From Pseudosulfitobacter pseudonitzschiae (lineage in GTDB: Bacteria; Pseudomonadota; Alphaproteobacteria; Rhodobacterales; Rhodobacteraceae): a stretch of DNA of 64,000 bases. A program made the translations under genes and the position numbers. The stretch is from contig NZ_FQVP01000002.1 of assembly GCF_900129395.1 (NCBI RefSeq), positions 558,001-622,000 of the forward strand, in the 5' to 3' direction. Below, in pieces: positions 1-64,000 of this stretch (positions are counted from its first letter, which is position 1; each line of letters opens with the position of its first letter). The notes beneath the pieces were generated by a model. It was not told the origin of the DNA and made no database searches. It saw only the letters and a list, made by a program, of their open reading frames with translations.

Positions 1-134
1 TGCTGGCGCAACTGGACGGCGCGCAGGCGCGTGCCGATATGGCGCGGCTGGGGGCCGAAGTGGCGCAGGGCCAGACCGATCCGGCACTGGCGGCGCAACA
101 GATGCTGGCCAGCCTGGGCCACACACGGCAATGA
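1..134 (+). CDS. C-terminal end of an upstream gene, possibly MeaB-type GTPase (partial)
   Basis: An open frame enters from the left edge and stops with TGA at 132-134. About 43 residues are visible. They are Ala- and Gln-rich and contain GAEVAQGQTDPALAAQQML followed by a short tail. The pattern of an acidic helix, then G-x-x-x-P and AA-x-x-hL, resembles the C-terminus of MeaB/ArgK methylmalonyl-CoA mutase chaperone GTPases. That is inference from a short tail without the G-domain. The 156 bases before the next gene hold no clear terminator. Confidence 0.4.
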   Translation, partial: LAQLDGAQARADMARLGAEVAQGQTDPALAAQQMLASLGHTRQ

Positions 135-290
135 TCGCGTAATAAGGCGGTGAAACCTGCGCAATCATGCTTGACCCTTGATGCGATTCCCCCTATTGCC
201 ACCAGACGAAATTAGGGGCGCAGCTGCGAGCGGCGCTTGTTGTCGTTTCGGGGACCGCCCTGACAGCGACCAGAACAAAAGGATAATCCC

Positions 291-584
291 ATGTCGCGTC
301 GTTGCGAACTGACCGGAAAAGGCCCCATGTCTGGCAACAATGTCAGCCACGCCAACAACAAAACACGTCGTCGGTTTCTGCCGAACCTGAACGATGTCTC
401 GCTGCAGTCCGAAGTGCTGGGCCGCGCGATCAAATTCCGCATCTCGGCTGCCGCTCTGCGCACCGTTGACCACCGCGGTGGTCTGGACGCGTTCTTCGCC
501 AAGGCGAAAGACGACGAGCTGTCGGCGAATGCGCTGAAAGTGAAAAAAGAAATCGCAAAAGCTCTGGCCGCCAACGCCGCCTGA
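291..584 (+). CDS. rpmB: 50S ribosomal protein L28
   Basis: Structural protein of the large ribosomal subunit, 97 residues, the usual length for alphaproteobacterial L28. The N-terminus ([20 protein letters not shown], then [13 protein letters not shown]) is the diagnostic L28 signature. The CxxC zinc pairs of some L28 proteins are absent, as usual in this lineage. It is monocistronic: an AAGGATAA-like ribosome site lies just upstream of the ATG, and a strong hairpin terminator begins 25 bases past the stop. Constitutive expression is expected. The identification is secure. Confidence 0.97.
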
Positions 585-608
585 AGCCTTTGAGGTTGAC
601 GAATTTGG

Positions 609-643
609 CCCCGCCTGCATCCGCAGGCGGGGTCGTTTCGTTT
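609..643 (+). terminator. Rho-independent terminator of rpmB
   Basis: A perfect 10-bp stem, CCCCGCCTGC at 609-618 and GCAGGCGGGG at 623-632, encloses a 4-base loop and is followed by a T-rich run broken by two C/G pairs. It lies 25 bases after the rpmB stop. Confidence 0.85.
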
Positions 644-713
644 GCGGTCCACGGCGTTTTGGCGCAGGGAGCGGCCCTTGTATGCCGTGGGATGGGCGGC
701 TAATGCTGCGGCC

Positions 714-1061
714 ATGACCGTTTTGCGCCATATCACCCTTTGCCTTGCGATGCTGACGCTTGTTGTCACGGCGCAGGCCTTTGCGTTGGCGCGAGGCTCG
801 GCAGAGGTTGCGGGGCAGATGGTGCTGTGTATCGGCACCGGCTCGGTCACCGTGAATGTCGATGCCGATGGCCAGCCGGTTGGCCCGCCGCATATCTGTC
901 CCGACGCCGCGCTGACGCTGCTGGGGCAGGACGTGATGATCGGCGCACCCCTGCGGGTTGTGGCGATCCGCCGTGCCGAATATGCCGCGCGCCATGTGCC
1001 GGTGACACGCGCGGTGTCTGCGCCCGCCTACCTGTCGCGCGGACCTCCTGTTTTGCTCTGA
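714..1061 (+). CDS. Small exported protein, DUF2946-like
   Basis: About 115 residues. The N-terminus is a signal peptide or anchor (TVLRHITLCLAMLTLVVTAQAFA), followed by a short domain with two cysteines: VLCIGTG, and HICPDA after a Gly-Pro-Pro turn. Small secreted proteins with this H-x-C-P arrangement (DUF2946-type) often sit beside copper-handling genes, and the next gene is a PCuAC copper chaperone. A role in periplasmic copper handling is therefore inferred from context and the CxP motif, not shown. The ATG at 714 places the signal peptide at the extreme N-terminus; a longer in-frame start at 642 would add a poor leader overlapping the rpmB terminator. Confidence 0.65.
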   Translation: MTVLRHITLCLAMLTLVVTAQAFALARGSAEVAGQMVLCIGTGSVTVNVDADGQPVGPPHICPDAALTLLGQDVMIGAPLRVVAIRRAEYAARHVPVTRAVSAPAYLSRGPPVLL

Positions 1062-1104
1062 GCCACCCTTGTCTTTTCACGAGCAAAACAACGGATATAC
1101 CCAC

Positions 1105-1626
1105 ATGAAACTGATGAAGAACCTGACCGCAGTTGCGGTTTCTACCCTTTTGTCCACAGCCGCCTTTGCCGACGGTATCCTGGTGCAGGACCCCTATGTG
1201 CGCGTCTCGCGGCCCAATGCGCCGACGGCGGCGGCGTTCATGACGCTGGTGAACGAAAGCGACAGCGACGACCGCCTGATCGAGGCGCGCAGCGAAATCG
1301 CCAAAAAGGTCGAGATGCACACACATGTCGATCAGGGCGGCGGCGTGATGGCCATGACCCAGATCGAAGACGGCATTCCCCTGGCCGCAGGGCACACACA
1401 TGCGCTGGCACGCGGCGGCGATCATGTGATGATGATGGGGCTGAAACAGCCGCTGGCACAGGGTGACGAGGTGACGGTCACCCTGGTGTTCGAAAAGGCG
1501 GGCGAGGTCGAGGTGACCATACCCGTTGACAACGAGCGCAAAGCCGAAGGGGCAAGTCACGGTGCGATGGACCATTCGCAAATGGACCATTCCCAGATGG
1601 ATCACGGCGCGGAAAAGACCGACTAG
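1105..1626 (+). CDS. Periplasmic copper chaperone PCu(A)C family
   Basis: 173 residues with a Sec signal peptide cleaved near AAFA-D (residue 22). The mature protein shows the Cu(I)-binding His/Met pattern of PCuAC proteins: VEMHTHV, then GGVMAM, then a conserved HTHAL and DHVMMMG. Family members deliver copper to the CuA site of cytochrome c oxidase or buffer periplasmic copper. The C-terminus carries an extra Met/His-rich tail with repeated MDHSQ units, likely an accessory copper ligand. The start at 1105 puts the signal peptide first; the upstream in-frame start at 1069 adds a non-signal leader. The stop overlaps that of the convergent sirtuin gene by four bases. Confidence 0.88.
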   Translation: MKLMKNLTAVAVSTLLSTAAFADGILVQDPYVRVSRPNAPTAAAFMTLVNESDSDDRLIEARSEIAKKVEMHTHVDQGGGVMAMTQIEDGIPLAAGHTHALARGGDHVMMMGLKQPLAQGDEVTVTLVFEKAGEVEVTIPVDNERKAEGASHGAMDHSQMDHSQMDHGAEKTD

Positions 1627-2315
1627 GCTTTCAGCAGCCCCTCGACCCATTTCGGCACCGTCTCGCTGGCGGGGCCGAAGTGGGTTTCGTCGAACTGCGA
1701 TACCACCATGGACGGCTCGAGGTTCAACTCGACCGTCAGCGCACCATATGCCGCAGCGGCCTGCACAAAGCCTGCGGCGGGGTAGACATTGCCGCTGGTG
1801 CCGATGGCCGCGAAAATATCGGCCTCGCTCAGGCGCATTTCGATCTCTTCCATATAATACGGAATCTCACCGAACCAGACGATGTCGGGGCGGGCCGTGG
1901 GTTGGTAGCAAGCGGGGCAGGTCTGGCCCACCGTCATCTTCAATGTCGCCTCCCACCGGTGATCACAGGCCGCGCAGAGCGCCGAATCAAGTTGCCCGTG
2001 CATGTGCAAGACATTGGACGATCCGGCTTTTTCGTGCAGCCCGTCGACGTTCTGCGTGACGATCAACACATCGCCGGGCATCGCTGCCTCAAGCTGTGCC
2101 AGCGCCACGTGGGCCGCATTTGGCGAGGCCTCGGCCGCCTGTGCGCGGCGGGCGTTGTAAAAGTCGACAACCAGTTGCGGGTTGCGCGCGAATCCTTCCG
2201 GGGTGGCGACATCCTCGATGCGGTGCTGCGCCCACAGGCCGCCCTCATCCCGGAAGGTGCCCAATCCGCTTTCGGCAGATATGCCGGCACCTGTCAGGAT
2301 CACGATTTTCGGCAT
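1623..2315 (-). CDS. cobB: NAD-dependent protein deacylase, class III sirtuin
   Basis: 230 residues, typical of bacterial CobB. It removes acyl groups from lysines using NAD+. The Rossmann-type motif GAGISAESG starts at residue 9. TQNVDGLHEKAG and the catalytic histidine in LHMHGQL follow, and a zinc-ribbon has two C-x2-C pairs (CAAC and CPAC). Tyr53 and Arg56 (FYNAR) form the Y-x-x-R pair that marks class III sirtuins, which prefer succinyl or malonyl lysine. It converges on the copper chaperone gene with overlapping stops. The ATG at 2315 places MPKIVILTG at the N-terminus as in homologues; an ATG nine bases upstream is possible. Confidence 0.93.
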   Translation of the reverse strand: MPKIVILTGAGISAESGLGTFRDEGGLWAQHRIEDVATPEGFARNPQLVVDFYNARRAQAAEASPNAAHVALAQLEAAMPGDVLIVTQNVDGLHEKAGSSNVLHMHGQLDSALCAACDHRWEATLKMTVGQTCPACYQPTARPDIVWFGEIPYYMEEIEMRLSEADIFAAIGTSGNVYPAAGFVQAAAAYGALTVELNLEPSMVVSQFDETHFGPASETVPKWVEGLLKA

Positions 2316-2371
2316 GGTGGGCACCTTTCGTCTTGGGGTCGGCGCAGTCTGGAATGGCAAGGCCGCGCCGG

Positions 2372-3343
2372 TCAACCGTCCAGCACCCGCAAATCGCCCG
2401 CCAGCCACGGCAACTGCGCCAGTGCAGGGGTGATCATATGCGCATCGATCAGCCGCCGCATGGTCTGGGCCACGCTGGCAGGCACCTCGCCCACCCAGTC
2501 GGCCCCGGCAAACAGCGAAATCGTGCGCGCAAAGGGTTTGAACGGCAGGGTAAAGGCGTCCACCTCGTCGTGGAACCGCACCGCGCGCATGTAGCCCAGT
2601 GGCGTGGTCACGGCCCAACCGATGCGCCGCGCGACCATGGCCATCAGCGCCAGATGGCTGCCAATCTCGAATCGTTCGGGCAGGTCCAGCTTTTGCCGCG
2701 CCAGATGTGCCTCGATCAGCCGCCCGATCAGCTGGTTTTTCTCGTACCGCAGGAAAGGCAGGTTGCCCAATTGGGCCATCACATCGCCGCCCCCCTTAAC
2801 CGTGCCCTTGGGCGCGACCAGAATGAACGGATCGCGCGCCAGCGGGTATTCCAAAACACCGTCCATCACCGTGCCCGCGCTGGCGGCAATCGCCAGATGC
2901 AGCTTTTTGTCCGCGATATCCTCAAGGATCTTGTGGCTGGGGGCGGTGATCAGCTTGAATTTGCAGTGGGTCAGGCTGTCGGCCAGAATCGTCACCAGAC
3001 GCGGGGTCAGGTCATTGTCGAAATCGTCGATCAGCCCGATACTCAGCGTGCTGAGATGCGCCAGGTCCATCACCGCCAGCTCACTTTGTGCCAGTCGCAA
3101 CTGGGCCAGCGCCGCCTCGGTCCGCCCCAGAAAGCTGTGGCCTGCGGGCGTCAGGCGCATGGGCCGTTTGCCGTGATCGATCAGATCGGTGTCCAGCGCC
3201 GTTTCCAGGTTGCGCAGCTGCTGGCTGACCGCGGGCTGGCTCAGGCCGGTGACGGCAGCGGCCTGTGCCACCGATCCGGTCGAGGCCAGCGCCTCGAACA
3301 CTTCCAGCCCGCGCAGGGTGACACCTTTGCTGATCATCGCCAT
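2372..3343 (-). CDS. LysR-family transcriptional regulator
   Basis: 323 residues. The N-terminal winged helix-turn-helix (LEVFEALASTGSVAQAAAV, then LSQPAVSQQLRNLE) is typical LysR, followed by an LTPAGHSFL linker and a substrate-binding effector domain. The start at 3343 is chosen because GGAG sits five bases upstream; an in-frame start at 3382 lacks this. It diverges from the nitrilase-family gene at 3524. The 180-base intergenic region carries two direct TTCATA repeats (3393 and 3411), so control of that neighbour plus autoregulation is likely. The effector is unknown. Confidence 0.9.
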   Translation of the reverse strand: MAMISKGVTLRGLEVFEALASTGSVAQAAAVTGLSQPAVSQQLRNLETALDTDLIDHGKRPMRLTPAGHSFLGRTEAALAQLRLAQSELAVMDLAHLSTLSIGLIDDFDNDLTPRLVTILADSLTHCKFKLITAPSHKILEDIADKKLHLAIAASAGTVMDGVLEYPLARDPFILVAPKGTVKGGGDVMAQLGNLPFLRYEKNQLIGRLIEAHLARQKLDLPERFEIGSHLALMAMVARRIGWAVTTPLGYMRAVRFHDEVDAFTLPFKPFARTISLFAGADWVGEVPASVAQTMRRLIDAHMITPALAQLPWLAGDLRVLDG

Positions 3344-3523
3344 TGTCTCCAGTTTCCGGTTTTGTGAAACTTCAATGGCCACAGGTCAAGCGTTCATAGA
3401 ACTTTTACAATTCATATCTTTGGGTTTCGTGATGTCAGGCCTGTTTTTGCATCGCCTTGCAGCGCCCTTCAAATCGCGCGACACTTCGGCCAAATCCTGT
3501 CCACACAGCCCACGGAGCACCCT

Positions 3524-4408
3524 ATGAAGATCGCAACCGCATCCTATCCGCTGGACGTTTTCCAGACCTGGGCCGACTACGAGGGCAAGCTGACAAAATG
3601 GGTCTCCGAGGCTGCAGGGCAGGGTGCCGATCTGCTGGTGTTTCCCGAATACGGTGCGATGGAACTGGCGACTTTGGCAGGTCTGGAGGTCGCGGGCGAT
3701 CTTGAGGCATCGCTGCACGCGGTGTCAGAACGGTTGCCGCAGGCCGACGCACTGCATGTAAAGCTGGCGGCAGAGTATAACGTGCATATCCTCGCGGCCT
3801 CCGCCCCCTATGTGCCTGCCGTCGGACAACGCCCCGTGAACCGCGCGCGCCTGTTCGCGCCGACGGGACAGGTGGGGGCCCAGGACAAACAGATCATGAC
3901 CCGTTTCGAGGAAGAAATCTGGGACGTTGAGCCGGGCAACGCCCTTCAACTCTTTGACACGGCCCTGGGCAAGATGGGCATCCTGATCTGCTATGACAGC
4001 GAATTTCCCCTGCTGGCCCGTGCCCTGAGTGACGCCGACCTGATCCTGATCCCCTCGGTGACCGAGGCGCTGTCCGGCTATTGGCGTGTGCGCATCGGGG
4101 CCATGGCCCGCGCACTGGAAACGCAATGCGTCACGGTCATGTCCTCGGTGGTTGGTCCGGCAGATTGGTCCGAAGCGGTGGACATCAGCGTGGGTGCCGG
4201 CGGCATCTTTGGCCCGCCTGACAAGGGATTTCCCGACACCGGCGTGCTGGCAGTGGGCGAGCTAAACCAGCCCGGATGGACCTATGCCGAGGTCGATTTG
4301 CAGACCATTGCGTACGCCCGAACCGACGGTGTGGTGCTGAACCGGCGCAACTGGACACGACAAGATTCACGCAGCGATGCCGCGCTCGTGTGTAAAATGC
4401 GCGAATAG
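3524..4408 (+). CDS. Carbon-nitrogen hydrolase (nitrilase superfamily)
   Basis: 294 residues with the complete nitrilase-fold catalytic triad: Glu42 (VFPEYG), Lys122 (AQDKQIM) and Cys156 (LICYDSEFP). Such enzymes hydrolyse amides, N-carbamoyl compounds or nitriles through a thioimidate or acyl-enzyme intermediate in the cytoplasm. The substrate cannot be read from the sequence; the branch looks like an aliphatic amidase or YafV/NIT-like omega-amidase rather than N-carbamoyl-amino-acid hydrolase. Transcription is away from the LysR gene, which is the probable regulator. A short gap separates it from infA. Confidence 0.88.
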   Translation: MKIATASYPLDVFQTWADYEGKLTKWVSEAAGQGADLLVFPEYGAMELATLAGLEVAGDLEASLHAVSERLPQADALHVKLAAEYNVHILAASAPYVPAVGQRPVNRARLFAPTGQVGAQDKQIMTRFEEEIWDVEPGNALQLFDTALGKMGILICYDSEFPLLARALSDADLILIPSVTEALSGYWRVRIGAMARALETQCVTVMSSVVGPADWSEAVDISVGAGGIFGPPDKGFPDTGVLAVGELNQPGWTYAEVDLQTIAYARTDGVVLNRRNWTRQDSRSDAALVCKMRE

Positions 4409-4487
4409 CCCTTGAAAACAGGGTCCAATCGGCGCATTTAGCCCCATGTCCGCAGAATTCAGCGGACGGATTGCATATGGAGAGACC

Positions 4488-4706
4488 ATGGCCAAGGAAG
4501 ATACGCTCGAATTTCCCGGTGTCGTGAAAGAACTTCTGCCTAATGCGACGTTCCGGGTCGAGCTTGAAAACGGCCATGAGATCATCGCACATACGGCAGG
4601 CAAGATGCGCAAAAACCGCATCCGCGTTCTGGCTGGCGACAAAGTACAGGTCGAAATGACCCCCTACGATCTGACCAAGGGTCGGATCAACTACCGTTTC
4701 AAGTAA
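4488..4706 (+). CDS. infA: Translation initiation factor IF-1
   Basis: 72 residues, the exact size of bacterial IF-1, an S1-like OB fold that binds the 30S A site. The sequence ([18 protein letters not shown], later [18 protein letters not shown] and GRINYRFK) is diagnostic. GGAGAG lies 6-7 bases before the ATG at 4488. An upstream in-frame ATG at 4446 is rejected because it would add 14 unconserved residues. It is followed after seven bases by the GTG-started maf gene and probably heads that operon. Confidence 0.97.
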
Positions 4707-4713
4707 GGCCAAA

Positions 4714-5289
4714 GTGGCCTTCGTACTGGGATCAGGCAGTCCGAGACGCAAAGAGCTTCTCGGACAAATCGGCGTTGTGCCGGACGCTATCCGCGCGCCG
4801 GATATCGATGAAACCCCGATGGCTGGCGAACTGCCGCGTCCCTATTGTCAGCGGATGGCCCGTGAAAAGGTTGCCGCTGTCCAGGCGGATGCGGATGACG
4901 TCGTGCTGTGCGCGGACACCACCGTGGCACTGGGCCGTCGCATCCTGGGCAAACCTGCGGATGCGGCCGAGGCGGCTGCGTTCCTGTGGGCGATGTCGGG
5001 CCGCCGCCACCGCGTGGTTACCGCCGTGGCCGTGCGCCGGGGCGACCGGTTGTGGGAACGCGATGTGGTCAGCACCGTGCGCATGAAGGTCCTGTCGAAC
5101 GATGAAGTGAACGGATATCTTGCCACCGGCGACTGGCAGGGCAAGGCGGGCGGCTATGGCATCCAGGGACCGGCTGGCGCGTTGATCCCGTGGATTTCCG
5201 GGTCGTTCACCGGCATTGTCGGCCTGCCGCTGGCCGAAACCGCAGGGCTGCTGACCGCAGCCGGCGTCAAGCTCTGGGGGAGCACATGA
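4714..5289 (+). CDS. maf: Maf-family nucleoside triphosphate pyrophosphatase
   Basis: 191 residues. The N-terminal [10 protein letters not shown] signature and the later [19 protein letters not shown] and [12 protein letters not shown] motifs identify a Maf/Ham1-type house-cleaning pyrophosphatase, which hydrolyses non-canonical or m7G/dTTP-type nucleotides to monophosphates. It uses a GTG start directly after infA. The TGA overlaps the ATG of the RNase E/G-like gene (ATGA), so the two are translationally coupled. Order and overlap are typical for Rhodobacteraceae. Confidence 0.95.
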
Positions 5290-6308
5290 AGGGCAATACG
5301 ATCATTCTGGACCATCTGGACGGGGCCGAAGCGGCCGCGCTGATGGTTGACGGCAAGCTGCACGACCTGATCATCGACAGCGACGCCCCGCGCCCCGGCA
5401 CGGTGTACCGCGCGATTGCCGACAAGCCCGTGAAAGGGCAGGGTGGCATGTTCCTGAAAACCCCGGACGGCAGCGCATTTCTGCGCCAGATCAAGGGGCT
5501 GGCGCCGGGGCAGGAGATCTTGGTGCAGGTGTCCGGCTATGCCGAGCCGGGCAAGGCGATCCCGGTGACGCAAAAGCTGCTGTTCAAAAGCCGTTATGCG
5601 ATCATCACCCCCGATGCGCCGGGCCTGAACATCTCGCGGTCAATCCGCGATGAGAGCTTGCGCGATTCGCTTCTGGAAATCGCACACGAGGCGATGGATG
5701 GCCGCGACATGGGACTGATTCTGCGGTCAAGCTGCGTGGGCGCCGATGCCGACGACATCACGGACGATATTCTGGCGATGGCAGAGTTGGCCGAAACCGT
5801 GCTGGGCGATGACGGCCAGGGTGCCGAAGTTCTGAGCGAAGGCGACGGCCCGCATATCCTGGCGTGGCGCGACTGGACCGATCCTGCGGATGTGGTCACC
5901 GACGCGGGCGGTTTTGAGGCGCACAGCGTGCTGGATGCGATCGACGCGGCGCGTGGTGCTTGGGTTGACCTGGGCGGCGGTGCGTCGATGTATGTCGAGG
6001 AAACCCGCGCGCTGGTCGCTGTGGACGTGAACACCGGCAACGACGCCTCGCTGGCGGGCGGGCTGAAAGCGAACCTTGCTGCCGCCCGTGCCCTGCCCAC
6101 GGCGCTGCGCGTGCGTGGCCTTGGTGGTCAGATCGTGATGGACTTGGCCCCCATGCCCAAAAAAGACCGCCGCACCTTTGAAAGCGCGCTGCGCGCCGCC
6201 CTGCGTGGCGATACGATTGAAACGGCTCTGGTGGGGTGGACCCCGCTGGGCCACATGGAACTGCAACGCAAACGCGCCCGCGCGCCATTGCCACCCGAGG
6301 CCGCATGA
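5286..6308 (+). CDS. Short ribonuclease E/G family protein
   Basis: 340 residues. It aligns with the catalytic region of RNase E/G: an S1-like segment near the N-terminus, a 5'-sensor/RNase H-like region ([10 protein letters not shown]), and the DNase I-like core with AVDVNTG and GGQIVMDL, which carry the two metal-binding aspartates equivalent to E. coli RNase E D303 and D346. The protein ends about 40 residues later. It therefore lacks the zinc-link CPxCxG and the small dimerisation domain of full RNase E/G. It overlaps maf upstream and yacG downstream by ATGA and probably processes RNA in the cytoplasm. Confidence 0.9.
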
Positions 6309-6487
6309 CCTGTCCGATCTGCAAATCCGAAACTGTCCACAAATACCGCCCCTTCTGCTCGCTGCGCTGCGCCGATATCGATCTGGGCCGCTGGGCGAAC
6401 GGTGACTACGCGGTGCCGTCAACCGACCCCGAAGACATCGAAAAAGCTCTGGATGCGCTGGAAGAAGAGGCGCGCAAACCGCATTGA
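6305..6487 (+). CDS. yacG: DNA gyrase inhibitor YacG
   Basis: 60 residues. It is a zinc-binding miniprotein with Cys3, Cys6, Cys18 and Cys22 in the C-x2-C-x11-C-x3-C spacing of YacG, followed by the conserved DLGRWANGDYAV stretch and an acidic C-terminus. Family members bind GyrB and inhibit gyrase. The ATG overlaps the upstream stop (ATGA), so the start is well defined. It is the last gene of the infA-maf-RNase-yacG set before tRNA-Phe. Confidence 0.93.
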   Translation: MTCPICKSETVHKYRPFCSLRCADIDLGRWANGDYAVPSTDPEDIEKALDALEEEARKPH

Positions 6488-6570
6488 CCAGATTGCTCAA
6501 AAAGCCTCTGGACACCACGCGCCAACCCCCCTAGAAACCGCCTCACCCCGATTGCAAAGCAATCACCCGT

Positions 6571-6645
6571 GCCCGGGTAGCTCAGGGGTAGAGCAGTGGA
6601 TTGAAAATCCTCGTGTCGGTGGTTCGATTCCGCCCCCGGGCACCA
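6571..6645 (+). tRNA. tRNA-Phe (GAA)
   Basis: A complete cloverleaf can be folded. The acceptor GCCCGGG (6571-6577) pairs with CCCGGGC (6635-6641), the discriminator is A, and CCA is encoded. The D-arm is GCTC...GAGC, the anticodon loop is TTGAAAA with anticodon GAA, and the T-arm GGTGG-TTCGATT-CCGCC is intact. The second base pair of the anticodon stem is a U-U opposition (GTGGA/TCCTC). The other pairs are sound. Confidence 0.95.
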
Positions 6646-6865
6646 CTTTCAAAGCATTGATGTGGCTTATGAATAGCCAGCTGCTGGCAATTCGTGAAGG
6701 CTGGTTTCTCGTCAGGCGCAGGTGGGGCAGAGCGGTAGCCTGCGTTGGCTTGATAAAGCCATTATTGGATACGCCTGAGACACAAACCATCAGCCATTGA
6801 TCTGTCCCGATCATAGCCATGCAACGCAGGCGCATGGCACGTGGGCCTGGTTTTCCAGCAGCCTG

Positions 6866-8326
6866 TTAGCCCAGCAGGTAGCTGGGCGGGAAAATCTGTT
6901 CCAGGGGCGGGTGGAACAGCGTTCGGTCAGGGTATTGCGCCACCATCCTGTCAAACTGCGCTTGTGCGCGTTCGCGATCAGCCGCAGCATCGACGCCGGG
7001 AATGACCCCATCACGCATGACAAAGCGACCCGCGATCATCACGTCGGACACGTCGCGCCCTGATCCGTTCAGCAGCAGGGTCTGGATCGGGTCGATGACC
7101 TGCCCCATCTCGGGCGTATCGAACCGGATCACGTTCAGGTCTGCGGCACAGCCTGCCGCCAGCCGCCCCAGATCGGGGCGCTTCAGCGCGTCCGCACCGC
7201 CCAGCGTTGCCGCGTCGTAAAAGTCCGTTGCACGGACTGTGGTCGCATCGGCTTCGGCGATGCGCGCGGTCATCATGCCCACGGCCATGTTCTGGATCAT
7301 GTCGGGGGGATGGGTGTCGGTGCCCATGCCGATGGTCACGCCCAGATCGCGGAACCGCGGAAACGACTGCATCACCTTGCCACTGCGCGCCATCACCAGC
7401 GGGCAATGCGCCAGTGCTGCGCCCGAGGCGGTCAGGATGTCGAGATCGGGGGCCTCATGGGTGATGCCATTGATGCCCGACAGAAACAGCCCATGCGGCA
7501 GGACCGTGCTGGGGGCAAAGAATTCGGTGTCGCGCAACAGCTCCAGCGGGCTTTTGCCATGCTGCTGCACGACCAGATCGTATTCCAGCCGCGACTGACA
7601 GCAATGCAGCCGGATCGGCACATCGCAATCACGCGCCAGCGCCCCGCTGCGGCGCAAAAGCTCGGGCGTGCAGGTCTCGATCCGGTCGGGGGCCAGCATC
7701 GTGCGCACCAGCCCGCCGTGGGTGTTCTCATGCCGGTCTATGAACCGCGTCGCGTCGTCCAGCCCGGCAAACCCGCGCGCGTCGTCATAGTGAAATCCGA
7801 TCTTGCGGTTGGTGCCCACCACCAGGTTGCCGCTGCGATAGGCCGGACCCAGATAGACGCGCAGCCCCAGATCGGCGGCCGCGTCGGCGGCTGCATCAAA
7901 CTCCGCCGCTGTCTCGCCCCAGGCCCGGTAGAACAACGAGGCGATGGGCAACGCCGTGGTGATGCCGTTGCGGATCAGGCGGGTAAAGGCATAGCGTTTC
8001 TGCCAGGCCAGTTCCTCGGGCGTATACATCTCGCGCGGGCCTGCCTGCATATAGCTTTGCGGCCAGACGCGGCCCTTGAGTTCGGGCGGGTGGTTGTCAT
8101 AGCCCAGAACGGTGGTGTCCAGGTCGGACAGCGCGTCCAGATCGACAAAGCCGGGGCCGATCATCGCGTCACCAAAGTCGATGGTTTCCGCGACCTCGCC
8201 GTCAAAGCCATGGCCCGCGAACAGCACCTGCGTGCCTTCGACGACTACGGTGCCGTTTCGGAAAAGCCTGTGGCTGCCATCCACGTGGCCCACCACCCAG
8301 CGTGCGGTCAGGGCGGTGCGTTTCAT
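6866..8326 (-). CDS. Amidohydrolase-family protein lacking the first HxH metal motif
   Basis: 486 residues with the amidohydrolase / TrzN-SsnA layout: an N-terminal composite beta domain, a TIM barrel with later metal or catalytic positions (RLHCCQ, LPHGLFL, HCPLVMARSG, GMGTDTHPPDM), and a C-terminal beta strand set. The usual PGhhxxHxH at the end of strand 1 is replaced by PGFVDLDALSD, with D62 and D64 in place of the two histidines. This suggests altered metal use or a distinct subfamily. It is the last gene of the nine-gene leftward operon, and its ATG overlaps the stop of the preceding gene (ATGA). The substrate is unknown; deamination or dechlorination of a heterocycle is possible. Confidence 0.85.
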   Translation of the reverse strand: MKRTALTARWVVGHVDGSHRLFRNGTVVVEGTQVLFAGHGFDGEVAETIDFGDAMIGPGFVDLDALSDLDTTVLGYDNHPPELKGRVWPQSYMQAGPREMYTPEELAWQKRYAFTRLIRNGITTALPIASLFYRAWGETAAEFDAAADAAADLGLRVYLGPAYRSGNLVVGTNRKIGFHYDDARGFAGLDDATRFIDRHENTHGGLVRTMLAPDRIETCTPELLRRSGALARDCDVPIRLHCCQSRLEYDLVVQQHGKSPLELLRDTEFFAPSTVLPHGLFLSGINGITHEAPDLDILTASGAALAHCPLVMARSGKVMQSFPRFRDLGVTIGMGTDTHPPDMIQNMAVGMMTARIAEADATTVRATDFYDAATLGGADALKRPDLGRLAAGCAADLNVIRFDTPEMGQVIDPIQTLLLNGSGRDVSDVMIAGRFVMRDGVIPGVDAAADRERAQAQFDRMVAQYPDRTLFHPPLEQIFPPSYLLG

Positions 8327-9528
8327 GCGCTTTGCCACGGGCCAAGGGTTTCGCCGTCGCGTGCCACGATCTGCCCGCCCGAAATCACCAACCGCCGGGC
8401 GGGGCGCTGGGTTACCGCTTCGGACAGGGCGGGAACCTCGACCAGCACCAGATCGGCGCGACAGCCCACCTCCAACCCGTAACCGTCCAGCTCCATCACG
8501 CGTGCACCGTCGGTGGTGCAGGTGTCCAGCGCCCAGGCGACCTCGACGTCGGCGCGGAAATTGTTGCGCAGGCCGACCAACATGGCGCGTTCCAACATGC
8601 AGGCGTTGCCATAGGGGGTCCACGTGTCTCGGATGCCGTCATTGCCCGCACAGATGGCGATGCCCCGTTCACGGCAGGCTGCAACCGATGGCACGGGCCG
8701 GGACGCGGGTGCGGTGGTGGCCAGCGATACGCCAAGCGCCGCGATCCGGTCCAGTTGCGCGTTGACCCGGGCCGTGTCGTTCATGCCAAGGCAAAAGGCG
8801 TGGCTGACCGTGACTTTGCCCTGCATCGCCAGCGCCTGGGTCCGGTCCAGGATCATGTCCAGGCTGAAAGCGCCCAACTCGCCCGCTTCGTGCAGGTGGA
8901 TGTCGACCGGTTTGCCGTGTTTCTCTGCCAGCCCAAAGATGGCGTCGAGCTGTCCCTTTGGGTCGCGGTCGATGCCACAAGGGTCCAGCCCGCCGACAAT
9001 GTCGGCCCCGTCGCGCAGGGCCTGATCCATCAACTCGACCGTACCGGGGCGGATCATCATGCCCGATTGCGGAAAGGCCACGATTTCGATCTGCATGACA
9101 TCGGCAAAGCGGGCGCGGGTTTCGGCCACGCCCTCGAACATCTTCAGCCCGTGGTCGGTGTCGATGTCCACGTGACTGCGGATGGCGGTCGTCCCCTTGG
9201 ACAGCGCCAGCGTGACCTGCCGCGCGGACTGGCGGGCGGCGTCCATGTCCAACTCGTGCCGCAAGCTGCGTTCGGTGTCGATCATCTGTTGCAGGCTTTT
9301 GCCCTGGGCGTGCGGATGCCAGGGCATACCCCACAGCGTCTTGTCCAGGTGCGCATGGGCGTCGACCAGACCGGGCAGGGCAATCGCGCCCGCGCATTGT
9401 TCCACGGTGTCGCCGTCCTGCGCGGGTATCTCGCCCGCAATTCGTGTGATGCGCCCCCCCTCGATCAGCACGTCCACAGGGTCAGCCCCCATCAGGCGCA
9501 GGGTCTTCAAAAGCAAACGTTTGGTCAT
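8323..9528 (-). CDS. Cytosine deaminase-like amidohydrolase
   Basis: 401 residues. The motif order is that of the CodA branch of the amidohydrolase superfamily: LPGLVDAHAHLDKTLWG (HxH and the LDK signature), RSHVDIDTD, DIHLHEAGE, VSHAFCLG and GNDGIRDTW. These supply metal-binding histidines, the general acid/base glutamate and the final aspartate. Members deaminate cytosine, creatinine or isoguanine-like rings. A CAGGAGA ribosome site precedes the ATG at 9528. It lies between the racemase gene and the second amidohydrolase in a tightly packed operon with peptide-type ABC uptake, so it probably acts on the imported compound. Confidence 0.88.
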   Translation of the reverse strand: MTKRLLLKTLRLMGADPVDVLIEGGRITRIAGEIPAQDGDTVEQCAGAIALPGLVDAHAHLDKTLWGMPWHPHAQGKSLQQMIDTERSLRHELDMDAARQSARQVTLALSKGTTAIRSHVDIDTDHGLKMFEGVAETRARFADVMQIEIVAFPQSGMMIRPGTVELMDQALRDGADIVGGLDPCGIDRDPKGQLDAIFGLAEKHGKPVDIHLHEAGELGAFSLDMILDRTQALAMQGKVTVSHAFCLGMNDTARVNAQLDRIAALGVSLATTAPASRPVPSVAACRERGIAICAGNDGIRDTWTPYGNACMLERAMLVGLRNNFRADVEVAWALDTCTTDGARVMELDGYGLEVGCRADLVLVEVPALSEAVTQRPARRLVISGGQIVARDGETLGPWQSA

Positions 9529-9544
9529 GTGCGTCTCCTGTGGG

Positions 9545-10282
9545 TCACGTGAGCGTGGCAGCGGCACGATGGCCTGCTGCAAGCGGTTTCAGGCGGGGCA
9601 ACGCATAGGCGCCGGTCTTGCTGGTCATCAGCCCGGTGCCCGCCAGCCCCGCGGCCATGCGGATGGCAAAGCCCACGCCGTCGATGACGGGCACACCGGC
9701 GTCGCAGCTCAGCAGTTCGAGATGGGCGCTCATACCCGCGCAACCCAGCACAACCGCCTCGGCACCGTCCTGTTCGACTGCCTGCCGGATCTTGGCCGCG
9801 ATCAGGGGCAGGACCCGGTCGGGGTCGGTTTCCAGGTCCAGCACCGGAATGTCGGCGGCATGAACACGGCGCAGGCTGCGCCCGCAGCCGTAGCGACCTG
9901 CCAGATCCTCGATGATCGGCACGGCGCGGGGCAGGGTTGTGACGACCGAGAACCGCTTGGCCACCCGTCCGGCAGCGATCAGCGCCGCCTCGCACAGACC
10001 CACCACCGGACCGCTGGCCACCGCGCGGGCCGCGTCCAGGCCCGGATCGTCAAAACAGGCGATGACATGGGCCGACGCTCCCTGACGCTCGGCCTCGAGG
10101 ATCGCATCCAGCATCGCGGGCACGGCGCGCGCCTCGTCGGCATAGCCTTCGATGCTGGCGGGGGTGCCGCGTGCGGTCACGGCCATCACCTCGATGCCCG
10201 GACCGGACAGCGCCCGCGCGGTGCGCGCGATGGCGTCGGTCATCTCGCGGGTCGAGTTGGGATTGACCAGCAAAACTTTCAT
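9545..10282 (-). CDS. Asp/Glu/hydantoin racemase family protein
   Basis: 245 residues. The opening KVLLVNPNSTREMTDAI and the two cysteine motifs GPVVGLCEAA and VLGCAGMS mark the PLP-independent two-cysteine racemase fold of hydantoin racemase and arylmalonate decarboxylase. The cysteines act as paired acid/base catalysts. In hydantoin utilisation such an enzyme racemises 5-substituted hydantoins before amidohydrolase ring opening. Here it sits directly upstream of two amidohydrolases, which fits a similar logic. The ATG overlaps the stop of the flavin-reductase-like gene. Confidence 0.87.
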   Translation of the reverse strand: MKVLLVNPNSTREMTDAIARTARALSGPGIEVMAVTARGTPASIEGYADEARAVPAMLDAILEAERQGASAHVIACFDDPGLDAARAVASGPVVGLCEAALIAAGRVAKRFSVVTTLPRAVPIIEDLAGRYGCGRSLRRVHAADIPVLDLETDPDRVLPLIAAKIRQAVEQDGAEAVVLGCAGMSAHLELLSCDAGVPVIDGVGFAIRMAAGLAGTGLMTSKTGAYALPRLKPLAAGHRAAATLT

Positions 10283-10914
10283 GAGGGGATTTTCCTTTTG
10301 ATGCCGACAGGAGGCTGCGCGGGGGCTTTCAGCTCGAACTGCCGGTCGGAGGTGATGTAATTGTCGGCGTGCAGCCGCGCGATGGGCTGATAGGTCTCGG
10401 GGTTCACGTAACGCCCCGCGGCATCCAGACAGGCGTCGCGCACGTGCATCTGGACCACTTCGCCCAGGATGATCACGCGCCGTTCGTAGCGGATGGTATC
10501 GGCCACCTTGCATTCCATCGCGCAGGGGCTTTCCGCGATCCAGCCGCCCTTGATCTGCGTCGCCGGGTTCATTGTCAGACCCGCGGTCGCAATCTCGTCC
10601 ACATCCGGCGCATAGCTGATGCCGCAGACGGTCATCGCCTCGGCCAGCGCCATGTCCACCATGTTCACGCAGAACGACCCGCTGGCGTCGATGTTGGTCA
10701 CGGTGTCCTTGACGGTGCCATCGGGCCGCGTCTGGATGCCCAGGATCAGGATTGGCGGCTCTTGCGAGAACACGTTGAAAAAGCTCATCGGGGCCGCATT
10801 CGCCACCCCGTCTGCCGACAACGTCGTGACCAGCGCGATGGGGCGCGGGGCGACAAAGTTGGACAGCAACCGATAGCGGTCCTGTTCGGGAAGTGCCGTA
10901 AAATCAAATTCCAT
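10279..10914 (-). CDS. Flavin reductase-like / FMN-binding split-barrel protein
   Basis: 211 residues. The N-terminal LSNFVAPRPIALVTTLSADG, then NAAPMSFFNVFSQEPPILILG, is the classical pattern of the flavin-reductase-like split barrel (FMN-binding, PF01613 type). Later elements include KDTVTNIDASGSFCVN and GEVVQMHV. Such proteins supply reduced flavin to two-component monooxygenases or act as flavoprotein oxidoreductases. No monooxygenase gene is present in the window, so the electron acceptor is unknown. The gene follows the ABC ATPase after only five bases and overlaps the racemase. Confidence 0.85.
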   Translation of the reverse strand: MEFDFTALPEQDRYRLLSNFVAPRPIALVTTLSADGVANAAPMSFFNVFSQEPPILILGIQTRPDGTVKDTVTNIDASGSFCVNMVDMALAEAMTVCGISYAPDVDEIATAGLTMNPATQIKGGWIAESPCAMECKVADTIRYERRVIILGEVVQMHVRDACLDAAGRYVNPETYQPIARLHADNYITSDRQFELKAPAQPPVGIKRKIPS

Positions 10915-10919
10915 CGTGT

Positions 10920-11957
10920 CTACTCCGCTGCCATGCGTGTCCAGGACGGCAACCGCCCTGCGTCTGCCGCATGACAGGCAGAGTGCGCACCACCGGCTCT
11001 GACTTTCAACTCGGGCGACACCGTGCGACAGGTCTCGTTGGCCAGCGGGCAGCGCGGGTGAAAGCTGCACCCCGAAGGCGGCGAGATGGGATTGGGCACT
11101 TCGCCCGACACAGGCGCACGCTCGATGCCGCCGACGGTCAGCTTGGGCACGGTTCCCATCAGCAGCCGCGTATAGGGATGCTGCGGGTTCTCGAAAATCT
11201 GCTCTTTCGGGCCGACCTCGACGATCTTGCCCAGATACATCACCGCCAGAACGTCGGCCATGTACCACACCACCGCCAGATCGTGGCTGATAAAGATGTA
11301 ACTCATGCCGAATTCGTCCTGAAGGTCCTTCATCAGGTTCAGGATCTGACTTTGCACGCTGACATCCAGCGCCGAGGTCGGCTCGTCACAGATCAGCAGT
11401 TCGGGCCGTGTGGTCAGGGCGCGGGCAATCGACAGACGCTGACGCTGGCCGCCCGAAAATTCGTGCGGAAACTTCTTGGCGTCGGCGGCATTCAGGCCCA
11501 CCTGCACCAGCAGTTTCTCCACCTCTTGCGTAACTTCGGCGCGGGTCTTGCAAATGCCGAAATTCTTCAGCGGCTCGCCGATGATCTCGCGCACCCGCCA
11601 GCGCGGGTTGAGCGAGGCAAAGGGGTCCTGAAAAATCATCTGCATCCGGCGGCGCAATGCAGGCGGTTTGCCGGGAGCCATGTGCGTGATGTCGCTGTCC
11701 TCGAACCGTATGGTGCCGGCGCTGGGTGTGTGCAAACCCATCAACAGGCGCGCAACGGTGGATTTGCCGCAGCCGGATTCACCCACCACGGCAAAGGTCT
11801 TGCCGCGCGGCACGTCAAAGCTGATTTCGTCCACGGCGGTCAGGATGCGCCTGGGGCGGCGCTCCAGCAGGCGGTTCAGGAACGGTTCGGATATGTCGAA
11901 ACGCTTGGAAACCTTGCGGACACTCAGGATGTCGGGGCTTTGTGCTTGATCGTTCAT
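10920..11957 (-). CDS. Oligopeptide-type ABC transporter ATP-binding protein (DppF-like)
   Basis: 345 residues. Walker A GESGCGKST, the Q-loop FQDPFASLNPR, signature FSGGQRQRLSIARAL and Walker B LLICDEPTSALD are all present. The C-terminus has the oligopeptide-transporter domain (QHPYTRLLMG, then GCSFHPRCPLA) with cysteines typical of DppF/OppF. It couples ATP hydrolysis to import by the two permeases upstream. The ATG at 11957 overlaps the stop of the companion ATPase. The next gene begins five bases after its stop. Confidence 0.94.
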   Translation of the reverse strand: MNDQAQSPDILSVRKVSKRFDISEPFLNRLLERRPRRILTAVDEISFDVPRGKTFAVVGESGCGKSTVARLLMGLHTPSAGTIRFEDSDITHMAPGKPPALRRRMQMIFQDPFASLNPRWRVREIIGEPLKNFGICKTRAEVTQEVEKLLVQVGLNAADAKKFPHEFSGGQRQRLSIARALTTRPELLICDEPTSALDVSVQSQILNLMKDLQDEFGMSYIFISHDLAVVWYMADVLAVMYLGKIVEVGPKEQIFENPQHPYTRLLMGTVPKLTVGGIERAPVSGEVPNPISPPSGCSFHPRCPLANETCRTVSPELKVRAGGAHSACHAADAGRLPSWTRMAAE

Positions 11958-12919
11958 TGGGCCTCTCCGAACAGGTGACAGGCAACCTGACCGCTGCCTG
12001 CGTCCACAGGAATGGGGCGCAGGGTGCGGCAGGTGTCGATGGCTTGAGGACAACGCGGCGCAAAGGCGCAGCCGGGGGCGGGGTTGCGCAGACCGGGCAT
12101 CGCGCCTTCGATTTGGGTCAGGCGGGCGTCGCGGTTGCCGATCTGCGGAATCGAGTTCATCAGCCCCTTGGTATAGGGGTGCAACGGGTCCTGAATGACC
12201 TGCGCCACATCCCCGATCTCGACCAGCCGGCCCGCATACATCACGGCCACGCGGTCGGCAGTTTCGGCAATCACGCCCATATCGTGGGTGACCAGAATCA
12301 CGGCCGTGCCGTTCTCGCGGCACAGGCGTTTCAACAAAGCCAGAATCTGCGCCTGCACGCTGACATCCAGCGCGGTGGTCGGCTCGTCCGCAATAATCAG
12401 TTTCGGTTCGGCACACAGGGCCAAGGCAATGACGACCCGCTGGCGCATCCCGCCGGAAAACTGGTGCGGGTACTGATCCAGCCGGGCCTCGGGGGCGGGA
12501 ATGCCCACTTCGGCCAGCCAGTCGATGGCGCGCTTGCGGGCGGCTTTGTGATCCAGCCCCAGATGCACGCGCATCGTGTCGATCAACTGTTCGCCCACAG
12601 TGTAAACCGGATTGAGGCTCGTCAGCGGGTCCTGAAAAATCGCCCCGATCTCCTTGCCCCGGATGCGGCGCATTTTTTCGGGTGCGAGGTTGTCGATCCG
12701 CTGCCCACGCAGGCGCACCTGGCCCGACCGGATCAGTCCGGGCGGCTCGATCAGGCCGGTGATCGCGGCGCCGGTGATGGACTTGCCCGCGCCACTTTCG
12801 CCCACCAGCCCAAGGATCTGTCCTTCGTTCAGCTCAAGGCTCAGCCCTTTGACGGCCTCAAGCGGGCCACGGCGGGTGGGGAATTCCACGACGATATTGT
12901 CGAGTTCTAGAAGGGTCAT
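11954..12919 (-). CDS. Oligopeptide-type ABC transporter ATP-binding protein (DppD-like)
   Basis: 321 residues with Walker A GESGAGKS, Q-loop FQDPLTSLNPV, signature FSGGMRQRVVIALAL, Walker B LIIADEPTTALD and the DppD C-terminal HPYTKGLMNSIP / GCAFAPRCPQ region. It is the second nucleotide-binding subunit and forms the heterodimer with the following gene. Its start lies five bases after the permease stop. All catalytic motifs are intact. Confidence 0.94.
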   Translation of the reverse strand: MTLLELDNIVVEFPTRRGPLEAVKGLSLELNEGQILGLVGESGAGKSITGAAITGLIEPPGLIRSGQVRLRGQRIDNLAPEKMRRIRGKEIGAIFQDPLTSLNPVYTVGEQLIDTMRVHLGLDHKAARKRAIDWLAEVGIPAPEARLDQYPHQFSGGMRQRVVIALALCAEPKLIIADEPTTALDVSVQAQILALLKRLCRENGTAVILVTHDMGVIAETADRVAVMYAGRLVEIGDVAQVIQDPLHPYTKGLMNSIPQIGNRDARLTQIEGAMPGLRNPAPGCAFAPRCPQAIDTCRTLRPIPVDAGSGQVACHLFGEAQ

Positions 12920-12923
12920 GGGG

Positions 12924-13847
12924 TCACCTCAGTTTCGGGTTAAGCGCGTCGCGCAGCCAGTCGCCCAGCAGGTTCACGGCCAGCACCAGCACGGCCAGCG
13001 CCACGGCGGGAAAGACGACGACCCACCAGATGCCGGAAAACAGGAATTCGTTGCCGATCTGGATCAGCGTGCCCAGCGACGGTTGGGTGGGCGGCATGCC
13101 GACCCCCAGGAAGCTTAGCGTCGCTTCGGTCAGCACCGCCATGCCAAGGTTGATGGTGGCGATCACCAGAACCGGCCCCAGCACGTTGGGCAGGATGTGC
13201 CGCACCATGATGGCCACCGATCCGGTGCCAAGGGTGCGGGCCGCTTCGATGTATTCCTTGCGCCGCTCTACCATGGTCGAACCGCGCACGGTGCGTGCAT
13301 ATTGCACCCAGTTGGTCAGGCCGATCGACAGGATCAGCACGATCAGCGCCGAATCCGCCTGCGCCGATTGTGGCAGCGCACCACGCAGAACGCCGTTGAT
13401 CAGCAGCGCCACAAGGATCGGCGGAAAGCTGAGCAGAACATCGGCGATGCGCATCAGCACCGCATCGACGATCCCGCCCAGAAAGCCGCCCAGCAGCCCC
13501 AGCGTGACACCCAGCACGGCGGCCAGGATCACGCTGGCAAAGCCAACGACCAGCGAAATACGCATCCCGTACATGATCGACGACAGCACGTCGCGCGCCT
13601 GCGTGTCGGTGCCCAGCAGATAGGCGGGGTTGCCGCCCTCGGCCCATGCGGGGGGCAGTTCGCTGTCGAACAGGCTCAGCTCGGCAATATCAAAGGGGTT
13701 TTGCGGTGCCAGATGGGGTGCGAAGATTGCCGCCAGAAACATCGCCAGCAACAGCAGCGTCGAGATCACCGCGACCCGCGACTTGCGGAAGCTATAGGCG
13801 ATGTCGCTGTCCCAGGCGGAATAGAGCATTGGCATGAAAGTGGACAT
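12924..13847 (-). CDS. ABC transporter permease (DppC-like)
   Basis: 307 residues with about six membrane segments. The N-terminal OppC-type segment (FRKSRVAVISTLLLLAMFLA) is followed by a periplasmic loop and a BPD-transp-1 core. The EAA loop reads EYIEAARTLGTGSVAIMVRHI and docks onto the ATPase. GTDTQARDV before the core is typical of DppC proteins that import peptides, nickel or other small solutes. It is the inner-membrane partner of the DppB-like gene, which ends 11 bases upstream. Confidence 0.93.
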   Translation of the reverse strand: MSTFMPMLYSAWDSDIAYSFRKSRVAVISTLLLLAMFLAAIFAPHLAPQNPFDIAELSLFDSELPPAWAEGGNPAYLLGTDTQARDVLSSIMYGMRISLVVGFASVILAAVLGVTLGLLGGFLGGIVDAVLMRIADVLLSFPPILVALLINGVLRGALPQSAQADSALIVLILSIGLTNWVQYARTVRGSTMVERRKEYIEAARTLGTGSVAIMVRHILPNVLGPVLVIATINLGMAVLTEATLSFLGVGMPPTQPSLGTLIQIGNEFLFSGIWWVVVFPAVALAVLVLAVNLLGDWLRDALNPKLR

Positions 13848-13858
13848 AGGGGGTCTCC

Positions 13859-14845
13859 TCAGACGCCGCGCGCGGTCGATTTCTCGACGCGCAGGCGGGG
13901 ATCAACGACGTGGTACAAAAGGTCGACGATGGTGTTGATGACAACGAACAGGAACGACACCAGCACCAGATAGGCGGCCATCACCGGCACGTCGGAAAAG
14001 TTCACCGCCTGAATGAACAAAAAGCCCATGCCCGGCCACTGGAACACCGTCTCGGTGATGATGGCAAAGGCGATCAGCCCGCCCAGTTGCAGGCCGAAAA
14101 TGGTCATCACCGGGATCAGCGTGTTCTTCAGCGCGTATTTGAAATGCAGCATCCGGTTGGGCATGCCGCGTGCGCGGGCAAATTTGATATAGTCGGCACG
14201 CAGCACCTCAAGCATCTCGGCACGCACCAGCCGCATGATCAGGGTCATCTGGAACAACGCCAGCATGATCGACGGCAGGATCAGCGCCTTGAGACCTGAC
14301 AGCGTCAGAAAGCCGGTGGTCCAGCCGCCAAGGTCCACAACCTCGCCGCGTCCGAAACTGGGCAGCCAACCCAGCGTGACGGAAAACAGCAGGATCAACA
14401 GGATGCCGGTGACGAATGTGGGCACAGAGATTCCCAACAGCGACACGACCTGCAACCCCTGGCTGATCCAGCCGCGCGGGTTCAGCGCGGTGTAGATTCC
14501 CAAGGGGATACCCAACGCAAGCGCCAGGCTTGCCGCGACCAGCACCAGTTCGGCCGTTGCGGGAAAACGTTCGGCCAGCAGGTCGGACACTGGCCGGTTG
14601 TTGCGGTAACTCTGGCCAAAGTCGCCCTGGGCCGCGTTCGTGATGAACCGTCCGTACTGCACCACGAAGGGGTCGTTCAGCCCAATCTTTTCACGCAGGT
14701 CCGCGCGTTCTTCGACCGTTGCATCTTCGGGCAACAGGTTCGAGATCGGGTCACCCAGAAAGCGGAACATCAAAAAGGCAATTGACGCAACAACCAGCAT
14801 CACAAGGGCGGCTTGGACGATGCGTCTGAGAAGAAAGGCGAACAT
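13859..14845 (-). CDS. ABC transporter permease (DppB-like)
   Basis: 328 residues. The N-terminus FAFLLRRIVQAALVMLVVAS is the conserved DppB first helix, followed by LRADYIKFARARGMPNRMLHF (EAA motif) and a final helix with VSFLFVVINTIVDLLYHVVDPR. There are six predicted membrane segments. The ATG at 14845 starts exactly at the conserved FxxRR segment; the 28-residue upstream extension is unlike the family and is excluded. It lies between the binding-protein gene and the DppC-like permease. Confidence 0.93.
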   Translation of the reverse strand: MFAFLLRRIVQAALVMLVVASIAFLMFRFLGDPISNLLPEDATVEERADLREKIGLNDPFVVQYGRFITNAAQGDFGQSYRNNRPVSDLLAERFPATAELVLVAASLALALGIPLGIYTALNPRGWISQGLQVVSLLGISVPTFVTGILLILLFSVTLGWLPSFGRGEVVDLGGWTTGFLTLSGLKALILPSIMLALFQMTLIMRLVRAEMLEVLRADYIKFARARGMPNRMLHFKYALKNTLIPVMTIFGLQLGGLIAFAIITETVFQWPGMGFLFIQAVNFSDVPVMAAYLVLVSFLFVVINTIVDLLYHVVDPRLRVEKSTARGV

Positions 14846-14907
14846 GGCGGCCTCCGGCAGGAATGGGGGAAGGCGGCGGGCGCACGCATGCACCCACCAC
14901 GAAGGGG

Positions 14908-16479
14908 TCAGTCGATCCGCGCAAGCCACAGGCGCGCTTTGTCGTCGCCGGTTTGCGGAATGCTCACACCATCACGCGCGGCCCAAGACAGCGGCTGTGC
15001 ATGCAGCGGCAGCCATGCAACGTCGTTTTTGGCAATGGCAAAGGCCTCGACCATCATCGCCAGACGCTTGTCCGCATCCAGCTCAACCGCCACGGCTTCG
15101 GTCAGGCGATCCACTTCGGCGTTGGAATAGCCGCCGGGGTTCCAGGTGCCCATCTGCCCGCCGGGTGTGTGCAGCATGGCCGACAGCACCGAATAGCCGT
15201 CCAGCATCGGCAGCGTGGCCCAACCCAGCATGAACATATCCGTCTCGTTGGCGCGGGCATGTTCGAAATGGATCGCCTTGGTTTCGGCGGTCAGGTCCGC
15301 CTTGACGCCGACACGTGCGAACATCGCGGCCAGCGCCTGACAGATCGCCGCGTCGTTGACGTAGCTGTCGTTGGGGCAGTTCATGTTAAAGCTGAAGCCG
15401 TCCGCATAGCCCGCATCGGCCAGCATCTGCTTGGCCAGTTCGGGATCATAGGCGGGGATTTCATCGTTCGCGTCGTCAAAGCCGGGAACTTGCGGGGCGA
15501 CAAGCGTGCCCAGATTGCGGGATTTGCCGCGCATGATCTTGTCCCGTAGCAGGTCATAGCTGATCGCATGGACCAATGCCTGACGCACCTCGACCTTTTT
15601 CAGCGGATTGCCCTCGGTGCTGGCATTGTTCAACTGATCGCCCAGGTTAAAGCCCATCATGATCGCGCGCAGGCCGGGCGCCTCGAGCACGTGCATCCCA
15701 GGAGTTGCCTCGATGCGTTTTGAATCCTGCAATGGCGACGGCACGATCATGTCCAACTCGCCCGACAGCATCGCCGCCACGCGGGTGGCGTCCGAGTTGA
15801 TCGGGTTCAGTTCGATGCGGGTGATGTTGTGCTGGGGCGTGTCCCACCAACCTTCGTTGACCTCCAGCACGGTCTGCGCGTCCGGGGTGCGCGACACAAA
15901 ACGGAACGGCCCGGTGCCGTTGGCATGCGAGGTGGTATAGCCCTCTTCGCCCTTCTGCGCGTCGATGGGGTCCAGCGCGTTGTTTTCTTCCAGCCAGCCC
16001 GCGTCAAAGATCAGGATGTTGGTCAGAAAGTTGTTCAGCAACGGGTTTGGCCCGTCCAGCAGCAGATCGACGGTCATGTCGTCCACCATCTTGGCCCCGA
16101 CAAGACCCGCGATGTTGCCGCGAATGGGGGAATCTTCATGTGCGGCACGGTTGACCGAGGCAACGACATCCTCGGCGGTCAGGTCCTGACCGTCATGGAA
16201 CTTGACCCCTTCGCGCAGGTGATAGCGTACGGTCGTTTCGTCAATCTGTTCCCAGCTTGTGGCCAGCGCAGGCTCGATCTTCAGGTCCGCGTCATAGCGC
16301 ACCAGCGCCTCGTAGATGTGGTTCAGGAACGACACGGTAAAGCTGTCGGTCATGGAATGGGGGTCAAGGCCGTAAAGGTCGCCATTGGTGCCAAGGCGGA
16401 AGGTTTCGGCCTGCGCCGCGCCGCCAAGGGCCAGCGACAGCGCCGTGGTTGCGGTCAGCAAGAGTTTGCGTGGTGTCAT
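14908..16479 (-). CDS. Extracellular solute-binding protein, family 5
   Basis: 523 residues. A Sec signal peptide (TPRKLLLTATTALSLALGG...AQA) is followed by the family-5 pattern: GTNGDLYGLDPH, IYEALVRYD, REGVKFHDGQDLTAEDV near the N-lobe, and long C-lobe segments such as DAGYADGFSFNMNC. It is the periplasmic receptor of the adjacent oligopeptide-type transporter and should define its specificity. Ligands in this family include peptides, opines, sugars and heterocycles, and none can be picked here. It is the first gene of the leftward operon, divergent from the GntR gene. Confidence 0.94.
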   Translation of the reverse strand: MTPRKLLLTATTALSLALGGAAQAETFRLGTNGDLYGLDPHSMTDSFTVSFLNHIYEALVRYDADLKIEPALATSWEQIDETTVRYHLREGVKFHDGQDLTAEDVVASVNRAAHEDSPIRGNIAGLVGAKMVDDMTVDLLLDGPNPLLNNFLTNILIFDAGWLEENNALDPIDAQKGEEGYTTSHANGTGPFRFVSRTPDAQTVLEVNEGWWDTPQHNITRIELNPINSDATRVAAMLSGELDMIVPSPLQDSKRIEATPGMHVLEAPGLRAIMMGFNLGDQLNNASTEGNPLKKVEVRQALVHAISYDLLRDKIMRGKSRNLGTLVAPQVPGFDDANDEIPAYDPELAKQMLADAGYADGFSFNMNCPNDSYVNDAAICQALAAMFARVGVKADLTAETKAIHFEHARANETDMFMLGWATLPMLDGYSVLSAMLHTPGGQMGTWNPGGYSNAEVDRLTEAVAVELDADKRLAMMVEAFAIAKNDVAWLPLHAQPLSWAARDGVSIPQTGDDKARLWLARID

Positions 16480-16577
16480 GTTGGTATCCCTGTTTTCGGT
16501 TCATTGGGCCGGCAAAAGCGGCTTGCACGTGGATGACGACGGGAAGCTGACATGATTCGCAATTTACGTCTACAATT

Positions 16578-16589
16578 ATTGTTAACAAT
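16578..16589. promoter_or_regulatory. Candidate GntR operator palindrome
   Basis: ATTGTTAACAAT is a perfect 12-bp inverted repeat inside an AT-rich patch of the divergent promoter region between the solute-binding protein gene and the GntR gene. Position and symmetry suit a FadR-type GntR dimer controlling both directions. This is inference, with no second copy noticed nearby. Confidence 0.45.
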
Positions 16590-16679
16590 TTATGACGACA
16601 TTAATTGCTTGCATCTGTCTGCCTAATTTTGCGACAATTGAGATCGGGCCTGTTGCCCGGTCCAAGCCAAGGAGGCGAG

Positions 16680-17378
16680 ATGTCGGACGCTCCCAAACTG
16701 ACGGAACAGCAGATCTATGAACGGATCTGGAAATCGATTGCCGAACGCCGTTTGCCGCCGGGCACCCGCCTGAAAGAAGAGCGCCTGTGCGAGATTTTCG
16801 GCGTCAGCCGTCCGCGCATCCGCCGGGCGCTGGACCAATTGGCCCATGACGGGCTGGTCTGCCACATTCCCAATCGCGGGGCCTTTGTGTCGACGCCGTC
16901 CGTGGACGAAGCACGCGATGTGTTCTTCACCCGCCGCGTGGTCGAGCGGGGCGTGATCGAAGCGTTGAAAGACAACGTCAGCGACGACACGTTGTCTGCC
17001 CTCAAGGGCCACATAGAGCAGGAACGCCAGGCGTTGCGGGACGGTGATACGTCGCAGACCATTCGGCTGTCGGGGGCCTTTCACATGCTTCTGGCCGAAC
17101 TGTCCGCATCGCCGCTGCTGGCGGATATCCTGCGCGATCTGGTGTCCAAAAGCACTTTGGTCACGGCGGTGTTTCAACCAAAATGCGACACCCAATGCGG
17201 CCCGGATGAACATGCCTCTATCGTCGATGCGCTGGCGCAGGGCGACTTTGAGACCGCCAAAAGCGCAATGGATGCACACCTGCTGGAAGCGGAACACACC
17301 CTGCAACTGGAAGCTTCGGGGGATGGCCAGCCGTTCCCGACCGATGTTCTGGGCGCAGCCCTGACCGAGGATACCTGA
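16680..17378 (+). CDS. GntR-family regulator, FadR (FCD) subfamily
   Basis: 232 residues. The N-terminal winged helix is QQIYERIWKSIAERRLPPG, then LKEERLCEIFGVSRPRIRRAL. It is followed by an all-helical FCD effector domain with FFTRRVVERGVIEAL and histidines in AFHMLLAEL, DEHASIVDA and MDAHLLEAEH that could bind a metal or carboxylate ligand. AAGGAGGCGAG precedes the ATG at 16680; the in-frame start at 16605 would lie in the promoter. It diverges from the nine-gene catabolic operon and is co-transcribed with the third amidohydrolase, so it is the likely repressor of both. Confidence 0.92.
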   Translation: MSDAPKLTEQQIYERIWKSIAERRLPPGTRLKEERLCEIFGVSRPRIRRALDQLAHDGLVCHIPNRGAFVSTPSVDEARDVFFTRRVVERGVIEALKDNVSDDTLSALKGHIEQERQALRDGDTSQTIRLSGAFHMLLAELSASPLLADILRDLVSKSTLVTAVFQPKCDTQCGPDEHASIVDALAQGDFETAKSAMDAHLLEAEHTLQLEASGDGQPFPTDVLGAALTEDT

Positions 17379-17379
17379 G

Positions 17380-18765
17380 TTGACCACCACTGCCATCACC
17401 GGAACCACTGCCATCACCATGGACGCCGCGCGCCGGGTCATCGAAAACGCGACGATTGTCTTTGCCGATGACCGTATCACCGCCGTTGGCGCGGCGGACG
17501 ATGTGACCATTCCCGACGGCGCCGAGATCATCGACGGCACAGGCACGTTGACGTTGCCGGGGCTGATCGACAGCCACGCCCACGCAGGCCACGGACTGAC
17601 CCGCAATCTGGGCGCGCGGGCAGGGGGCGACGCATGGTTTCAAGCCTGCGAAGACCTTTATACGCGCGGATCAACTGCCGGTTTCTGGCAGGCCGAGGCG
17701 CGTTTGTCCGCGCTGGAACGGCTCAAGGCGGGGATCACCACCTGTACCATTTTGCTGGGCGGCGGGGCGGACCACTATCGCACCGAAACGCGCGAGGCGG
17801 GTGATCTGCATTGCGCCGCCACCCGCGAGGCGGGCCTGCGCACCATGTTGGCCGCCGGTGTAAACCGGGCACCTTTCCCCAAGACCTACCGCAGCCTTGA
17901 CCAGTCGCGCGAGATAACCCTGTCCTTCGACGAGCAACTGGCGGTCTGCGCGGAACTGGCCGGGGCGCATAACGACCTGTTGGGCGCGGGCACGGGCGTG
18001 TGCCTGATCATGCCGGTCTATCAACCGGACGAAGTGGCCGAAGACCCGCAAACCCTCCGCCGGATGTGCCGCGACGTGATGGACCTGCGCGAAAAGGCGG
18101 GGCTGCTCTTTACACAAGACGGGCACCGCAACGGCTCGATCGAACTGGCCGAAACGCTGGAGATCATCGGCCCGTGGTCCTATCTCTCCCACTCGGTCGA
18201 CCTGACCGAGGGCGACATGGCCGCCGCCAGGCGCAGCGGCACCTCGATCGTTCACAACCCGTCGGCGATCATGTCGGTCTATGGCCGGTGCCCCGCGCCG
18301 GAACTGCGCGACATGGGCGTGAACGTGGCACTGGGATCGGACGCTGCCGCACCGGATCGCGGCTATGACATGTTCCGCCATATGGCGCAGTGCCTGCATT
18401 ACCATCGCCGCCATTTCCGCGACCCCGACGTGATGATGCCGATTGACGTGCTGGAAATGTGCACCATCGACGCTGCGCGTGCCATCGGGCTGGCGGATGA
18501 CCTGGGGTCGCTCGAAACGGGCAAAAAGGCCGATATCATCATGCTGGACCGCGAACAGGCGCATTTGTATCCGCCGATCATGCCGCTGACGGCCGCCGCG
18601 CAATTCGCAAATGCGGGCGACGTGGACACGGTGATCGTCAACGGCAAGATCCGCATGCGCCACCGCAAGACCGATCTGGACGAGCGTGCAATCCTGACAT
18701 CGGCCGCGCAGGAACTGACCGATGCCATCGCGCGCTGTGGGCTGGAGCATCTGTTGGAGGAATGA
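17380..18765 (+). CDS. Amidohydrolase (TrzN/AtzB/SAH-deaminase-like)
   Basis: 461 residues. The superfamily motifs are PGLIDSHAHAGHG (HxH), FTQDGHRNGSIELAE, YLSHSVDLTE, VHNPSAIMSVYG and GVNVALGSDAAAPDRG, with the late aspartate that activates water. The family includes chlorohydrolases, SAH/adenosine deaminases and guanine deaminase. The SHAHAGHG and GHRNGS variants leave the substrate open. A TTG start is used, one base after the GntR stop, so the two are co-transcribed. It is one of three amidohydrolases associated with the same ABC importer. Confidence 0.88.
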   Translation: MTTTAITGTTAITMDAARRVIENATIVFADDRITAVGAADDVTIPDGAEIIDGTGTLTLPGLIDSHAHAGHGLTRNLGARAGGDAWFQACEDLYTRGSTAGFWQAEARLSALERLKAGITTCTILLGGGADHYRTETREAGDLHCAATREAGLRTMLAAGVNRAPFPKTYRSLDQSREITLSFDEQLAVCAELAGAHNDLLGAGTGVCLIMPVYQPDEVAEDPQTLRRMCRDVMDLREKAGLLFTQDGHRNGSIELAETLEIIGPWSYLSHSVDLTEGDMAAARRSGTSIVHNPSAIMSVYGRCPAPELRDMGVNVALGSDAAAPDRGYDMFRHMAQCLHYHRRHFRDPDVMMPIDVLEMCTIDAARAIGLADDLGSLETGKKADIIMLDREQAHLYPPIMPLTAAAQFANAGDVDTVIVNGKIRMRHRKTDLDERAILTSAAQELTDAIARCGLEHLLEE

Positions 18766-18770
18766 GGTGT

Positions 18771-20444
18771 TCAGGCCTCTGACAGGCTCTCGTCGTCCTT
18801 TTGCATCATGTCGTCGCGCAGCGGTACGGTCTGGCGCTCGATCATCCGGTGAACCGCCGGCGATCCCTCGCCGCGGTGCAACACCCTCAGACGGTCTGAC
18901 AGGGCGGCGTCCGCGTTGGTGCGCCGCTCGTTATGTCGTACATATTCGCCCCAGGTTGGTACATGATAGCTTTCGCTCCAGTGCTCGGGCTGGTGCAGAT
19001 CGCGCAACAGCGCCCATTGCTGTGCCCCGTCCCGGATGCGCACACGCCGTCGCAGGCTCATCGCGGCCAGGAACTCGGGCACGTCTTCCTGTGCGATTTC
19101 ATAGTCGACCATGACCATCACCGGACCGCTGCGATAGTTCAGGTCAAACCGTGTCGCGGGCTCCTTGAAGCGGTTCAGCGGGCCAAGGTCCAGGCCGTTG
19201 AACTCGGGCAGGGGCAGGGGATAGCCGATCAGCGCCCCGACAGCCAACAGGCCCGCGGCCCCCAACAAGGCCACCTCTGCCGATCCCGACTGTTCCGCGA
19301 TGGCACCCCAGATCAAGCTGCCTGCGGCCATGCCACCGAATGTGCCGGTCTGGTACAGGGCGATCACCCGCCCCACGACCCAGCGCGGCGTCGACAGCTG
19401 GATGGTGACGTTGAACATGGACAAGGCCAGCACCCAGGCAGCCCCCGCCAACATCAGCGCGGCCCCCGACAGAACCGTGTTTGTGCTGAAGGCCAGGACG
19501 ACGCAGCTGGCGCCGAACCCGACAAAGCCGCCGCGCGCGATGATCTCGTTGCTGAACCGGTTGCGCAGGCGCGCGTTGGACAGGGCGCCGGCCACGGCCC
19601 CCATCCCGAAACACCCCAGCATGACACCGTAGACAAAGGCGGTGGCATGCAGGGTTTCGCGAACCACCACCGGCAACAGGGCCAGCAGGGCGATGGCCGA
19701 CAGGCCGAACCAGAACCCGCGCAGGATCACGCGCAACAGGTTTGGCGACATTGCCACATACCGCAGGCCGGCGGCAAAGGCGCTGCCCATGGGTTCCCGG
19801 GGCAGGTGCGTGTCGCGGGCAGGCGCCTGCCAGCGCAGCAAGGCGAGGATGATGGCGACGTAGCTCAGCGCATTGACGGCGAATGCGGCGGCCGCACCCG
19901 CAATGGCCACGATCGCACCGCCCGCAGCCGGGCCGATGCTGCGCATCAGGTTAAAGCCCATGCTGTTCAGCGACACCGCCGAGGGCAGCTCCTCGCGCGA
20001 GACGATGTCACCCATGGTCGCCTGCCATGAGGGGTTGTGCAGGGCTGTGCCGCACCCGATCAGAAAGGTGAATCCCAGCAACAGCCAGGGCGACAACCAA
20101 CCTTCAAACGCCATGAATGTCAGGATGATAGAGACGAAGAACATGAAAGCCTGGGCAACCAGCATGACGCGGCGGCGGTCAAAGTTGTCGGCAAAAACCC
20201 CCGCCAAAAGCGAGAAAATCATGATCGGCAGCGCAACAGACCCCTGTACCAGCGCCACCATATTCTGTGAATCCGACAGCGAAGTCATCAGCCACGCCGC
20301 GCCCACCGCCTGAACAAGTCCACCAAAGTTCGAGGCCAGTGCCGAAATCCACAATGACCGGAAGGTCTGATTTCGGAACAGGATTAGGGGAGAAACTTGA
20401 TCTGGCACTTTGGCAGCCTCTTGTTCACATGCCGTTTCTGGCAT
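18771..20444 (-). CDS. MFS_3 family transporter with C-terminal soluble domain
   Basis: 557 residues. About 12 membrane helices span residues 20-410 (LILFRNQTFRSLWISALASN, then GVFADNFDRRRVML, GCGTALHNPSWQA and GRVIALYQTGTFGGMAAG), the pattern of the MFS_3 / EntS-like exporters. The last 140 residues form a soluble cytoplasmic domain (VMVMVDYEIAQEDVPEFLAAM, then LRDLHQPEHWSESYHVPTW) resembling the ferredoxin-like dimeric domain often fused to this family. The substrate is unknown, perhaps a siderophore or drug. It converges on the third amidohydrolase gene, with only five bases between stops, so it is not part of that operon. Confidence 0.88.
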   Translation of the reverse strand: MPETACEQEAAKVPDQVSPLILFRNQTFRSLWISALASNFGGLVQAVGAAWLMTSLSDSQNMVALVQGSVALPIMIFSLLAGVFADNFDRRRVMLVAQAFMFFVSIILTFMAFEGWLSPWLLLGFTFLIGCGTALHNPSWQATMGDIVSREELPSAVSLNSMGFNLMRSIGPAAGGAIVAIAGAAAAFAVNALSYVAIILALLRWQAPARDTHLPREPMGSAFAAGLRYVAMSPNLLRVILRGFWFGLSAIALLALLPVVVRETLHATAFVYGVMLGCFGMGAVAGALSNARLRNRFSNEIIARGGFVGFGASCVVLAFSTNTVLSGAALMLAGAAWVLALSMFNVTIQLSTPRWVVGRVIALYQTGTFGGMAAGSLIWGAIAEQSGSAEVALLGAAGLLAVGALIGYPLPLPEFNGLDLGPLNRFKEPATRFDLNYRSGPVMVMVDYEIAQEDVPEFLAAMSLRRRVRIRDGAQQWALLRDLHQPEHWSESYHVPTWGEYVRHNERRTNADAALSDRLRVLHRGEGSPAVHRMIERQTVPLRDDMMQKDDESLSEA

Positions 20445-20535
20445 GCTTCACGACTGAGTTATAGCCAATCGTGCCAAGATCAAACAGCTTCTGCGTCCAT
20501 CAGGCCAAGGTGTGCCCAAGCAGCATTTGGAATGT

Positions 20536-22599
20536 CTAACTTGCCATGCGTTGTTCTGCCGGGGCGGCATCATGAGTGGCGCCGGTGCATCTGAAGTAAC
20601 CGACATCGCGCGTCATCGAATCCACGCCTGCTTGCAAAACCTGCACCGCACTCGAACTTTCGCCCGCCATTGCAGCGTTTTGTTGCACCGCACGGTCAAG
20701 ATCCCCGACGGCGCTGTTCATTTCGTGCAAGCCACTGCTTTGCTCTGCCGCAGCGGATGCAATGTGCAGGATACTGTCGCGAATTTCCGTGACAGTGGTA
20801 TCGATGGAATGCAGCGCCTCACCGGCCTGACCGACCAGATCGACACCGCGGCCCACCTGTCGTTTTGAATCTTCGATCAACTGGGCAATCTCGCGGGCCG
20901 CCTCGGAAGAACGTTGTGCCAATTCGCGCACTTCGGAGGCAACGACCGCAAAACCGCGCCCTGCCTCGCCCGCCCGCGCAGCTTCGACGCCGGCATTCAG
21001 GGCCAGCAGGTTGGTCTGAAAGGCAATGTCGTCGATCACGCTTGTGATCCGCGAGATGGATTGCGAGCTTTCCGCGATGACGTTCATGGCGCTGATCGCA
21101 TCCCCGACCACGACGCTGGATCGTTCCGATTGCTCCTTGGCTTGCTGGACCTGATGGCTTGTGTCGTTGGTCATCTCGGTCGCGCTTTTGACCGAGAATG
21201 TCAGTTCCTCCAGCGCGGCAGCACTTTCTTCCAACGTGGCGGCCTGTCGTTCCGAACGATTGGACAGGTCATTCATGCCGGACGAGATCGAGGCGACCTC
21301 TTGCGTGACCTCAAGCGCTTGCCGCAGGACGCCCGCCATCACACTGTCAAGGCGTTCGACGGCGTTGTTGAATTGCACGCGAATGTCATCAAATTCCCCA
21401 AGGTCGTCATTCAACCGGACCGTCAGATCGCCAGCGGCAAGGCTGCTCAGACCGGCCTGCATGGCATCGGCCGTGCGGATATAGGGGGTGGTGTTGACTG
21501 CAAATTTGACAATCTTGACCACCTCGCCGGCGGCATTGCGGATGGGGTTGTAGCTGGCGCGGATGAATACGGTGCTGCCGTCCTTGCCGATGCGTTCGAA
21601 CGATCCGTCCTTTGCTTCGCCGCGCCGCAAATCATCCCAGAATGACTGGTATTCGGGGCTGTGGCCATGATCATTGGTGACGAACATGCGGTGGTTCTTC
21701 CCAACGATCTCCTTTGCCTCGTAACCCATTGTTTGGCAGAAGATTTCATTGGCGTTCAAAATCTGGCCCCGGGGGTCGAATTCGATAACGGCCTGCACCT
21801 TCTGGATCGCGTCGACCATGGCATTGGCATCGGCTTCAAGGTCGCGCGCCACGGTGATGTCAAAGGCGTATTTGACCACTTTGAACGGCCGGCCTTCGGG
21901 ATCAAGCAGGGTTTCATAGGTGGCCTGAAGCCAGCGCGCCTTGCCACTTTTGCTGATCCGCTTGACCTGGCCGGTTTCCGACGCCCCCGTGCTCAGCCGC
22001 TGCCAAAAGCCCTTGTATTCCGAGGTTCCAATCTCTTCGGGCGGCATGAATATCTTGTGGTGCTTCCCGATCAGTTCTTCCTGAGTATATCCCATCGCAT
22101 CCAGGAAAAGCTGGTTCGCTTCCAGAATGTTGCCCGACAGGTCGAATTCGATCACCGCCATTGACCGTTTCAGCGCGTCGACCTGGCTGCGGTTGTCACG
22201 GCGGCGCAAATGCATATTCGTGATCTCACGTGCCGCGACGATGGTGTAGCCATGCGTGCCGTCGGCATTCATGATCGGGGTATAGGTTGAATCAAACCAG
22301 ATCTCTTCGCCCTGGGCATTCAGGCGGGGTACGATCTGGTTGATGGTTTTGCCCGCTTCAACCGATCTCCAGATTTCCATGAATTCCGGTTTGTTATGAT
22401 CCTTTTGGCGCACGATCTGTTCGTAGTTCTTGCCGATGATATCGGTTGGCGCGACATCCAGGACGGTGCAGAAATTTTCGTTGACCGACTGGATCTTTCT
22501 GTCGGAAGAAATACGCGCAATGACATGCGATGCCTCAAAGGCCTGCATTTCCCGTTTCAGAATTTCCATCTCGGGATTTTTTCCCTTGAACCAAACCAT
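20536..22599 (-). CDS. Cytosolic methyl-accepting chemotaxis protein with three PAS domains
   Basis: 687 residues without any membrane segment. Three tandem PAS domains cover about residues 20-130, 140-255 and 260-380. Each has the N-x-x-F...G-Y/M-x-x-x-E-h-h-G-K signature ([32 protein letters not shown]). A HAMP-like piece ([16 protein letters not shown]) and a receiver-coupling coiled coil follow, with the signalling tip [20 protein letters not shown]. It probably senses redox, oxygen or a soluble ligand inside the cell and feeds CheA. No CheR-binding pentapeptide is seen at the C-terminus and no che genes lie in the window. Confidence 0.93.
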
Positions 22600-22891
22600 T
22601 TTTGCATCCGTGCATAGTGAAATATGAGCCTTGAGTTGCGAGATTGGCGGCCAATGGCTTCAAAACCCTTAAGGCCGTGCAAAAGAAGCATTGCATTTTC
22701 TCTAATTTCACCTTGCATGCTGCAACGGGAGCAACTTCGCCGCCTGTTTTAATAGATCGGCATGGCTTTTGCCCTGTTTCCAAGCGTTTGGTCGCAATTG
22801 CACCGTCGCGGCGCTACATTGCACTTCAATCCGCACCTTAGACGTTGCTGTGCCTCATGTGCCGCGCGATGGTGTGCGAAAGGAGATGTCA

Positions 22892-25800
22892 ATGTCGATC
22901 ACCGCCAGCATTTACCACCTGACCCATTACAAATACGACCGCCCCGTCACGCTGGGGCCGCAGATCATCCGGCTGCGTCCCGCGCCGCATTCGCGCACGC
23001 GGGTCATATCGCATGCGCTTTCGGTGTCGCCGGTCGAGCATTTCGTGAACCACCAACAAGACCCCTACGGCAACTGGATGGCGCGGCTGGTCTTTCCCGA
23101 GCCTGTGCGCGAGTTCAAGATCGAGGTCGATCTGGTCGCGGATATGTCCGTCTATAACCCCTTCGACTTTTTCGTCGAGGACAGCGCCAAGGATTTCCCA
23201 TTCGCCTATGGCCCCGAGATTGCCGACGACCTGTCGATCTACCTGAAAACCGAACCGCTGACGCCCAAGCTGGACGCGTTCCTGAAAACCGTGTCGCGCG
23301 ACAAGATGGTGACGATCGACTTTCTGGTCGGGCTGAACATGCGCCTGGCCAGCGAAATCAACTATGAAATCCGCATGGAACCCGGCGTGCAGACGCCCGA
23401 GGTGACGCTGGACCGCGCGTCGGGCTCGTGCCGTGACAGCAGTTGGCTGTTGGTTCAGATCCTGCGCAATCTGGGCATCGCGGCGCGCTTTGTCTCGGGC
23501 TATCTGATCCAGTTGAAACCGGACCTTATTGCGCTGGACGGGCCTGCGGGCACCGACCATGATTTCACCGACCTGCACGCCTGGGTCGAGGTTTACCTGC
23601 CCGGCGCGGGCTGGATCGGGCTGGACCCCACGTCGGGGCTGTTGGCGGGGGAAAGCCATATCCCGCTGGCCGCGACGCCGCATTATTCCAACGCCGCGCC
23701 GATCACCGGTGTCGCCAGCTTTGCCGAGGTGGAATTCTCGTTCGACATGCAGGTGAAGCGCACGGCCGAACACCCGCGCATCACCAAACCGTTCTCGGAC
23801 GAATCGTGGGATGCGCTGAACGCGCTGGGTCAGAAGATCGACAAACGGCTTGAAGCCGGCGACGTGCGCCTGACGATGGGCGGCGAGCCGACGTTCGTGT
23901 CCATCGACGATTTTGAAAGTCCCGAGTGGAATTCCGACGCGGTTGGGCCGACCAAACGGGTGCTGGCGGACAAGCTGATCCGCCGTTTGCAGGACAAGTT
24001 TTCGAACGGTGGGCTGCTGCATTACGGGCAGGGCAAGTGGTATCCGGGCGAGACGCTGCCGCGCTGGACGTTCTCGCTGTACTGGCGCAAGGACGGCAAG
24101 CCGATCTGGAAGAACCCCGATCTGCTGGCCCGCGAGGACACAAAGGAAGATGTTGGCCCCGACGACGCCAAGGCGTTGCTGGACAGCATTGCCCAACATC
24201 TGGCGGTGCCGCGTGAAAACGTATTGCCGGCCTTCGAGGACCCCGCCGACTGGATCATCAAGGAAGCCAGCCTGCCGGAAAACGTGACACCCGAGAACAA
24301 CAAGCTGAAAGACCCCGAGGAACGCGCCCGCATCGCGCGGGTGTTCGAACGCGGGCTGACCACGCCTGCGGGCTATGTGCTGCCGGTGCAGCGCTGGCAG
24401 GCGCGTGCACAAAGCCGCTGGATGTCCGAAGTGTGGAACATGCGGCGCGGCAAGGTGTTTTTGGTCGCCGGTGACAGCCCCGTGGGCTACCGTCTGCCGC
24501 TGGGCACGCTGCGGCATATCCCCGAGGCCAGCTTTCCTTTCATCAACCCGCAGGACCCGATGGATGACCGCGCGCCGCTGGCCGATCCCGATGAGATCGC
24601 GGCACGCCCGCAGGCCGTGGCCCACCGCACCGATGCCACCGTCGGGCAAGAGGTTGTGGAGCAGACCATGGCCAGTGATGGTGACCTCAGTGGGGCCGTG
24701 CGCACCGCCATTTCGGTTGAGCCGCGCGACGGGCGTTTGTGTGTGTTCCTGCCGCCGGTCGAAACGCTTGAGGATTATCTGGAGCTGATCGCCGCCACCG
24801 AGGCTGCGGCCAGTGCAACCGGCCACAAGGTGCTGATCGAAGGCTACAGCCCGCCCAGCGATCCGCGCATCGAGGTGATCCGCGTGGCCCCCGATCCCGG
24901 TGTGCTTGAGGTGAACATTCATCCCGCCGCCAATTGGGCCGAATGCGTCAACACCACCGAGATCGTCTATGAAGAGGCGCGCCAGTGCCGTCTGGGGGCG
25001 GACAAGTTCATGATCGACGGCCGCCACACCGGCACCGGCGGTGGCAACCACGTGGTTGTGGGCGGGGTCAAACCATCCGACAGTCCGTTCCTGCGCCGTC
25101 CCGATCTGCTGAAAAGCCTGATCCATTTCTGGCAACGCCACCCCAGCCTGTCATACCTGTTCTCGGGCACCTTTGTCGGCCCCACCTCTCAGGCCCCGCG
25201 CATCGACGAGGCGCGCCATGACCAGTTGTATGAGTTGGAAATCGCGCTCGACCAGATCTGGCCGCCGGCCAAGGGCGATGTGCCGCCGCCGTGGCTGACC
25301 GACCGTCTGCTGCGCAACAGCCTGATCGACGTGACCGGCAACACCCACCGCACCGAGATTTGCATCGACAAGCTCTATTCCCCCGACGGTCCCACAGGGC
25401 GTCTGGGGCTGGTGGAGTTCCGTGGATTCGAGATGCCGCCCAACCCGCGCATGAGCCTTGCGCAACAGGTGCTGATCCGCGCCATCATCGCCCGCTGCTG
25501 GGACAGTCCGATCAGCGGCAACCTGACCCGTTGGGGCACACAATTGCATGACCGGTTCATGCTGCCCGAATTCATCTGGGACGATTTTGTCGAAGTGTTG
25601 GACGACCTGCGCGCGCACGGCATGGCGCTGGACCCCATGTGGTTCGAGGCGCAGGCCGAGTTCCGCTTTCCGTTCTGCGGTGAAGTCACCTACGAGGGGA
25701 TCACGCTGGAATTGCGCCAGGCGCTGGAGCCGTGGCACGTGCTGGGCGAAACAGGCGCAATCGGTGGCACGGTGCGCTATACCGACAGCTCGGTCGAGCG

Positions 25801-26215
25801 GTTGCAGGTCAAGCTGACTGGCGCGAACCCGGATCGTTACAGGGTCACCGCCAACAAACGCGTGGTGCCGCTGGCCCAGACCAAGGCACCGCAATCGCGC
25901 GTGGCGGCCGTACGGTACAAGGCGTGGAAGCCGGCACAGTCGATGCATCCCGTGCTTGAGGTCGACGCGCCGCTGACCTTTGACATCTACGACACGTGGA
26001 CCGGACGGTCGCTGGGCGGTTGCCGCTATCACGTGGCGCATCCGGGCGGGCGTAACTTTGACACCTTTCCCGTGAACGGAAACGAGGCCGAAGCGCGGCG
26101 GTTGTCACGGTTCGAACCGCTGGGCCATACGACGGGTGCCTTTACCCCGCCGTCGGAAATACCGCACCCCGAATTCCCGTTCACGCTTGACCTGCGCAGA
26201 CGCCCGGGGTTGTAG
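22892..26215 (+). CDS. Transglutaminase-like protein fused to DUF2126
   Basis: 1107 residues. Residues 1-100 are a bacterial transglutaminase N-domain ([17 protein letters not shown]). The papain-like core follows with Cys180 (SGSCRDSSW), His229 (DLHAWVEVY) and Asp245 (GLDPTSG), so the triad is intact. From about residue 310 to the end lies a very large DUF2126 region ([50 protein letters not shown]), conserved in these clusters and possibly a ligase or binding module. AAAGGAG lies before the ATG. It is the first gene of a four-gene set and no secretion signal is seen. The reaction is unproven; amide-bond cleavage or transfer on a peptide is expected. Confidence 0.93.
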
Positions 26216-26225
26216 TCAGCCGGAT

Positions 26226-28631
26226 ATGGCAAGCGCGCGCATCAACACTGGCACAGCGGGCAACGACCTGCTGGCCAACTACACCACACAGCCCGGCGTC
26301 CACGACGAGATGATCGGCGCGGACGGTGCGGTGAAACCTGCCTGGCGCGACCTGATGGAGCACTTGTGCGGGCTCAGCCCCGAAGGGATGGCGCATCGTT
26401 TTGCCCGGGGTGACCAGTATCTGCGCGAGGCGGGGGTGTTCTACCGCCAGTACGACGACACGGTGTCGTCCGAACGGGAATGGCCGCTGAGCCATATTCC
26501 TGTGGTCCTGGGCGAAAGCGAATGGGCCGAGATCGGCACAGGGCTGGTGCAGCGCGCGGACCTGCTGGAACATGTGGTTCAGGATTTCTACGGGGCCAAT
26601 GACCTGGTCCGCACGGGGCAAATCCCTGCAGCGCTTCTGGGCCAGAACCCGGCATGGCTGCGGCCGATGATGGGGGCGCATCCCAAATCCGAACCTTTCC
26701 TGAATTTCCTGTCCTTTGAAATCGGGCGCGGTCCTGATGGCAAATGGTGGGTCATCAGCGATCTGGTGGAATCGCCCACCACCACCGGCTTTGCCATCGA
26801 GAACCGTGTGGCGCTGACACGGGTGTTCCCGAACTTTTTCAGCAATGCCAACGTCCACCGCATCGCCGGCTTTTTCCAGGCGATCCAGCAACGCCTGTTT
26901 GATCTTCGGGGCAAGGGAACGGGGCAGATTGCCATGCTCAGCCCCGGACCGATGAACCAGCATTATGCCGAACACGCCTATCTGGCGCGCTATCTGGGCC
27001 TGTTGCTGGTCGAGGGCGAGGATCTGATCGTGACGGACGGCCAGGCGATGGTGCGCACGGTGTCGGGGCCGAAACCGCTCAGCCTGTTGTGGAACCGTGT
27101 GCCCGCGGCGATGATCGACCCGCTGGAACTGGATGCCGGATCGCTGATCGGCACGCCGGGCCTGCTGGACGCCTTGCGCCGTCGCACCCTGCGCACGTTG
27201 AACGCCGAAGGGGCGGGGGTGCTGGAAACCCGCGCGCTGATGGCGTTCCTGCCCAAGATTGCGCGGAAACATCTGGGCCAGCCGCTGATCATGCCCAACA
27301 TCGCAACGTGGTGGTGCGGACATGCTGCGGAACGCGACCATGTGATCAACCATTGCGAACAGATGATGGTGGGTTCGGCCTTTTCCACCGTGCCCTTGAT
27401 GGCGGATCCGGGCACCTTCGTTTTCGACGCGGACAAACAGGGCAGCTTTCCCGAACATGTGATGAAGCTGCTGCAAACCTCGGGCCGTGAACTGGTGGGG
27501 CAGGAGACGGTGACGCTTTCGACCACGCCTGTCTATGAAAACGGTCGTTTGGTGGCGCGGCCCATGTGTCTGCGTGTGTTTCTGGTGCGCACGGCGCGCG
27601 GCTGGCAGATGATGCACGGTGGCTATGCCCGTGTCAGCGGCGGCAATGACCCCAAGGCGCTGGCGATGCAGCGCGGCGGCCAGGTGGCGGATGTGTGGGT
27701 CGTCTCGGACAGGCCGGTGCCGCAGACCAGCCTGCTGACGCCCACGGCGGATGCACCCACGCGGGCGTTCTCCGAGGCGGCGCTGCCCTCGCGCGCGGCG
27801 GACAACCTGTTCTGGGTGGGCCGCAACGTCGAGCGTGCCGAATTCAACGTCCGTCTGTTCCGCGCCTATTTCGCCCGCATCAGCGATGGGGTCAGCCCCG
27901 ACGCGCCGATCCTGCGTTATATCCGCAAGCGTCTGATGTATGACGTCAGCGCAGAGGTGGCAAAGATCGCCGAGCGGTTCGAGACACCGCTGTATCAGGG
28001 GCTGCACGCCGCGACCAAGATCGGTGACCGCTTTTCCCCCGACGGGATGAAGGCGCTCAAGGACATCGTGCAGGATGTGGACCGTTTGCGCGCCACCAAG
28101 GTCGAGCCGGACGACGTTCTGTCGGAAATCAGCCTGCTTTTGCGCAAGATCACCGGTTTCAGCGGGCTGGTGCACGAGAATATGTACCGCTCGCATGGCT
28201 GGCGTTTCCTCAGCCTTGGCACTTCGCTGGAACGTGCGGCAGGCATGGTGCGGGTCTTGCGCGAACTGGGCCGCGCGGACGCCCCCGACGGCGCGCTGAA
28301 CCTGGCGCTGGAGCTGGGGGACAGCATCGTGTCGCACCGCGCGCGGTTCTCGGTGGTGGCGGACAAGGCGTCGGTGTTTCACATGCTGGCGCTGGATGGA
28401 AACAACCCGCGTTCGATCCGCTTTCACGTCAGCCGCGCCAACCAGCAGATCAAGGAACTGCCGGGACAGACCGGCGGTGCGGTGCTGGGCGCCGTGGCGC
28501 AGCGTGTTCTGTTGCTGGAGACCCAGCTGGCCACCATCAGCACGGACAAGCTGACGGAAGAGGTGTTCGACCAGATCGAAGCAGAGCTTTGGGCGCTGTC
28601 CGACGCGCTGACCGAAACCTATCTGGTGTAG
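26226..28631 (+). CDS. Circularly permuted ATP-grasp protein fused to alpha-E domain
   Basis: 801 residues. Residues 50-500 match the DUF404/DUF407 circularly permuted ATP-grasp family (GVFYRQYDDTVSSEREWPL; SPGPMNQHYAEHAYLARYLG; LVEGEDLIVTDG; MPNIATWWCG; LRVFLVRTARGWQMMHGGYAR), which are amidoligases joining amino acids using ATP. From about residue 515 comes an alpha-E domain (DUF403: SRAADNLFWVGRNVERAEF; HGWRFLSLGTSLERA). In many genomes these are separate genes, so this is a natural fusion. The start ten bases after the upstream stop keeps the conserved region near the N-terminus. It probably makes the peptide handled by the flanking transglutaminases. Confidence 0.92.
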   Translation: MASARINTGTAGNDLLANYTTQPGVHDEMIGADGAVKPAWRDLMEHLCGLSPEGMAHRFARGDQYLREAGVFYRQYDDTVSSEREWPLSHIPVVLGESEWAEIGTGLVQRADLLEHVVQDFYGANDLVRTGQIPAALLGQNPAWLRPMMGAHPKSEPFLNFLSFEIGRGPDGKWWVISDLVESPTTTGFAIENRVALTRVFPNFFSNANVHRIAGFFQAIQQRLFDLRGKGTGQIAMLSPGPMNQHYAEHAYLARYLGLLLVEGEDLIVTDGQAMVRTVSGPKPLSLLWNRVPAAMIDPLELDAGSLIGTPGLLDALRRRTLRTLNAEGAGVLETRALMAFLPKIARKHLGQPLIMPNIATWWCGHAAERDHVINHCEQMMVGSAFSTVPLMADPGTFVFDADKQGSFPEHVMKLLQTSGRELVGQETVTLSTTPVYENGRLVARPMCLRVFLVRTARGWQMMHGGYARVSGGNDPKALAMQRGGQVADVWVVSDRPVPQTSLLTPTADAPTRAFSEAALPSRAADNLFWVGRNVERAEFNVRLFRAYFARISDGVSPDAPILRYIRKRLMYDVSAEVAKIAERFETPLYQGLHAATKIGDRFSPDGMKALKDIVQDVDRLRATKVEPDDVLSEISLLLRKITGFSGLVHENMYRSHGWRFLSLGTSLERAAGMVRVLRELGRADAPDGALNLALELGDSIVSHRARFSVVADKASVFHMLALDGNNPRSIRFHVSRANQQIKELPGQTGGAVLGAVAQRVLLLETQLATISTDKLTEEVFDQIEAELWALSDALTETYLV

Positions 28632-28633
28632 CC

Positions 28634-29512
28634 ATGGAATATGACATCCGTCTGGTGCTGACCCACACCTACCATCTGCCCGCTGGCAATGGGCGGCACG
28701 TGGTCCGCGTGGTGCCGCGCGCGCTGGGGCAGCGGCAGCAATTGAAACTGTCGATGCTGACGATCACGCCGCAGCCGTCCGAGCAATTCGACAGCGTGGA
28801 TTTTTTCGGCAACCAGACCACCACCTTTGTCCACGCGGATGTGCACAGCAAAATGGTGATCTCGATGGCCTGTCGGGTCGCGGTCCAACAGCCCGCACCC
28901 TTGCTGGACTTTCCGTTGAACGCCGAGCAATTGGCGGTTGAGCTGTCCGACCTGCGCGACATGGGACCGTTGTCGCCCACGCATTTTCTGGGACCGTCGC
29001 CGCGTCTGACGGCAAATTCGGAAATCTCCGCCTTTGCCCGCGACATCCGCCGCGCGCGCGACAGCGTGGCCGCCACGGTGATGCGGCTGGGCGAGGCATT
29101 GCACGGCGTCATGACCTTTGACGCCACGGCCACCACTGTGGACACGAACCCGGTCGATGCCTTCAAGCTCAGGCGCGGGGTCTGTCAGGACTACAGCCAC
29201 ATCATGATCCTTGCCCTGCGATCTCTGGGCATTCCAGCAGGCTATGTCAGCGGCTATCTGCGCACGATCCCGCCCAAGGGCGCGCCACGATTGGAGGGGG
29301 CGGATGCGATGCACGCCTGGGTCAAGGCTTGGTGCGGCGCCGCGCTGGGCTGGGTGGAATACGACCCGACCAATTGCTGCGTCGTGGGCACGGATCATGT
29401 CGTGGTGGGCTACGGGCGCGATTACGCTGATGTCAGCCCCGACATCGGGCATTTGCGCTCGGCAGGGAACCAGACCACCGCGCAATCGGTTGACGTCAAG
29501 GTGGTGACCTGA
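28634..29512 (+). CDS. Transglutaminase-family protein (second, compact)
   Basis: 292 residues. An N-terminal transglutaminase-associated beta domain (RLVLTHTYHLPAGNGRHVVRV) precedes a core with Cys184 (RGVCQDYSH), His227 (AMHAWVKAW) and Asp244 (VEYDPTN), the full catalytic triad. It is much shorter than the first member because it lacks DUF2126. Its ATG falls two bases after the stop of the ATP-grasp gene, so the two are coupled. Family members of this type act as peptidases or transamidases. No signal peptide is present, which indicates cytoplasmic action. Confidence 0.93.
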   Translation: MEYDIRLVLTHTYHLPAGNGRHVVRVVPRALGQRQQLKLSMLTITPQPSEQFDSVDFFGNQTTTFVHADVHSKMVISMACRVAVQQPAPLLDFPLNAEQLAVELSDLRDMGPLSPTHFLGPSPRLTANSEISAFARDIRRARDSVAATVMRLGEALHGVMTFDATATTVDTNPVDAFKLRRGVCQDYSHIMILALRSLGIPAGYVSGYLRTIPPKGAPRLEGADAMHAWVKAWCGAALGWVEYDPTNCCVVGTDHVVVGYGRDYADVSPDIGHLRSAGNQTTAQSVDVKVVT

Positions 29513-29589
29513 ACATCGGTGCGCCCCTCTTGGCATGTCACACAGGCATGACCTCCCCACGACTGCCTTTATGAACGGATACTGACGCA

Positions 29590-30573
29590 ATGCGCATCTA
29601 TGCCTGCCCAAGCTGCAAGGCGACGGCCTATTTCTGGAACCAGCGGTGCATCTGCGGCAATACGCTGGTCTATGATCCCGAAAACGACGGCTTTGTTCCG
29701 GGCGCGCCAACCTGTGCCAACCGGGCGCAGATCGGATGCAACTGGGTGGCCGAGCAGGCCGACACCGGCCTTTGCCGGTCCTGTGCCATGACCGAGGTCG
29801 TGCCCGACATCAAACAGGGGGACAACCTGGCGCTGTGGTCGCGCGCCGAGGCGTCGAAACGCTGGGTGTTGGCGACACTGGGTCGCTGGGGGTGGTTCAC
29901 CGACGCCGACACCGGACCCAACCCGCGGTTCCACCTGTTGTCGGAAGACACCGCCAAGGGCCATACGAATATCATCATGGGGCACCAGAACGGGTTGGTC
30001 ACCATCAACCTTGCCGAAGCGGACCCTATCGAAGAGGTGCGCCGCCGCGAGGCGCTGAGCGAGCGGTTGCGGACCATGACTGCGCATTTTCGCCACGAGA
30101 TTGCGCATTTCCTGTTCGAACGCCTCGCCGCTGCGCACTCCGATTTCGAAGCGCAGTTTACGCCCATCTTTGGTGATCCGCAGGCCGACTATGGCGCGGC
30201 GTTAAAGCGCCACTATGCCAACGGCGCGCCCGCTGACTGGGTAGACCGTTTCATCACGCCCTATGCCTCGGCCCACGCCCATGAGGATTGGGCGGAAACC
30301 TCGGCCCATGTGATGCATCTGGCCGACATGCTGGACAGCGCGGTCGAGGCGGGGCTGACCCTGCCGGTGCTGAACAACCTGAAATACGACGCCTATGCAG
30401 AGACCGACGCCAAGGCGTTGATCGACACGGCAGGGGCCTACGGGCTGGCGCTGAACCACGTGAACCGGTCCATCGGGCACGACGATATCTATCCGTTCGT
30501 GCACAGCCAGACGGTGCAGGACAAACTGGCGACGGCGCATGGGTGGCTGAGCGGGGCGGGGGCTTCGGGTTGA
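29590..30573 (+). CDS. Zinc-ribbon putative zinc metallopeptidase (DUF2248-like)
   Basis: 327 residues. An N-terminal zinc-ribbon region has cysteines at 6, 9, 20, 22, 42, 50, 62 and 65. It is followed by a gluzincin-like core with His169-Glu170-x-x-His173 (FRHEIAHFLFE) and a downstream acidic stretch HAHEDWAETSAH that can supply the third ligand. The layout fits the putative zinc-binding metallopeptidase family once annotated as DUF2248. It follows the transglutaminase by 77 bases on the same strand, at the place where related clusters often carry a proteasome-like NTN hydrolase. A role in cleaving the product or target of the cluster is inferred. Confidence 0.88.
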   Translation: MRIYACPSCKATAYFWNQRCICGNTLVYDPENDGFVPGAPTCANRAQIGCNWVAEQADTGLCRSCAMTEVVPDIKQGDNLALWSRAEASKRWVLATLGRWGWFTDADTGPNPRFHLLSEDTAKGHTNIIMGHQNGLVTINLAEADPIEEVRRREALSERLRTMTAHFRHEIAHFLFERLAAAHSDFEAQFTPIFGDPQADYGAALKRHYANGAPADWVDRFITPYASAHAHEDWAETSAHVMHLADMLDSAVEAGLTLPVLNNLKYDAYAETDAKALIDTAGAYGLALNHVNRSIGHDDIYPFVHSQTVQDKLATAHGWLSGAGASG

Positions 30574-30660
30574 ACAGATCAGAGGGCTGAGGTCGTTATG
30601 CTGTATTGCTGAGCGGGGCAGTCATTCGTGTAGGCCGCGGTTAAGGTCCGGTTTGAGGTA

Positions 30661-31053
30661 TTATTGCCTGTCGTTTCGTCCTCTCATCGCGGCAATCTCC
30701 GCCCAACCGCATATCGCTGTGACTACAAGACACCACCCGCCAAGCGCCGTCACCGATAGCAAGTAGATTGGTATCGACAGATTTGCGATGCTGACCGGAA
30801 AAAATGAGCACCGGACAAAGCCCTTCACTGCGCTGCCATCACAAAGCGTTTCTGCTAAGTGCAGATATATAAATAAAGAGATTACCACCAAAGTGACAAG
30901 TTTAGCGGTGAGCTTCATGACTGCCTTCACACGAGGAACAGTTGAGAAGTGCACCCAAGCCAACGCGGCCGCCGCTGGTGATATGTGTACTGCAAATGCG
31001 GTGATTGCTGGCAACAAAACTTTCAATTCAAAGCAGTCCTTACCAAGTTCCAA
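30661..31053 (-). CDS. Small hydrophobic membrane protein of unknown function
   Basis: Not recognised. The frame reads 130 residues from a TTG at 31053, or 85 residues from an ATG at 30918 that has AAGG upstream and may be the true start. Hydrophobic stretches around LVTLVVISLFIYLHL, SIANLSIPIYLLSVTAL and GWCLVVTAICGWAEI suggest two to four membrane helices. Three cysteines lie in loops. Base composition of the surrounding 600 bases is visibly less GC-rich than the neighbours. It is isolated between the amidoligase cluster and the iron-linked operon. Confidence 0.4.
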   Translation of the reverse strand: MELGKDCFELKVLLPAITAFAVHISPAAAALAWVHFSTVPRVKAVMKLTAKLVTLVVISLFIYLHLAETLCDGSAVKGFVRCSFFPVSIANLSIPIYLLSVTALGGWCLVVTAICGWAEIAAMRGRNDRQ

Positions 31054-31188
31054 TGCCAGCGACAGTTGAGGGAATGATCTGTTTGGTCAGGGTCCGCTCC
31101 GTCCCGCACACCGGACCTTGGTTCAGATCATGTTGAACGTCCGGCCCATATCACAAATGCCTGACTGTTAGGCCGACATGGCCCGCCC

Positions 31189-32253
31189 CTATCCCTGCGG
31201 TGCAATCTCGATCAGGTGGTTGTCGTATGCCAGTTGCACGGTCTGCAACAGGCGCGTGCTGCTGTCGGCATGGATCACCCGGCCCAGCCCGGTCGTTGCC
31301 AGCAAGCCGTCCTTGGCCGCGACCACGCCACAGACGTCCTGTTCTGCCAGCCGTTGCACCAGCGCGCCGGTGCCTGCGTCAAAAACCTCAAGCGTGCCGC
31401 CGCGCGGCGAGGTGATCGCCACCTGCGTGCCATTCCCGGAAAAGGCGATGCTGCCAACGTAGCCTTCCAGCGCCGCGGCATCGCCCAACAGGCGCAGCGG
31501 TTCGCCACGCCGGTGCAGGCCCACCAGCGCAGGCGACCGCGCCACATCGCCCTGCCATTGCATCCCCACGGCCACCAGCCCGTCGGCCCGCACCGCCAGG
31601 TGGCGGGTCGAGGCGTGGTGGTGCGGGGGTTCGACCATGTCGAGCAGGTCGCCGTCTTCGGACAGATAGGCCAGATTGGGCCGCATCGTGGGCAGGTTCA
31701 GCTTCAGCCGCCCGCTGTCGGGATGGGTGTCGATGCCGCCGTTGGCGACAACGAAGCCGCCCTGTGGCAGCAGTTTCATGTCATGCGGGCCAACCCCGCC
31801 CGAGGCAAACTCGCCAATGCGGGTATATCCCGCCGCCACGTCCCAGACGCCGATGCGGCCCTGACCTACGTCATAGTCGTTCTCGGTGGTGAACAGATAC
31901 TGCCCGCTGGCGTCAAAGCTGCCATGCCCGTAGAAATGCCGCCCCTCTGGGCTGTCCAGTCGCGCCAGCACCGCACCATCGCGGCAATCCAGCACCAGCG
32001 CAAAGCGCCCCGGCCTGCGGGCAAAGGCCACGGCGACGGGCTGGGTCGGGTGCGCGGCAGCGGCATGGCCGCGCGCGGGCAGGGGGATGCGGAACCGTTC
32101 GGCCCCCTGACGGTCCAGCCCGGTCAGCACATAGCTTTCATCCGGCAGACGCGCGGCGGACAGATAGGCCGGGCTGCCCGCGTCGGCCCATGTGGGCACG
32201 GGCGCAAGGCCCGAGGCCAGAAGCCCCGCAAGGAATTGTCGGCGGTTTGCCAT
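31189..32253 (-). CDS. DUF1513 domain-containing exported protein
   Basis: 354 residues. The start NRRQFLAGLLASGLAP has a twin-arginine-like signal, followed by a seven-bladed propeller-like protein of DUF1513: HPTQPVAVAFARRPG; GHGSFDASGQYLFTTENDYD; GIDTHPDSGRLKLNLPTM; PPHHHASTRHLAV. Its biochemical role is unknown. It regularly follows imelysin and di-haem oxidoreductase genes in iron-regulated operons, and that arrangement is present here. A two-base gap separates it from the imelysin gene, and it is the last gene of the set. Confidence 0.88.
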   Translation of the reverse strand: MANRRQFLAGLLASGLAPVPTWADAGSPAYLSAARLPDESYVLTGLDRQGAERFRIPLPARGHAAAAHPTQPVAVAFARRPGRFALVLDCRDGAVLARLDSPEGRHFYGHGSFDASGQYLFTTENDYDVGQGRIGVWDVAAGYTRIGEFASGGVGPHDMKLLPQGGFVVANGGIDTHPDSGRLKLNLPTMRPNLAYLSEDGDLLDMVEPPHHHASTRHLAVRADGLVAVGMQWQGDVARSPALVGLHRRGEPLRLLGDAAALEGYVGSIAFSGNGTQVAITSPRGGTLEVFDAGTGALVQRLAEQDVCGVVAAKDGLLATTGLGRVIHADSSTRLLQTVQLAYDNHLIEIAPQG

Positions 32254-32254
32254 G

Positions 32255-33214
32255 TCAGTCTCCGTCCAGAGAGTTGAACCCCGCGCTGACGCCCAATTGC
32301 GGCCCCAGCTTCATCGCCAGCAGGTCTCGGATGGCGTCGATGTTTTGTTGCAGCACTTCCAGTTTCAGGTGGTTCTGCGGGTCGTCCACAAAGCTGAAAT
32401 CGGCCCCGCCCTCGATCTGTGCAATCTCGTCCGCGCGGGCCAATGCCGTGTCGAATGCCGCGTCGATCTCTGTGGTCAACTCGGGGTCTTCTGAGGCCAG
32501 CGCGCGGGCCAGTTGTTGCAGGCTGGTCAGCGATACGACCACGTTGTTCAGCGACCGGCCCGACCGGCGCATCTCGGCGCGGGTGGCGCGGGGGTGGTCA
32601 AAGGTGCCCAAGGGGCGGCCAATGCGGGTGTCCGAGGTGAACTCAAGCCCGGTTTGCAGGGATTTGTACAACTCTTGCAGCGCCTCTGTGTCCGATTGAT
32701 AGGTCGCATTCGTCGGATCGCGCAGCAGATCGGCGTAGCGGTCGTTCCAGTCTTGGGCGATGGCTTTGGTTGTGGTGTTTGCATCCTCGGCCAACGCGTG
32801 CACCAGCGCGCAGCGGGCATCGCTGGCGGGATAGGCGGGGTCGAACAGCAGGAACTCCATCGCATAGAAACCGCGCCCCGCGACGGATGCATCGGCCACC
32901 GCAGGGGCGTCATCGCCCAGCAATGTGTTCAACGCCTTGGGGGTGGCCCCGCGCGGGTCGGGCCAATAGGCCAGCGCAAAGCCGCGGTTGTTCACTTCCG
33001 TGGGACCAAAGCGCAGGTGCGACACCGCCTGCCATGCGTCCGACGCCTGCGCCCAGGCCGCGACAGGTGCGCAGTCCTGCGAGGCGGCAAGGGCCGCAGT
33101 GCTGTCCGTCAGATGGGCGAAGGCGGGCAAAATATGCTGGTCAAGGGCTGCATCCACCCGATCGTCGGCCATGGCTGACAGGGGAAGCAGGGCAAAAAGG
33201 ATGGCAAGACGCAT
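32255..33214 (-). CDS. Imelysin family (peptidase M75-like) periplasmic protein
   Basis: 319 residues with a Sec signal peptide (RLAILFALLPLSAMA). An imelysin-like all-helical fold follows, with ALDQHILPAFAHL near the N-terminus, the GxHxxE-like position reading GFYAMEFLLFD, and HLRFGPTEVNNRGF. The canonical GxHxxE histidine is replaced (FYAMEF), as in many non-proteolytic imelysins that act in iron or haem uptake. The start overlaps the stop of the di-haem gene as TGATG. A TTG at 33217 is possible but less likely. Confidence 0.9.
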   Translation of the reverse strand: MRLAILFALLPLSAMADDRVDAALDQHILPAFAHLTDSTAALAASQDCAPVAAWAQASDAWQAVSHLRFGPTEVNNRGFALAYWPDPRGATPKALNTLLGDDAPAVADASVAGRGFYAMEFLLFDPAYPASDARCALVHALAEDANTTTKAIAQDWNDRYADLLRDPTNATYQSDTEALQELYKSLQTGLEFTSDTRIGRPLGTFDHPRATRAEMRRSGRSLNNVVVSLTSLQQLARALASEDPELTTEIDAAFDTALARADEIAQIEGGADFSFVDDPQNHLKLEVLQQNIDAIRDLLAMKLGPQLGVSAGFNSLDGD

Positions 33215-34755
33215 CAAAGGCTCTCCAGATAGGATACAAGCGCATCACGGTCGGGCTTGGGCATGTTCACAACACGGTCGCGGGCCGGTTGGGCCTCGCC
33301 TCCGTGCCACAGGATCGCCTCCAGCAACGACCGCGCGCGCCCGTCGTGCAGGAACAGCGTATGCCCCGAAACCTGCTGCGTCAAACCGATGCCCCACAGC
33401 GGGGCGGTGCGCCATTCGGTGCCATCGGCCACCGCTTCGGGACGGTTGTCTGCCAGGCCGGGGCCCATGTCGTGCAGCAGCATGTCGGTGTGCGGCCAGA
33501 TCAGCTGAAAGCTTTGCTCGGGGCGGTCGGCCAGGCGGCTGGTGACAAAGGACGGCTGGTGGCAGGACGCGCACCCGGTGTCGTAAAACACTTGCTTGCC
33601 GCGCAAGACCTGCGGATCGCCCACGTCGCGCCGCGCCGGCACCGCCAGGTTGCGCGAATAGAACACAACCAGATCCAGCCCCTCCTGGTCGATCTCGAAC
33701 TCGCGCACGTCGCCGTCACCATGCGGCGCGGTGCGACAGGCATCCTGAATGGTCGAGCATTCGCCAAAGGGATCGCGGTAAAGCGGGTTGGAAATGCCGA
33801 TGTCACCGGCAAAGGCACCGGCACTTTGTTGCAGGACCGTGGGTGCGCCGGCCTTCAGGCCGAAACGGCCCAGCATGGGGCGGTTGAACTCGTCCGACCA
33901 GACCACGTTGGGGCGGCCCGAAATGCCGTCGCCGTCTGCATCGTCGGGGTCGGCCAGCGCCAGAATGTCGGCGGCGGGGATCGCCTCAAGCAGGCCCAGA
34001 CCGATCATTTGCGGTGCCACGCGGGGCGACAGCATCGCCTGCGGGTGCAGCGGGCCATAGCCCAGATCGGCTGCGGTATAGGTCGGATCACGCAGCATCA
34101 CGGTGGTTCCGTCGGCCAGGGTCACGGCGCGTTCTTCATAGTCGATCTGCAGCCGGTATTCGGCGGGCAGGCCGGGCAGGGCAAAATCCTGAAGTTGCGT
34201 GCCATAGGTCGGGTCGGGTGCGGTGCCCAGATAATCCTGAATGTCGGCAATGCGGGCGGCGTCGTCGGGGATCGAGACGCGCAGGAACATCGACACCGCG
34301 TTTTCGGCATCGGGCTCCGGCGGATGGCCGCGCCCGTCCTTCAGGTGGCACCGTTGGCAGGACCGCGCGTTATACAGTGGTCCCAGGCCATCCGAGGCCA
34401 ATGTGGACGACGGCGCCGAGACCCAGATCTTGCGGAACAGCCCGTTGCCGACCTTGAAATTCAGCTCGTCCTCGAAGCTGAGATTGGCGGAGGGTTGCGA
34501 AAACGCATCGGCGTTGGGTTTGACACGCACGGTGGCCGCACCGCCGGGCAGGTCCTCGAACCGCTGCGGCGCGGTGAAATCCTGCGGCGGTGCCAGAACC
34601 TTTGCGATGCGCTCGGCCTCGGCGGGCGTGCGGGGAACCACGTTCAGATGGGGATCGTCCACGATGCCTGAATAGCGGTCGGATTGTGCGTCTGCCTGCG
34701 ACAGCAAAAGTGTGCCGAAAAAGGCCGCGACAAAGAGTGATCTTGTTATCTTCAT
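33214..34755 (-). CDS. Di-haem oxidoreductase (DHOR, DUF1111), putative thiol oxidoreductase
   Basis: 513 residues. A signal peptide (KITRSLFVAAFFGTLLLS...ADA) is followed by two c-type haem sites, CQRCH in the N-terminal half and CASCH in the C-terminal half, with LKDGRGHPPEP and TAPLWGIGL typical of the DHOR family. It acts in the periplasm, possibly oxidising or reducing iron for uptake by the imelysin partner. ATG 34755 is preferred to TTG 34767 because it starts the signal peptide and has AGG upstream. It is the first gene of the DHOR-imelysin-DUF1513 operon, divergent from a small protein gene. Confidence 0.92.
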   Translation of the reverse strand: MKITRSLFVAAFFGTLLLSQADAQSDRYSGIVDDPHLNVVPRTPAEAERIAKVLAPPQDFTAPQRFEDLPGGAATVRVKPNADAFSQPSANLSFEDELNFKVGNGLFRKIWVSAPSSTLASDGLGPLYNARSCQRCHLKDGRGHPPEPDAENAVSMFLRVSIPDDAARIADIQDYLGTAPDPTYGTQLQDFALPGLPAEYRLQIDYEERAVTLADGTTVMLRDPTYTAADLGYGPLHPQAMLSPRVAPQMIGLGLLEAIPAADILALADPDDADGDGISGRPNVVWSDEFNRPMLGRFGLKAGAPTVLQQSAGAFAGDIGISNPLYRDPFGECSTIQDACRTAPHGDGDVREFEIDQEGLDLVVFYSRNLAVPARRDVGDPQVLRGKQVFYDTGCASCHQPSFVTSRLADRPEQSFQLIWPHTDMLLHDMGPGLADNRPEAVADGTEWRTAPLWGIGLTQQVSGHTLFLHDGRARSLLEAILWHGGEAQPARDRVVNMPKPDRDALVSYLESL

Positions 34756-34826
34756 AAACCTGAGCAATATTGTCGGAAATTAGAGTCGTCCAGCTCTTTG
34801 TGACCCTTATACACGCGGGTTTGATC

Positions 34827-35249
34827 ATGAAACCGTCTTATATCCAGCCTTTGTATGCACCCGATTGCGCGCCTGTGGAACCCGACCGGACCACATTGTC
34901 TGCGCTGCGTATTGCCGCATGTGGCTGCCGCGCCTCTGCTCGGCTGGGGGTTGAGCAGGCCTGTGCCATGATCGACGCATCGCCGGAAAAGGCATTGCAC
35001 ACCCTTCTGGGCGCATTGCCCGAGGCTTTTGGCCGTCCGACACGGTTCTTTCGGGTGGGCGAGGCCGAGTTGAGCTTTGACGAACGCTGGGTTCTGGCGG
35101 CGATTGATGCGGCCAGCCGGGGCGACAGCGACAGCCTGTATTTCCTGATTGCCCGCCGCGTACCGGCCTATTTGCGCCGATGGGTCGCTTTTTTGATCCG
35201 ACGCGTTGCCGACACATATGGTCAGCATACATTCCACTTAAACAACTGA
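34827..35249 (+). CDS. Hypothetical protein upstream of dps
   Basis: 140 residues, not recognised. The N-terminus is rich in cysteines (YAPDCAPVEPDR; AACGCRASARLG; QACAMIDASPEKAL), the middle has GEAELSFDERWVLAAIDAA, and the C-terminus is basic (RRVPAYLRRWVAFLIRRVADTYG). No signal peptide is evident. The start at 34827 is preferred; an earlier frame at 34770 would enter the divergent promoter. It reads toward dps, whose start lies 11 bases after its stop, so both may share an iron- or peroxide-responsive promoter. Confidence 0.65.
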   Translation: MKPSYIQPLYAPDCAPVEPDRTTLSALRIAACGCRASARLGVEQACAMIDASPEKALHTLLGALPEAFGRPTRFFRVGEAELSFDERWVLAAIDAASRGDSDSLYFLIARRVPAYLRRWVAFLIRRVADTYGQHTFHLNN

Positions 35250-35260
35250 AGGAGCACCCG

Positions 35261-35731
35261 ATGGGACAACCTGTATCCGAAATCAGCACCAGCGCACGCG
35301 AGGCGATTGCCGAGGCGCTGAACCAGGCCGTGGCCGAAACCGCCGTGGCGACCATGCTGGCGCAGAACTTTCACTGGAACGTCAAAGGCATGTCTTTCGG
35401 CCCGCTGCACGCCCTGTTCCAGACGCTTTACGAAGATCACTTCGTCGCGCAGGACGATCTGGCCGAACGTATCCGTGCGCTGGATTGCCACGCCGAGGGC
35501 CAACTGGCGGGTATGCTGAAACGGTCGAAAATCGACGAACATGACGGGCATCAGTCCGACAAGGAAATGATCCAGATCCTGCTGGATGCGCAGGAACAGC
35601 TGTCGGCAACCCTGTCCGGGCTTGAGCATGTGGCGAGCGAAAACGGCGACACGCTGACCGAGGACCTGGCGATCGAACGCGGGCGCGCGCACGAGAAATT
35701 CGCATGGATGCTGCGCGCCCATCTGGCGTGA
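35261..35731 (+). CDS. dps: Dps-family ferritin-like DNA-protection protein
   Basis: 156 residues, the normal Dps length. The ferroxidase-centre signature AQNFHWNVKGMSFGPLHALF and LYEDHFVAQDDLAERIRALD is intact; it is made from His and acidic residues across the dimer interface. It stores iron using hydrogen peroxide and protects DNA. A GGAG site lies 8 bases before the ATG. It lies across from the iron-linked DHOR operon, consistent with a shared stress context. A 10-bp hairpin terminator follows. Confidence 0.94.
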   Translation: MGQPVSEISTSAREAIAEALNQAVAETAVATMLAQNFHWNVKGMSFGPLHALFQTLYEDHFVAQDDLAERIRALDCHAEGQLAGMLKRSKIDEHDGHQSDKEMIQILLDAQEQLSATLSGLEHVASENGDTLTEDLAIERGRAHEKFAWMLRAHLA

Positions 35732-35743
35732 CACGTTGAACCG

Positions 35744-35785
35744 GGCCGCGTCCTGAGGTCTTGCGAACGGACGCGGCCAGACTTT
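35744..35785. terminator. Likely bidirectional terminator between dps and LysR gene
   Basis: Perfect 10-bp inverted repeat GGCCGCGTCC (35744-35753) and GGACGCGGCC (35769-35778) with a 15-base loop, followed on the plus strand by a short AGACTTTA. It lies between convergent genes and could serve both. The T-tract is weak. Confidence 0.55.
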
Positions 35786-35825
35786 ACCGCAGCTTGCCCC
35801 CGACCTTCGGCGGCATGCCGCGCTT

Positions 35826-36794
35826 TCAAAACGGGCGTTGCTGCCATGCAGCCTGGGGCACGATGTCTTCGACTTGCATCCGGTGCTGCGCCATCAAGGC
35901 CTTCATGTCTTCGGCATGTGCCGCGGCCTGCGTTTCGGCCCAGCCCATAAACACCTGCACCGGGCGGCGTTTGACAAAGCGGGCGGGGCAACGGACCCAA
36001 TGCGCGGGAAAGCGCAGGACCGGCAGGTCGGGGCAGACCGGAACAAGATCGCCCGCCTGCATTTCCGCCGTCGCCAGCGCCATGGATTCCAGCACGACAC
36101 CGGCACCGTCCAAGGCCAGCTGGATCGCCATGGACGAACGGTCCATCAGCACGGTTTTGCGGTTGTTCGCCCCTGTCACCTTGTTGTGCCACAGCCAGAA
36201 ATCCCATTGCACATGGGCGCGCGGGCTGTCGATCAGGCGGGCCTGCGACAGCGGATCATTGGCGGGCAGGCCGGCCAAGTAGTCAGGGTGCGCCAGCGGC
36301 AGGATATGATCGTGCACAAGCGGTTTGCACCACAGTCCCGGCCAGTCGCCGGTGCCATAGCGGATGTCCATGTCCATGATCTCGCGGTCGAAATCGGTAG
36401 GGTCGGGGGCGGCATCCACGCGCAGGTCCCAGTCAGGGTAACGGGTCAGGAAATCCGCCAGGCGCGGCCCCAACCACCGCACGCCAAAGCTGGGCGATAC
36501 GCGCAGGTTCAGCCGGTGCGATGTGCGGGTGCGGCCCAGGTTGGCCTGCGCATCGGTCAGCATCCGCAGCGCCGTCCCTGCGGTTTGCGCCAGCAATTCG
36601 CCCTCCAGTGTCAGGCTGAGCACGCGGCCCGCGCGGCGGAACAGCTTGACCCCCAGTTGCTGCTCCAACAGCTTGATCTGCTGGCTGACGGCCGAGGGCG
36701 AGACGGACATTTCTTCGGCCGCGCGGGCCAGGCTGCCCCGACGGGCGACAGCCTCGAAATAGGGCAGGGCGTGCAGGTTGGGCGCGCGGCTCAT
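35826..36794 (-). CDS. LysR-family regulator, GcvA-like
   Basis: 322 residues. The N-terminal helix-turn-helix is ALPYFEAVARRGSLARAAEEMSV, then SPSAVSQQIKLLEQQLGVKLF, followed by GcvA-type effector motifs LRVSPSFGVRWLGPRLADFL and MDMDIRYGTGDW. GcvA-like members respond to amino acids or control neighbouring amino-acid and beta-lactamase genes. Here it lies next to a GntR gene on the same strand, 10 bases away, and opposite dps, so its target is uncertain. The ATG at 36794 starts the conserved region. Confidence 0.9.
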   Translation of the reverse strand: MSRAPNLHALPYFEAVARRGSLARAAEEMSVSPSAVSQQIKLLEQQLGVKLFRRAGRVLSLTLEGELLAQTAGTALRMLTDAQANLGRTRTSHRLNLRVSPSFGVRWLGPRLADFLTRYPDWDLRVDAAPDPTDFDREIMDMDIRYGTGDWPGLWCKPLVHDHILPLAHPDYLAGLPANDPLSQARLIDSPRAHVQWDFWLWHNKVTGANNRKTVLMDRSSMAIQLALDGAGVVLESMALATAEMQAGDLVPVCPDLPVLRFPAHWVRCPARFVKRRPVQVFMGWAETQAAAHAEDMKALMAQHRMQVEDIVPQAAWQQRPF

Positions 36795-36804
36795 GGCGGC
36801 CGCG

Positions 36805-37479
36805 TCAGTCGGTGCCGGTGGGGCCGTTGGCCTCAAGCTCTTGCTTGATCACGCCGATAATGTCGTCGCCAAGCTTGTCCAGGTGAACGCCGATGGCCGC
36901 GCGGATCGCCTGGGGATCACGCGCGCGCAGGGCGGCGACGATCTGGCGGTGATGCGAGATGACCCGTTCCCGGTTGCGCCGTTTGACCGCCGCCAGAAAC
37001 CGCGACCGCCACAGCCGCGCCAGAAAGGTGCGGTGGATTTCGGCCAATGGTGCGTTGTGCGAGGCGCGCGCGATGGCTGAATGAAAGCTCATGTCGATCT
37101 CGAACAGGTCGAGCGGGTCGGCGGTGTCAAACAGGTCAGCCATCTGTTCAACGATCTGTTCGATCTCGTCAATGTCCGCATCAGTCGCGCGTCCGCATGC
37201 CAGTTCGCCCGAAAGCTTTTCCACGGCCAGCAACACTTCGACCTCGTCCGAGACCTGTTTGATCGAGGGGATCGACACGATGGGGCTGCGCGCGGGGCGC
37301 AGGTCAACCAGACCTTCCTTGGCCAGAATGCGCACTGCTTCACGCAGGGGCGTGCGGCTGACCCCCATTTCTGTCGCGTTGTCGCGCTCCTTGATGCTCG
37401 CACCGGGGGGCAGTTTGCCGCGCAGGATGTTGCGGCGCAGCTGGTTTGCGATCTGCTCGGACAGTGGGTTTTCGGTCAT
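36805..37479 (-). CDS. GntR-family regulator, FadR (FCD) subfamily
   Basis: 224 residues. The N-terminal winged helix is SEQIANQLRRNILRGKLPPG, then IKERDNATEMGVSRTPLREAV, and the FCD effector domain has DMSFHSAIARASHN and HHRQIVAALRARD metal-binding-type histidines. Related UxuR/ExuR/KdgR-like GntR proteins bind TTGGTATACCAA-like sites. Two close copies occur in the divergent promoter region to its right (37549 and 37604). The regulated transporter and enzymes handle sugar acids, so an aldonate or ketodeoxy-acid is a likely effector. The start uses ATG 37479; the longer frame runs through the operators. Confidence 0.92.
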   Translation of the reverse strand: MTENPLSEQIANQLRRNILRGKLPPGASIKERDNATEMGVSRTPLREAVRILAKEGLVDLRPARSPIVSIPSIKQVSDEVEVLLAVEKLSGELACGRATDADIDEIEQIVEQMADLFDTADPLDLFEIDMSFHSAIARASHNAPLAEIHRTFLARLWRSRFLAAVKRRNRERVISHHRQIVAALRARDPQAIRAAIGVHLDKLGDDIIGVIKQELEANGPTGTD

Positions 37480-37548
37480 AAAGTGTCCATCACCTGAAGG
37501 GGCCGGGCTGGGTATCGCATGTTCTGCGCGACATGTCTCCGTTTTCAA

Positions 37549-37563
37549 TTTGGTATACCGAAA
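37549..37563. promoter_or_regulatory. Candidate GntR operator, site 1
   Basis: TTTGGTATACCGAAA has an 8-bp core palindrome GGTATACC (37552-37559) with flanking symmetry broken by one base. It lies in the divergent promoter region between the GntR gene and the TRAP receptor gene. Confidence 0.65.
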
Positions 37564-37603
37564 TTTGTTGATTGTCGATATGTGACCCGCTAGGCTCCGG
37601 GCA

Positions 37604-37617
37604 GATGGTATACCATC
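37604..37617. promoter_or_regulatory. Candidate GntR operator, site 2
   Basis: GATGGTATACCATC is a perfect 14-bp palindrome around the same GGTATACC core, 52 bases from site 1 (about five helical turns). It lies 77 bases before the TRAP receptor start. Confidence 0.7.
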
Positions 37618-37693
37618 CTGACCAACTTCTGGTTGCAGAAGTATGGAATGAAAAAGAGGGCGGCCTCGATGTCGCTTAGGGAGGAAAGACATT

Positions 37694-38710
37694 ATGAAAC
37701 TGAAGACACTTTTGCTGTCGACAGCTGCTGCGGCCATGGTTGCAGGCAGCGCGTTCGCCCAGGATGTGACGTTGCGCATCCAGACGCACTATGCCACCGA
37801 ACACCCCACCGGCAAGCTGCTGGCCCAGTGGATTGACGATGTTCAGACCATGTCAGATGGCGAGATTTCCATCGAAATGTTCTATTCATCCTCGGTGGTT
37901 GCCACGACCGAGACATTTGACGCCGCGATCAACGGCATCCTGGATTGCGACGCCACGGGCGGCGCCTATCAGACCGGCAAGAACCCCGCGTTCCAGTTCG
38001 TCGGCGACATCATGGGTGGCTATGACACGCCGTGGCAGCAATACAGCTGGCTGTATTACGGTGACGGCTATGCCGCCGCCCAAGAGCTGTACAACGCCCA
38101 GGGCATGCAGCTGATCGGCTGGTCGATCTACGGTCAGGAATCACTGTCCTCGTCCAAGCCCCTGGCCGGTTTCGAAGATGTCAAAGGCTGGAAATTCCGC
38201 TCGCCTCCCGGAATGGAGACCGAGATTTTCCAGGAACTGGGCGCGTCGCCCATCGTGATGGATTTCACCGAGATCTTTACCGCACTTGAAACCGGTATCA
38301 TCGACGGCGCCGACGCCTCGGGTCTGGCCAACAACGTCGGCCTGGGTCTGTACGACATCGTCAAACACGCCACCTATCCGGGCTTTCATTCGATGCCGTC
38401 GGATCACCTGGCGTGCAATCAGGACGTCTGGGAAGGTCTGACCGAAGGTCAGCGCCGCATCATCGACACAGCATGGCAAAAGCTGTCTTTCCATGTCGCC
38501 CTGTCCAACGAGAAAGCCAACGCCGAGGCGGCGGCTGCGCTGAAAGAGCAGGGCGTGACCCTGTACGACTGGTCGCCTGAGGACCGCGCCGAGTTCCGTC
38601 GTGCCGCACAGGTAGCATGGGACGACTGGGGCACACGTTCGCCCGAAGCGGCCGCGCTGCTGGAAAGCCACAAGACCTACCTCAAGCAGTTGGGTCTGCT
38701 GAGCGAGTGA
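37694..38710 (+). CDS. TRAP transporter solute receptor (DctP family)
   Basis: 338 residues. A Sec signal peptide (KLKTLLLSTAAAAMVAGSAFA) is followed by a DctP-type receptor with WKFRSPPGMETEIFQELGASP, in which the conserved arginine contacts the ligand carboxylate, and TALETGIIDGADASGLANNV. The fold captures organic acids in the periplasm. The neighbouring enzymes suggest a sugar-acid or keto-acid ligand. GGGAGGAAAG precedes the ATG. It is followed by a hairpin that probably reduces read-through to the membrane subunits. Confidence 0.93.
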   Translation: MKLKTLLLSTAAAAMVAGSAFAQDVTLRIQTHYATEHPTGKLLAQWIDDVQTMSDGEISIEMFYSSSVVATTETFDAAINGILDCDATGGAYQTGKNPAFQFVGDIMGGYDTPWQQYSWLYYGDGYAAAQELYNAQGMQLIGWSIYGQESLSSSKPLAGFEDVKGWKFRSPPGMETEIFQELGASPIVMDFTEIFTALETGIIDGADASGLANNVGLGLYDIVKHATYPGFHSMPSDHLACNQDVWEGLTEGQRRIIDTAWQKLSFHVALSNEKANAEAAAALKEQGVTLYDWSPEDRAEFRRAAQVAWDDWGTRSPEAAALLESHKTYLKQLGLLSE

Positions 38711-38743
38711 TCCGGCGGCGGACGCACGTCTGACGCCGACATC

Positions 38744-38773
38744 AAGGCGGGCCTGATCGGCCCGCCTTCTTTC
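38744..38773 (+). terminator. Intra-operon hairpin between TRAP receptor and membrane genes
   Basis: A 10-bp perfect stem AAGGCGGGCC (38744-38753) and GGCCCGCCTT (38759-38768) with loop TGATC is followed by CTTTC. It lies within the 103 bases between receptor and small permease and is likely a partial terminator or mRNA stabiliser raising receptor level. Confidence 0.7.
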
Positions 38774-38813
38774 ACCGGACGGGACTGTTCGGGAGAACCT
38801 TGTGGGGAGGCAA

Positions 38814-39626
38814 ATGATGCAGGAAAATTCGCTGTGGCTGGGCCGGATGCGCGCACCGGTCAAGACCGCGATGATCGGGTTCGTGGTGCTGACGGTTGTC
38901 ATTTATGCGCTGCTGATCGGCCAGCGACTGTTTTTGGAAAACGCCTACGGGATGTACGAAATGATCCGCCCGTCCGGCAGGCCGCTGGTGCAGGCGATGC
39001 TGGTCTGTCTGGTGGCGGCGCTGCTGTTTGCGTCCTTGTTTCTGTCCGACACCAAGGGCGCGATTGAAACCCGGCCAGAGGGGTTTTTCGATCTGGTGTC
39101 CGTGGTTCTGGGACGGCTGGCGATGATCATGACGGCCTTTGTGGTGCTGGTCATGTTCTACGAGGTTGTCTCGCGCTATGTCTTTGCCCGCCCGACGCTA
39201 TGGGCGAACGAACTGTCCTTGTGGATTGCGGCAATCGTGTTCCTGCTGGCCGGGCTTTACGCCATGCAGCAACGCAGCCACATCCGAATCTACATCATCT
39301 ACAACATGATGCCCCGCTGGGCACAAAAGGCGGCTGATTCATTTTCGGTCCTGCTGATCGTGGGCTTTGCCTTTGCGCTGGTCTGGGGCGGTTATTCGGA
39401 CGCGGCCAAGCGGTTCCTGCGGATGGAGACCTTTGGCACCGCATGGGACCCACCCATTCCCGGAACGATCAAGCCTGCGGTTCTGCTGATTATCGTTCTG
39501 GTGGCCATTCAGGCCGTGTCGAACCTGATCGCGGATTGGCACAAGGACCCCGAAGAACACACCCCCATGGATGAAATCGACGAAACCGAGATCGAAAACA
39601 TCCGCCGCACGTTGAAAGAGGACTGA
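38814..39626 (+). CDS. TRAP transporter small permease, enlarged (DctQ family)
   Basis: 270 residues, about 100 longer than the usual DctQ. Two extra N-terminal membrane helices (TAMIGFVVLTVVIYALLIG and VQAMLVCLVAALLFASLFL) precede the four-helix DctQ core, marked by VSRYVFARPTLWANELSLW. It is the partner of the large permease next to it in the inner membrane. GGGGAGG lies just before the ATG at 38814; the GTG at 38802 is less likely. The gene starts five bases before the large-permease reading frame begins (stop to start). Confidence 0.9.
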   Translation: MMQENSLWLGRMRAPVKTAMIGFVVLTVVIYALLIGQRLFLENAYGMYEMIRPSGRPLVQAMLVCLVAALLFASLFLSDTKGAIETRPEGFFDLVSVVLGRLAMIMTAFVVLVMFYEVVSRYVFARPTLWANELSLWIAAIVFLLAGLYAMQQRSHIRIYIIYNMMPRWAQKAADSFSVLLIVGFAFALVWGGYSDAAKRFLRMETFGTAWDPPIPGTIKPAVLLIIVLVAIQAVSNLIADWHKDPEEHTPMDEIDETEIENIRRTLKED

Positions 39627-39631
39627 ATTCA

Positions 39632-41227
39632 ATGGTCGATATCGGCACCCTGTCCCTGATCATCCTGCTGGCGATGTTCGCACTGCTGGCAATCGGCATG
39701 CCGCTTGGCTTTGCCTCGGCCTTTCTCGCTGTTGTCACGCTGGCGCTGAAATTCCCGCCCGATCTGTTGTTCGGCACTTTCGGGCGCGGGCCGCTGTCGG
39801 TGCTGGGGCAGGCGGTGTACCGGCAGATGACGAACTATGTTCTCATATCTGTCCCGTTGTTCATATTCATGGCGGCAATGCTGGAACGGTCGGGCATTGC
39901 GCGCGACATGTATTCGTCGCTGAACGTCTGGCTCAGCCAGGTGCGCGGCGGCATTGCCATCGTGACCTCGATCATGGCGGTGATCATGGCGGCCATGTCC
40001 GGCATCATCGGCGGCGAGGTCGTGTTGCTGGGCCTGATTGCGCTGCCGCAGATGTTGCGGCTGGGATATGACCGCAACCTTGCCATCGGCACGATCTGTG
40101 CGTCAGGGTCACTGGGCACGATGATTCCGCCCTCGATTGTCCTGATCTTTTACGGTCTGGTCACCGAAACCTCGATCAAGGCGCTGTTCACTGCGTCCTT
40201 CCTGCCGGGGTTCATGCTGGCGTCTTTCTTCCTGATCTACATCGTGGTGCGGACACAGTTGAACCCGTCGCTGGCCCCCTTGCCCGCGCCGGTTCCGGGC
40301 GAGCCGCGCGGCAGTGAAAAGGGGCTGATGTTCCTGGGCTTCCTGTCGCGGTTCACGCTGTGGCTGGCCGGAGTGCTGATGGTACGGGCTTTGTTCTTTA
40401 CCGTGACGGGGGAAAACACCATCCGCGAAGGGCTGGACCCGATCCCGCTGGGCATGGTGTCGGACATTCCGTGGATTGCGGGCACGTTCGTGCTGGCGTT
40501 GGTGCTGATCTTTTTCGTGGTCGGGCGCGAGCGGACCAGCCGGGGCTGGGCCATGGGCAAGGGGCTGATCGCGCCGATTGTCGTTATCGGGGTTGTGCTG
40601 GGGTCGATCTATGGCGGCATCACCGGCATCACCGAGGCGGCCGGCATGGGCGTGGTTGCGGTCTTTGCAATCGGGTTGCTGCGCCGCGAGATGACCTTTG
40701 ACATCGTCTGGGACAGCCTGATCCGTACACTGAAATCCACCGGTACGATCATCTGGGTAACCATCGGTGCGGCCGCGCTGGCTGCGGCCTATACGCTGGT
40801 GGGAGGGCCGACCTATGTGGCCAACCTGATCGTGGGGGCGGATATGCCGACGATGGGGATCATTCTGGTGATGATGGTCGTGTTCCTGATCATGGGGATG
40901 TTCATGGACTGGGTCGGCATCGTGCTGTTGATCATGCCGGTGTTCCTGCCCATCGTGGTGCGCCTGCCCGCCGAAGAGATCGGATTTCTCGGCAGCGTCG
41001 ATGCGCGCTATATCCCGATCTGGTTCGGCGTGGTGTTCTGTATGAACATGCAGGTCAGTTTCCTGTCGCCGCCCTTTGGGCCGGCCGCCTTCTACCTGAA
41101 ATCCGTGGCCCCGCCCGAGATTTCGCTGACCGATATCTTCCGCGGCTTCCTTCCGTTCATCGCCCTGCAGTTGCTGGCGCTGGCGGTGTTGCTGGCATGG
41201 CCGCCGATCGTGACGATCTTTCTCTAG
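39632..41227 (+). CDS. TRAP transporter large permease, enlarged (DctM family)
   Basis: 531 residues against about 430 for typical DctM. The N-terminal part (IGMPLGFASAFLAVVTLAL; SGIIGGEVVLLGLIALPQM; GSLGTMIPPSIVLIFYG) and the C-terminal part (GITGITEAAGMGVVAVFAIG; FMDWVGIVLLIMPVFLPI) match DctM. A central insertion of about 100 residues adds membrane helices around LSRFTLWLAGVLMVRALFF and AGTFVLALVLIFFVVG. This is the sodium-coupled translocation subunit. Enlargement matches the enlarged small permease, so the pair is probably a distinct TRAP subgroup. Confidence 0.92.
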   Translation: MVDIGTLSLIILLAMFALLAIGMPLGFASAFLAVVTLALKFPPDLLFGTFGRGPLSVLGQAVYRQMTNYVLISVPLFIFMAAMLERSGIARDMYSSLNVWLSQVRGGIAIVTSIMAVIMAAMSGIIGGEVVLLGLIALPQMLRLGYDRNLAIGTICASGSLGTMIPPSIVLIFYGLVTETSIKALFTASFLPGFMLASFFLIYIVVRTQLNPSLAPLPAPVPGEPRGSEKGLMFLGFLSRFTLWLAGVLMVRALFFTVTGENTIREGLDPIPLGMVSDIPWIAGTFVLALVLIFFVVGRERTSRGWAMGKGLIAPIVVIGVVLGSIYGGITGITEAAGMGVVAVFAIGLLRREMTFDIVWDSLIRTLKSTGTIIWVTIGAAALAAAYTLVGGPTYVANLIVGADMPTMGIILVMMVVFLIMGMFMDWVGIVLLIMPVFLPIVVRLPAEEIGFLGSVDARYIPIWFGVVFCMNMQVSFLSPPFGPAAFYLKSVAPPEISLTDIFRGFLPFIALQLLALAVLLAWPPIVTIFL

Positions 41228-41283
41228 AGGATCGGGGCGTGCGCGCCCCGATCCGGGGTTTCAGATATCTTCAGGAGTTTTCG

Positions 41284-41517
41284 ATGCGATTGACCGCAGA
41301 CGACCATCGCAAGTTTGCCAAAGACGGTGTTCTGGTGCTTGACCACGCCGGGACCGCGGCCAAAGGCGATGCCAAGCTGGACAAGGGCTGTGTCGGTCTG
41401 GACGGTGCCCTGTCGCTGGCGGTCAAGGCGGGTGGCGCGGTGACTTTCTACGTGCTGACACCGCGCAACCCGTCCAATGTGTTCCGCTGGCCGTCGGATG
41501 CGCGTGGCGGTGCCTGA
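41284..41517 (+). CDS. Small protein with phytanoyl-CoA dioxygenase-like N-terminus, possible remnant
   Basis: 77 residues. The first 20 (MRLTADDHRKFAKDGVLVLD) look like the start of PhyH-type Fe(II)/2-oxoglutarate dioxygenases, where L-T-x-x-x-x-x-x-F-x-x-D-G-h-h-h is typical. The remainder lacks the HxD...H metal site and does not resemble that fold, so an internal deletion or a separate small gene are both possible. CAGGAG precedes the ATG. It is 56 bases downstream of the TRAP large permease in the same direction. Function not assigned. Confidence 0.4.
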   Translation: MRLTADDHRKFAKDGVLVLDHAGTAAKGDAKLDKGCVGLDGALSLAVKAGGAVTFYVLTPRNPSNVFRWPSDARGGA

Positions 41518-41769
41518 AGTGTGATGTTCGACCGTTTTCCACCAAACGCCGCGCAAGACGGGCGTCTCCTGCACGGGTCCAGCGGGACCGTTTGCGCGCA
41601 GGCGCGTCAAAGATGTGCGCCCCTCCCCGAAAGCCGCATTGATCGGGCCCGTGCTCTGGACCTCTTGGCGGGTCCGCCTTACGCATCGGTTGACGGCACC
41701 GCCGCGCAGGTCGCCCCCCTGGCGCCTCTGCGGGTGTCGATGCGCGCAACCTCTGTCAAGGCGAACTGA
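41518..41769. other. Intergenic stretch with no supported gene
   Basis: These 252 bases between the small PhyH-like frame and the DMT permease gene hold no convincing gene on either strand. Short frames here have poor coding character. The region could contain a promoter for the permease-dehydrogenase-hydrolase genes or decayed remains of a larger dioxygenase gene. No GGTATACC operator is seen in it. Confidence 0.4.
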
Positions 41770-42696
41770 ATGCCCCATCACGTACTGCCCCGCGAAGACC
41801 GCACGGCCATGGGCCTGACCGCCATGGCTGGCGCTGTGGTCTTTTTCACCATGATCGACACATCGGCCAAATGGCTGGTTCTTGCTGGCCTGCCTGCACT
41901 GCAAGTGGTGTTCGTACGCTATGCGGTGCACTTCCTGCTGGCGCTTGCGGTCTTTGTCCCGCGTGAAGGCCGCGAGGCGCTGGTGTCGATGGCACCGGGC
42001 AAGCAGATCCTGCGGTCCGCGTTCCTGCTGGGCAGCACGGCGCTGAATTTCAACGCGCTGTATTATCTGCCGATCACCGTGACCACGACGATCATGTTCG
42101 CCGGTCCCATCGTCGTGACGCTGTTGGCGATCCCGTTGTTGGGCGAGCGGGTGGGGATGCACCGGATCATCGCGGTCTGTGTGGGTTTTGTCGGCGTGCT
42201 GGTGGTGATGCAGCCCTGGGGGGCCGAGTTTCACCCCGCGATGTTTCTCAACCTTGGCGCGCTGGTCTGCGCGTCGCTTTATTTCCTGATGACCCGCCTG
42301 CTGGCGGGGGTGGAAAGCAACGCGACCAGCCAGACCTGGTCCTCGGGGTTGGCGACAGTGTGCATCGCGCCCTTTGCGCTGTCCTCGTGGGTCTGGCCGC
42401 AAGCGCCTGCCGACTGGGTGTTTTTCGCCTTGATCGGCATTTTTGGCGGCACCGGACATATCCTGGCCACCTGGGCGCACCGCATGGCCGATGCGTCGAT
42501 CCTGGCGCCTGTGGTCTATATCCAGATCGTCCTGGCCGCGGTTTCGGGCATCATTTTCTTCAGCCAGTGGCCCACGCTTTGGACGCTGGCGGGCGGGCTG
42601 ATCATCATCGCCGCAGGTTTCTACATCTGGCAACGCGAGCGCATCCTGGGCAAGCGCGCCGCGGCGGACAAGGCCGCCAACATCGCACCGCATTGA
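41770..42696 (+). CDS. DMT-superfamily (EamA) permease
   Basis: 308 residues with ten predicted membrane helices in two EamA repeats: MAGAVVFFTMIDTSAKWLVL... in the first, and SGLATVCIAPFALSSWVW with GGTGHILATWAHRMADASI in the second. The family moves metabolites, often amino acids, nucleosides or organic acids, mostly outward. It lies between the TRAP set and a dehydrogenase-hydrolase pair on the same strand. Export of an overflow intermediate or an additional uptake route are both possible. Confidence 0.87.
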   Translation: MPHHVLPREDRTAMGLTAMAGAVVFFTMIDTSAKWLVLAGLPALQVVFVRYAVHFLLALAVFVPREGREALVSMAPGKQILRSAFLLGSTALNFNALYYLPITVTTTIMFAGPIVVTLLAIPLLGERVGMHRIIAVCVGFVGVLVVMQPWGAEFHPAMFLNLGALVCASLYFLMTRLLAGVESNATSQTWSSGLATVCIAPFALSSWVWPQAPADWVFFALIGIFGGTGHILATWAHRMADASILAPVVYIQIVLAAVSGIIFFSQWPTLWTLAGGLIIIAAGFYIWQRERILGKRAAADKAANIAPH

Positions 42697-42717
42697 ATTC
42701 ATCAAGGGAGAGAGAAC

Positions 42718-43461
42718 ATGGGCAGACTGGACGGCAAACGCGCATTGATCACCGCCGCAGGGCAGGGGATCGGTCGCGCCAGCGCATTGGCGATGGCCGC
42801 CGAGGGGGCGCAGGTCTTTGCCACCGACATCAGCGCCGAGGCGCTGGCCGAACTCAAGGGCGACGGGATCGAGACGATGGTGCTGGACGCCCGCGACACC
42901 GACAGCGTGAACGCAGGTGTTGCCAAGTCGCGACCTGACGTGCTGTTCAATTGCGCGGGCTTTGTGCACCACGGCACGGTGCTGGATGCCAGCGACGACG
43001 AATGGGACTTTGCCTTTGACCTGAACGTGCGGGCCATGTTCCGCACCATCCGCGCGGCCTTGCCCGGCATGGTCGAACGCGGCGCGGGGTCGATCGTGAA
43101 CATGTCGTCGGCCTGCTCATCCGTCATCGGCGCGCCGAACCGGTTCATCTATGGCACCACCAAGGCGGCAGTGATCGGCCTGACGAAATCGGTGGCGGTG
43201 GATTACATCAAGACCGGCGTGCGCTGCAATTGTATCTGCCCCGGCACCGTCGAAAGCCCCAGCTGGCACGACCGCGTTAAGGCGCTGGGCGAAGAGATGG
43301 GCAGCTATGAGGCCGCCTTGGAGGCCTTCGTGTCGCGCCAGCCGATGGGCCGCGTGGCAAAAGCGGAAGAGATTGCGGCGCTGGTCGTGTATCTGGCCAG
43401 CGACGAAAGCGGATTTACCACCGGACAGCCCCACATCATCGACGGCGGCTGGTCGGGTTAA
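42718..43461 (+). CDS. Short-chain dehydrogenase, 2-keto-3-deoxy-L-fuconate dehydrogenase-like
   Basis: 247 residues. The NAD-binding GxxxGxG is TAAGQGIGRA, the active-site Ser/Tyr/Lys are in VNMSSACSS and FIYGTTKAAVIG, and the C-terminal GRVAKAEEIAALVVYLASDE with FTTGQPHIIDGGWSG closes the fold. NCICPGTVESPS and the rest resemble BDH2/DHRS6 and bacterial 2-keto-3-deoxy-L-fuconate 4-dehydrogenases. That would make 2,4-diketo-3-deoxy-L-fuconate for the next enzyme. GGGAGAGAG precedes the ATG. Specificity is inferred from resemblance plus neighbours. Confidence 0.88.
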   Translation: MGRLDGKRALITAAGQGIGRASALAMAAEGAQVFATDISAEALAELKGDGIETMVLDARDTDSVNAGVAKSRPDVLFNCAGFVHHGTVLDASDDEWDFAFDLNVRAMFRTIRAALPGMVERGAGSIVNMSSACSSVIGAPNRFIYGTTKAAVIGLTKSVAVDYIKTGVRCNCICPGTVESPSWHDRVKALGEEMGSYEAALEAFVSRQPMGRVAKAEEIAALVVYLASDESGFTTGQPHIIDGGWSG

Positions 43462-43491
43462 CACGACACTATCAGGAAGAAGGACAAAAAT

Positions 43492-44340
43492 ATGAAACTG
43501 CTACGTTACGGCGACGCGGGCGCCGAAAAGCCGGGGATGCTGGACGCCGATGGCACGCTGCGCGATCTGTCGGGTGTTGTGAGCGACATCGCGGGCGATG
43601 TGCTGTCTGACGAAGGTCTGGCCAAGCTGCGCGACATCGACCCCGCCAGCCTGCCCAAGGTCGACGGCAATCCCCGTCTTGGCCCCTGCGTCGGCAACAT
43701 CGGCAAATTCTGCTGCATCGGTCTGAACTATTCCGACCACGCCGCCGAAACCGGTGCCGCGATCCCAGAACATCCGATCCTGTTCATGAAGGCCAACAGC
43801 GCCATCGTCGGTCCCAACGACATGGTGATGAAGCCGCGCGGCTCGACCCACACGGATTGGGAGGTCGAACTGGGCGTCGTCATCGGCAAGGCCGCCAAAT
43901 ACGTCTCGAAAGAGGACGCGCTGGATTATGTCGCGGGCTATTGCGTGATCAACGACGTGTCCGAACGCCACTACCAGTCGCAACTGACCGGCCAGTGGAC
44001 CAAGGGCAAAAGCTGCGACACCTTCGGCCCCACCGGCCCGTGGCTGGTGACCCGTGACGAGGTTGCGGACCCGCAGGCGCTGGCGATGTATCTGGATGTG
44101 AACGGCAAGCGGATGCAGACCGGCAACACGCAAACCATGATCTTTACCGTGGCCGAGATCATCGAACATCTCAGCGGGCTGTTCACCTTGCAGCCGGGCG
44201 ACGTGATTTCGACCGGCACGCCTCCGGGTGTTGGCATGGGGATCAAACCCACGCCGGTCTATCTGGAAAAAGGCGACGTGATGGAGCTGGGCATCGACGG
44301 TCTGGGCGTGCAGCGGCAAGAGGTCGGTCAGGACGCCTGA
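43492..44340 (+). CDS. Fumarylacetoacetate hydrolase-family protein, diketo-3-deoxy-aldonate hydrolase-like
   Basis: 282 residues. The FAH-fold metal site is present: THTDWEVELGVVIG supplies the E-x-E, and VINDVSERHYQ supplies the aspartate. ICIGLNYSDHAAETG-type and STGTPPGVGMG segments also match. Members are annotated as ureidoglycolate lyase or 2,4-diketo-3-deoxy-L-fuconate hydrolase, which cleaves to lactate and pyruvate. The preceding dehydrogenase supports the second reading. It is followed by a strong terminator, ending the sugar-acid operon. Confidence 0.88.
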   Translation: MKLLRYGDAGAEKPGMLDADGTLRDLSGVVSDIAGDVLSDEGLAKLRDIDPASLPKVDGNPRLGPCVGNIGKFCCIGLNYSDHAAETGAAIPEHPILFMKANSAIVGPNDMVMKPRGSTHTDWEVELGVVIGKAAKYVSKEDALDYVAGYCVINDVSERHYQSQLTGQWTKGKSCDTFGPTGPWLVTRDEVADPQALAMYLDVNGKRMQTGNTQTMIFTVAEIIEHLSGLFTLQPGDVISTGTPPGVGMGIKPTPVYLEKGDVMELGIDGLGVQRQEVGQDA

Positions 44341-44356
44341 TCCGATGGTTTGACAG

Positions 44357-44396
44357 AACGGTCCCGCGTGTTGGCACACGCGGGGCCGTTTTTATT
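44357..44396 (+). terminator. Strong terminator after FAH-family gene
   Basis: A 15-bp stem of AACGGTCCCGCGTGT and ACACGCGGGGCCGTT (one G-T pair) with loop TGGC is followed by TTTATTT. It separates the sugar-acid genes from the preQ1/queuosine genes. Confidence 0.88.
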
Positions 44397-44471
44397 TGCG
44401 GCATTGCGGGGCGGCATTTTTCCGCCGTGCCGCCCCTTGGCACCTGCAACACGCTCGGCTAATAGGGCCAT

Positions 44472-44508
44472 CCCGGTCGCAGCCTACCCGGGTAACAAAA
44501 CAAGGGTA
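44472..44508 (+). ncRNA. preQ1-I riboswitch
   Basis: The 5' leader of queC carries CCGGTCGCAGCCTACC, then CGGGTAACAAAACAAGGG. This closely follows the compact preQ1-I aptamer known from Thermoanaerobacter (GGTCGCAG...AACAAAACAAGG). Stem P1 is CCCGG (44472-44476) with CCGGG (44488-44492), the loop contains CGCA, the A-rich tail AACAAAAC follows, and AGG (44503-44505) can form the H-type pseudoknot with CCT in the loop. The AAGGG is also the likely ribosome site seven bases before the queC ATG. PreQ1 binding would therefore hide it and shut off translation. Confidence 0.85.
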
Positions 44509-44512
44509 CAAA

Positions 44513-45214
44513 ATGAAAACCATCGTTATCTGCTCTGGCGGATTGGATTCGGTATCGCTTGCGCACATGGTGGCGCAGCAACACGAACTGACCCGCCTTG
44601 TCTCGTTCGACTATGGCCAGCGGCATCGCAAGGAACTGGACTATGCCGCCCTGTGCGCCCAGCGTCTGGCCGTTCCCCATGACATCATCGACCTGCGCGC
44701 CATCGGGGCGGCTCTGACCGGCTCGGCGCTGACCGACGACATCGACGTGCCTGACGGGCATTACGCCGAAGAAAGCATGCGTATCACCGTGGTGCCAAAC
44801 CGCAACGCGATCATGCTGACCATCGCCTTTGGCGTGGCCGCCGCGCGTGGCGACGACTCGGTGGCGACGGCGGTGCACGGGGGCGATCACTTTATCTATC
44901 CCGATTGCCGCCCGGCGTTTGCCGAAGCCTTTGACGCCATGCAGAAACAGGCGCTGGACGGCTATGCGGATGTGTCGCTGTACACGCCTTTCGTGCACCG
45001 GACCAAAGCGGACATCGTCACCGAAGGTTACCGCTTTGGCACGCCCTTTGTCGATACATGGTCGTGCTACAAAGGCGGCGCGCATCATTGTGGGCGCTGC
45101 GGCACCTGTGTGGAACGCCGCGAAGCCTTTGATCTGGCCGGTGTCAGCGACCCCACCACCTATGACGACCCGGATTTCTGGGTGCAGGCCGTGGCGCAAC
45201 GGGGGCAGGGCTGA
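44513..45214 (+). CDS. queC: 7-cyano-7-deazaguanine (preQ0) synthase
   Basis: 233 residues. The PP-loop ATPase motif is VICSGGLDSVSLAHMV, the ExsB/QueC signature SFDYGQRHRKEL follows, and a four-cysteine zinc site near the C-terminus is WSCYKGGAHHCGRCGTC. It converts 7-carboxy-7-deazaguanine to preQ0 with ATP and ammonia, in the queuosine route. The start follows the preQ1 riboswitch directly. The stop overlaps the queD start (TGATG). Confidence 0.96.
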   Translation: MKTIVICSGGLDSVSLAHMVAQQHELTRLVSFDYGQRHRKELDYAALCAQRLAVPHDIIDLRAIGAALTGSALTDDIDVPDGHYAEESMRITVVPNRNAIMLTIAFGVAAARGDDSVATAVHGGDHFIYPDCRPAFAEAFDAMQKQALDGYADVSLYTPFVHRTKADIVTEGYRFGTPFVDTWSCYKGGAHHCGRCGTCVERREAFDLAGVSDPTTYDDPDFWVQAVAQRGQG

Positions 45215-45567
45215 TGTACAGGATCACCAAGGAGTTCCATTTCTCCGCCTCGCATCAACTGGCGCATCTGCCTGACGGGCATCAATGCGCGCGCCTGCAC
45301 GGGCACAACTATGTCGTGGTGGTCGAACTGGCGGCGGAAGCGCTGAATGCGGACGGGTTCGTGCGCGACTATGGCGAGTTGAAGCCGCTGAAAGACTATA
45401 TTGACGCGGCGTTCGACCACAGGCATCTGAACGACGTGATGGGCGTGCCGTCAACCGGCGAGAACATGGCGCGCCATTTCTATGACTGGTGCGCCGCGCG
45501 CTGGCCCGAGACGACCGCGGTCAGGGTCAGCGAGACGCCCAAGACATGGGCGGAATACAGGCCATGA
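45214..45567 (+). CDS. queD: 6-carboxy-5,6,7,8-tetrahydropterin synthase
   Basis: 117 residues. PTPS/QueD fold with the zinc histidines in [26 protein letters not shown] and the catalytic Cys between them (CARLHGH). The later DHRHLND and the E of VRVSETP complete the site. It turns 7,8-dihydroneopterin triphosphate into 6-carboxytetrahydropterin, the first committed step of queuosine. The stop overlaps the queE ATG (ATGA). Confidence 0.95.
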
Positions 45568-46274
45568 CCGGGCTGCGCATTGCCGAAATTTTCGGCCCCA
45601 CCATCCAGGGCGAAGGCGCACTGATCGGGGAGCCGACGGTGTTCGTACGCACGGGCGGGTGCGATTACCGCTGTGTCTGGTGCGACAGTCTGCACGCGGT
45701 TGACCCCGTGCATCGTCAAAGCTGGGCGCGGATGACCACGGATCAGGTCTGGGCCGAGATCACGCGCCTCTCGCGGGGCAATCCGTTGACGGTGTCGCTG
45801 TCGGGCGGCAATCCCGCCATTCAGGACTTTACCGCCCTGATCGCGCGGGGGCAGCAGGCAGGCTATCGCTTTGCCTGCGAGACCCAAGGGTCGGTGGCGA
45901 AACCGTGGTTCGGGGATCTTGATACGCTTGTGCTCAGCCCCAAACCGCCCTCCAGCGGTGAGACGGTGGATTGGGATGCCTTTGACGCCTGTATCATGGC
46001 GGGCCAAGGGGCCGTGCAGACGGTTCTGAAAATCGTGATCTTTGACGACGCCGACTATGCTTGGGCGCAACAAGTGGCCGCGCGTTTTCCGACGCTGCCG
46101 CTGTACCTGCAACCCGGCAACCCGCAGGTCGATCCGGCCCAGCCGGTTGACCCCCAGGACCTGTCGGACCGGCTGTTGTGGCTGGTCGAGAAGGTCACCG
46201 CCGACGGCTGGTTCGCGCCGCGCGTTCTGCCGCAACTTCACGTCTTGCTCTGGGGCAACAAACGCGGGGTCTGA
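45564..46274 (+). CDS. queE: 7-carboxy-7-deazaguanine synthase (radical SAM)
   Basis: 236 residues. [18 protein letters not shown] is the standard QueE start, followed by a radical SAM cluster CDYRCVWC (C-x3-C-x2-C) and [10 protein letters not shown]. It rearranges 6-carboxytetrahydropterin to 7-carboxy-7-deazaguanine. The start overlaps the queD stop; an extension upstream would be out of family. It is the third gene of the set, before queF. Confidence 0.95.
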
Positions 46275-46293
46275 CCCGCCGAAGGAACATCAT

Positions 46294-46755
46294 ATGGAAA
46301 CGATTTACAGCGACCTGAAACAACTGGGCGGCAAGACCGAGTTGCCCGAAACCCCCGAGCAGGCGGTTCTGGAGCGTGTGGCGAACCCGCAGGCGGATGT
46401 GTCCTATTGCGTGCGCTTCACCGCGCCCGAGTTCACATCGCTTTGCCCGATGACGGGCCAGCCGGATTTTGCACATATTGTCATTGATTATGTACCAGAT
46501 CAGTGGCTGGTCGAATCCAAATCGCTCAAGCTGTTTCTGGGCGCATTCCGCAATCACGGCGCATTCCACGAGGATTGCACCGTTTCGATTGCACGGCGGC
46601 TGGTGGAATTGCTGTCACCGCGCTGGCTGCGGATCGGCGGGTACTGGTATCCGCGCGGCGGCATCCCGATTGACGTGTTCTGGCAAACGGGAGCCATGCC
46701 TGCAGATGTCTGGATTCCCGATCAGGGCGTGCCGCCCTATCGTGGCCGGGGGTAG
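46294..46755 (+). CDS. queF: NADPH-dependent 7-cyano-7-deazaguanine reductase
   Basis: 153 residues, the unimodular short QueF. The catalytic cysteine lies in [15 protein letters not shown], and [22 protein letters not shown] carries the family-specific ESKSLK and HE motifs. It reduces preQ0 to preQ1, the ligand of the riboswitch upstream, which gives direct feedback. GAAGGAAC precedes the ATG. It completes the preQ1 branch from queD to queF. Confidence 0.96.
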
Positions 46756-46763
46756 TCCGCGCT

Positions 46764-47672
46764 TCAGATGTCGATGATCGCGCCCTTGTGGCCGATCACC
46801 CGTGACGCCAGATCGTGCCCGGCCTGCAAGGCCACGGCCTGTTCCGACCCACGCGCCCGTTCGAACAGGTAGCCTGCGTTGAAACTGTCGCCGGCGGCGG
46901 TGGTGTCCACCACGTTGGCCGCGCGGGCAAAGCGCAGGCCGGAGGTGCTGCGCGACAGGTCAAAGGGACCTGCGGGGCCGCGTTTCAGTGCCCCGTCGGT
47001 CAGGCCCGCAGCGTCAAGGCGCGCCAGAACCGCGCCTTCGGTGGTGTCGCCGTGGATCGCCATTTCGTCATCGACTGATGGAACGGCAATGTCCGTCACG
47101 GCCCACATGGCGTTGTTCACGTCAATGGCGGTTTGCGCGTCTTCCCACAGGCGGGGGCGGTGGTTGCTGTCATAAGCCACGGTGCCGCCGGCCTGCCGGT
47201 ACAGGGCCAGCGTGTCGATCAGCGCCTTGCGCACCGGCGCGGGCAGGATCGCCAGAGTGATGCCCGACAGATAGACCAGGTCAAAATCGCCCAGCACGTC
47301 CAGTCCCACGGTGCAGGGCGTGCTGAACAGCGTGCGCGCCGCACTTTCGGATCGCCAGTAGGTAAAACTGCGTTCGCCCGCATCATCGGTGTCGATGGCG
47401 TACAGCCCGATGTTGCGATCCGCGCGGCGTTCGATGTGGGTGGTGTCGATGCCAAACCGGCCCATGTCCGCCACCGCACGCTGCGAAAAGGTGTCCTGCC
47501 CCAGCGCCGTGACATAGGACACGGTGCAGTCGGTGCCGCGCGCCAGTTGCGCCAGATAGACAGCGGTGTTGTAGCTGTCACCGGCCACGTTCAGGCGGGC
47601 ATCGCCGGTTTGCTGGCCGACGATTTCGATCATCACTTCGCCGATGCAGGCAATCTTGGAATAGGGTTTCAT
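46764..47672 (-). CDS. kdgK: PfkB-family sugar kinase, 2-keto-3-deoxygluconate kinase-like
   Basis: 302 residues. PfkB family with an N-terminal CIGEVMIEIVG...GDSYNTAVYLA, and the C-terminal ATP/anion-hole signature DTTAAGDSFNAGYLFE holding the catalytic Asp. The YDSNHRPRLW segment is typical of KDG kinases. It phosphorylates 2-keto-3-deoxygluconate to KDPG. It faces queF on the opposite strand. A link with the aldonate dehydratase 4 kb away is possible in principle, but no GGTATACC operator was noticed upstream. Confidence 0.88.
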   Translation of the reverse strand: MKPYSKIACIGEVMIEIVGQQTGDARLNVAGDSYNTAVYLAQLARGTDCTVSYVTALGQDTFSQRAVADMGRFGIDTTHIERRADRNIGLYAIDTDDAGERSFTYWRSESAARTLFSTPCTVGLDVLGDFDLVYLSGITLAILPAPVRKALIDTLALYRQAGGTVAYDSNHRPRLWEDAQTAIDVNNAMWAVTDIAVPSVDDEMAIHGDTTEGAVLARLDAAGLTDGALKRGPAGPFDLSRSTSGLRFARAANVVDTTAAGDSFNAGYLFERARGSEQAVALQAGHDLASRVIGHKGAIIDI

Positions 47673-47782
47673 GTCACCTCGGGTCGGACCGCAAAAGCGC
47701 GGTTGGCTATGGTTGCGCTACCATAACGGGCCGCGTTCTGGGGGGGAAGGGCAGGCAAAGGCGAAATGCCGCTGGCGCGACT

Positions 47783-47851
47783 GTTTTATTTATGGGGGCG
47801 CTGCCCCCCGGCGCTGCGCGCCTCCCCCGGAGTTTGTCTGGCAAGATGAAG
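47783..47851. repeat. GC-rich interspersed hairpin element of Rhodobacteraceae type
   Basis: The intergenic segment contains GGGGGC-GCT-GCCCCC (47794-47808) followed by CGGCGCTGCGCGCC and CTCCCCCGGAG, then TTTGTCTGGCAAGATGAAG. Similar GC-rich hairpin plus GGCAAGATGAAG strings are recalled as dispersed repeats in Rhodobacteraceae genomes. Only one copy was noticed here. Confidence 0.5.
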
Positions 47852-47853
47852 GG

Positions 47854-48303
47854 TCAGGCGCCTTCGTTGCGCTGTGCGGTGACCGTGTGGGGCGTGATGG
47901 GGGTGCCGGTGTTTGCGTCGATCAGGACGGGGTTAACCGGCGCACCGGTGCTGCGCGATACCAGTGTGACAGAGGACTGTTCGGGCGGCGGCACCGCGTC
48001 GTTGGCCCAGGTGATCAGCGACACCAGAACGGGATGCAGCGCCTTGCCCCGTTCGGTCAGCCGGTATTCGTAGCGCACGGGGCGTTCCTGATAGGCCTCG
48101 CGGCGCAGCACGCCGGCATCTTCGAGGGTGCGCAGGCGGTCGGCCAGCACGTGCCGGGTGATGCCCAGACGCTCTTGCATCTGGTCAAAGCGGCGGATGC
48201 CGAAAAAACACTCACGTACCACCAGCATGGTCCAGCGGTCGCCGATCACCGAGAGGGCGCGCGCAACAGGGCAGGGATCGGTTCCAAGGTCATTCCATTT
48301 CAT
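47854..48303 (-). CDS. HxlR-family transcriptional regulator
   Basis: 149 residues. MarR/HxlR-type winged helix with CPVARALSVIGDRWTMLVVRE at the N-terminus and RFDQMQERLGITRHVLADRL as recognition region, followed by YRLTERGKAL. HxlR proteins respond to reactive aldehydes, quinones or thiol stress, and a conserved N-terminal Cys (DPCPVA) is present. The start at 48303 (MKWNDL) has GGTGG upstream. It diverges from a thioesterase-efflux gene pair with palindromes between them. Confidence 0.9.
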   Translation of the reverse strand: MKWNDLGTDPCPVARALSVIGDRWTMLVVRECFFGIRRFDQMQERLGITRHVLADRLRTLEDAGVLRREAYQERPVRYEYRLTERGKALHPVLVSLITWANDAVPPPEQSSVTLVSRSTGAPVNPVLIDANTGTPITPHTVTAQRNEGA

Positions 48304-48322
48304 GGGTCCACCATACACCATA

Positions 48323-48369
48323 TTGACAGGTTCCGAAAGAGAACTTACTAGTTAGTTCTAAAATAGAAC
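48323..48369. promoter_or_regulatory. HxlR-type operator with overlapping promoter
   Basis: A TTGACA hexamer (48323) is followed after 17 bases by TACTAG. The imperfect 20-bp palindrome AGAACTTACTAGTTAGTTCT (48340-48359, one mismatched pair) covers this -10 region. A second repeat GTTCTA-AAA-TAGAAC (48355-48369) overlaps it. Both are placed to repress the rightward thioesterase gene and probably the HxlR gene. Confidence 0.6.
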
Positions 48370-48398
48370 CCACTTATGTGAATGCAAAGGAAACCGCC

Positions 48399-48911
48399 AT
48401 GTCCCTTCAGACCAAGACCCGCAGCTATGACTATCCCATGCCCGCCTTTGACGGGGCGGCGGCGATGCAGATGTCTGGGCTGGAGTATTTGCAGGCGTTG
48501 ACCGGCGGGCGGATCGGGGCAGAACCGTCGATCGGGCCGACCATCGGGATGCACATCCCGCACGAGCTGGGCGAAGGCCACGCGGTGGTGGATGCAACGC
48601 CCAGCGATTATGTGTTGAACCCCATGGGCGGCGTGCACGGCGGCTTTGCGGCGACGGTGCTGGATTCGGCGCTGGGACTGTCGATCCACACGACCTTGCA
48701 GGCGGGCGAGGGGTTTTCGACGGCCGAGTTGAAAGTGAACTATACCCGCCCCATGCGCCCGGACGCAGGCCGGATGCGTGCGACCGGCACCGTGATCCAT
48801 CGCGGCCGCCAGATGGCCACCGCCGAGGCGCGGTTGGTGGGGGTCGAGGATGGCAAGCTGTATGCGCACGCATCGACGACCTGCTTTATTTTCCCGCTGC
48901 GCAAGGGCTGA
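48399..48911 (+). CDS. PaaI-type hotdog thioesterase
   Basis: 170 residues. Hotdog fold with PMGGVHGGFAATVLDSALG (the GG-x-x-x-x-x-D active-site pattern of PaaI-like thioesterases) and LKVNYTRPMRPDAG. These hydrolyse acyl-CoA or aryl-CoA esters. An AAAGGA site lies before the ATG at 48399; the GTG at 48378 would add seven residues. It is controlled by the divergent HxlR gene and followed directly by a MATE exporter. Confidence 0.9.
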   Translation: MSLQTKTRSYDYPMPAFDGAAAMQMSGLEYLQALTGGRIGAEPSIGPTIGMHIPHELGEGHAVVDATPSDYVLNPMGGVHGGFAATVLDSALGLSIHTTLQAGEGFSTAELKVNYTRPMRPDAGRMRATGTVIHRGRQMATAEARLVGVEDGKLYAHASTTCFIFPLRKG

Positions 48912-48915
48912 GGTG

Positions 48916-50322
48916 ATGACCGACGCCCCCGCCCTGCGCCCCGCGATGAACCTGCCCGATCCGACAGCGGCGGCCCGTGCGGCGCGCACGCACAGCCTGT
49001 TGCATGATCCCATCGGGCGTACGCTGGCGCGGCTGGCGGCCCCCAATGTGCTGGCGATGTTCGTGACCTCGGTCACCAGCATTGCCGAGGCATTTTTCGC
49101 AGGTCTCATGGGGGTGAATGCGCTGGCCGGTCTGGCGCTGGTGTTTCCGCTGGTGATGCTGACCCAGATGCTGTCGGCGGGGGCCATGGGCGGTGCAATC
49201 TCGGCGGCGGTGGCGCGGTCGCTGGGCGGGGGGGACACGTCGCGGGCCAGCGGGCTGACGGTGGCCGCGTGGATCATCGGGGTCGGCTTTGCCGCGGGCT
49301 CGGCGGTGTTGATGGCGCTGTTCGGGCGTACGATCTTTGTCGCGCTGGGCGGGGGTGATACTGCCGTGGCGGCGGCGCTCTCCTATGCGGGCGTGTTCTT
49401 TCCGGGGTGTCTGGCGCTGTGGCTGTGCAATGGCACGCTGAGCGTGATCCGGGGCACCGGCAACATGGGCACGCCGTCGGTGTTGTTGTTCGTGGCTTCG
49501 CTGGGGTCGATCCCGCTGTCGGGCGCGCTGGCGCTGGGCTGGGGTCCGTTTCCGGCGCTGGGCATGGCGGGGCTTGCACTGGGGCTGATAGCGGCCAATG
49601 GCGCGGCGGGGCTGGTTGCCATCGCCCTGGTGCTGTCGGGGCGTGCAGGGCTGAGCATGGGCGGCGCGCTGGGGCGGCTGCGTGGCGAGATGTTCCGCGA
49701 CATCCTGCGCGTGGGCATCATTGCATCGGTGAACTCGGTTCAGTCGGTGCTGACCATTGTGCTGATGGTCGCACTGGTCGGACGGTTCGGCACGGCGGCC
49801 CTTGCGGGCTATGGATTGGGCGCGCGGCTGGAGTTCCTGATGATCCCGGTGGTTTTTGGAATTGGCACCGCCATGACGGCAATGGTCGGCGCCAACATCG
49901 GCGCGGGCAACACGCCCCGCGCGTTGCGGGTGGCGTGGACCGGAGCCGTCGGGGCCGCTGTCATTGTCGGAGGCATCGGCGCGGTGCTGGCGGTTTTTCC
50001 CGACCTGTGGCTGCGCATCTTCCTCGATGCTTCCGACACCGCGACGCTGGAGGTCGGGCGGGCCTATTTCCGCACGGTGGCGCCATTCTATGCGTTTTTC
50101 GGCCTGGGGCTGGCCTTGTTCTTTGCCAGCCAGGGGGCGGCGCGGATGGCGTGGCCGGTGATTGCCAGTCTGTTTCGCATGGCTGTGGCCTTTGGCGTGG
50201 CGCTGGTGTTGATCGGCCGGACCGACATGGGCGTCGAGGCGGTGTTTGTCGGGGTGGCTTGCGGGACGGTGGTTTACGGTGCGGTGACGGCGGCTGCGGT
50301 CAGGATCACGCGCTGGCGGTAA
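48916..50322 (+). CDS. MATE-family efflux transporter
   Basis: 468 residues with about 12 membrane helices in two MATE repeats: TLARLAAPNVLAMFVTSVTSI with MLTQMLSAGAMGGAISAAVAR in the first, and VGIIASVNSVQSVLTIVLM, FGIGTAMTAMVGANIGAGN in the second. It exports drugs or metabolites by Na+ or H+ antiport. The start at 48916 is four bases after the thioesterase stop. Likely regulated with it by HxlR. Confidence 0.9.
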   Translation: MTDAPALRPAMNLPDPTAAARAARTHSLLHDPIGRTLARLAAPNVLAMFVTSVTSIAEAFFAGLMGVNALAGLALVFPLVMLTQMLSAGAMGGAISAAVARSLGGGDTSRASGLTVAAWIIGVGFAAGSAVLMALFGRTIFVALGGGDTAVAAALSYAGVFFPGCLALWLCNGTLSVIRGTGNMGTPSVLLFVASLGSIPLSGALALGWGPFPALGMAGLALGLIAANGAAGLVAIALVLSGRAGLSMGGALGRLRGEMFRDILRVGIIASVNSVQSVLTIVLMVALVGRFGTAALAGYGLGARLEFLMIPVVFGIGTAMTAMVGANIGAGNTPRALRVAWTGAVGAAVIVGGIGAVLAVFPDLWLRIFLDASDTATLEVGRAYFRTVAPFYAFFGLGLALFFASQGAARMAWPVIASLFRMAVAFGVALVLIGRTDMGVEAVFVGVACGTVVYGAVTAAAVRITRWR

Positions 50323-50411
50323 GAGCTGGCGGGCAGGGGACGCGCCGTCGCGGTTGCGTTCGTCAATCGGATTGACCAACCTGCCTGCATCCCAACCCCC
50401 ACAGAGGTCCC

Positions 50412-51209
50412 ATGCAGCAAGCCGAAGATTTCCGCGATGAAACCGACGCATTGGCCGCGATCCTGCAGCCGTTGTCCGAGGCCGAATTTGACCTGCCGAC
50501 CCTGTTCAAAGGCTGGACCATAGACGACGTGGTCGGTCATTTGCATCTGTTCAACGTGGCCGCTGCCAAGTCGCTGGAAAGCGATGCGGCCTTTGCCGAC
50601 TTCTTTGCGCCGATCAAACGGGGCATGGACAAGGGGATCTCGTTGCGTGAACTGCAATACCCTTGGCTGGCCGGGCTGCGGGGGTGTGCCCTGATGGAGG
50701 AATGGGGGCGCGCGGCTCACGCTACCGCCGATGCCTTTGCCGAAGCCGATCCGAAGAAGCGCCTGAAATGGGCCGGGCCGGACATGAGCGCGCTGTCTTC
50801 GGTCACGGCACGGCTGATGGAGACATGGGCGCACGGGCAGGCGGTGTTTGACTTGCTGGGCCAGACGCGTACTGAACACGACCGGGTCCGCAGTATTGCG
50901 CATCTGGGGGTGGCGACTTTTGGCTGGACCTTTGCCAATCGCGGGCTTGAGGTGCCGACGCCTGCGCCCTTTGTCCAGCTGACCGGGCCGTCGGGTGCCG
51001 TATGGACATGGGGTGATGAACAGCCTGACAACCGTGTCGACGGTACGGCGGTGGAGTTTGCCCAAGTGGTTTGCCAGACCCGCAACGTGGCCGACACGGC
51101 GCTGCGGACCACCGGACCCGTCGCGGCGCAATGGATGGCGATGGCGCAATGCTTTGCCGGCCCGCCCGAAGATCCGCCGGCCCCCGGCGCGCGTCACATG
51201 CGCCGCTAG
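50412..51209 (+). CDS. TIGR03084-like protein (DinB/maleylpyruvate isomerase fold)
   Basis: 265 residues. The start QAEDFRDETDALAAILQPLSE and DVVGHLHLFNVAAAKSL carry the helical DinB-type metal-site histidine; WAHGQAVFDLLGQTRTEHDR adds the further His, and VRSIAHLGVATFGWTFANRG follows. This architecture matches TIGR03084 proteins, related to mycothiol-dependent maleylpyruvate isomerases. The substrate in Gram-negatives without mycothiol is unknown. The gene is convergent with the aldonate dehydratase. Confidence 0.82.
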   Translation: MQQAEDFRDETDALAAILQPLSEAEFDLPTLFKGWTIDDVVGHLHLFNVAAAKSLESDAAFADFFAPIKRGMDKGISLRELQYPWLAGLRGCALMEEWGRAAHATADAFAEADPKKRLKWAGPDMSALSSVTARLMETWAHGQAVFDLLGQTRTEHDRVRSIAHLGVATFGWTFANRGLEVPTPAPFVQLTGPSGAVWTWGDEQPDNRVDGTAVEFAQVVCQTRNVADTALRTTGPVAAQWMAMAQCFAGPPEDPPAPGARHMRR

Positions 51210-51218
51210 CGACGCCGC

Positions 51219-53018
51219 TTAGTGGTTGTCGCGCGGTGTCCCCCTGCTGCGGGCGATGTCCTGATAGTTGGCCGCGTCGCGCAGGGTCATGCCCTTGTCG
51301 AAGGGTTCGACCAGCTCGCGGAAATACTGCTGCCACGGTGACTGGCTGGCGGGATATTTGTAGCCGCCGTCGGCCAGCAACGCCGCGCGCCGCGCGGTCA
51401 GTTCTTCGTCGGACAGCAGGATGTCGGCGGTGCATTTGTTCAGATCAATGCGCAGCCGGTCCCCATTGCGCAGCAACGCCAGCCCGCCGTTGTCTGCCGC
51501 CTCGGGGGCCGCGTTCAGGATCGAGGGTGATCCCGAGGTGCCCGATTGCCTCCCGTCGCCGATACAGGGCAGCGCCTTGATGCCCTGTTTCAGCAGATAG
51601 GACGGCGCGCGCATGTTCACCACTTCGGCGCCGCCGGGATAGCCCTTTGGGCCTGCGCCGCGCATCACCAGAATGCAGCTTGCGTCGATGTTCTCGGCCG
51701 GATCGTCGATGCGGTGGTGGTAATCCTCGGGGCCGTCGAAGACCACGACGCGGCCTTCGAACGCTTCGGGGTCGTCGGGATTGCTAAGGTAGGCCTTGCG
51801 AAAGGCCGCGTCGATCACGCTGGTTTTCATGATCGCACTGTCGAACAGCGTGCCCTTGAGGTTGATAAAGCCTGCGTTCTGCATCAGCGGTGCCTCGACC
51901 GTGCGGATCACGTCGTCATTCACCGATGCCTTTTCGCCGCAGTTGGTGGCCATGGACTGGCCGTTGGCAGTGATCGCATCGGGATTGGGCAGCAGACCCG
52001 CGCGCAGCAGCGCACCGATCACCGCAGGCACGCCGCCGGCGCGGTGGAAATCCTCGCCCAGATATGTGCCCGCCGGTTGCAGGTTCACCAGCAGCGGGAT
52101 GTGGTGGCCGTGTGCCTGCCAGTCGTCATTGTCCAGCGGAACGCCCAGATGCCGGGCCACGGCGTTCAGGTGGATCGGCGCGTTGGTCGATCCGCCAAGG
52201 GCCGAGTTCACGGCAATTGCGTTCTCGAAAGCCTCGCGCGTCATGATGTCTGAGGGGCGCAGGTCCTCCCAGACCATGTCGACGATGCGCTTGCCGGTCT
52301 CGTAGCTGATCTGCCCGCGTTCGCGGTAGGGGGCGGGAATGGCGGCGGCACCGGGCAGTTGCATCCCCAGTGCTTCGGCCAGTGAGTTCATCGTGGTCGC
52401 GGTGCCCATGGTGTTGCAATAGCCCACGGACGGGGCCGAGGCGGCGGCGATTTCCATGAATTGTTCGTCGTTGATCTCGCCCGAGGCCAGCCGTTCGCGG
52501 GCCTTCCAGATCACGGTGCCCGAGCCTGCGCGTTCGCCCTCGAACCAGCCGTTCAGCATCGGGCCGACCGACAGGGCGATGGCGGGGATGTTCACGGTGG
52601 CGGCGGCCATCAGCAGGGCAGGCGTGGTCTTGTCACAGCCGATGTTCAGCACGACGCCGTCCAGCGGATAGCCATACAGCGCCTCGACCAGACCCAGATA
52701 GGCCAGGTTGCGGTCCAGCATCGCGGTGGGGCGTTTGCCGGTTTCCTGAATCGGGTGCACGGGCACCTCCATCGGCACGCCACCGGCGGCGATGATGCCG
52801 TCGCGCACGCGTTTGGTCAGTTCCAGGTGGTGGCGGTTGCAGGGGCTGAGGTCGCTGCCCGTCTGCGCGATGCCGATGATCGGCTTGCCGGATTGCAGTT
52901 CCTCGCGGGTCAGCCCGTAGTTCAGATAGCGTTCCAGGTAGAGCGCCGTCATTTCCATGTTTTCCGGGTTCAGGAACCATTTGCGCGAACGTAGATCCTG
53001 CGGGCGTATCTTGGACAT
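51219..53018 (-). CDS. IlvD/Edd-family aldonate dehydratase
   Basis: 599 residues. The iron-sulfur cluster cysteines are in [19 protein letters not shown] and [20 protein letters not shown] and [15 protein letters not shown] also match. This length and the GC-D-K-T-T-P pattern are typical of the xylonate / arabonate / fuconate dehydratase branch rather than housekeeping IlvD. It removes water from an aldonate to give a 2-keto-3-deoxy acid. A GGTATACC operator lies about 40 bases before its start, identical to those of the TRAP operon. It is convergent with the TIGR03084 gene. Confidence 0.92.
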
Positions 53019-53056
53019 CGGGTGGCTCCTTCGGGGCGTGAATCAGCACGTGTATA

Positions 53057-53070
53057 TTTGGTATACCATC
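53057..53070. promoter_or_regulatory. Candidate GntR operator, site 3
   Basis: TTTGGTATACCATC contains the same GGTATACC core as the two sites near 37.6 kb. It combines the left flank of site 1 and the right flank of site 2. It lies 39 bases upstream of the dehydratase start, in the promoter position. Confidence 0.7.
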
Positions 53071-53109
53071 TTGAAGGCAAGACGGGGGCCGTGTCCAGAG
53101 CCAGTGTGG

Positions 53110-53955
53110 TCACATCGCCAGATAGCCGATGCCTGCAAAGGTCACGGCACAGCCCAGCCATTGCGGTGCCGTCATGCGTTCGCGCAGGATGGCCCAGGCC
53201 AGGACGATGGTCAGCAGGCCAAAGCACGAGGCGGCGACGGCGGCGTACTGCGCGTCGGGCATACGGCCTGCGGTCATCACGCAGGCCAAGGCAATCGCAT
53301 CCGCCAATCCCATCAACGCCAGCACGGGCAGGGCGCGCAGGCCTGCCCAGAACGGCACGCGGGCAATGACGATGATCGTGATCAGCGCCACGATGGCGAC
53401 GCTGCGGGTGACAAAGCTGACCGACAGTTCGTCCCAGCTTTCGACCGCCATCTGACCCAAGGCAAATGTGGTGGCGAACCCGACGGCAGAGGCTGCGGCA
53501 TAGAGGATCGTGCGGCCCTTGGGCGGCACGTCGTTGCGGTCCTCATCTGCGAGCGCGGCGACGGCAGAGACGCCTGCCACCACGGCAAGGACCGCCAGCC
53601 ACTGCAAGGCCGAAACCTCGGCCCCCCGCAGGGCGGCCCATGCGACGGACAACACGGGGTAGCTGGCGATGACCGGTGCCACCAGCCGCACCGGACCGCG
53701 CTGAAACGCGCCATAGAGGCCAAGCGAAGCAAGCAGGAAGGTCAGGCCCGAGGCCAGCGCATAGATCAGGGCGGGGCCGTTGGGTGCGGCAAGGTCGCCG
53801 TGCCAGACCATGAAACCGCCGTGAAACAACAGCCCCGTGACCAGCACCGCCAGCAAGGATGCCAACAGCGGCACCGACTGGCTGAGCCAGCGGATGCAGA
53901 TGTCGTGAAAGCCCCATGCGAAGGCTGCGACGATGCCAAGGGTGAGCGCGGTCAT
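53110..53955 (-). CDS. DMT-superfamily (EamA) permease
   Basis: 281 residues with ten predicted helices in two EamA repeats: LGIVAAFAWGFHDICIRWL and LYGAFQRGPVRLVAPVIASYP in the first, and ADAIALACVMTAGRMPDAQ with ILRERMTAPQWLGCAVTFAGI in the second. The substrate is unknown. It is upstream of the aldonate dehydratase on the same strand with operator site 3 between them, so they are probably separate units. It is downstream of the indolepyruvate oxidoreductase gene. Confidence 0.87.
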   Translation of the reverse strand: MTALTLGIVAAFAWGFHDICIRWLSQSVPLLASLLAVLVTGLLFHGGFMVWHGDLAAPNGPALIYALASGLTFLLASLGLYGAFQRGPVRLVAPVIASYPVLSVAWAALRGAEVSALQWLAVLAVVAGVSAVAALADEDRNDVPPKGRTILYAAASAVGFATTFALGQMAVESWDELSVSFVTRSVAIVALITIIVIARVPFWAGLRALPVLALMGLADAIALACVMTAGRMPDAQYAAVAASCFGLLTIVLAWAILRERMTAPQWLGCAVTFAGIGYLAM

Positions 53956-54015
53956 GGGGGTGTTGTGGTGTATTCGGCGGGTGCGGTCCAGAGGGGCACG
54001 CTGTCCGGTGAAAGC

Positions 54016-54049
54016 CAGAGGCAGCGCCCGGGTCGGGGGGCTGCCTCTG
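54016..54049 (-). terminator. Terminator of the indolepyruvate oxidoreductase gene
   Basis: A perfect 10-bp repeat CAGAGGCAGC (54016-54025) and GCTGCCTCTG (54040-54049) encloses a GC-rich 14-base loop 15 bases beyond the stop on the minus strand. The trailing GCTTTC is only weakly T-rich. Confidence 0.6.
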
Positions 54050-54064
54050 TGGCTGGTGCGGCGT

Positions 54065-57000
54065 TCAGAGTTTGACCGCTTCGGCCCGCGCCATCACATC
54101 CGCCGCTGCCTTTTCGCGCACGGGGCCATAGCCGCGCACATCCATCGGCAGGGCGAGCAACTCGGCGCAGGCCTCGGCTGTGTCCGCGCTGTGGCGGTCG
54201 GCCACGCGGTCCATGACCTCGTCGAACCAGCGCAGCAGGGCGCGGTCCAGCTTGCGGTCGTGGCTGTAGCCGAACGGATCAAAGGGCGTGCCGCGCAGCC
54301 CCTTGAAGCGGGCCATGCCACGCAACATGGGCGTCATCCACTGGCCAAAGGCGCGTTTGTTCGGACGGCCACGGGCATCCTTGCCCAGCGGCAACAGGGG
54401 CGGGGCAAGGTGGTAGTTTACCTTGTAATCGCCTTCGAACTCCTCGGCCAGTTTCGCCGCGAACCCCGTCTGTGTCATCAGGCGGGCGACCTCGTATTCG
54501 TCCTTGTAGGCCATCAGTTTGAACAGCGAGCGCGCCGCCACGGCGACCAGTTCGGGCGGCAGGTCCGTGGCCAGACGTGCCAGCCGGTCACGGTAGCGTT
54601 TGGCGTATTTCGCGTCCTGATAGTCGGTCAGGAAATCGGCACGGCGGTCGATGATCTGTTCGAGGGTTTCGTCGGCCTCGGCCTGCTCTGCCACACCCAG
54701 CGCATCCGGGTTCACCGCCAGCACGCGGCCGATGTCAAAGGCCTGTTTGTTCTTGTCCACGGCCACGCCGTTCAGCAGCATCGCCTGTTTCAAGGCAACC
54801 TCGCTGACCGGCACCAGCCCTTGTTGCCACGCTGCCCCCAGCAGGATGATGTTGGCAAACACCGCGTCACCCATCAGATCCTCGGACAGCTTATTGGCAT
54901 CCATGCCCAAAACGTTGTCATGGCCCACAACGCCGCGCACCATTGCCTCGCGTTCGTCAATCTCCAGATCGGCATCGCGGCGCAGGACCAGATCGCCAGT
55001 GGGCATTTCGGCGCGGTTGATCACCACGCGGGTGCCTTGGCGCAAGTGCATCGACGCCTTGGGCGAGGATGCCACAACCGCATCGCAGGCGATCATGGCG
55101 TCGGCGCGGCCTGCCTCGATGCGCACCTGGTGGATGTCAGCGGGGGTGGGGGCCAGCCGCACGTAGCCCAGAACCGTCCCGAATTTCTGTGCAAAGCCGG
55201 TGAAATCCAGCACGCTTGACCCTTTGCCCTCAAGGTGCGCGGCCATGGTGATCAGCGCGCCGACCGTGACGACGCCTGTGCCGCCGACACCCGCCACCAG
55301 CAGGCCGTAGGGCGCATCCAGACGCGGCACCTGCGGTTGCGGCAGGGCGGCCAGCGGGCCGCTCAGGTCAATGCTGACCTCGCGTTTGCGCCGGGTTGCC
55401 CCCTCGACGGTGACAAAGCTGGGGCAAAAGCCGTTCAGGCACGAGAAATCCTTGTTGCACGACGACAGGTTGATCTTGCGCTTGCGGCCGAACGGGGTCT
55501 CTTTCGGCTCGACGCTCAGGCAGTTGCTTTCGACCGAGCAGTCGCCGCAGCCTTCGCAGACCAGATCGTTGATATAGGCAAAGCGCGGCGGGTCTTCTGC
55601 CGTGCCGCGTTTGCGGCGGCGGCGTTTTTCGGTGGCGCAGGTTTGCTCGTAGATCAGGACGCTGGTGCCTTTGACCTCGCGCAGTTCGCGCTGCACGGTG
55701 TCCATGTCGGCGCGGTCGTGAAAGCTGGTGTGGCGGGGGAAGTCGGCCTTGTCGAACTTGTCGATGTTGTCCGACACCAGCGCGATCCGTTCGACGCCTT
55801 CGGCACGGCAGGTCTGGGCGATGCCCAGTACGCTGACGGGGCCGTCAACCGGCTGGCCGCCGGTCATGGCAACCGCGTCGTTGTACAGGATCTTGTAGGT
55901 GATGTTGGATTTCGCCGCGACCGACTGGCGGATGGCCAGCGAGCCGGAGTGATACCACGTACCCTCGCCCAGGTTCTGGAAGATATGCTTGTTGCCGTTG
56001 AACCGGCTGGCGGCGGTCCATGGCACGCCTTCGCCGCCCATCTGGGCGTATCCGACGGTGTTGCGGTCCATCCAGGACGCCATGACGTGACAGCCGATGC
56101 CGCTGGCGGCGGTCGAGCCTTCGGGCACTTTGGTCGACGTGTTGTGCGGGCAGCCCGAACAGAAATAGGGCGTGCGGGTGGCACCGGGGCGCGACAGCAC
56201 GGGGGGCGGGGTTTCGGTCAGGGCAGCGGCCTTGGCAGGCAGACCTTCATCAGGGAAAAACGCATCCAGCCGCTCGGCCACGATGGGCGCCAGCAGCAGT
56301 GGCGACAGCTCGCCCGTCCACGGGATCAGCGGATCACCTGCCGCGCGGTGTTTGCCGACCATGCGCGCCGGTTTGTCGCCGGGCCAGTCATAGAAATATT
56401 CCTTGAACTGGCTTTCGATGATGCCGCGTTTTTCCTCGATCACCAGCACCTCTTCCTTGCCGCGCACAAAATCCAGCGCGTCGCGGCGGGCCAGCGGCCA
56501 GACCATGCCGACCTTGTAAATGTCGATGCCCAACCGGCGGCAGGCGGCCTCGTCCACGCCCAGCAGGCGCAGCGCCTCCATCAGGTCCAGGTGGCCCTTG
56601 CCGGTGGTGACGATACCGAATTTTGCATCCTTGATGTCATAGATATGCCGGTCGATCCGGTTGGCCTGAACAAAGGCCTCAACGGCTTCCAGCTTGGCAC
56701 CGATGCGGGTTTCGATGGCGGGGCTGGGCAGGTCGGCGGGGCGCACGTGCAGGCCGCCTTGGGGGGCTGTATAGTCGGGTTGGACAAAGGTGCGGGCCGG
56801 TTTCAGGTCAATCGACTGCGCCGCCTCGACGGTTTCCGACACCGCCTTGAACCCGACCCATGTGCCCGAGAACCGCGACAGGGCGATGCCGTATTCGCCA
56901 AATTCCAGGTATTCCGCGACCGTGGCGGGGTTCAGCGTGGGCATGAACCACGACATGAAGGCTACGTCGGACTGATGCGGCATCGACGAGGACACACAGC

Positions 57001-57460
57001 CGTGGTCGTCCCCCGCCACCACCAGCACACCGCCCTTGGGGGACGAGCCGTAGGCGTTGCCGTGCTTCAGCGCATCGCCCGACCGGTCCACGCCCGGCCC
57101 CTTGCCATACCACATGGAAAACACGCCCTCGACAGTGCAGTCGGGGTCCAGCGTCGCCTGTTGCGCGCCCAGAACGGCGGTGGCGCCAAGGTCTTCGTTC
57201 ACGGCGGGCATGAATTCGATGGCGTTCTCAGCCAGCAGCTTTTTCGTCCGCCACATTTCCAGATCGACCCCGCCCAGCGGTGAGCCGCGATAGCCCGATA
57301 CGAACCCGGCGGTGTTCATCCCCGCGGCGCGGTCGCGGGCGGCCTGATCCAGCATGATGCGCACCAGCGCCTGCGTGCCGGTCAGGAACACGCGACCCGT
57401 TTGCGCGGTGTAACGGTCGGACAGCTGGTAGGTCTCAAAGGCGGGATCAAGCTTGCTCAT
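54065..57460 (-). CDS. Indolepyruvate:ferredoxin oxidoreductase, fused subunits
   Basis: 1131 residues, the fused alpha-beta form common in alphaproteobacteria. The N-terminal pyrimidine domain (GYRGSPLGGVDLEMW), the TPP-binding part (GIGCHVMASWMDRNTVGYAQMGGEG), a four-cysteine ferredoxin-like motif (CEGCGDCSVESNC) and the C-terminal gamma-type domain (LLVAGVGGTGVVTVGALI) follow each other. It oxidatively decarboxylates aryl-pyruvates to aryl-acetyl-CoA with ferredoxin. No Lrp-type regulator gene is present beside it, unlike in some relatives. A GGAAATTTCC palindrome lies upstream. Confidence 0.95.
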   Translation of the reverse strand: MSKLDPAFETYQLSDRYTAQTGRVFLTGTQALVRIMLDQAARDRAAGMNTAGFVSGYRGSPLGGVDLEMWRTKKLLAENAIEFMPAVNEDLGATAVLGAQQATLDPDCTVEGVFSMWYGKGPGVDRSGDALKHGNAYGSSPKGGVLVVAGDDHGCVSSSMPHQSDVAFMSWFMPTLNPATVAEYLEFGEYGIALSRFSGTWVGFKAVSETVEAAQSIDLKPARTFVQPDYTAPQGGLHVRPADLPSPAIETRIGAKLEAVEAFVQANRIDRHIYDIKDAKFGIVTTGKGHLDLMEALRLLGVDEAACRRLGIDIYKVGMVWPLARRDALDFVRGKEEVLVIEEKRGIIESQFKEYFYDWPGDKPARMVGKHRAAGDPLIPWTGELSPLLLAPIVAERLDAFFPDEGLPAKAAALTETPPPVLSRPGATRTPYFCSGCPHNTSTKVPEGSTAASGIGCHVMASWMDRNTVGYAQMGGEGVPWTAASRFNGNKHIFQNLGEGTWYHSGSLAIRQSVAAKSNITYKILYNDAVAMTGGQPVDGPVSVLGIAQTCRAEGVERIALVSDNIDKFDKADFPRHTSFHDRADMDTVQRELREVKGTSVLIYEQTCATEKRRRRKRGTAEDPPRFAYINDLVCEGCGDCSVESNCLSVEPKETPFGRKRKINLSSCNKDFSCLNGFCPSFVTVEGATRRKREVSIDLSGPLAALPQPQVPRLDAPYGLLVAGVGGTGVVTVGALITMAAHLEGKGSSVLDFTGFAQKFGTVLGYVRLAPTPADIHQVRIEAGRADAMIACDAVVASSPKASMHLRQGTRVVINRAEMPTGDLVLRRDADLEIDEREAMVRGVVGHDNVLGMDANKLSEDLMGDAVFANIILLGAAWQQGLVPVSEVALKQAMLLNGVAVDKNKQAFDIGRVLAVNPDALGVAEQAEADETLEQIIDRRADFLTDYQDAKYAKRYRDRLARLATDLPPELVAVAARSLFKLMAYKDEYEVARLMTQTGFAAKLAEEFEGDYKVNYHLAPPLLPLGKDARGRPNKRAFGQWMTPMLRGMARFKGLRGTPFDPFGYSHDRKLDRALLRWFDEVMDRVADRHSADTAEACAELLALPMDVRGYGPVREKAAADVMARAEAVKL

Positions 57461-57555
57461 GGGGGGGGCTCCGGTGCTGGCATCTGGTGACCATCATAGC
57501 GCAGGACGGCGCCTATTTCCGGTCTGATATTGTCTGCATAGCTAATGTGATGAGC

Positions 57556-57565
57556 GGAAATTTCC
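57556..57565. promoter_or_regulatory. Palindrome in the promoter region upstream of indolepyruvate oxidoreductase / BKACE genes
   Basis: GGAAATTTCC is a perfect 10-bp palindrome within the 228-base divergent promoter region. It may be an operator for either gene. The regulator is unknown and this may be chance. Confidence 0.3.
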
Positions 57566-57688
57566 ACGCAAAGCCGGATATGGGAAAAATTTACCATTCC
57601 AGTTGGCGGCGCGTGTCCGCGCGCACCATTGCCCCCGATGGCGAGGCTTGCCATAACCCGGGCAACGCTTTCAAAAGGGCCGACCTCA

Positions 57689-58519
57689 ATGACCAATCCG
57701 CTTATCATTTGCTGCGCCATCACCGGATCGCTGCCGACCAAGGCGAACAACCCCGCCGTGCCGATCAGCGTCGCCGAACAGGTGGAAAGCATGCACGAAG
57801 CGTTCGAGGCCGGTGCCACGATCTGTCACGCCCATGTGCGCAATGCGGATGAAACGCCGTCAAGCGATCCTGACAAGTTTGCAGCCCTCAAGGAAGGTCT
57901 GGAAAAGCATTGCCCCGGCCTGATCATCCAGTTTTCCACCGGTGGCCGCTCGGGGGCCGGACAGGCGCGGGGGGCGATGTTGTCCCTGCGGCCCGACATG
58001 GCGTCGCTGTCGGTGGGGTCGAACAATTTTCCGACCCGCGTCTACGAGAACCCACCCGACCTGGTGGACTGGCTGGCGTCCGAAATGGTCACCCATGACA
58101 TCAAGCCCGAGGTCGAAGCCTTTGATCTGTCGCACATCCTGCAAGCCGTCAAAATGCACGGCGACGGGCGCATTAAAGACACGCCGTATATCCAGTTTGT
58201 CATGGGCGTGAAAAACGCGATGCCCGCGGACAAGCATGTGTTCGACTATTACGTCGAAACCGTGAAACGCCTGCTGCCCGGCGCGCCATGGTGTGCGGCG
58301 GGGATCGGAGCGCAACAGGCGGTGCTGAATGAATGGTCCATTGCCGCAGGCGGACACGCGCGCACCGGGATGGAGGACAACGTGCGGCTGGACCGTGACA
58401 CGCTGGCCCCGTCGAATGCAGCGCTGGTGCAGCGCACCGTGGAAATCGCACAAAAACACAGCCGCCCCATCGCCACGCCTGCGCAGGCGCGCGCGCTTTT
58501 GGGTCTGCGGGCGGCTTGA
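57689..58519 (+). CDS. BKACE-family beta-keto acid cleavage enzyme
   Basis: 276 residues. BKACE/DUF849 fold with the zinc histidines in [11 protein letters not shown] and a Glu/His network in [12 protein letters not shown] and [21 protein letters not shown] and [11 protein letters not shown] are typical. These enzymes cleave a beta-keto acid with acetyl-CoA, forming acetoacetate plus a CoA ester. The neighbour at 58584 handles formaldehyde-glutathione. The precise keto acid cannot be told from sequence. An ATG at 57689 starts the family region. Confidence 0.9.
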
Positions 58520-58583
58520 CTTTACCCGGTTGCACCATGTTCATGCCGTGCAACCGGACCTGAACACCGAAGGGATAAAACAG

Positions 58584-59699
<1,116 letters not shown>

Positions 59700-59739
59700 T
59701 CCGTGGCTGTCTGCTTGATAGGGCGGGCACATGAACAAA

Positions 59740-59785
59740 AACAGGCCGCTGTCTTTCAAGGGCAGCGGCCTGTTCCGTTTCAGGG
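59740..59785 (+). terminator. Terminator of the formaldehyde dehydrogenase gene
   Basis: 12-bp stem AACAGGCCGCTG (59740-59751) with CAGCGGCCTGTT (59763-59774), 11-base loop, then CCGTTTC. It lies 40 bases beyond the stop. Confidence 0.75.
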
Positions 59786-59898
59786 CGGGCGCGGGGCCGC
59801 TTCGGGCGATTGTGATTTGGCAGCCCTGAATAATTTGATATTCTAAACCGAACGGTACAGTTCCACGCGGGCTGTGGCACGATCAGGGAAGGCGCAAG

Positions 59899-60360
59899 AT
59901 GAAGCTGACTGTTGATGGAAACCCTCATGACGTTGATGTCGAAGAGGACATGCCCCTGCTGTGGCTGCTGCGCGACGAGCTGGGGTACAAAGGTGTGAAA
60001 TACGGCTGTGGCGTCGCGCAATGTGGCGCGTGCACCGTGCATCTGGACGGGGTTGCGGTGCGGTCCTGTCAGACTTGGGCTGGCGATGCCGAAGGGGCAG
60101 AGATTACCACCATCGAAGGACTGGGCACGCCCGACGCCCTGCACGCGGTGCAAGAGGCCTGGATTGCCCATCAGGTTGCGCAATGCGGCTACTGCCAGTC
60201 AGGTCAGATGATGCAGGCCGCGTCCTTGCTGGCTGAAACACCGGCGCCTACGGATGACCAGATTGACGAGGCCATGTCGGGCAATCTGTGCCGCTGTGGC
60301 ACCTATCCCCGCATCCGTGCAGCGGTGAAAACCGCCGCCGCCAAGCTGAGCGAGGTTTAA
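59899..60360 (+). CDS. iorA: (2Fe-2S)-binding subunit of a molybdenum hydroxylase, IorA-like
   Basis: 153 residues. Plant-type [2Fe-2S] cluster [15 protein letters not shown]...C and a second cluster domain [16 protein letters not shown] plus [17 protein letters not shown]. This is the small electron-transfer subunit of the isoquinoline 1-oxidoreductase / aldehyde dehydrogenase group. The large subunit follows four bases downstream. The pair lacks a separate FAD subunit, a feature of this group, which donates electrons to quinone or cytochrome. Confidence 0.94.
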
Positions 60361-60364
60361 GGTC

Positions 60365-62614
60365 ATGGGACGCGCAGGAACAATCGCCCGCCGGACGTTC
60401 ATGGTGGGCTCGGTCGCCGTGATGAGCGGCGTGGCCTTCGGCTATTACATGTACCGCAAACCCGGCCCGAACCCGCTGTTGGATGACCTGCAAGAGGGCG
60501 AGGCGGCGCTGACGCCCTATGTCCTGATCAACGCCAGCGGCATCACCCTGATCACCCCGCGCGCCGACAGCGGGCAGGGGGCCTATTCGGTGCAGGCGAT
60601 GATGATCGCCGAGGAACTGGACGTGGACATGGATCAGGTCAGCGTCAGCCCCGGCGTGCCCAGCCCGGTCTATTACAATACGGCATTGGCCGCCGAAAGC
60701 GCGCCGTTCCGTCCCACGGACCGTTCGACCATGGCCAACACCACGCGCGGCGTGATGGATGCGGTGATGAAGTTCACGGGCATGCAATTGACCGGCGGGT
60801 CGACCACCGTGCCCGACGGCTATGAAAAACTGCGCATGGCGGGTGCCGTTGCCCGCGAGACGCTGAAGCTGGCTGCGGGCAAACGCACCGGCCAGGACCC
60901 CAAGAAGATGACGACCGAGCGGGCGCATGTGATCCTGCCCGACGGCACCCGCATCGCCTATACCGATCTGGCGGTCGAGGCGGCGCAGATCGAACCGGCG
61001 GACCATCTGGCCCTGCGCCACCATTCGAAATGGCGGATCATGGGGACGCCACAGCAGCGTCTGGACATCGTGGCGAAATCCACCGGCACGCTGCGTTATG
61101 GCATCGACTTTGAGCCCGAGGGCGTGGTGCACGCCACCGTGCGCACCAACCCGCGCAAGGGCGGGGTGATGAACGGCTATGATGCGACCAACGCCAAGGC
61201 GATGCGCGGGGTCAAGCAGGTGCTGCCTGTGACCGGCGGCGTGGCCGTGGTGGCAGACAACACATGGCGCGCCTTTGCAGCGGCCGAGGCCATCGACATC
61301 GACTGGGGCGCGGCACCCTATCCGGCCGAGATGGACGCCCATTGGCAGGCGCTGTCGGACAGTTTCAACGACGACCATCTGGACAGCCGCAAGCGGGACG
61401 ACGGCGATGTGGCCGACGCGGCCTATGACGCGCCCGAAGGCACGGTTGTCGAGGCGGAATATCGCGCGCCCTATCTCGCGCACGCGCCGCTGGAGCCCAG
61501 CAACGCCACCGTTCTGGTGGGTGATGACCGCGTCGATGTGTGGTCTGGCACGCAGGTGCCGCGCTTTGTTCAGGCCAATATCGCCAAGCTGACCGGCATC
61601 AACGTCGATAACATCCATGTGCATGTGCAGATGATGGGCGGCAGCTTTGGCCAGCGGCTTGAGGATGACGTGGAACGTCAGGCCACCGAGATCGCCATGC
61701 AGATGAAGGGCACGCCGGTCAAGCTGACGTACCGGCGCGAAGAGGACATGACCCACGACCATCCCCGCCAGATCGCAATGGCGCGCGGACGTGGCGTGGT
61801 CAAAGACGGCAAGGTTCATGCGCTGGACCTGGGCATTGCCATGCCCTCGGTGATGTCCAGCCAGATGGGCCGTCAGGGCTGGACCGTGCCGGGGCCGGAC
61901 CTGCAGATCGTGGCGGGGGCGTGGGAGCAACCGCTGAGCATTCCCAACTACCGCGTGTCGGGCTACCGCGCGCCGGAACTGGCACCGATCAGCTCGTGGC
62001 GGTCGGTGGGGGCGTCGACCAACGGGTTTTTCCACGACGTGTTTCTGGACGAACTTATCCATGCCGCCGGGGCTGACCCGTTGGAGGAACGGCTGCGCCT
62101 GATGTGGCACAAGCCGTCGCGCCAGGTGCTGGAGGCCGTGGCCGAGATGTCCGACTGGGCCACCAGACCCGGTGAGGGGCGCGGGCGCGGAGTGGCGTTC
62201 TGCACCTCGTTTGGCGTGCCAGTGGCCGAGGTGATCGACGTGACCGCCACACCGGATGGCATCCGCATCGACAACGTCTGGGTGGCCGCCGAGGTGGGGC
62301 GGGTGATTGATCCGGTGAATTTCGAGAACCTCGTGCAGGGCGGCGTGATCTTTGCGCTGGGCCACGCGATCAACTGCGAGATCACCTATGCCGACGGCAT
62401 GGCCGAGCAGGACAATTTCTATGCCTTCGAAGGGCTGCGGATGCGTCAGGCGCCGGTGATTGAAGTGCGCGGACTGGAGAACGACATTCACGTCCGCGGC
62501 ATGGGCGAACCGATGGTGCCACCGGCCGCCGCCGCGTTGTCGAACGCGATCTTTGCCGCCACGGGGCAGCGGATTCGGGAAATGCCGATGAACCGGCACA
62601 TTGATTTCGTCTAA
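60365..62614 (+). CDS. iorB: Molybdopterin-binding subunit, isoquinoline 1-oxidoreductase beta-like
   Basis: 749 residues. A twin-arginine signal region (TIARRTFMVGSVAVMSGVAFG) is followed by the xanthine-dehydrogenase molybdopterin fold with PRADSGQGAYSVQAMMIAEE, GGSFGQRLEDDVERQ, YRAPELAPISSWRSVG and the C-terminal GMGEPMVPPAAAALSNAIF, where the final Glu is the catalytic base. It hydroxylates an aldehyde or N-heterocycle at a periplasm-exposed site. The substrate is not readable. It converges on the TRAP permease gene. Confidence 0.93.
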   Translation: MGRAGTIARRTFMVGSVAVMSGVAFGYYMYRKPGPNPLLDDLQEGEAALTPYVLINASGITLITPRADSGQGAYSVQAMMIAEELDVDMDQVSVSPGVPSPVYYNTALAAESAPFRPTDRSTMANTTRGVMDAVMKFTGMQLTGGSTTVPDGYEKLRMAGAVARETLKLAAGKRTGQDPKKMTTERAHVILPDGTRIAYTDLAVEAAQIEPADHLALRHHSKWRIMGTPQQRLDIVAKSTGTLRYGIDFEPEGVVHATVRTNPRKGGVMNGYDATNAKAMRGVKQVLPVTGGVAVVADNTWRAFAAAEAIDIDWGAAPYPAEMDAHWQALSDSFNDDHLDSRKRDDGDVADAAYDAPEGTVVEAEYRAPYLAHAPLEPSNATVLVGDDRVDVWSGTQVPRFVQANIAKLTGINVDNIHVHVQMMGGSFGQRLEDDVERQATEIAMQMKGTPVKLTYRREEDMTHDHPRQIAMARGRGVVKDGKVHALDLGIAMPSVMSSQMGRQGWTVPGPDLQIVAGAWEQPLSIPNYRVSGYRAPELAPISSWRSVGASTNGFFHDVFLDELIHAAGADPLEERLRLMWHKPSRQVLEAVAEMSDWATRPGEGRGRGVAFCTSFGVPVAEVIDVTATPDGIRIDNVWVAAEVGRVIDPVNFENLVQGGVIFALGHAINCEITYADGMAEQDNFYAFEGLRMRQAPVIEVRGLENDIHVRGMGEPMVPPAAAALSNAIFAATGQRIREMPMNRHIDFV

Positions 62615-62628
62615 GGCAGGCGGCGTCG

Positions 62629-63951
62629 CTACTGCATCCAGATCAGCAGATAGGACGTCAGGTCGGGCCACAGGGCGACAATCGCAAGACCGATCACGCT
62701 GGTGACCAGAAACGGCAGGGCGGCCACGGCGATGCGTTCCAGCGACAGCTTGGCGATGTTGGCGGCGACGAACAGGTTGATGCCGACGGGCGGGGTGAAC
62801 AGGCCGATGGCCAGGTTGATCATCAGGAACACACCGAACCAGACCGGGTCCCAGCCCAGTTCGCGCACCACCGGCAGGAAAATCGGCAGCGAGATGAACA
62901 TGATCGTCACCGCGTCCATGAACATGCCCGCGATCAGCAGGATCACCGCCATCACCAGCATGATTGTCCAGGGCGATGACGACAGCGCCAGCAGCCCTTC
63001 GGAATAGCGGCCCACCACGTCGTCCACGGTGACAACCCATCCGAACAGGCTGGCAAAGGTCACGACCAGCATCACCACAGCCGAGGACGCCGCTGCATCA
63101 TTCAGCGCGTCGAACAGCGTGCCGAACGACAGGCTGCGGTAGACAAAGAAGCCGATGAACAGCGCATAGACCACCGCGACCACAGCCGCCTCGGTCGGGG
63201 TGAAGATGCCAGCGTAGATGCCGCCCAGGATCACCACGGGCGTCAGCAGTCCCCAGACCGCATCCCGAAAGCTGAGCCACAGGCGCGTCGCATAAGGACG
63301 GTCGCCATAGGGCATCGGGGCCAGTTGCGCGAGGTTCGACAGTTTGGCGACGGTTCGCTGACGGCTGACCAGCGGCAGCGCAATCAGCATCAGCGCACCC
63401 ATGAGCGCTCCGGGCAGGATGGCGGCGATGAACAGATCGCCGATCGACACCTCTGCGATGACGCCGTAAATCACCAGCCCGATTGACGGCGGGATCACGA
63501 TGGACAGCGCCGCACCAGTGCAAACCATGGCGGCGGCAAAGGCGCGGGGATAGCCGTCTTCTTCCATGCCGCGGATGATCATCGGACCGATGGCGGCCAC
63601 GGATGCAGGGCCAGAGCCGGACACAGCCCCCCAGAACAGGCTGACGACAACGCCAACCAGCCCCATTCCGCCAGGCAGGCTGCCCATCAGAACGCGGAAA
63701 AACCGGATCATCCGGTCGGCCATGCCCGCCGTGCCCATCAGGATGCCCGCGAGGATGAAGAACGGGATCGCCAGAAGCGAGAACTTGGTGATGCCGCTGG
63801 ACAGAAGGTCGCCGACCAGGTCCAGCCCAAACCCCATCTGCCACATGGCAAAGAGCGACGACAGGCCCAGCGAGAAAGCCACCGGAACGCGGATGACCAG
63901 AAGCAGGCCGAAGAGGATCAGCATCTGTGTGCCGGTGTCGAGTTCAAACAT
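62629..63951 (-). CDS. TRAP transporter large permease (DctM family)
   Basis: 440 residues, the standard length, unlike the first DctM in the window. ILFGLLLVIRVPVAFSLG, GAVSGSGPASVAAIGPMI, CTGAALSIVIPPSIGLVIYG and the C-terminal INLAIGLFTPPVGINLFVA mark the transport core. It is sodium-coupled organic-acid uptake. The small permease gene appears to lie upstream and is cut by the window end. Relation to the molybdenum hydroxylase is only proximity. Confidence 0.94.
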   Translation of the reverse strand: MFELDTGTQMLILFGLLLVIRVPVAFSLGLSSLFAMWQMGFGLDLVGDLLSSGITKFSLLAIPFFILAGILMGTAGMADRMIRFFRVLMGSLPGGMGLVGVVVSLFWGAVSGSGPASVAAIGPMIIRGMEEDGYPRAFAAAMVCTGAALSIVIPPSIGLVIYGVIAEVSIGDLFIAAILPGALMGALMLIALPLVSRQRTVAKLSNLAQLAPMPYGDRPYATRLWLSFRDAVWGLLTPVVILGGIYAGIFTPTEAAVVAVVYALFIGFFVYRSLSFGTLFDALNDAAASSAVVMLVVTFASLFGWVVTVDDVVGRYSEGLLALSSSPWTIMLVMAVILLIAGMFMDAVTIMFISLPIFLPVVRELGWDPVWFGVFLMINLAIGLFTPPVGINLFVAANIAKLSLERIAVAALPFLVTSVIGLAIVALWPDLTSYLLIWMQ

Positions 63952-63972
63952 CGGGCACCTCGTTTCGTGGGG

Positions 63973-64000
63973 TCAGCGTGCCTTGTACCAGCCGCAGCGC
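63973..64000 (-). CDS. C-terminal end of a gene upstream of TRAP DctM, probably DctQ (partial)
   Basis: A stop TGA on the minus strand at 63973-63975 closes a frame whose last residues read RCGWYKAR. The position immediately upstream of DctM on the same strand is where DctQ is expected. Only eight residues are visible, so the identity rests on context. Confidence 0.45.

Follow-up and report, generated by a model that had tools for sequence, protein, structure and literature searches.

A four-gene locus at positions 22892-30573 of the window, defined here as the whole 64,000-nucleotide stretch of Pseudosulfitobacter pseudonitzschiae DNA that was analyzed, is best explained, with moderate confidence, as a module accessory to the bacterial Anbu system and not as an Anbu-free replacement. 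This explanation is favored because the ATP-grasp of the genome's own Anbu operon is canonical, whereas the fused ATP-grasp of the locus is rewritten under purifying selection. It is also favored because, within one family, DUF2126 is found only in genera with an unfused alpha-E, and the metallopeptidase of the locus follows this network. The four genes belong together as an uncharacterized protein- or peptide-modifying set.

Layout of the Locus

All four genes run rightward, and the gene content, strand, and coordinates given by an earlier note on this DNA were confirmed by the sequence and by Pfam. Gene 1 (22892-26215, + strand) encodes a 1107-amino-acid transglutaminase-DUF2126 protein (TG-DUF2126) and is preceded by a ribosome-site-like AAAGGAG at 22879-22885. 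Gene 2 (26226-28631, + strand) encodes an 801-amino-acid fusion of CP-ATP-grasp and alpha-E. Gene 3 (28634-29512, + strand) encodes a second transglutaminase-like protein (TG2) of 292 amino acids, and gene 4 (29590-30573, + strand) encodes a zinc-ribbon HExxH metallopeptidase (ZnMP) of 327 amino acids. The starts of genes 2, 3, and 4 were chosen by the analyst from the sequence and lie 10, 2, and 77 bases past the stop of the preceding gene, respectively.

The gene order is identical in three close relatives (L005, L006, and L007). Twelve comparisons with these relatives gave dN/dS values of 0.030-0.148, indicating purifying selection on all four genes. Other conserved neighbors were sought in 25 stretches. 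Among the first 28 neighbor clusters listed, ABC ATPases are present in 6 of the 25 stretches and an aldehyde-dehydrogenase-like protein, recognized by eye, in 4; the remaining ones are all families common to near relatives.

The Fused ATP-Grasp/Alpha-E Protein

Gene 2 matches PF14403 (372.1 bits) and PF04168 (153.5 bits). Residues 25-495 of the fused protein are homologous to PDB 3n6x (E 1.1e-54), a CP-ATP-grasp of known structure and putative glutathionylspermidine synthase. In ATP-grasp enzymes, the E-x-N pair provides metal ligands, while a lysine and a glycine loop serve ATP. The 3n6x sequences EDNLR, RRIDDD, GVADDK, and RHVDLRPF are replaced in the fused protein by SDLVE, NRVPAA, GVLETR, and RPMCLRVF, respectively, and the lysine/glycine loop is gone. 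In contrast, the unfused ATP-grasp on contig C10 of the same genome retains the 3n6x motifs (E 1.3e-193 to 3n6x).

Residues were counted in 29 fused and 8 unfused rows. The E-x-N pair, the lysine, the glycine loop, and ADDK are lost in the fused ATP-grasp but retained in all eight unfused relatives. E-x-N is intact in 0 of the 29 fused rows, as is the lysine, and SGGYG is seen in none. By position, no fused row retains N170, K376, K329, or H434, and a single one of the 29 retains E168; R438 is retained in 29 of 29 and R283/R284 in 24 of 29. A further 17 columns show a new conservation that is shared by 26 or more of the 29 fused rows and absent from the unfused ones. The split between fused and unfused ATP-grasps has full support in the tree, and the dN/dS of the fused protein (0.06-0.12) indicates purifying selection.

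These alignments and the tree place the fused ATP-grasp in a deep lineage whose predicted ATP and metal residues have been rewritten even though purifying selection still acts on the protein. We read the ATP-grasp half of gene 2 as a predicted pseudo-ATP-grasp, which could retain nucleotide binding. Peptide synthesis by the fused ATP-grasp, as proposed in the earlier note, is weakened because the ATP and metal residues are lost.

The Transglutaminase Proteins and DUF2126

Gene 1 matches PF08379, PF01841, and PF09899 (1321.7 bits) and is composed of transglutaminase N-terminal and core domains followed by DUF2126. The Cys-His-Asp triad C180/H229/D245 is present and is retained in all 33 other loci, a total that includes a few genes counted twice. 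TG2 matches PF08379 and PF01841, and its triad, C184/H227/D244 when numbered from MEYDI, is invariant in 22 of 22 sequences. Both triads had been correctly located from the sequence beforehand.

DUF2126 contains 117 invariant or nearly invariant polar or glycine positions across 32 sequences. PF09899 is named in Pfam as a putative amidoligase. A DUF2126 profile found no match in the PDB, an AlphaFold2 model built from five sequences had a pLDDT of 38.4, and hhalign against 23 + 2 GCS2 proteins gave no match; none of the three lends support to a glutamine-synthetase-like amidoligase. A search for viral DUF2126 relatives returned 81 pattern matches, of which 0 were confirmed.

The Zinc-Ribbon Metallopeptidase

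Gene 4 matches PF15887 (241.5 bits) and PF10005, both above the cut-offs. The HEIAH sequence is at residues 169-173 and is accompanied by a conserved H229-E232-D233-E236. H169, E170, H173, E232, D233, and E236 are invariant in 44 of 44 ZnMP sequences, and the ribbon cysteines are present in 43 or 44 of the 44. The ZnMP subfamily of the window forms a fully supported group of its own, distinct from the ZnMP found at most other linked loci.

The AlphaFold2 model of ZnMP has a mean pLDDT of 90.3. Its best Foldseek match is PDB 4l7a (E 0.0097, probability 0.82), a putative zinc-binding metallopeptidase of Bacteroides caccae, although the TM-scores between the two are only 0.23 and 0.27, and 0 of the 190 Foldseek matches reached an E of 0.001 or lower. 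A sequence search of the PDB gave only matches of E 0.49 or worse, and the single NCBIfam match is far below the cut-off. Among the literature matches listed for PF15887, the portions available contain no report of peptidase activity.

Co-Occurrence of ZnMP, DUF2126, and Anbu

Co-occurrence was counted in 150 genera of the family (the family set) and in 299 genomes of the phylum (the phylum set). In the family set, ZnMP is present in 21 of 46 genomes with DUF2126 versus 4 of 104 without it (p 2e-9). Genome size was considered as a cause and rejected, with p 6e-7 for DUF2126 given size; sizes are known for 130 of the 150 genomes, and the other 20 are without ZnMP, DUF2126, and Anbu. In the phylum set, DUF2126 or Anbu accompanies ZnMP in 58 of the 60 genomes that carry it; ZnMP and DUF2126 are both present in 47 genomes, and in 13 of these they are no more than 10 kb apart. 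Proximity of the two genes extends across eight phylum-set families, and two more genera show it in the family set. By these counts, ZnMP is a true partner and a statistically supported component of the network.

The unfused alpha-E, counted in the family set, is present in 46 of 46 DUF2126-positive genera, and Anbu in 43 of the 46; in the phylum set, 34 of the 92 genomes with DUF2126 have no Anbu. Genomes with ZnMP usually have Anbu as well (family set, 22 of 25; phylum set, 43 of 60), and the two lie side by side in 3 of the 43 phylum-set genomes with both. Among the DUF2126 genomes of the phylum set, those that lack Anbu do not carry ZnMP more often, the counts being 15 of 34 without Anbu and 32 of 58 with it (p 0.39). 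In the family set, which is small, the tendency is the opposite, with 3 of 3 versus 18 of 43 (p 0.088).

The Anbu Operon of the Same Genome

The four-gene cluster contains no Anbu gene. A complete ATP-grasp/alpha-E/transglutaminase/Anbu operon is located on contig C10 of the same genome, a different contig from the module. The window proteins share only 23-30% identity with the proteins of this operon. Elsewhere, the two systems are physically linked: a seven-gene run joins the module and the Anbu system at locus L058, and TG-DUF2126 is divergent to ATP-grasp/alpha-E/Anbu at L059 and L060. By coordinates compared by eye, 11 phylum-set genomes have DUF2126 and Anbu about 1 kb apart or less.

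The earlier note had grouped the metallopeptidase with the other three genes and had proposed that it replaces Anbu. The partnership holds, as ZnMP tracks DUF2126 across genomes and is close to it in several families. Replacement of Anbu as the main reading is rejected by the C10 operon and by the co-occurrence counts, with the family set alone leaning toward it.

Proposed Function and Alternatives

In the proposed accessory module of the Anbu system, TG-DUF2126 would be the catalytic center, joining, transferring, or hydrolyzing a bond of the amide or isopeptide type. The pseudo-ATP-grasp/alpha-E would perform no ligation and may hold the substrate or pair with the active ATP-grasp/alpha-E of the Anbu operon. 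TG2 would form or cleave the same type of bond as TG-DUF2126, and ZnMP would trim or remove the product, with its ribbon aiding recognition. According to the available text of PMC8050072, the P. putida Anbu operon is induced when nitrate replaces ammonium, with log2 changes of 4.44 and 3.99 for PP_2685 and PP_2688, respectively; a PP_2685 promoter reporter had no nitrogen response and a PP_2688 reporter responded 3.7-fold. By analogy only, this induction suggests a role of the module in nitrogen limitation. A scheme in which a peptide is made, attached, and removed is possible. A more specific proposal, put forward only tentatively, is a tagging network in which the pseudo-ATP-grasp/alpha-E is an adaptor or regulator of the active Anbu-operon pair, TG-DUF2126 is the writer, and ZnMP is the eraser, so that Anbu and ZnMP would carry out two release steps of one pathway. 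If the ATP-grasp of the companion module is dead or rewritten, the enzymes worth assaying are TG-DUF2126 and the Anbu-operon ATP-grasp and not the fused one, and genomes with both sets permit clean genetics.

Hydrolytic nitrogen scavenging is an unlikely alternative, in which the transglutaminases, DUF2126, and ZnMP would recover nitrogen from modified or cross-linked proteins by cleaving their amide or isopeptide bonds and no tag would be made. The induction of the P. putida Anbu operon with nitrate fits this reading, as does the clustering of these domains with urea-metabolism domains in marine metagenomes (PMC3597751, available portion). The intact hydrolase-type residues of both transglutaminases and ZnMP, the loss of the ATP-grasp residues, and the failure of the profile and hhalign searches to support DUF2126 as a ligase are consistent with cleavage, but Pfam labels DUF2126 a putative amidoligase, and the induction data come from the Anbu operon of another genus. 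Moreover, a scan for sigma-54-like promoters gave no prominent site at the cluster: loose matches numbered 35 in the window versus 46 expected and 14 on L004 versus 12 expected, with none between the divergent neighbor and gene 1. A sigma-70 scan gave chance numbers only.

Slightly less probable again is a neofunctional ligase or kinase, in which the fused ATP-grasp would have a new mechanism or substrate and the module would be an independent small-peptide pathway. The 17 new conserved columns, the low dN/dS, and the retained R438 and R283/R284 fit this proposal, as does an antinematode metagenomic clone with ATP-grasp/alpha-E/transglutaminase/protease genes, known from a review table (PMC7764037). 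Against it are the near-complete loss of E168, N170, K329, K376, and H434 and the second, unfused alpha-E in every family-set DUF2126 genus.

A self-contained system, with ZnMP in place of Anbu, a peptide made by the ATP-grasp, attached by the transglutaminases, and removed by the peptidase, is very improbable: ZnMP adjoins the module and accompanies DUF2126 in the three Anbu-free genera of the family set, but the genome has a full Anbu operon, Anbu absence does not favor ZnMP in the phylum set, ZnMP can lie beside Anbu itself, and the fused ATP-grasp residues are lost.

Comparison with the Anbu Operon

An Anbu operon of ATP-grasp, alpha-E, transglutaminase, and Anbu was reportedly described by Iyer et al. 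in 2009 and by Valas and Bourne in 2008, as cited in the available portions of PMC5666114 and PMC6376114. The parts of the Anbu literature that could be consulted contained no confirmed product, substrate, or function. The window module and the Anbu operon have in common CP-ATP-grasp, alpha-E, and transglutaminase-like domains. Unlike the Anbu operon, the window module has no Anbu on site, its ATP-grasp is fused to alpha-E and rewritten, and it contains two transglutaminase proteins with DUF2126 and ZnMP as additional components.

Gene Content and Setting of the Cluster

The cluster lies on contig C16 of a 4.95 Mb genome and contains four rightward genes. These encode a transglutaminase with a DUF2126 domain (TG-DUF2126, 22892-26215), a fused circularly permuted ATP-grasp/alpha-E protein (26226-28631), a second transglutaminase-like protein (TG2, 28634-29512), and a zinc-ribbon HExxH metallopeptidase (ZnMP, 29590-30573). 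The gene content described in the earlier note was seen again in the sequence and in the family matches, as was the near-contiguity of the first three genes and the gap of 77 bases before ZnMP. Conserved residues of both transglutaminase domains and of ZnMP are present in the alignments, and all four genes are under purifying selection (dN/dS 0.030-0.148, 12 comparisons with three relatives). The nearest named relatives among the matches are Sulfitobacter and Pseudosulfitobacter.

Both neighboring regions are on the minus strand and were assigned by eye. Downstream is a putative iron-related imelysin/DUF1513/di-haem set (31189-34767), which also follows the cluster in loci L005-L007. Divergent from TG-DUF2126 is a putative chemoreceptor with PAS repeats (20536-22599), also found in L005 and L007.

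Anbu in the Same Genome

Searching the complete genome for proteasome-family proteins returned two matches, one on contig C10 and one on contig C15. The C10 match (43 bits to PF00227) is the last gene of a classical ATP-grasp, alpha-E, transglutaminase, Anbu operon. Its start reads MTYCVG, which would expose Thr1 after Met removal, and D17 and K32 are kept. From these features the protein is identified as Anbu; the C15 match is taken to be a putative HslV. The proposal that the peptidase replaces a missing Anbu is not supported, as a complete Anbu operon is present on C10. The window and C10 proteins are distant paralogues, with identities of 26% for ATP-grasp, 23% for alpha-E, and 28-30% for the transglutaminase domains.

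Co-occurrence of ZnMP with DUF2126 and Anbu

Two genome sets were searched, and in the statistics below descent is controlled by one genome per genus at most. The family set holds 150 genera of the window's family, one genome per genus, and contains ZnMP (PF15887) in 25, DUF2126 (PF09899) in 46, and Anbu in 105. The co-occurrence that the earlier note proposed to look for was found: DUF2126 is present in 21 of the 25 genera with ZnMP and in 25 of the 125 without it (p 1.7e-9). Anbu is present in 22/25 ZnMP genera (p 0.03), and DUF2126 and/or Anbu in all 25 (chance 1e-4). Among the 45 Anbu-negative genera, ZnMP occurs in 3/3 with DUF2126 and 0/42 without. Genome size was tested and does not account for the ZnMP-DUF2126 association.

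The phylum set holds 299 Pseudomonadota genomes, many sharing a genus, with ZnMP in 60 (three of these calls, G319, G329, and G376, are partial matches), DUF2126 in 92, and Anbu in 115. Of the ZnMP genomes, 47 have DUF2126, 43 have Anbu, and 58 have one or the other, against a background of 149/299. The two exceptions are G262, with two circularly permuted ATP-grasps, and G234, with none. Counted by genus, DUF2126 is present in 24/34 with ZnMP and 30/147 without (p 5e-8). It is also present in 19 of the 23 genomes from which the ZnMP loci of relatives were drawn. As judged from this distribution, ZnMP is a true partner of the set.

A second alpha-E match, in a frame too short for the fusion, is present in 46/46 DUF2126 genera; any alpha-E is present in 110/150 (P 2e-8 for 46/46), both figures covering the family set. 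Anbu is present in 43/46 DUF2126 genera of the family set and absent from 34/92 DUF2126 genomes of the phylum set.

Linkage and Arrangement

Of the genomes having both genes, 3/21 in the family set and 13/47 in the phylum set carry ZnMP no more than 10 kb from DUF2126, so the two are apart in most such genomes. About 0.2 of 47 is expected by chance. The 13 linked genomes represent 8 genera of 8 families, five being from one genus. The three-gene module is beside ZnMP at only 4 of the 23 ZnMP loci of relatives (L005, L006, L007, and L017); L008 and L013 among the 23 are short contigs.

ZnMP is downstream on the same strand in the window and L005-L007, upstream on the same strand in L017, L044, and L045, divergent upstream in L046-L051, L055, and L056, downstream and convergent in L057, and some genes away in L052, L053, and L054. 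In three DUF2126-negative phylum-set genomes (3/43 with both ZnMP and Anbu), ZnMP is convergent with Anbu at 30-54 bp. At three Albimonas loci (L016, 11130-11951; L020; L023) a transglutaminase-like gene is convergent to ZnMP; in L016 its catalytic histidine is, by eye, seemingly alanine.

The order TG-DUF2126, fused ATP-grasp/alpha-E, TG2 is kept at loci of several families. The Anbu operon and the module are joined in L058 (G022) as a run of seven genes on a single strand. In L059 and L060 TG-DUF2126 is divergent from ATP-grasp/alpha-E/Anbu, with no fused protein within the stretch examined. An unfused ATP-grasp/alpha-E pair adjoins the module in L053, L054, L056, and L061, and the Anbu search was negative in these four genomes. 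DUF2126 matches lie within about 1 kb of Anbu in 11 phylum-set genomes (coordinates compared by eye). Few other families recur near the module among the clusters listed.

Two loci show irregularities. L025 (G462, titled Oceanobacillus sp. HTM 045) has a DUF2126 contig number and coordinates identical to those of G004 from the window's family, so its organism name looks wrong or its assembly mixed. In L027 (G464, Paracoccus mutanolyticus) DUF2126 appears as two overlapping matches with an internal TGA, pointing to either a disrupted gene or a sequencing artefact.

Residue Loss in the Fused ATP-Grasp

Twenty-nine fused rows (28 genes, from Pseudomonadota or the window's relatives) were aligned with eight unfused ATP-grasps. 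Positions invariant in all eight were scored, with C10 protein numbering. The fused rows retain E168 in 1/29, N170 and R172 in 0/29, D327 in 1/29, D328, K329, K376, H434, and D436 in 0/29, and D287 in 5/29. Retained positions are D169 (26/29), R283 and R284 (24/29 each), D286 (22/29), and R438 (29/29). The SGGYG loop is found in none of the 29, in a gapped region where the alignment is unsure. The E-x-N and lysine positions, which we take to bind metal and ATP, were matched by eye with E330-x-N332 and K533 of E. coli Gss; no hhalign alignment with Gss was obtained for either the fused or the unfused group. Relative to PDB 3n6x, the window protein has SDLVE for EDNLR, NRVPAA for RRIDDD, and GVLETR for GVADDK, while the C10 ATP-grasp agrees with 3n6x at these positions.

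One fully supported branch of the tree divides fused from unfused proteins, with long branches in three fused rows. At 17 columns, 26 or more of the 29 fused rows share a residue that the unfused proteins lack. The alpha-E pattern W-x-x-R-x-x-E-R is kept in most of 22 fused rows; other alpha-E positions are lost in the window's clade. The fused ATP-grasp looks dead or rewritten. The most useful outcome is that this enzyme, the obvious first choice for an assay, is probably not the ligase.

Proposed Roles and Relation to the Anbu Network

In the literature consulted, the biochemistry is limited to the Anbu operon. For Yersinia one paper reports release of phosphate from ATP by the ATP-grasp, no detected peptidase activity of Anbu, and no specific complex of Anbu with other operon proteins (PMC6376114). 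Another paper argues that Anbu serves protein degradation and not peptide synthesis (PMC5666114). In P. putida, nitrate in place of ammonium raises PP_2685 (Anbu) by 4.44 log2 and PP_2688 (ATP-grasp) by 3.99 log2, although the PP_2685 promoter reporter did not respond (PMC8050072). A review table ties an ATP-grasp/alpha-E/transglutaminase/protease clone to antinematode activity (PMC7764037).

In the window cluster, TG-DUF2126 may do the chemistry and the fused ATP-grasp/alpha-E may act as adaptor or regulator. TG2 and ZnMP would both work on the product of that chemistry.

The genomic comparisons indicate that the cluster is real, non-random, and functionally linked. It belongs to the known ATP-grasp/alpha-E/transglutaminase/Anbu network and is a distinct variant of it, differing in its rewritten ATP-grasp and added metallopeptidase.
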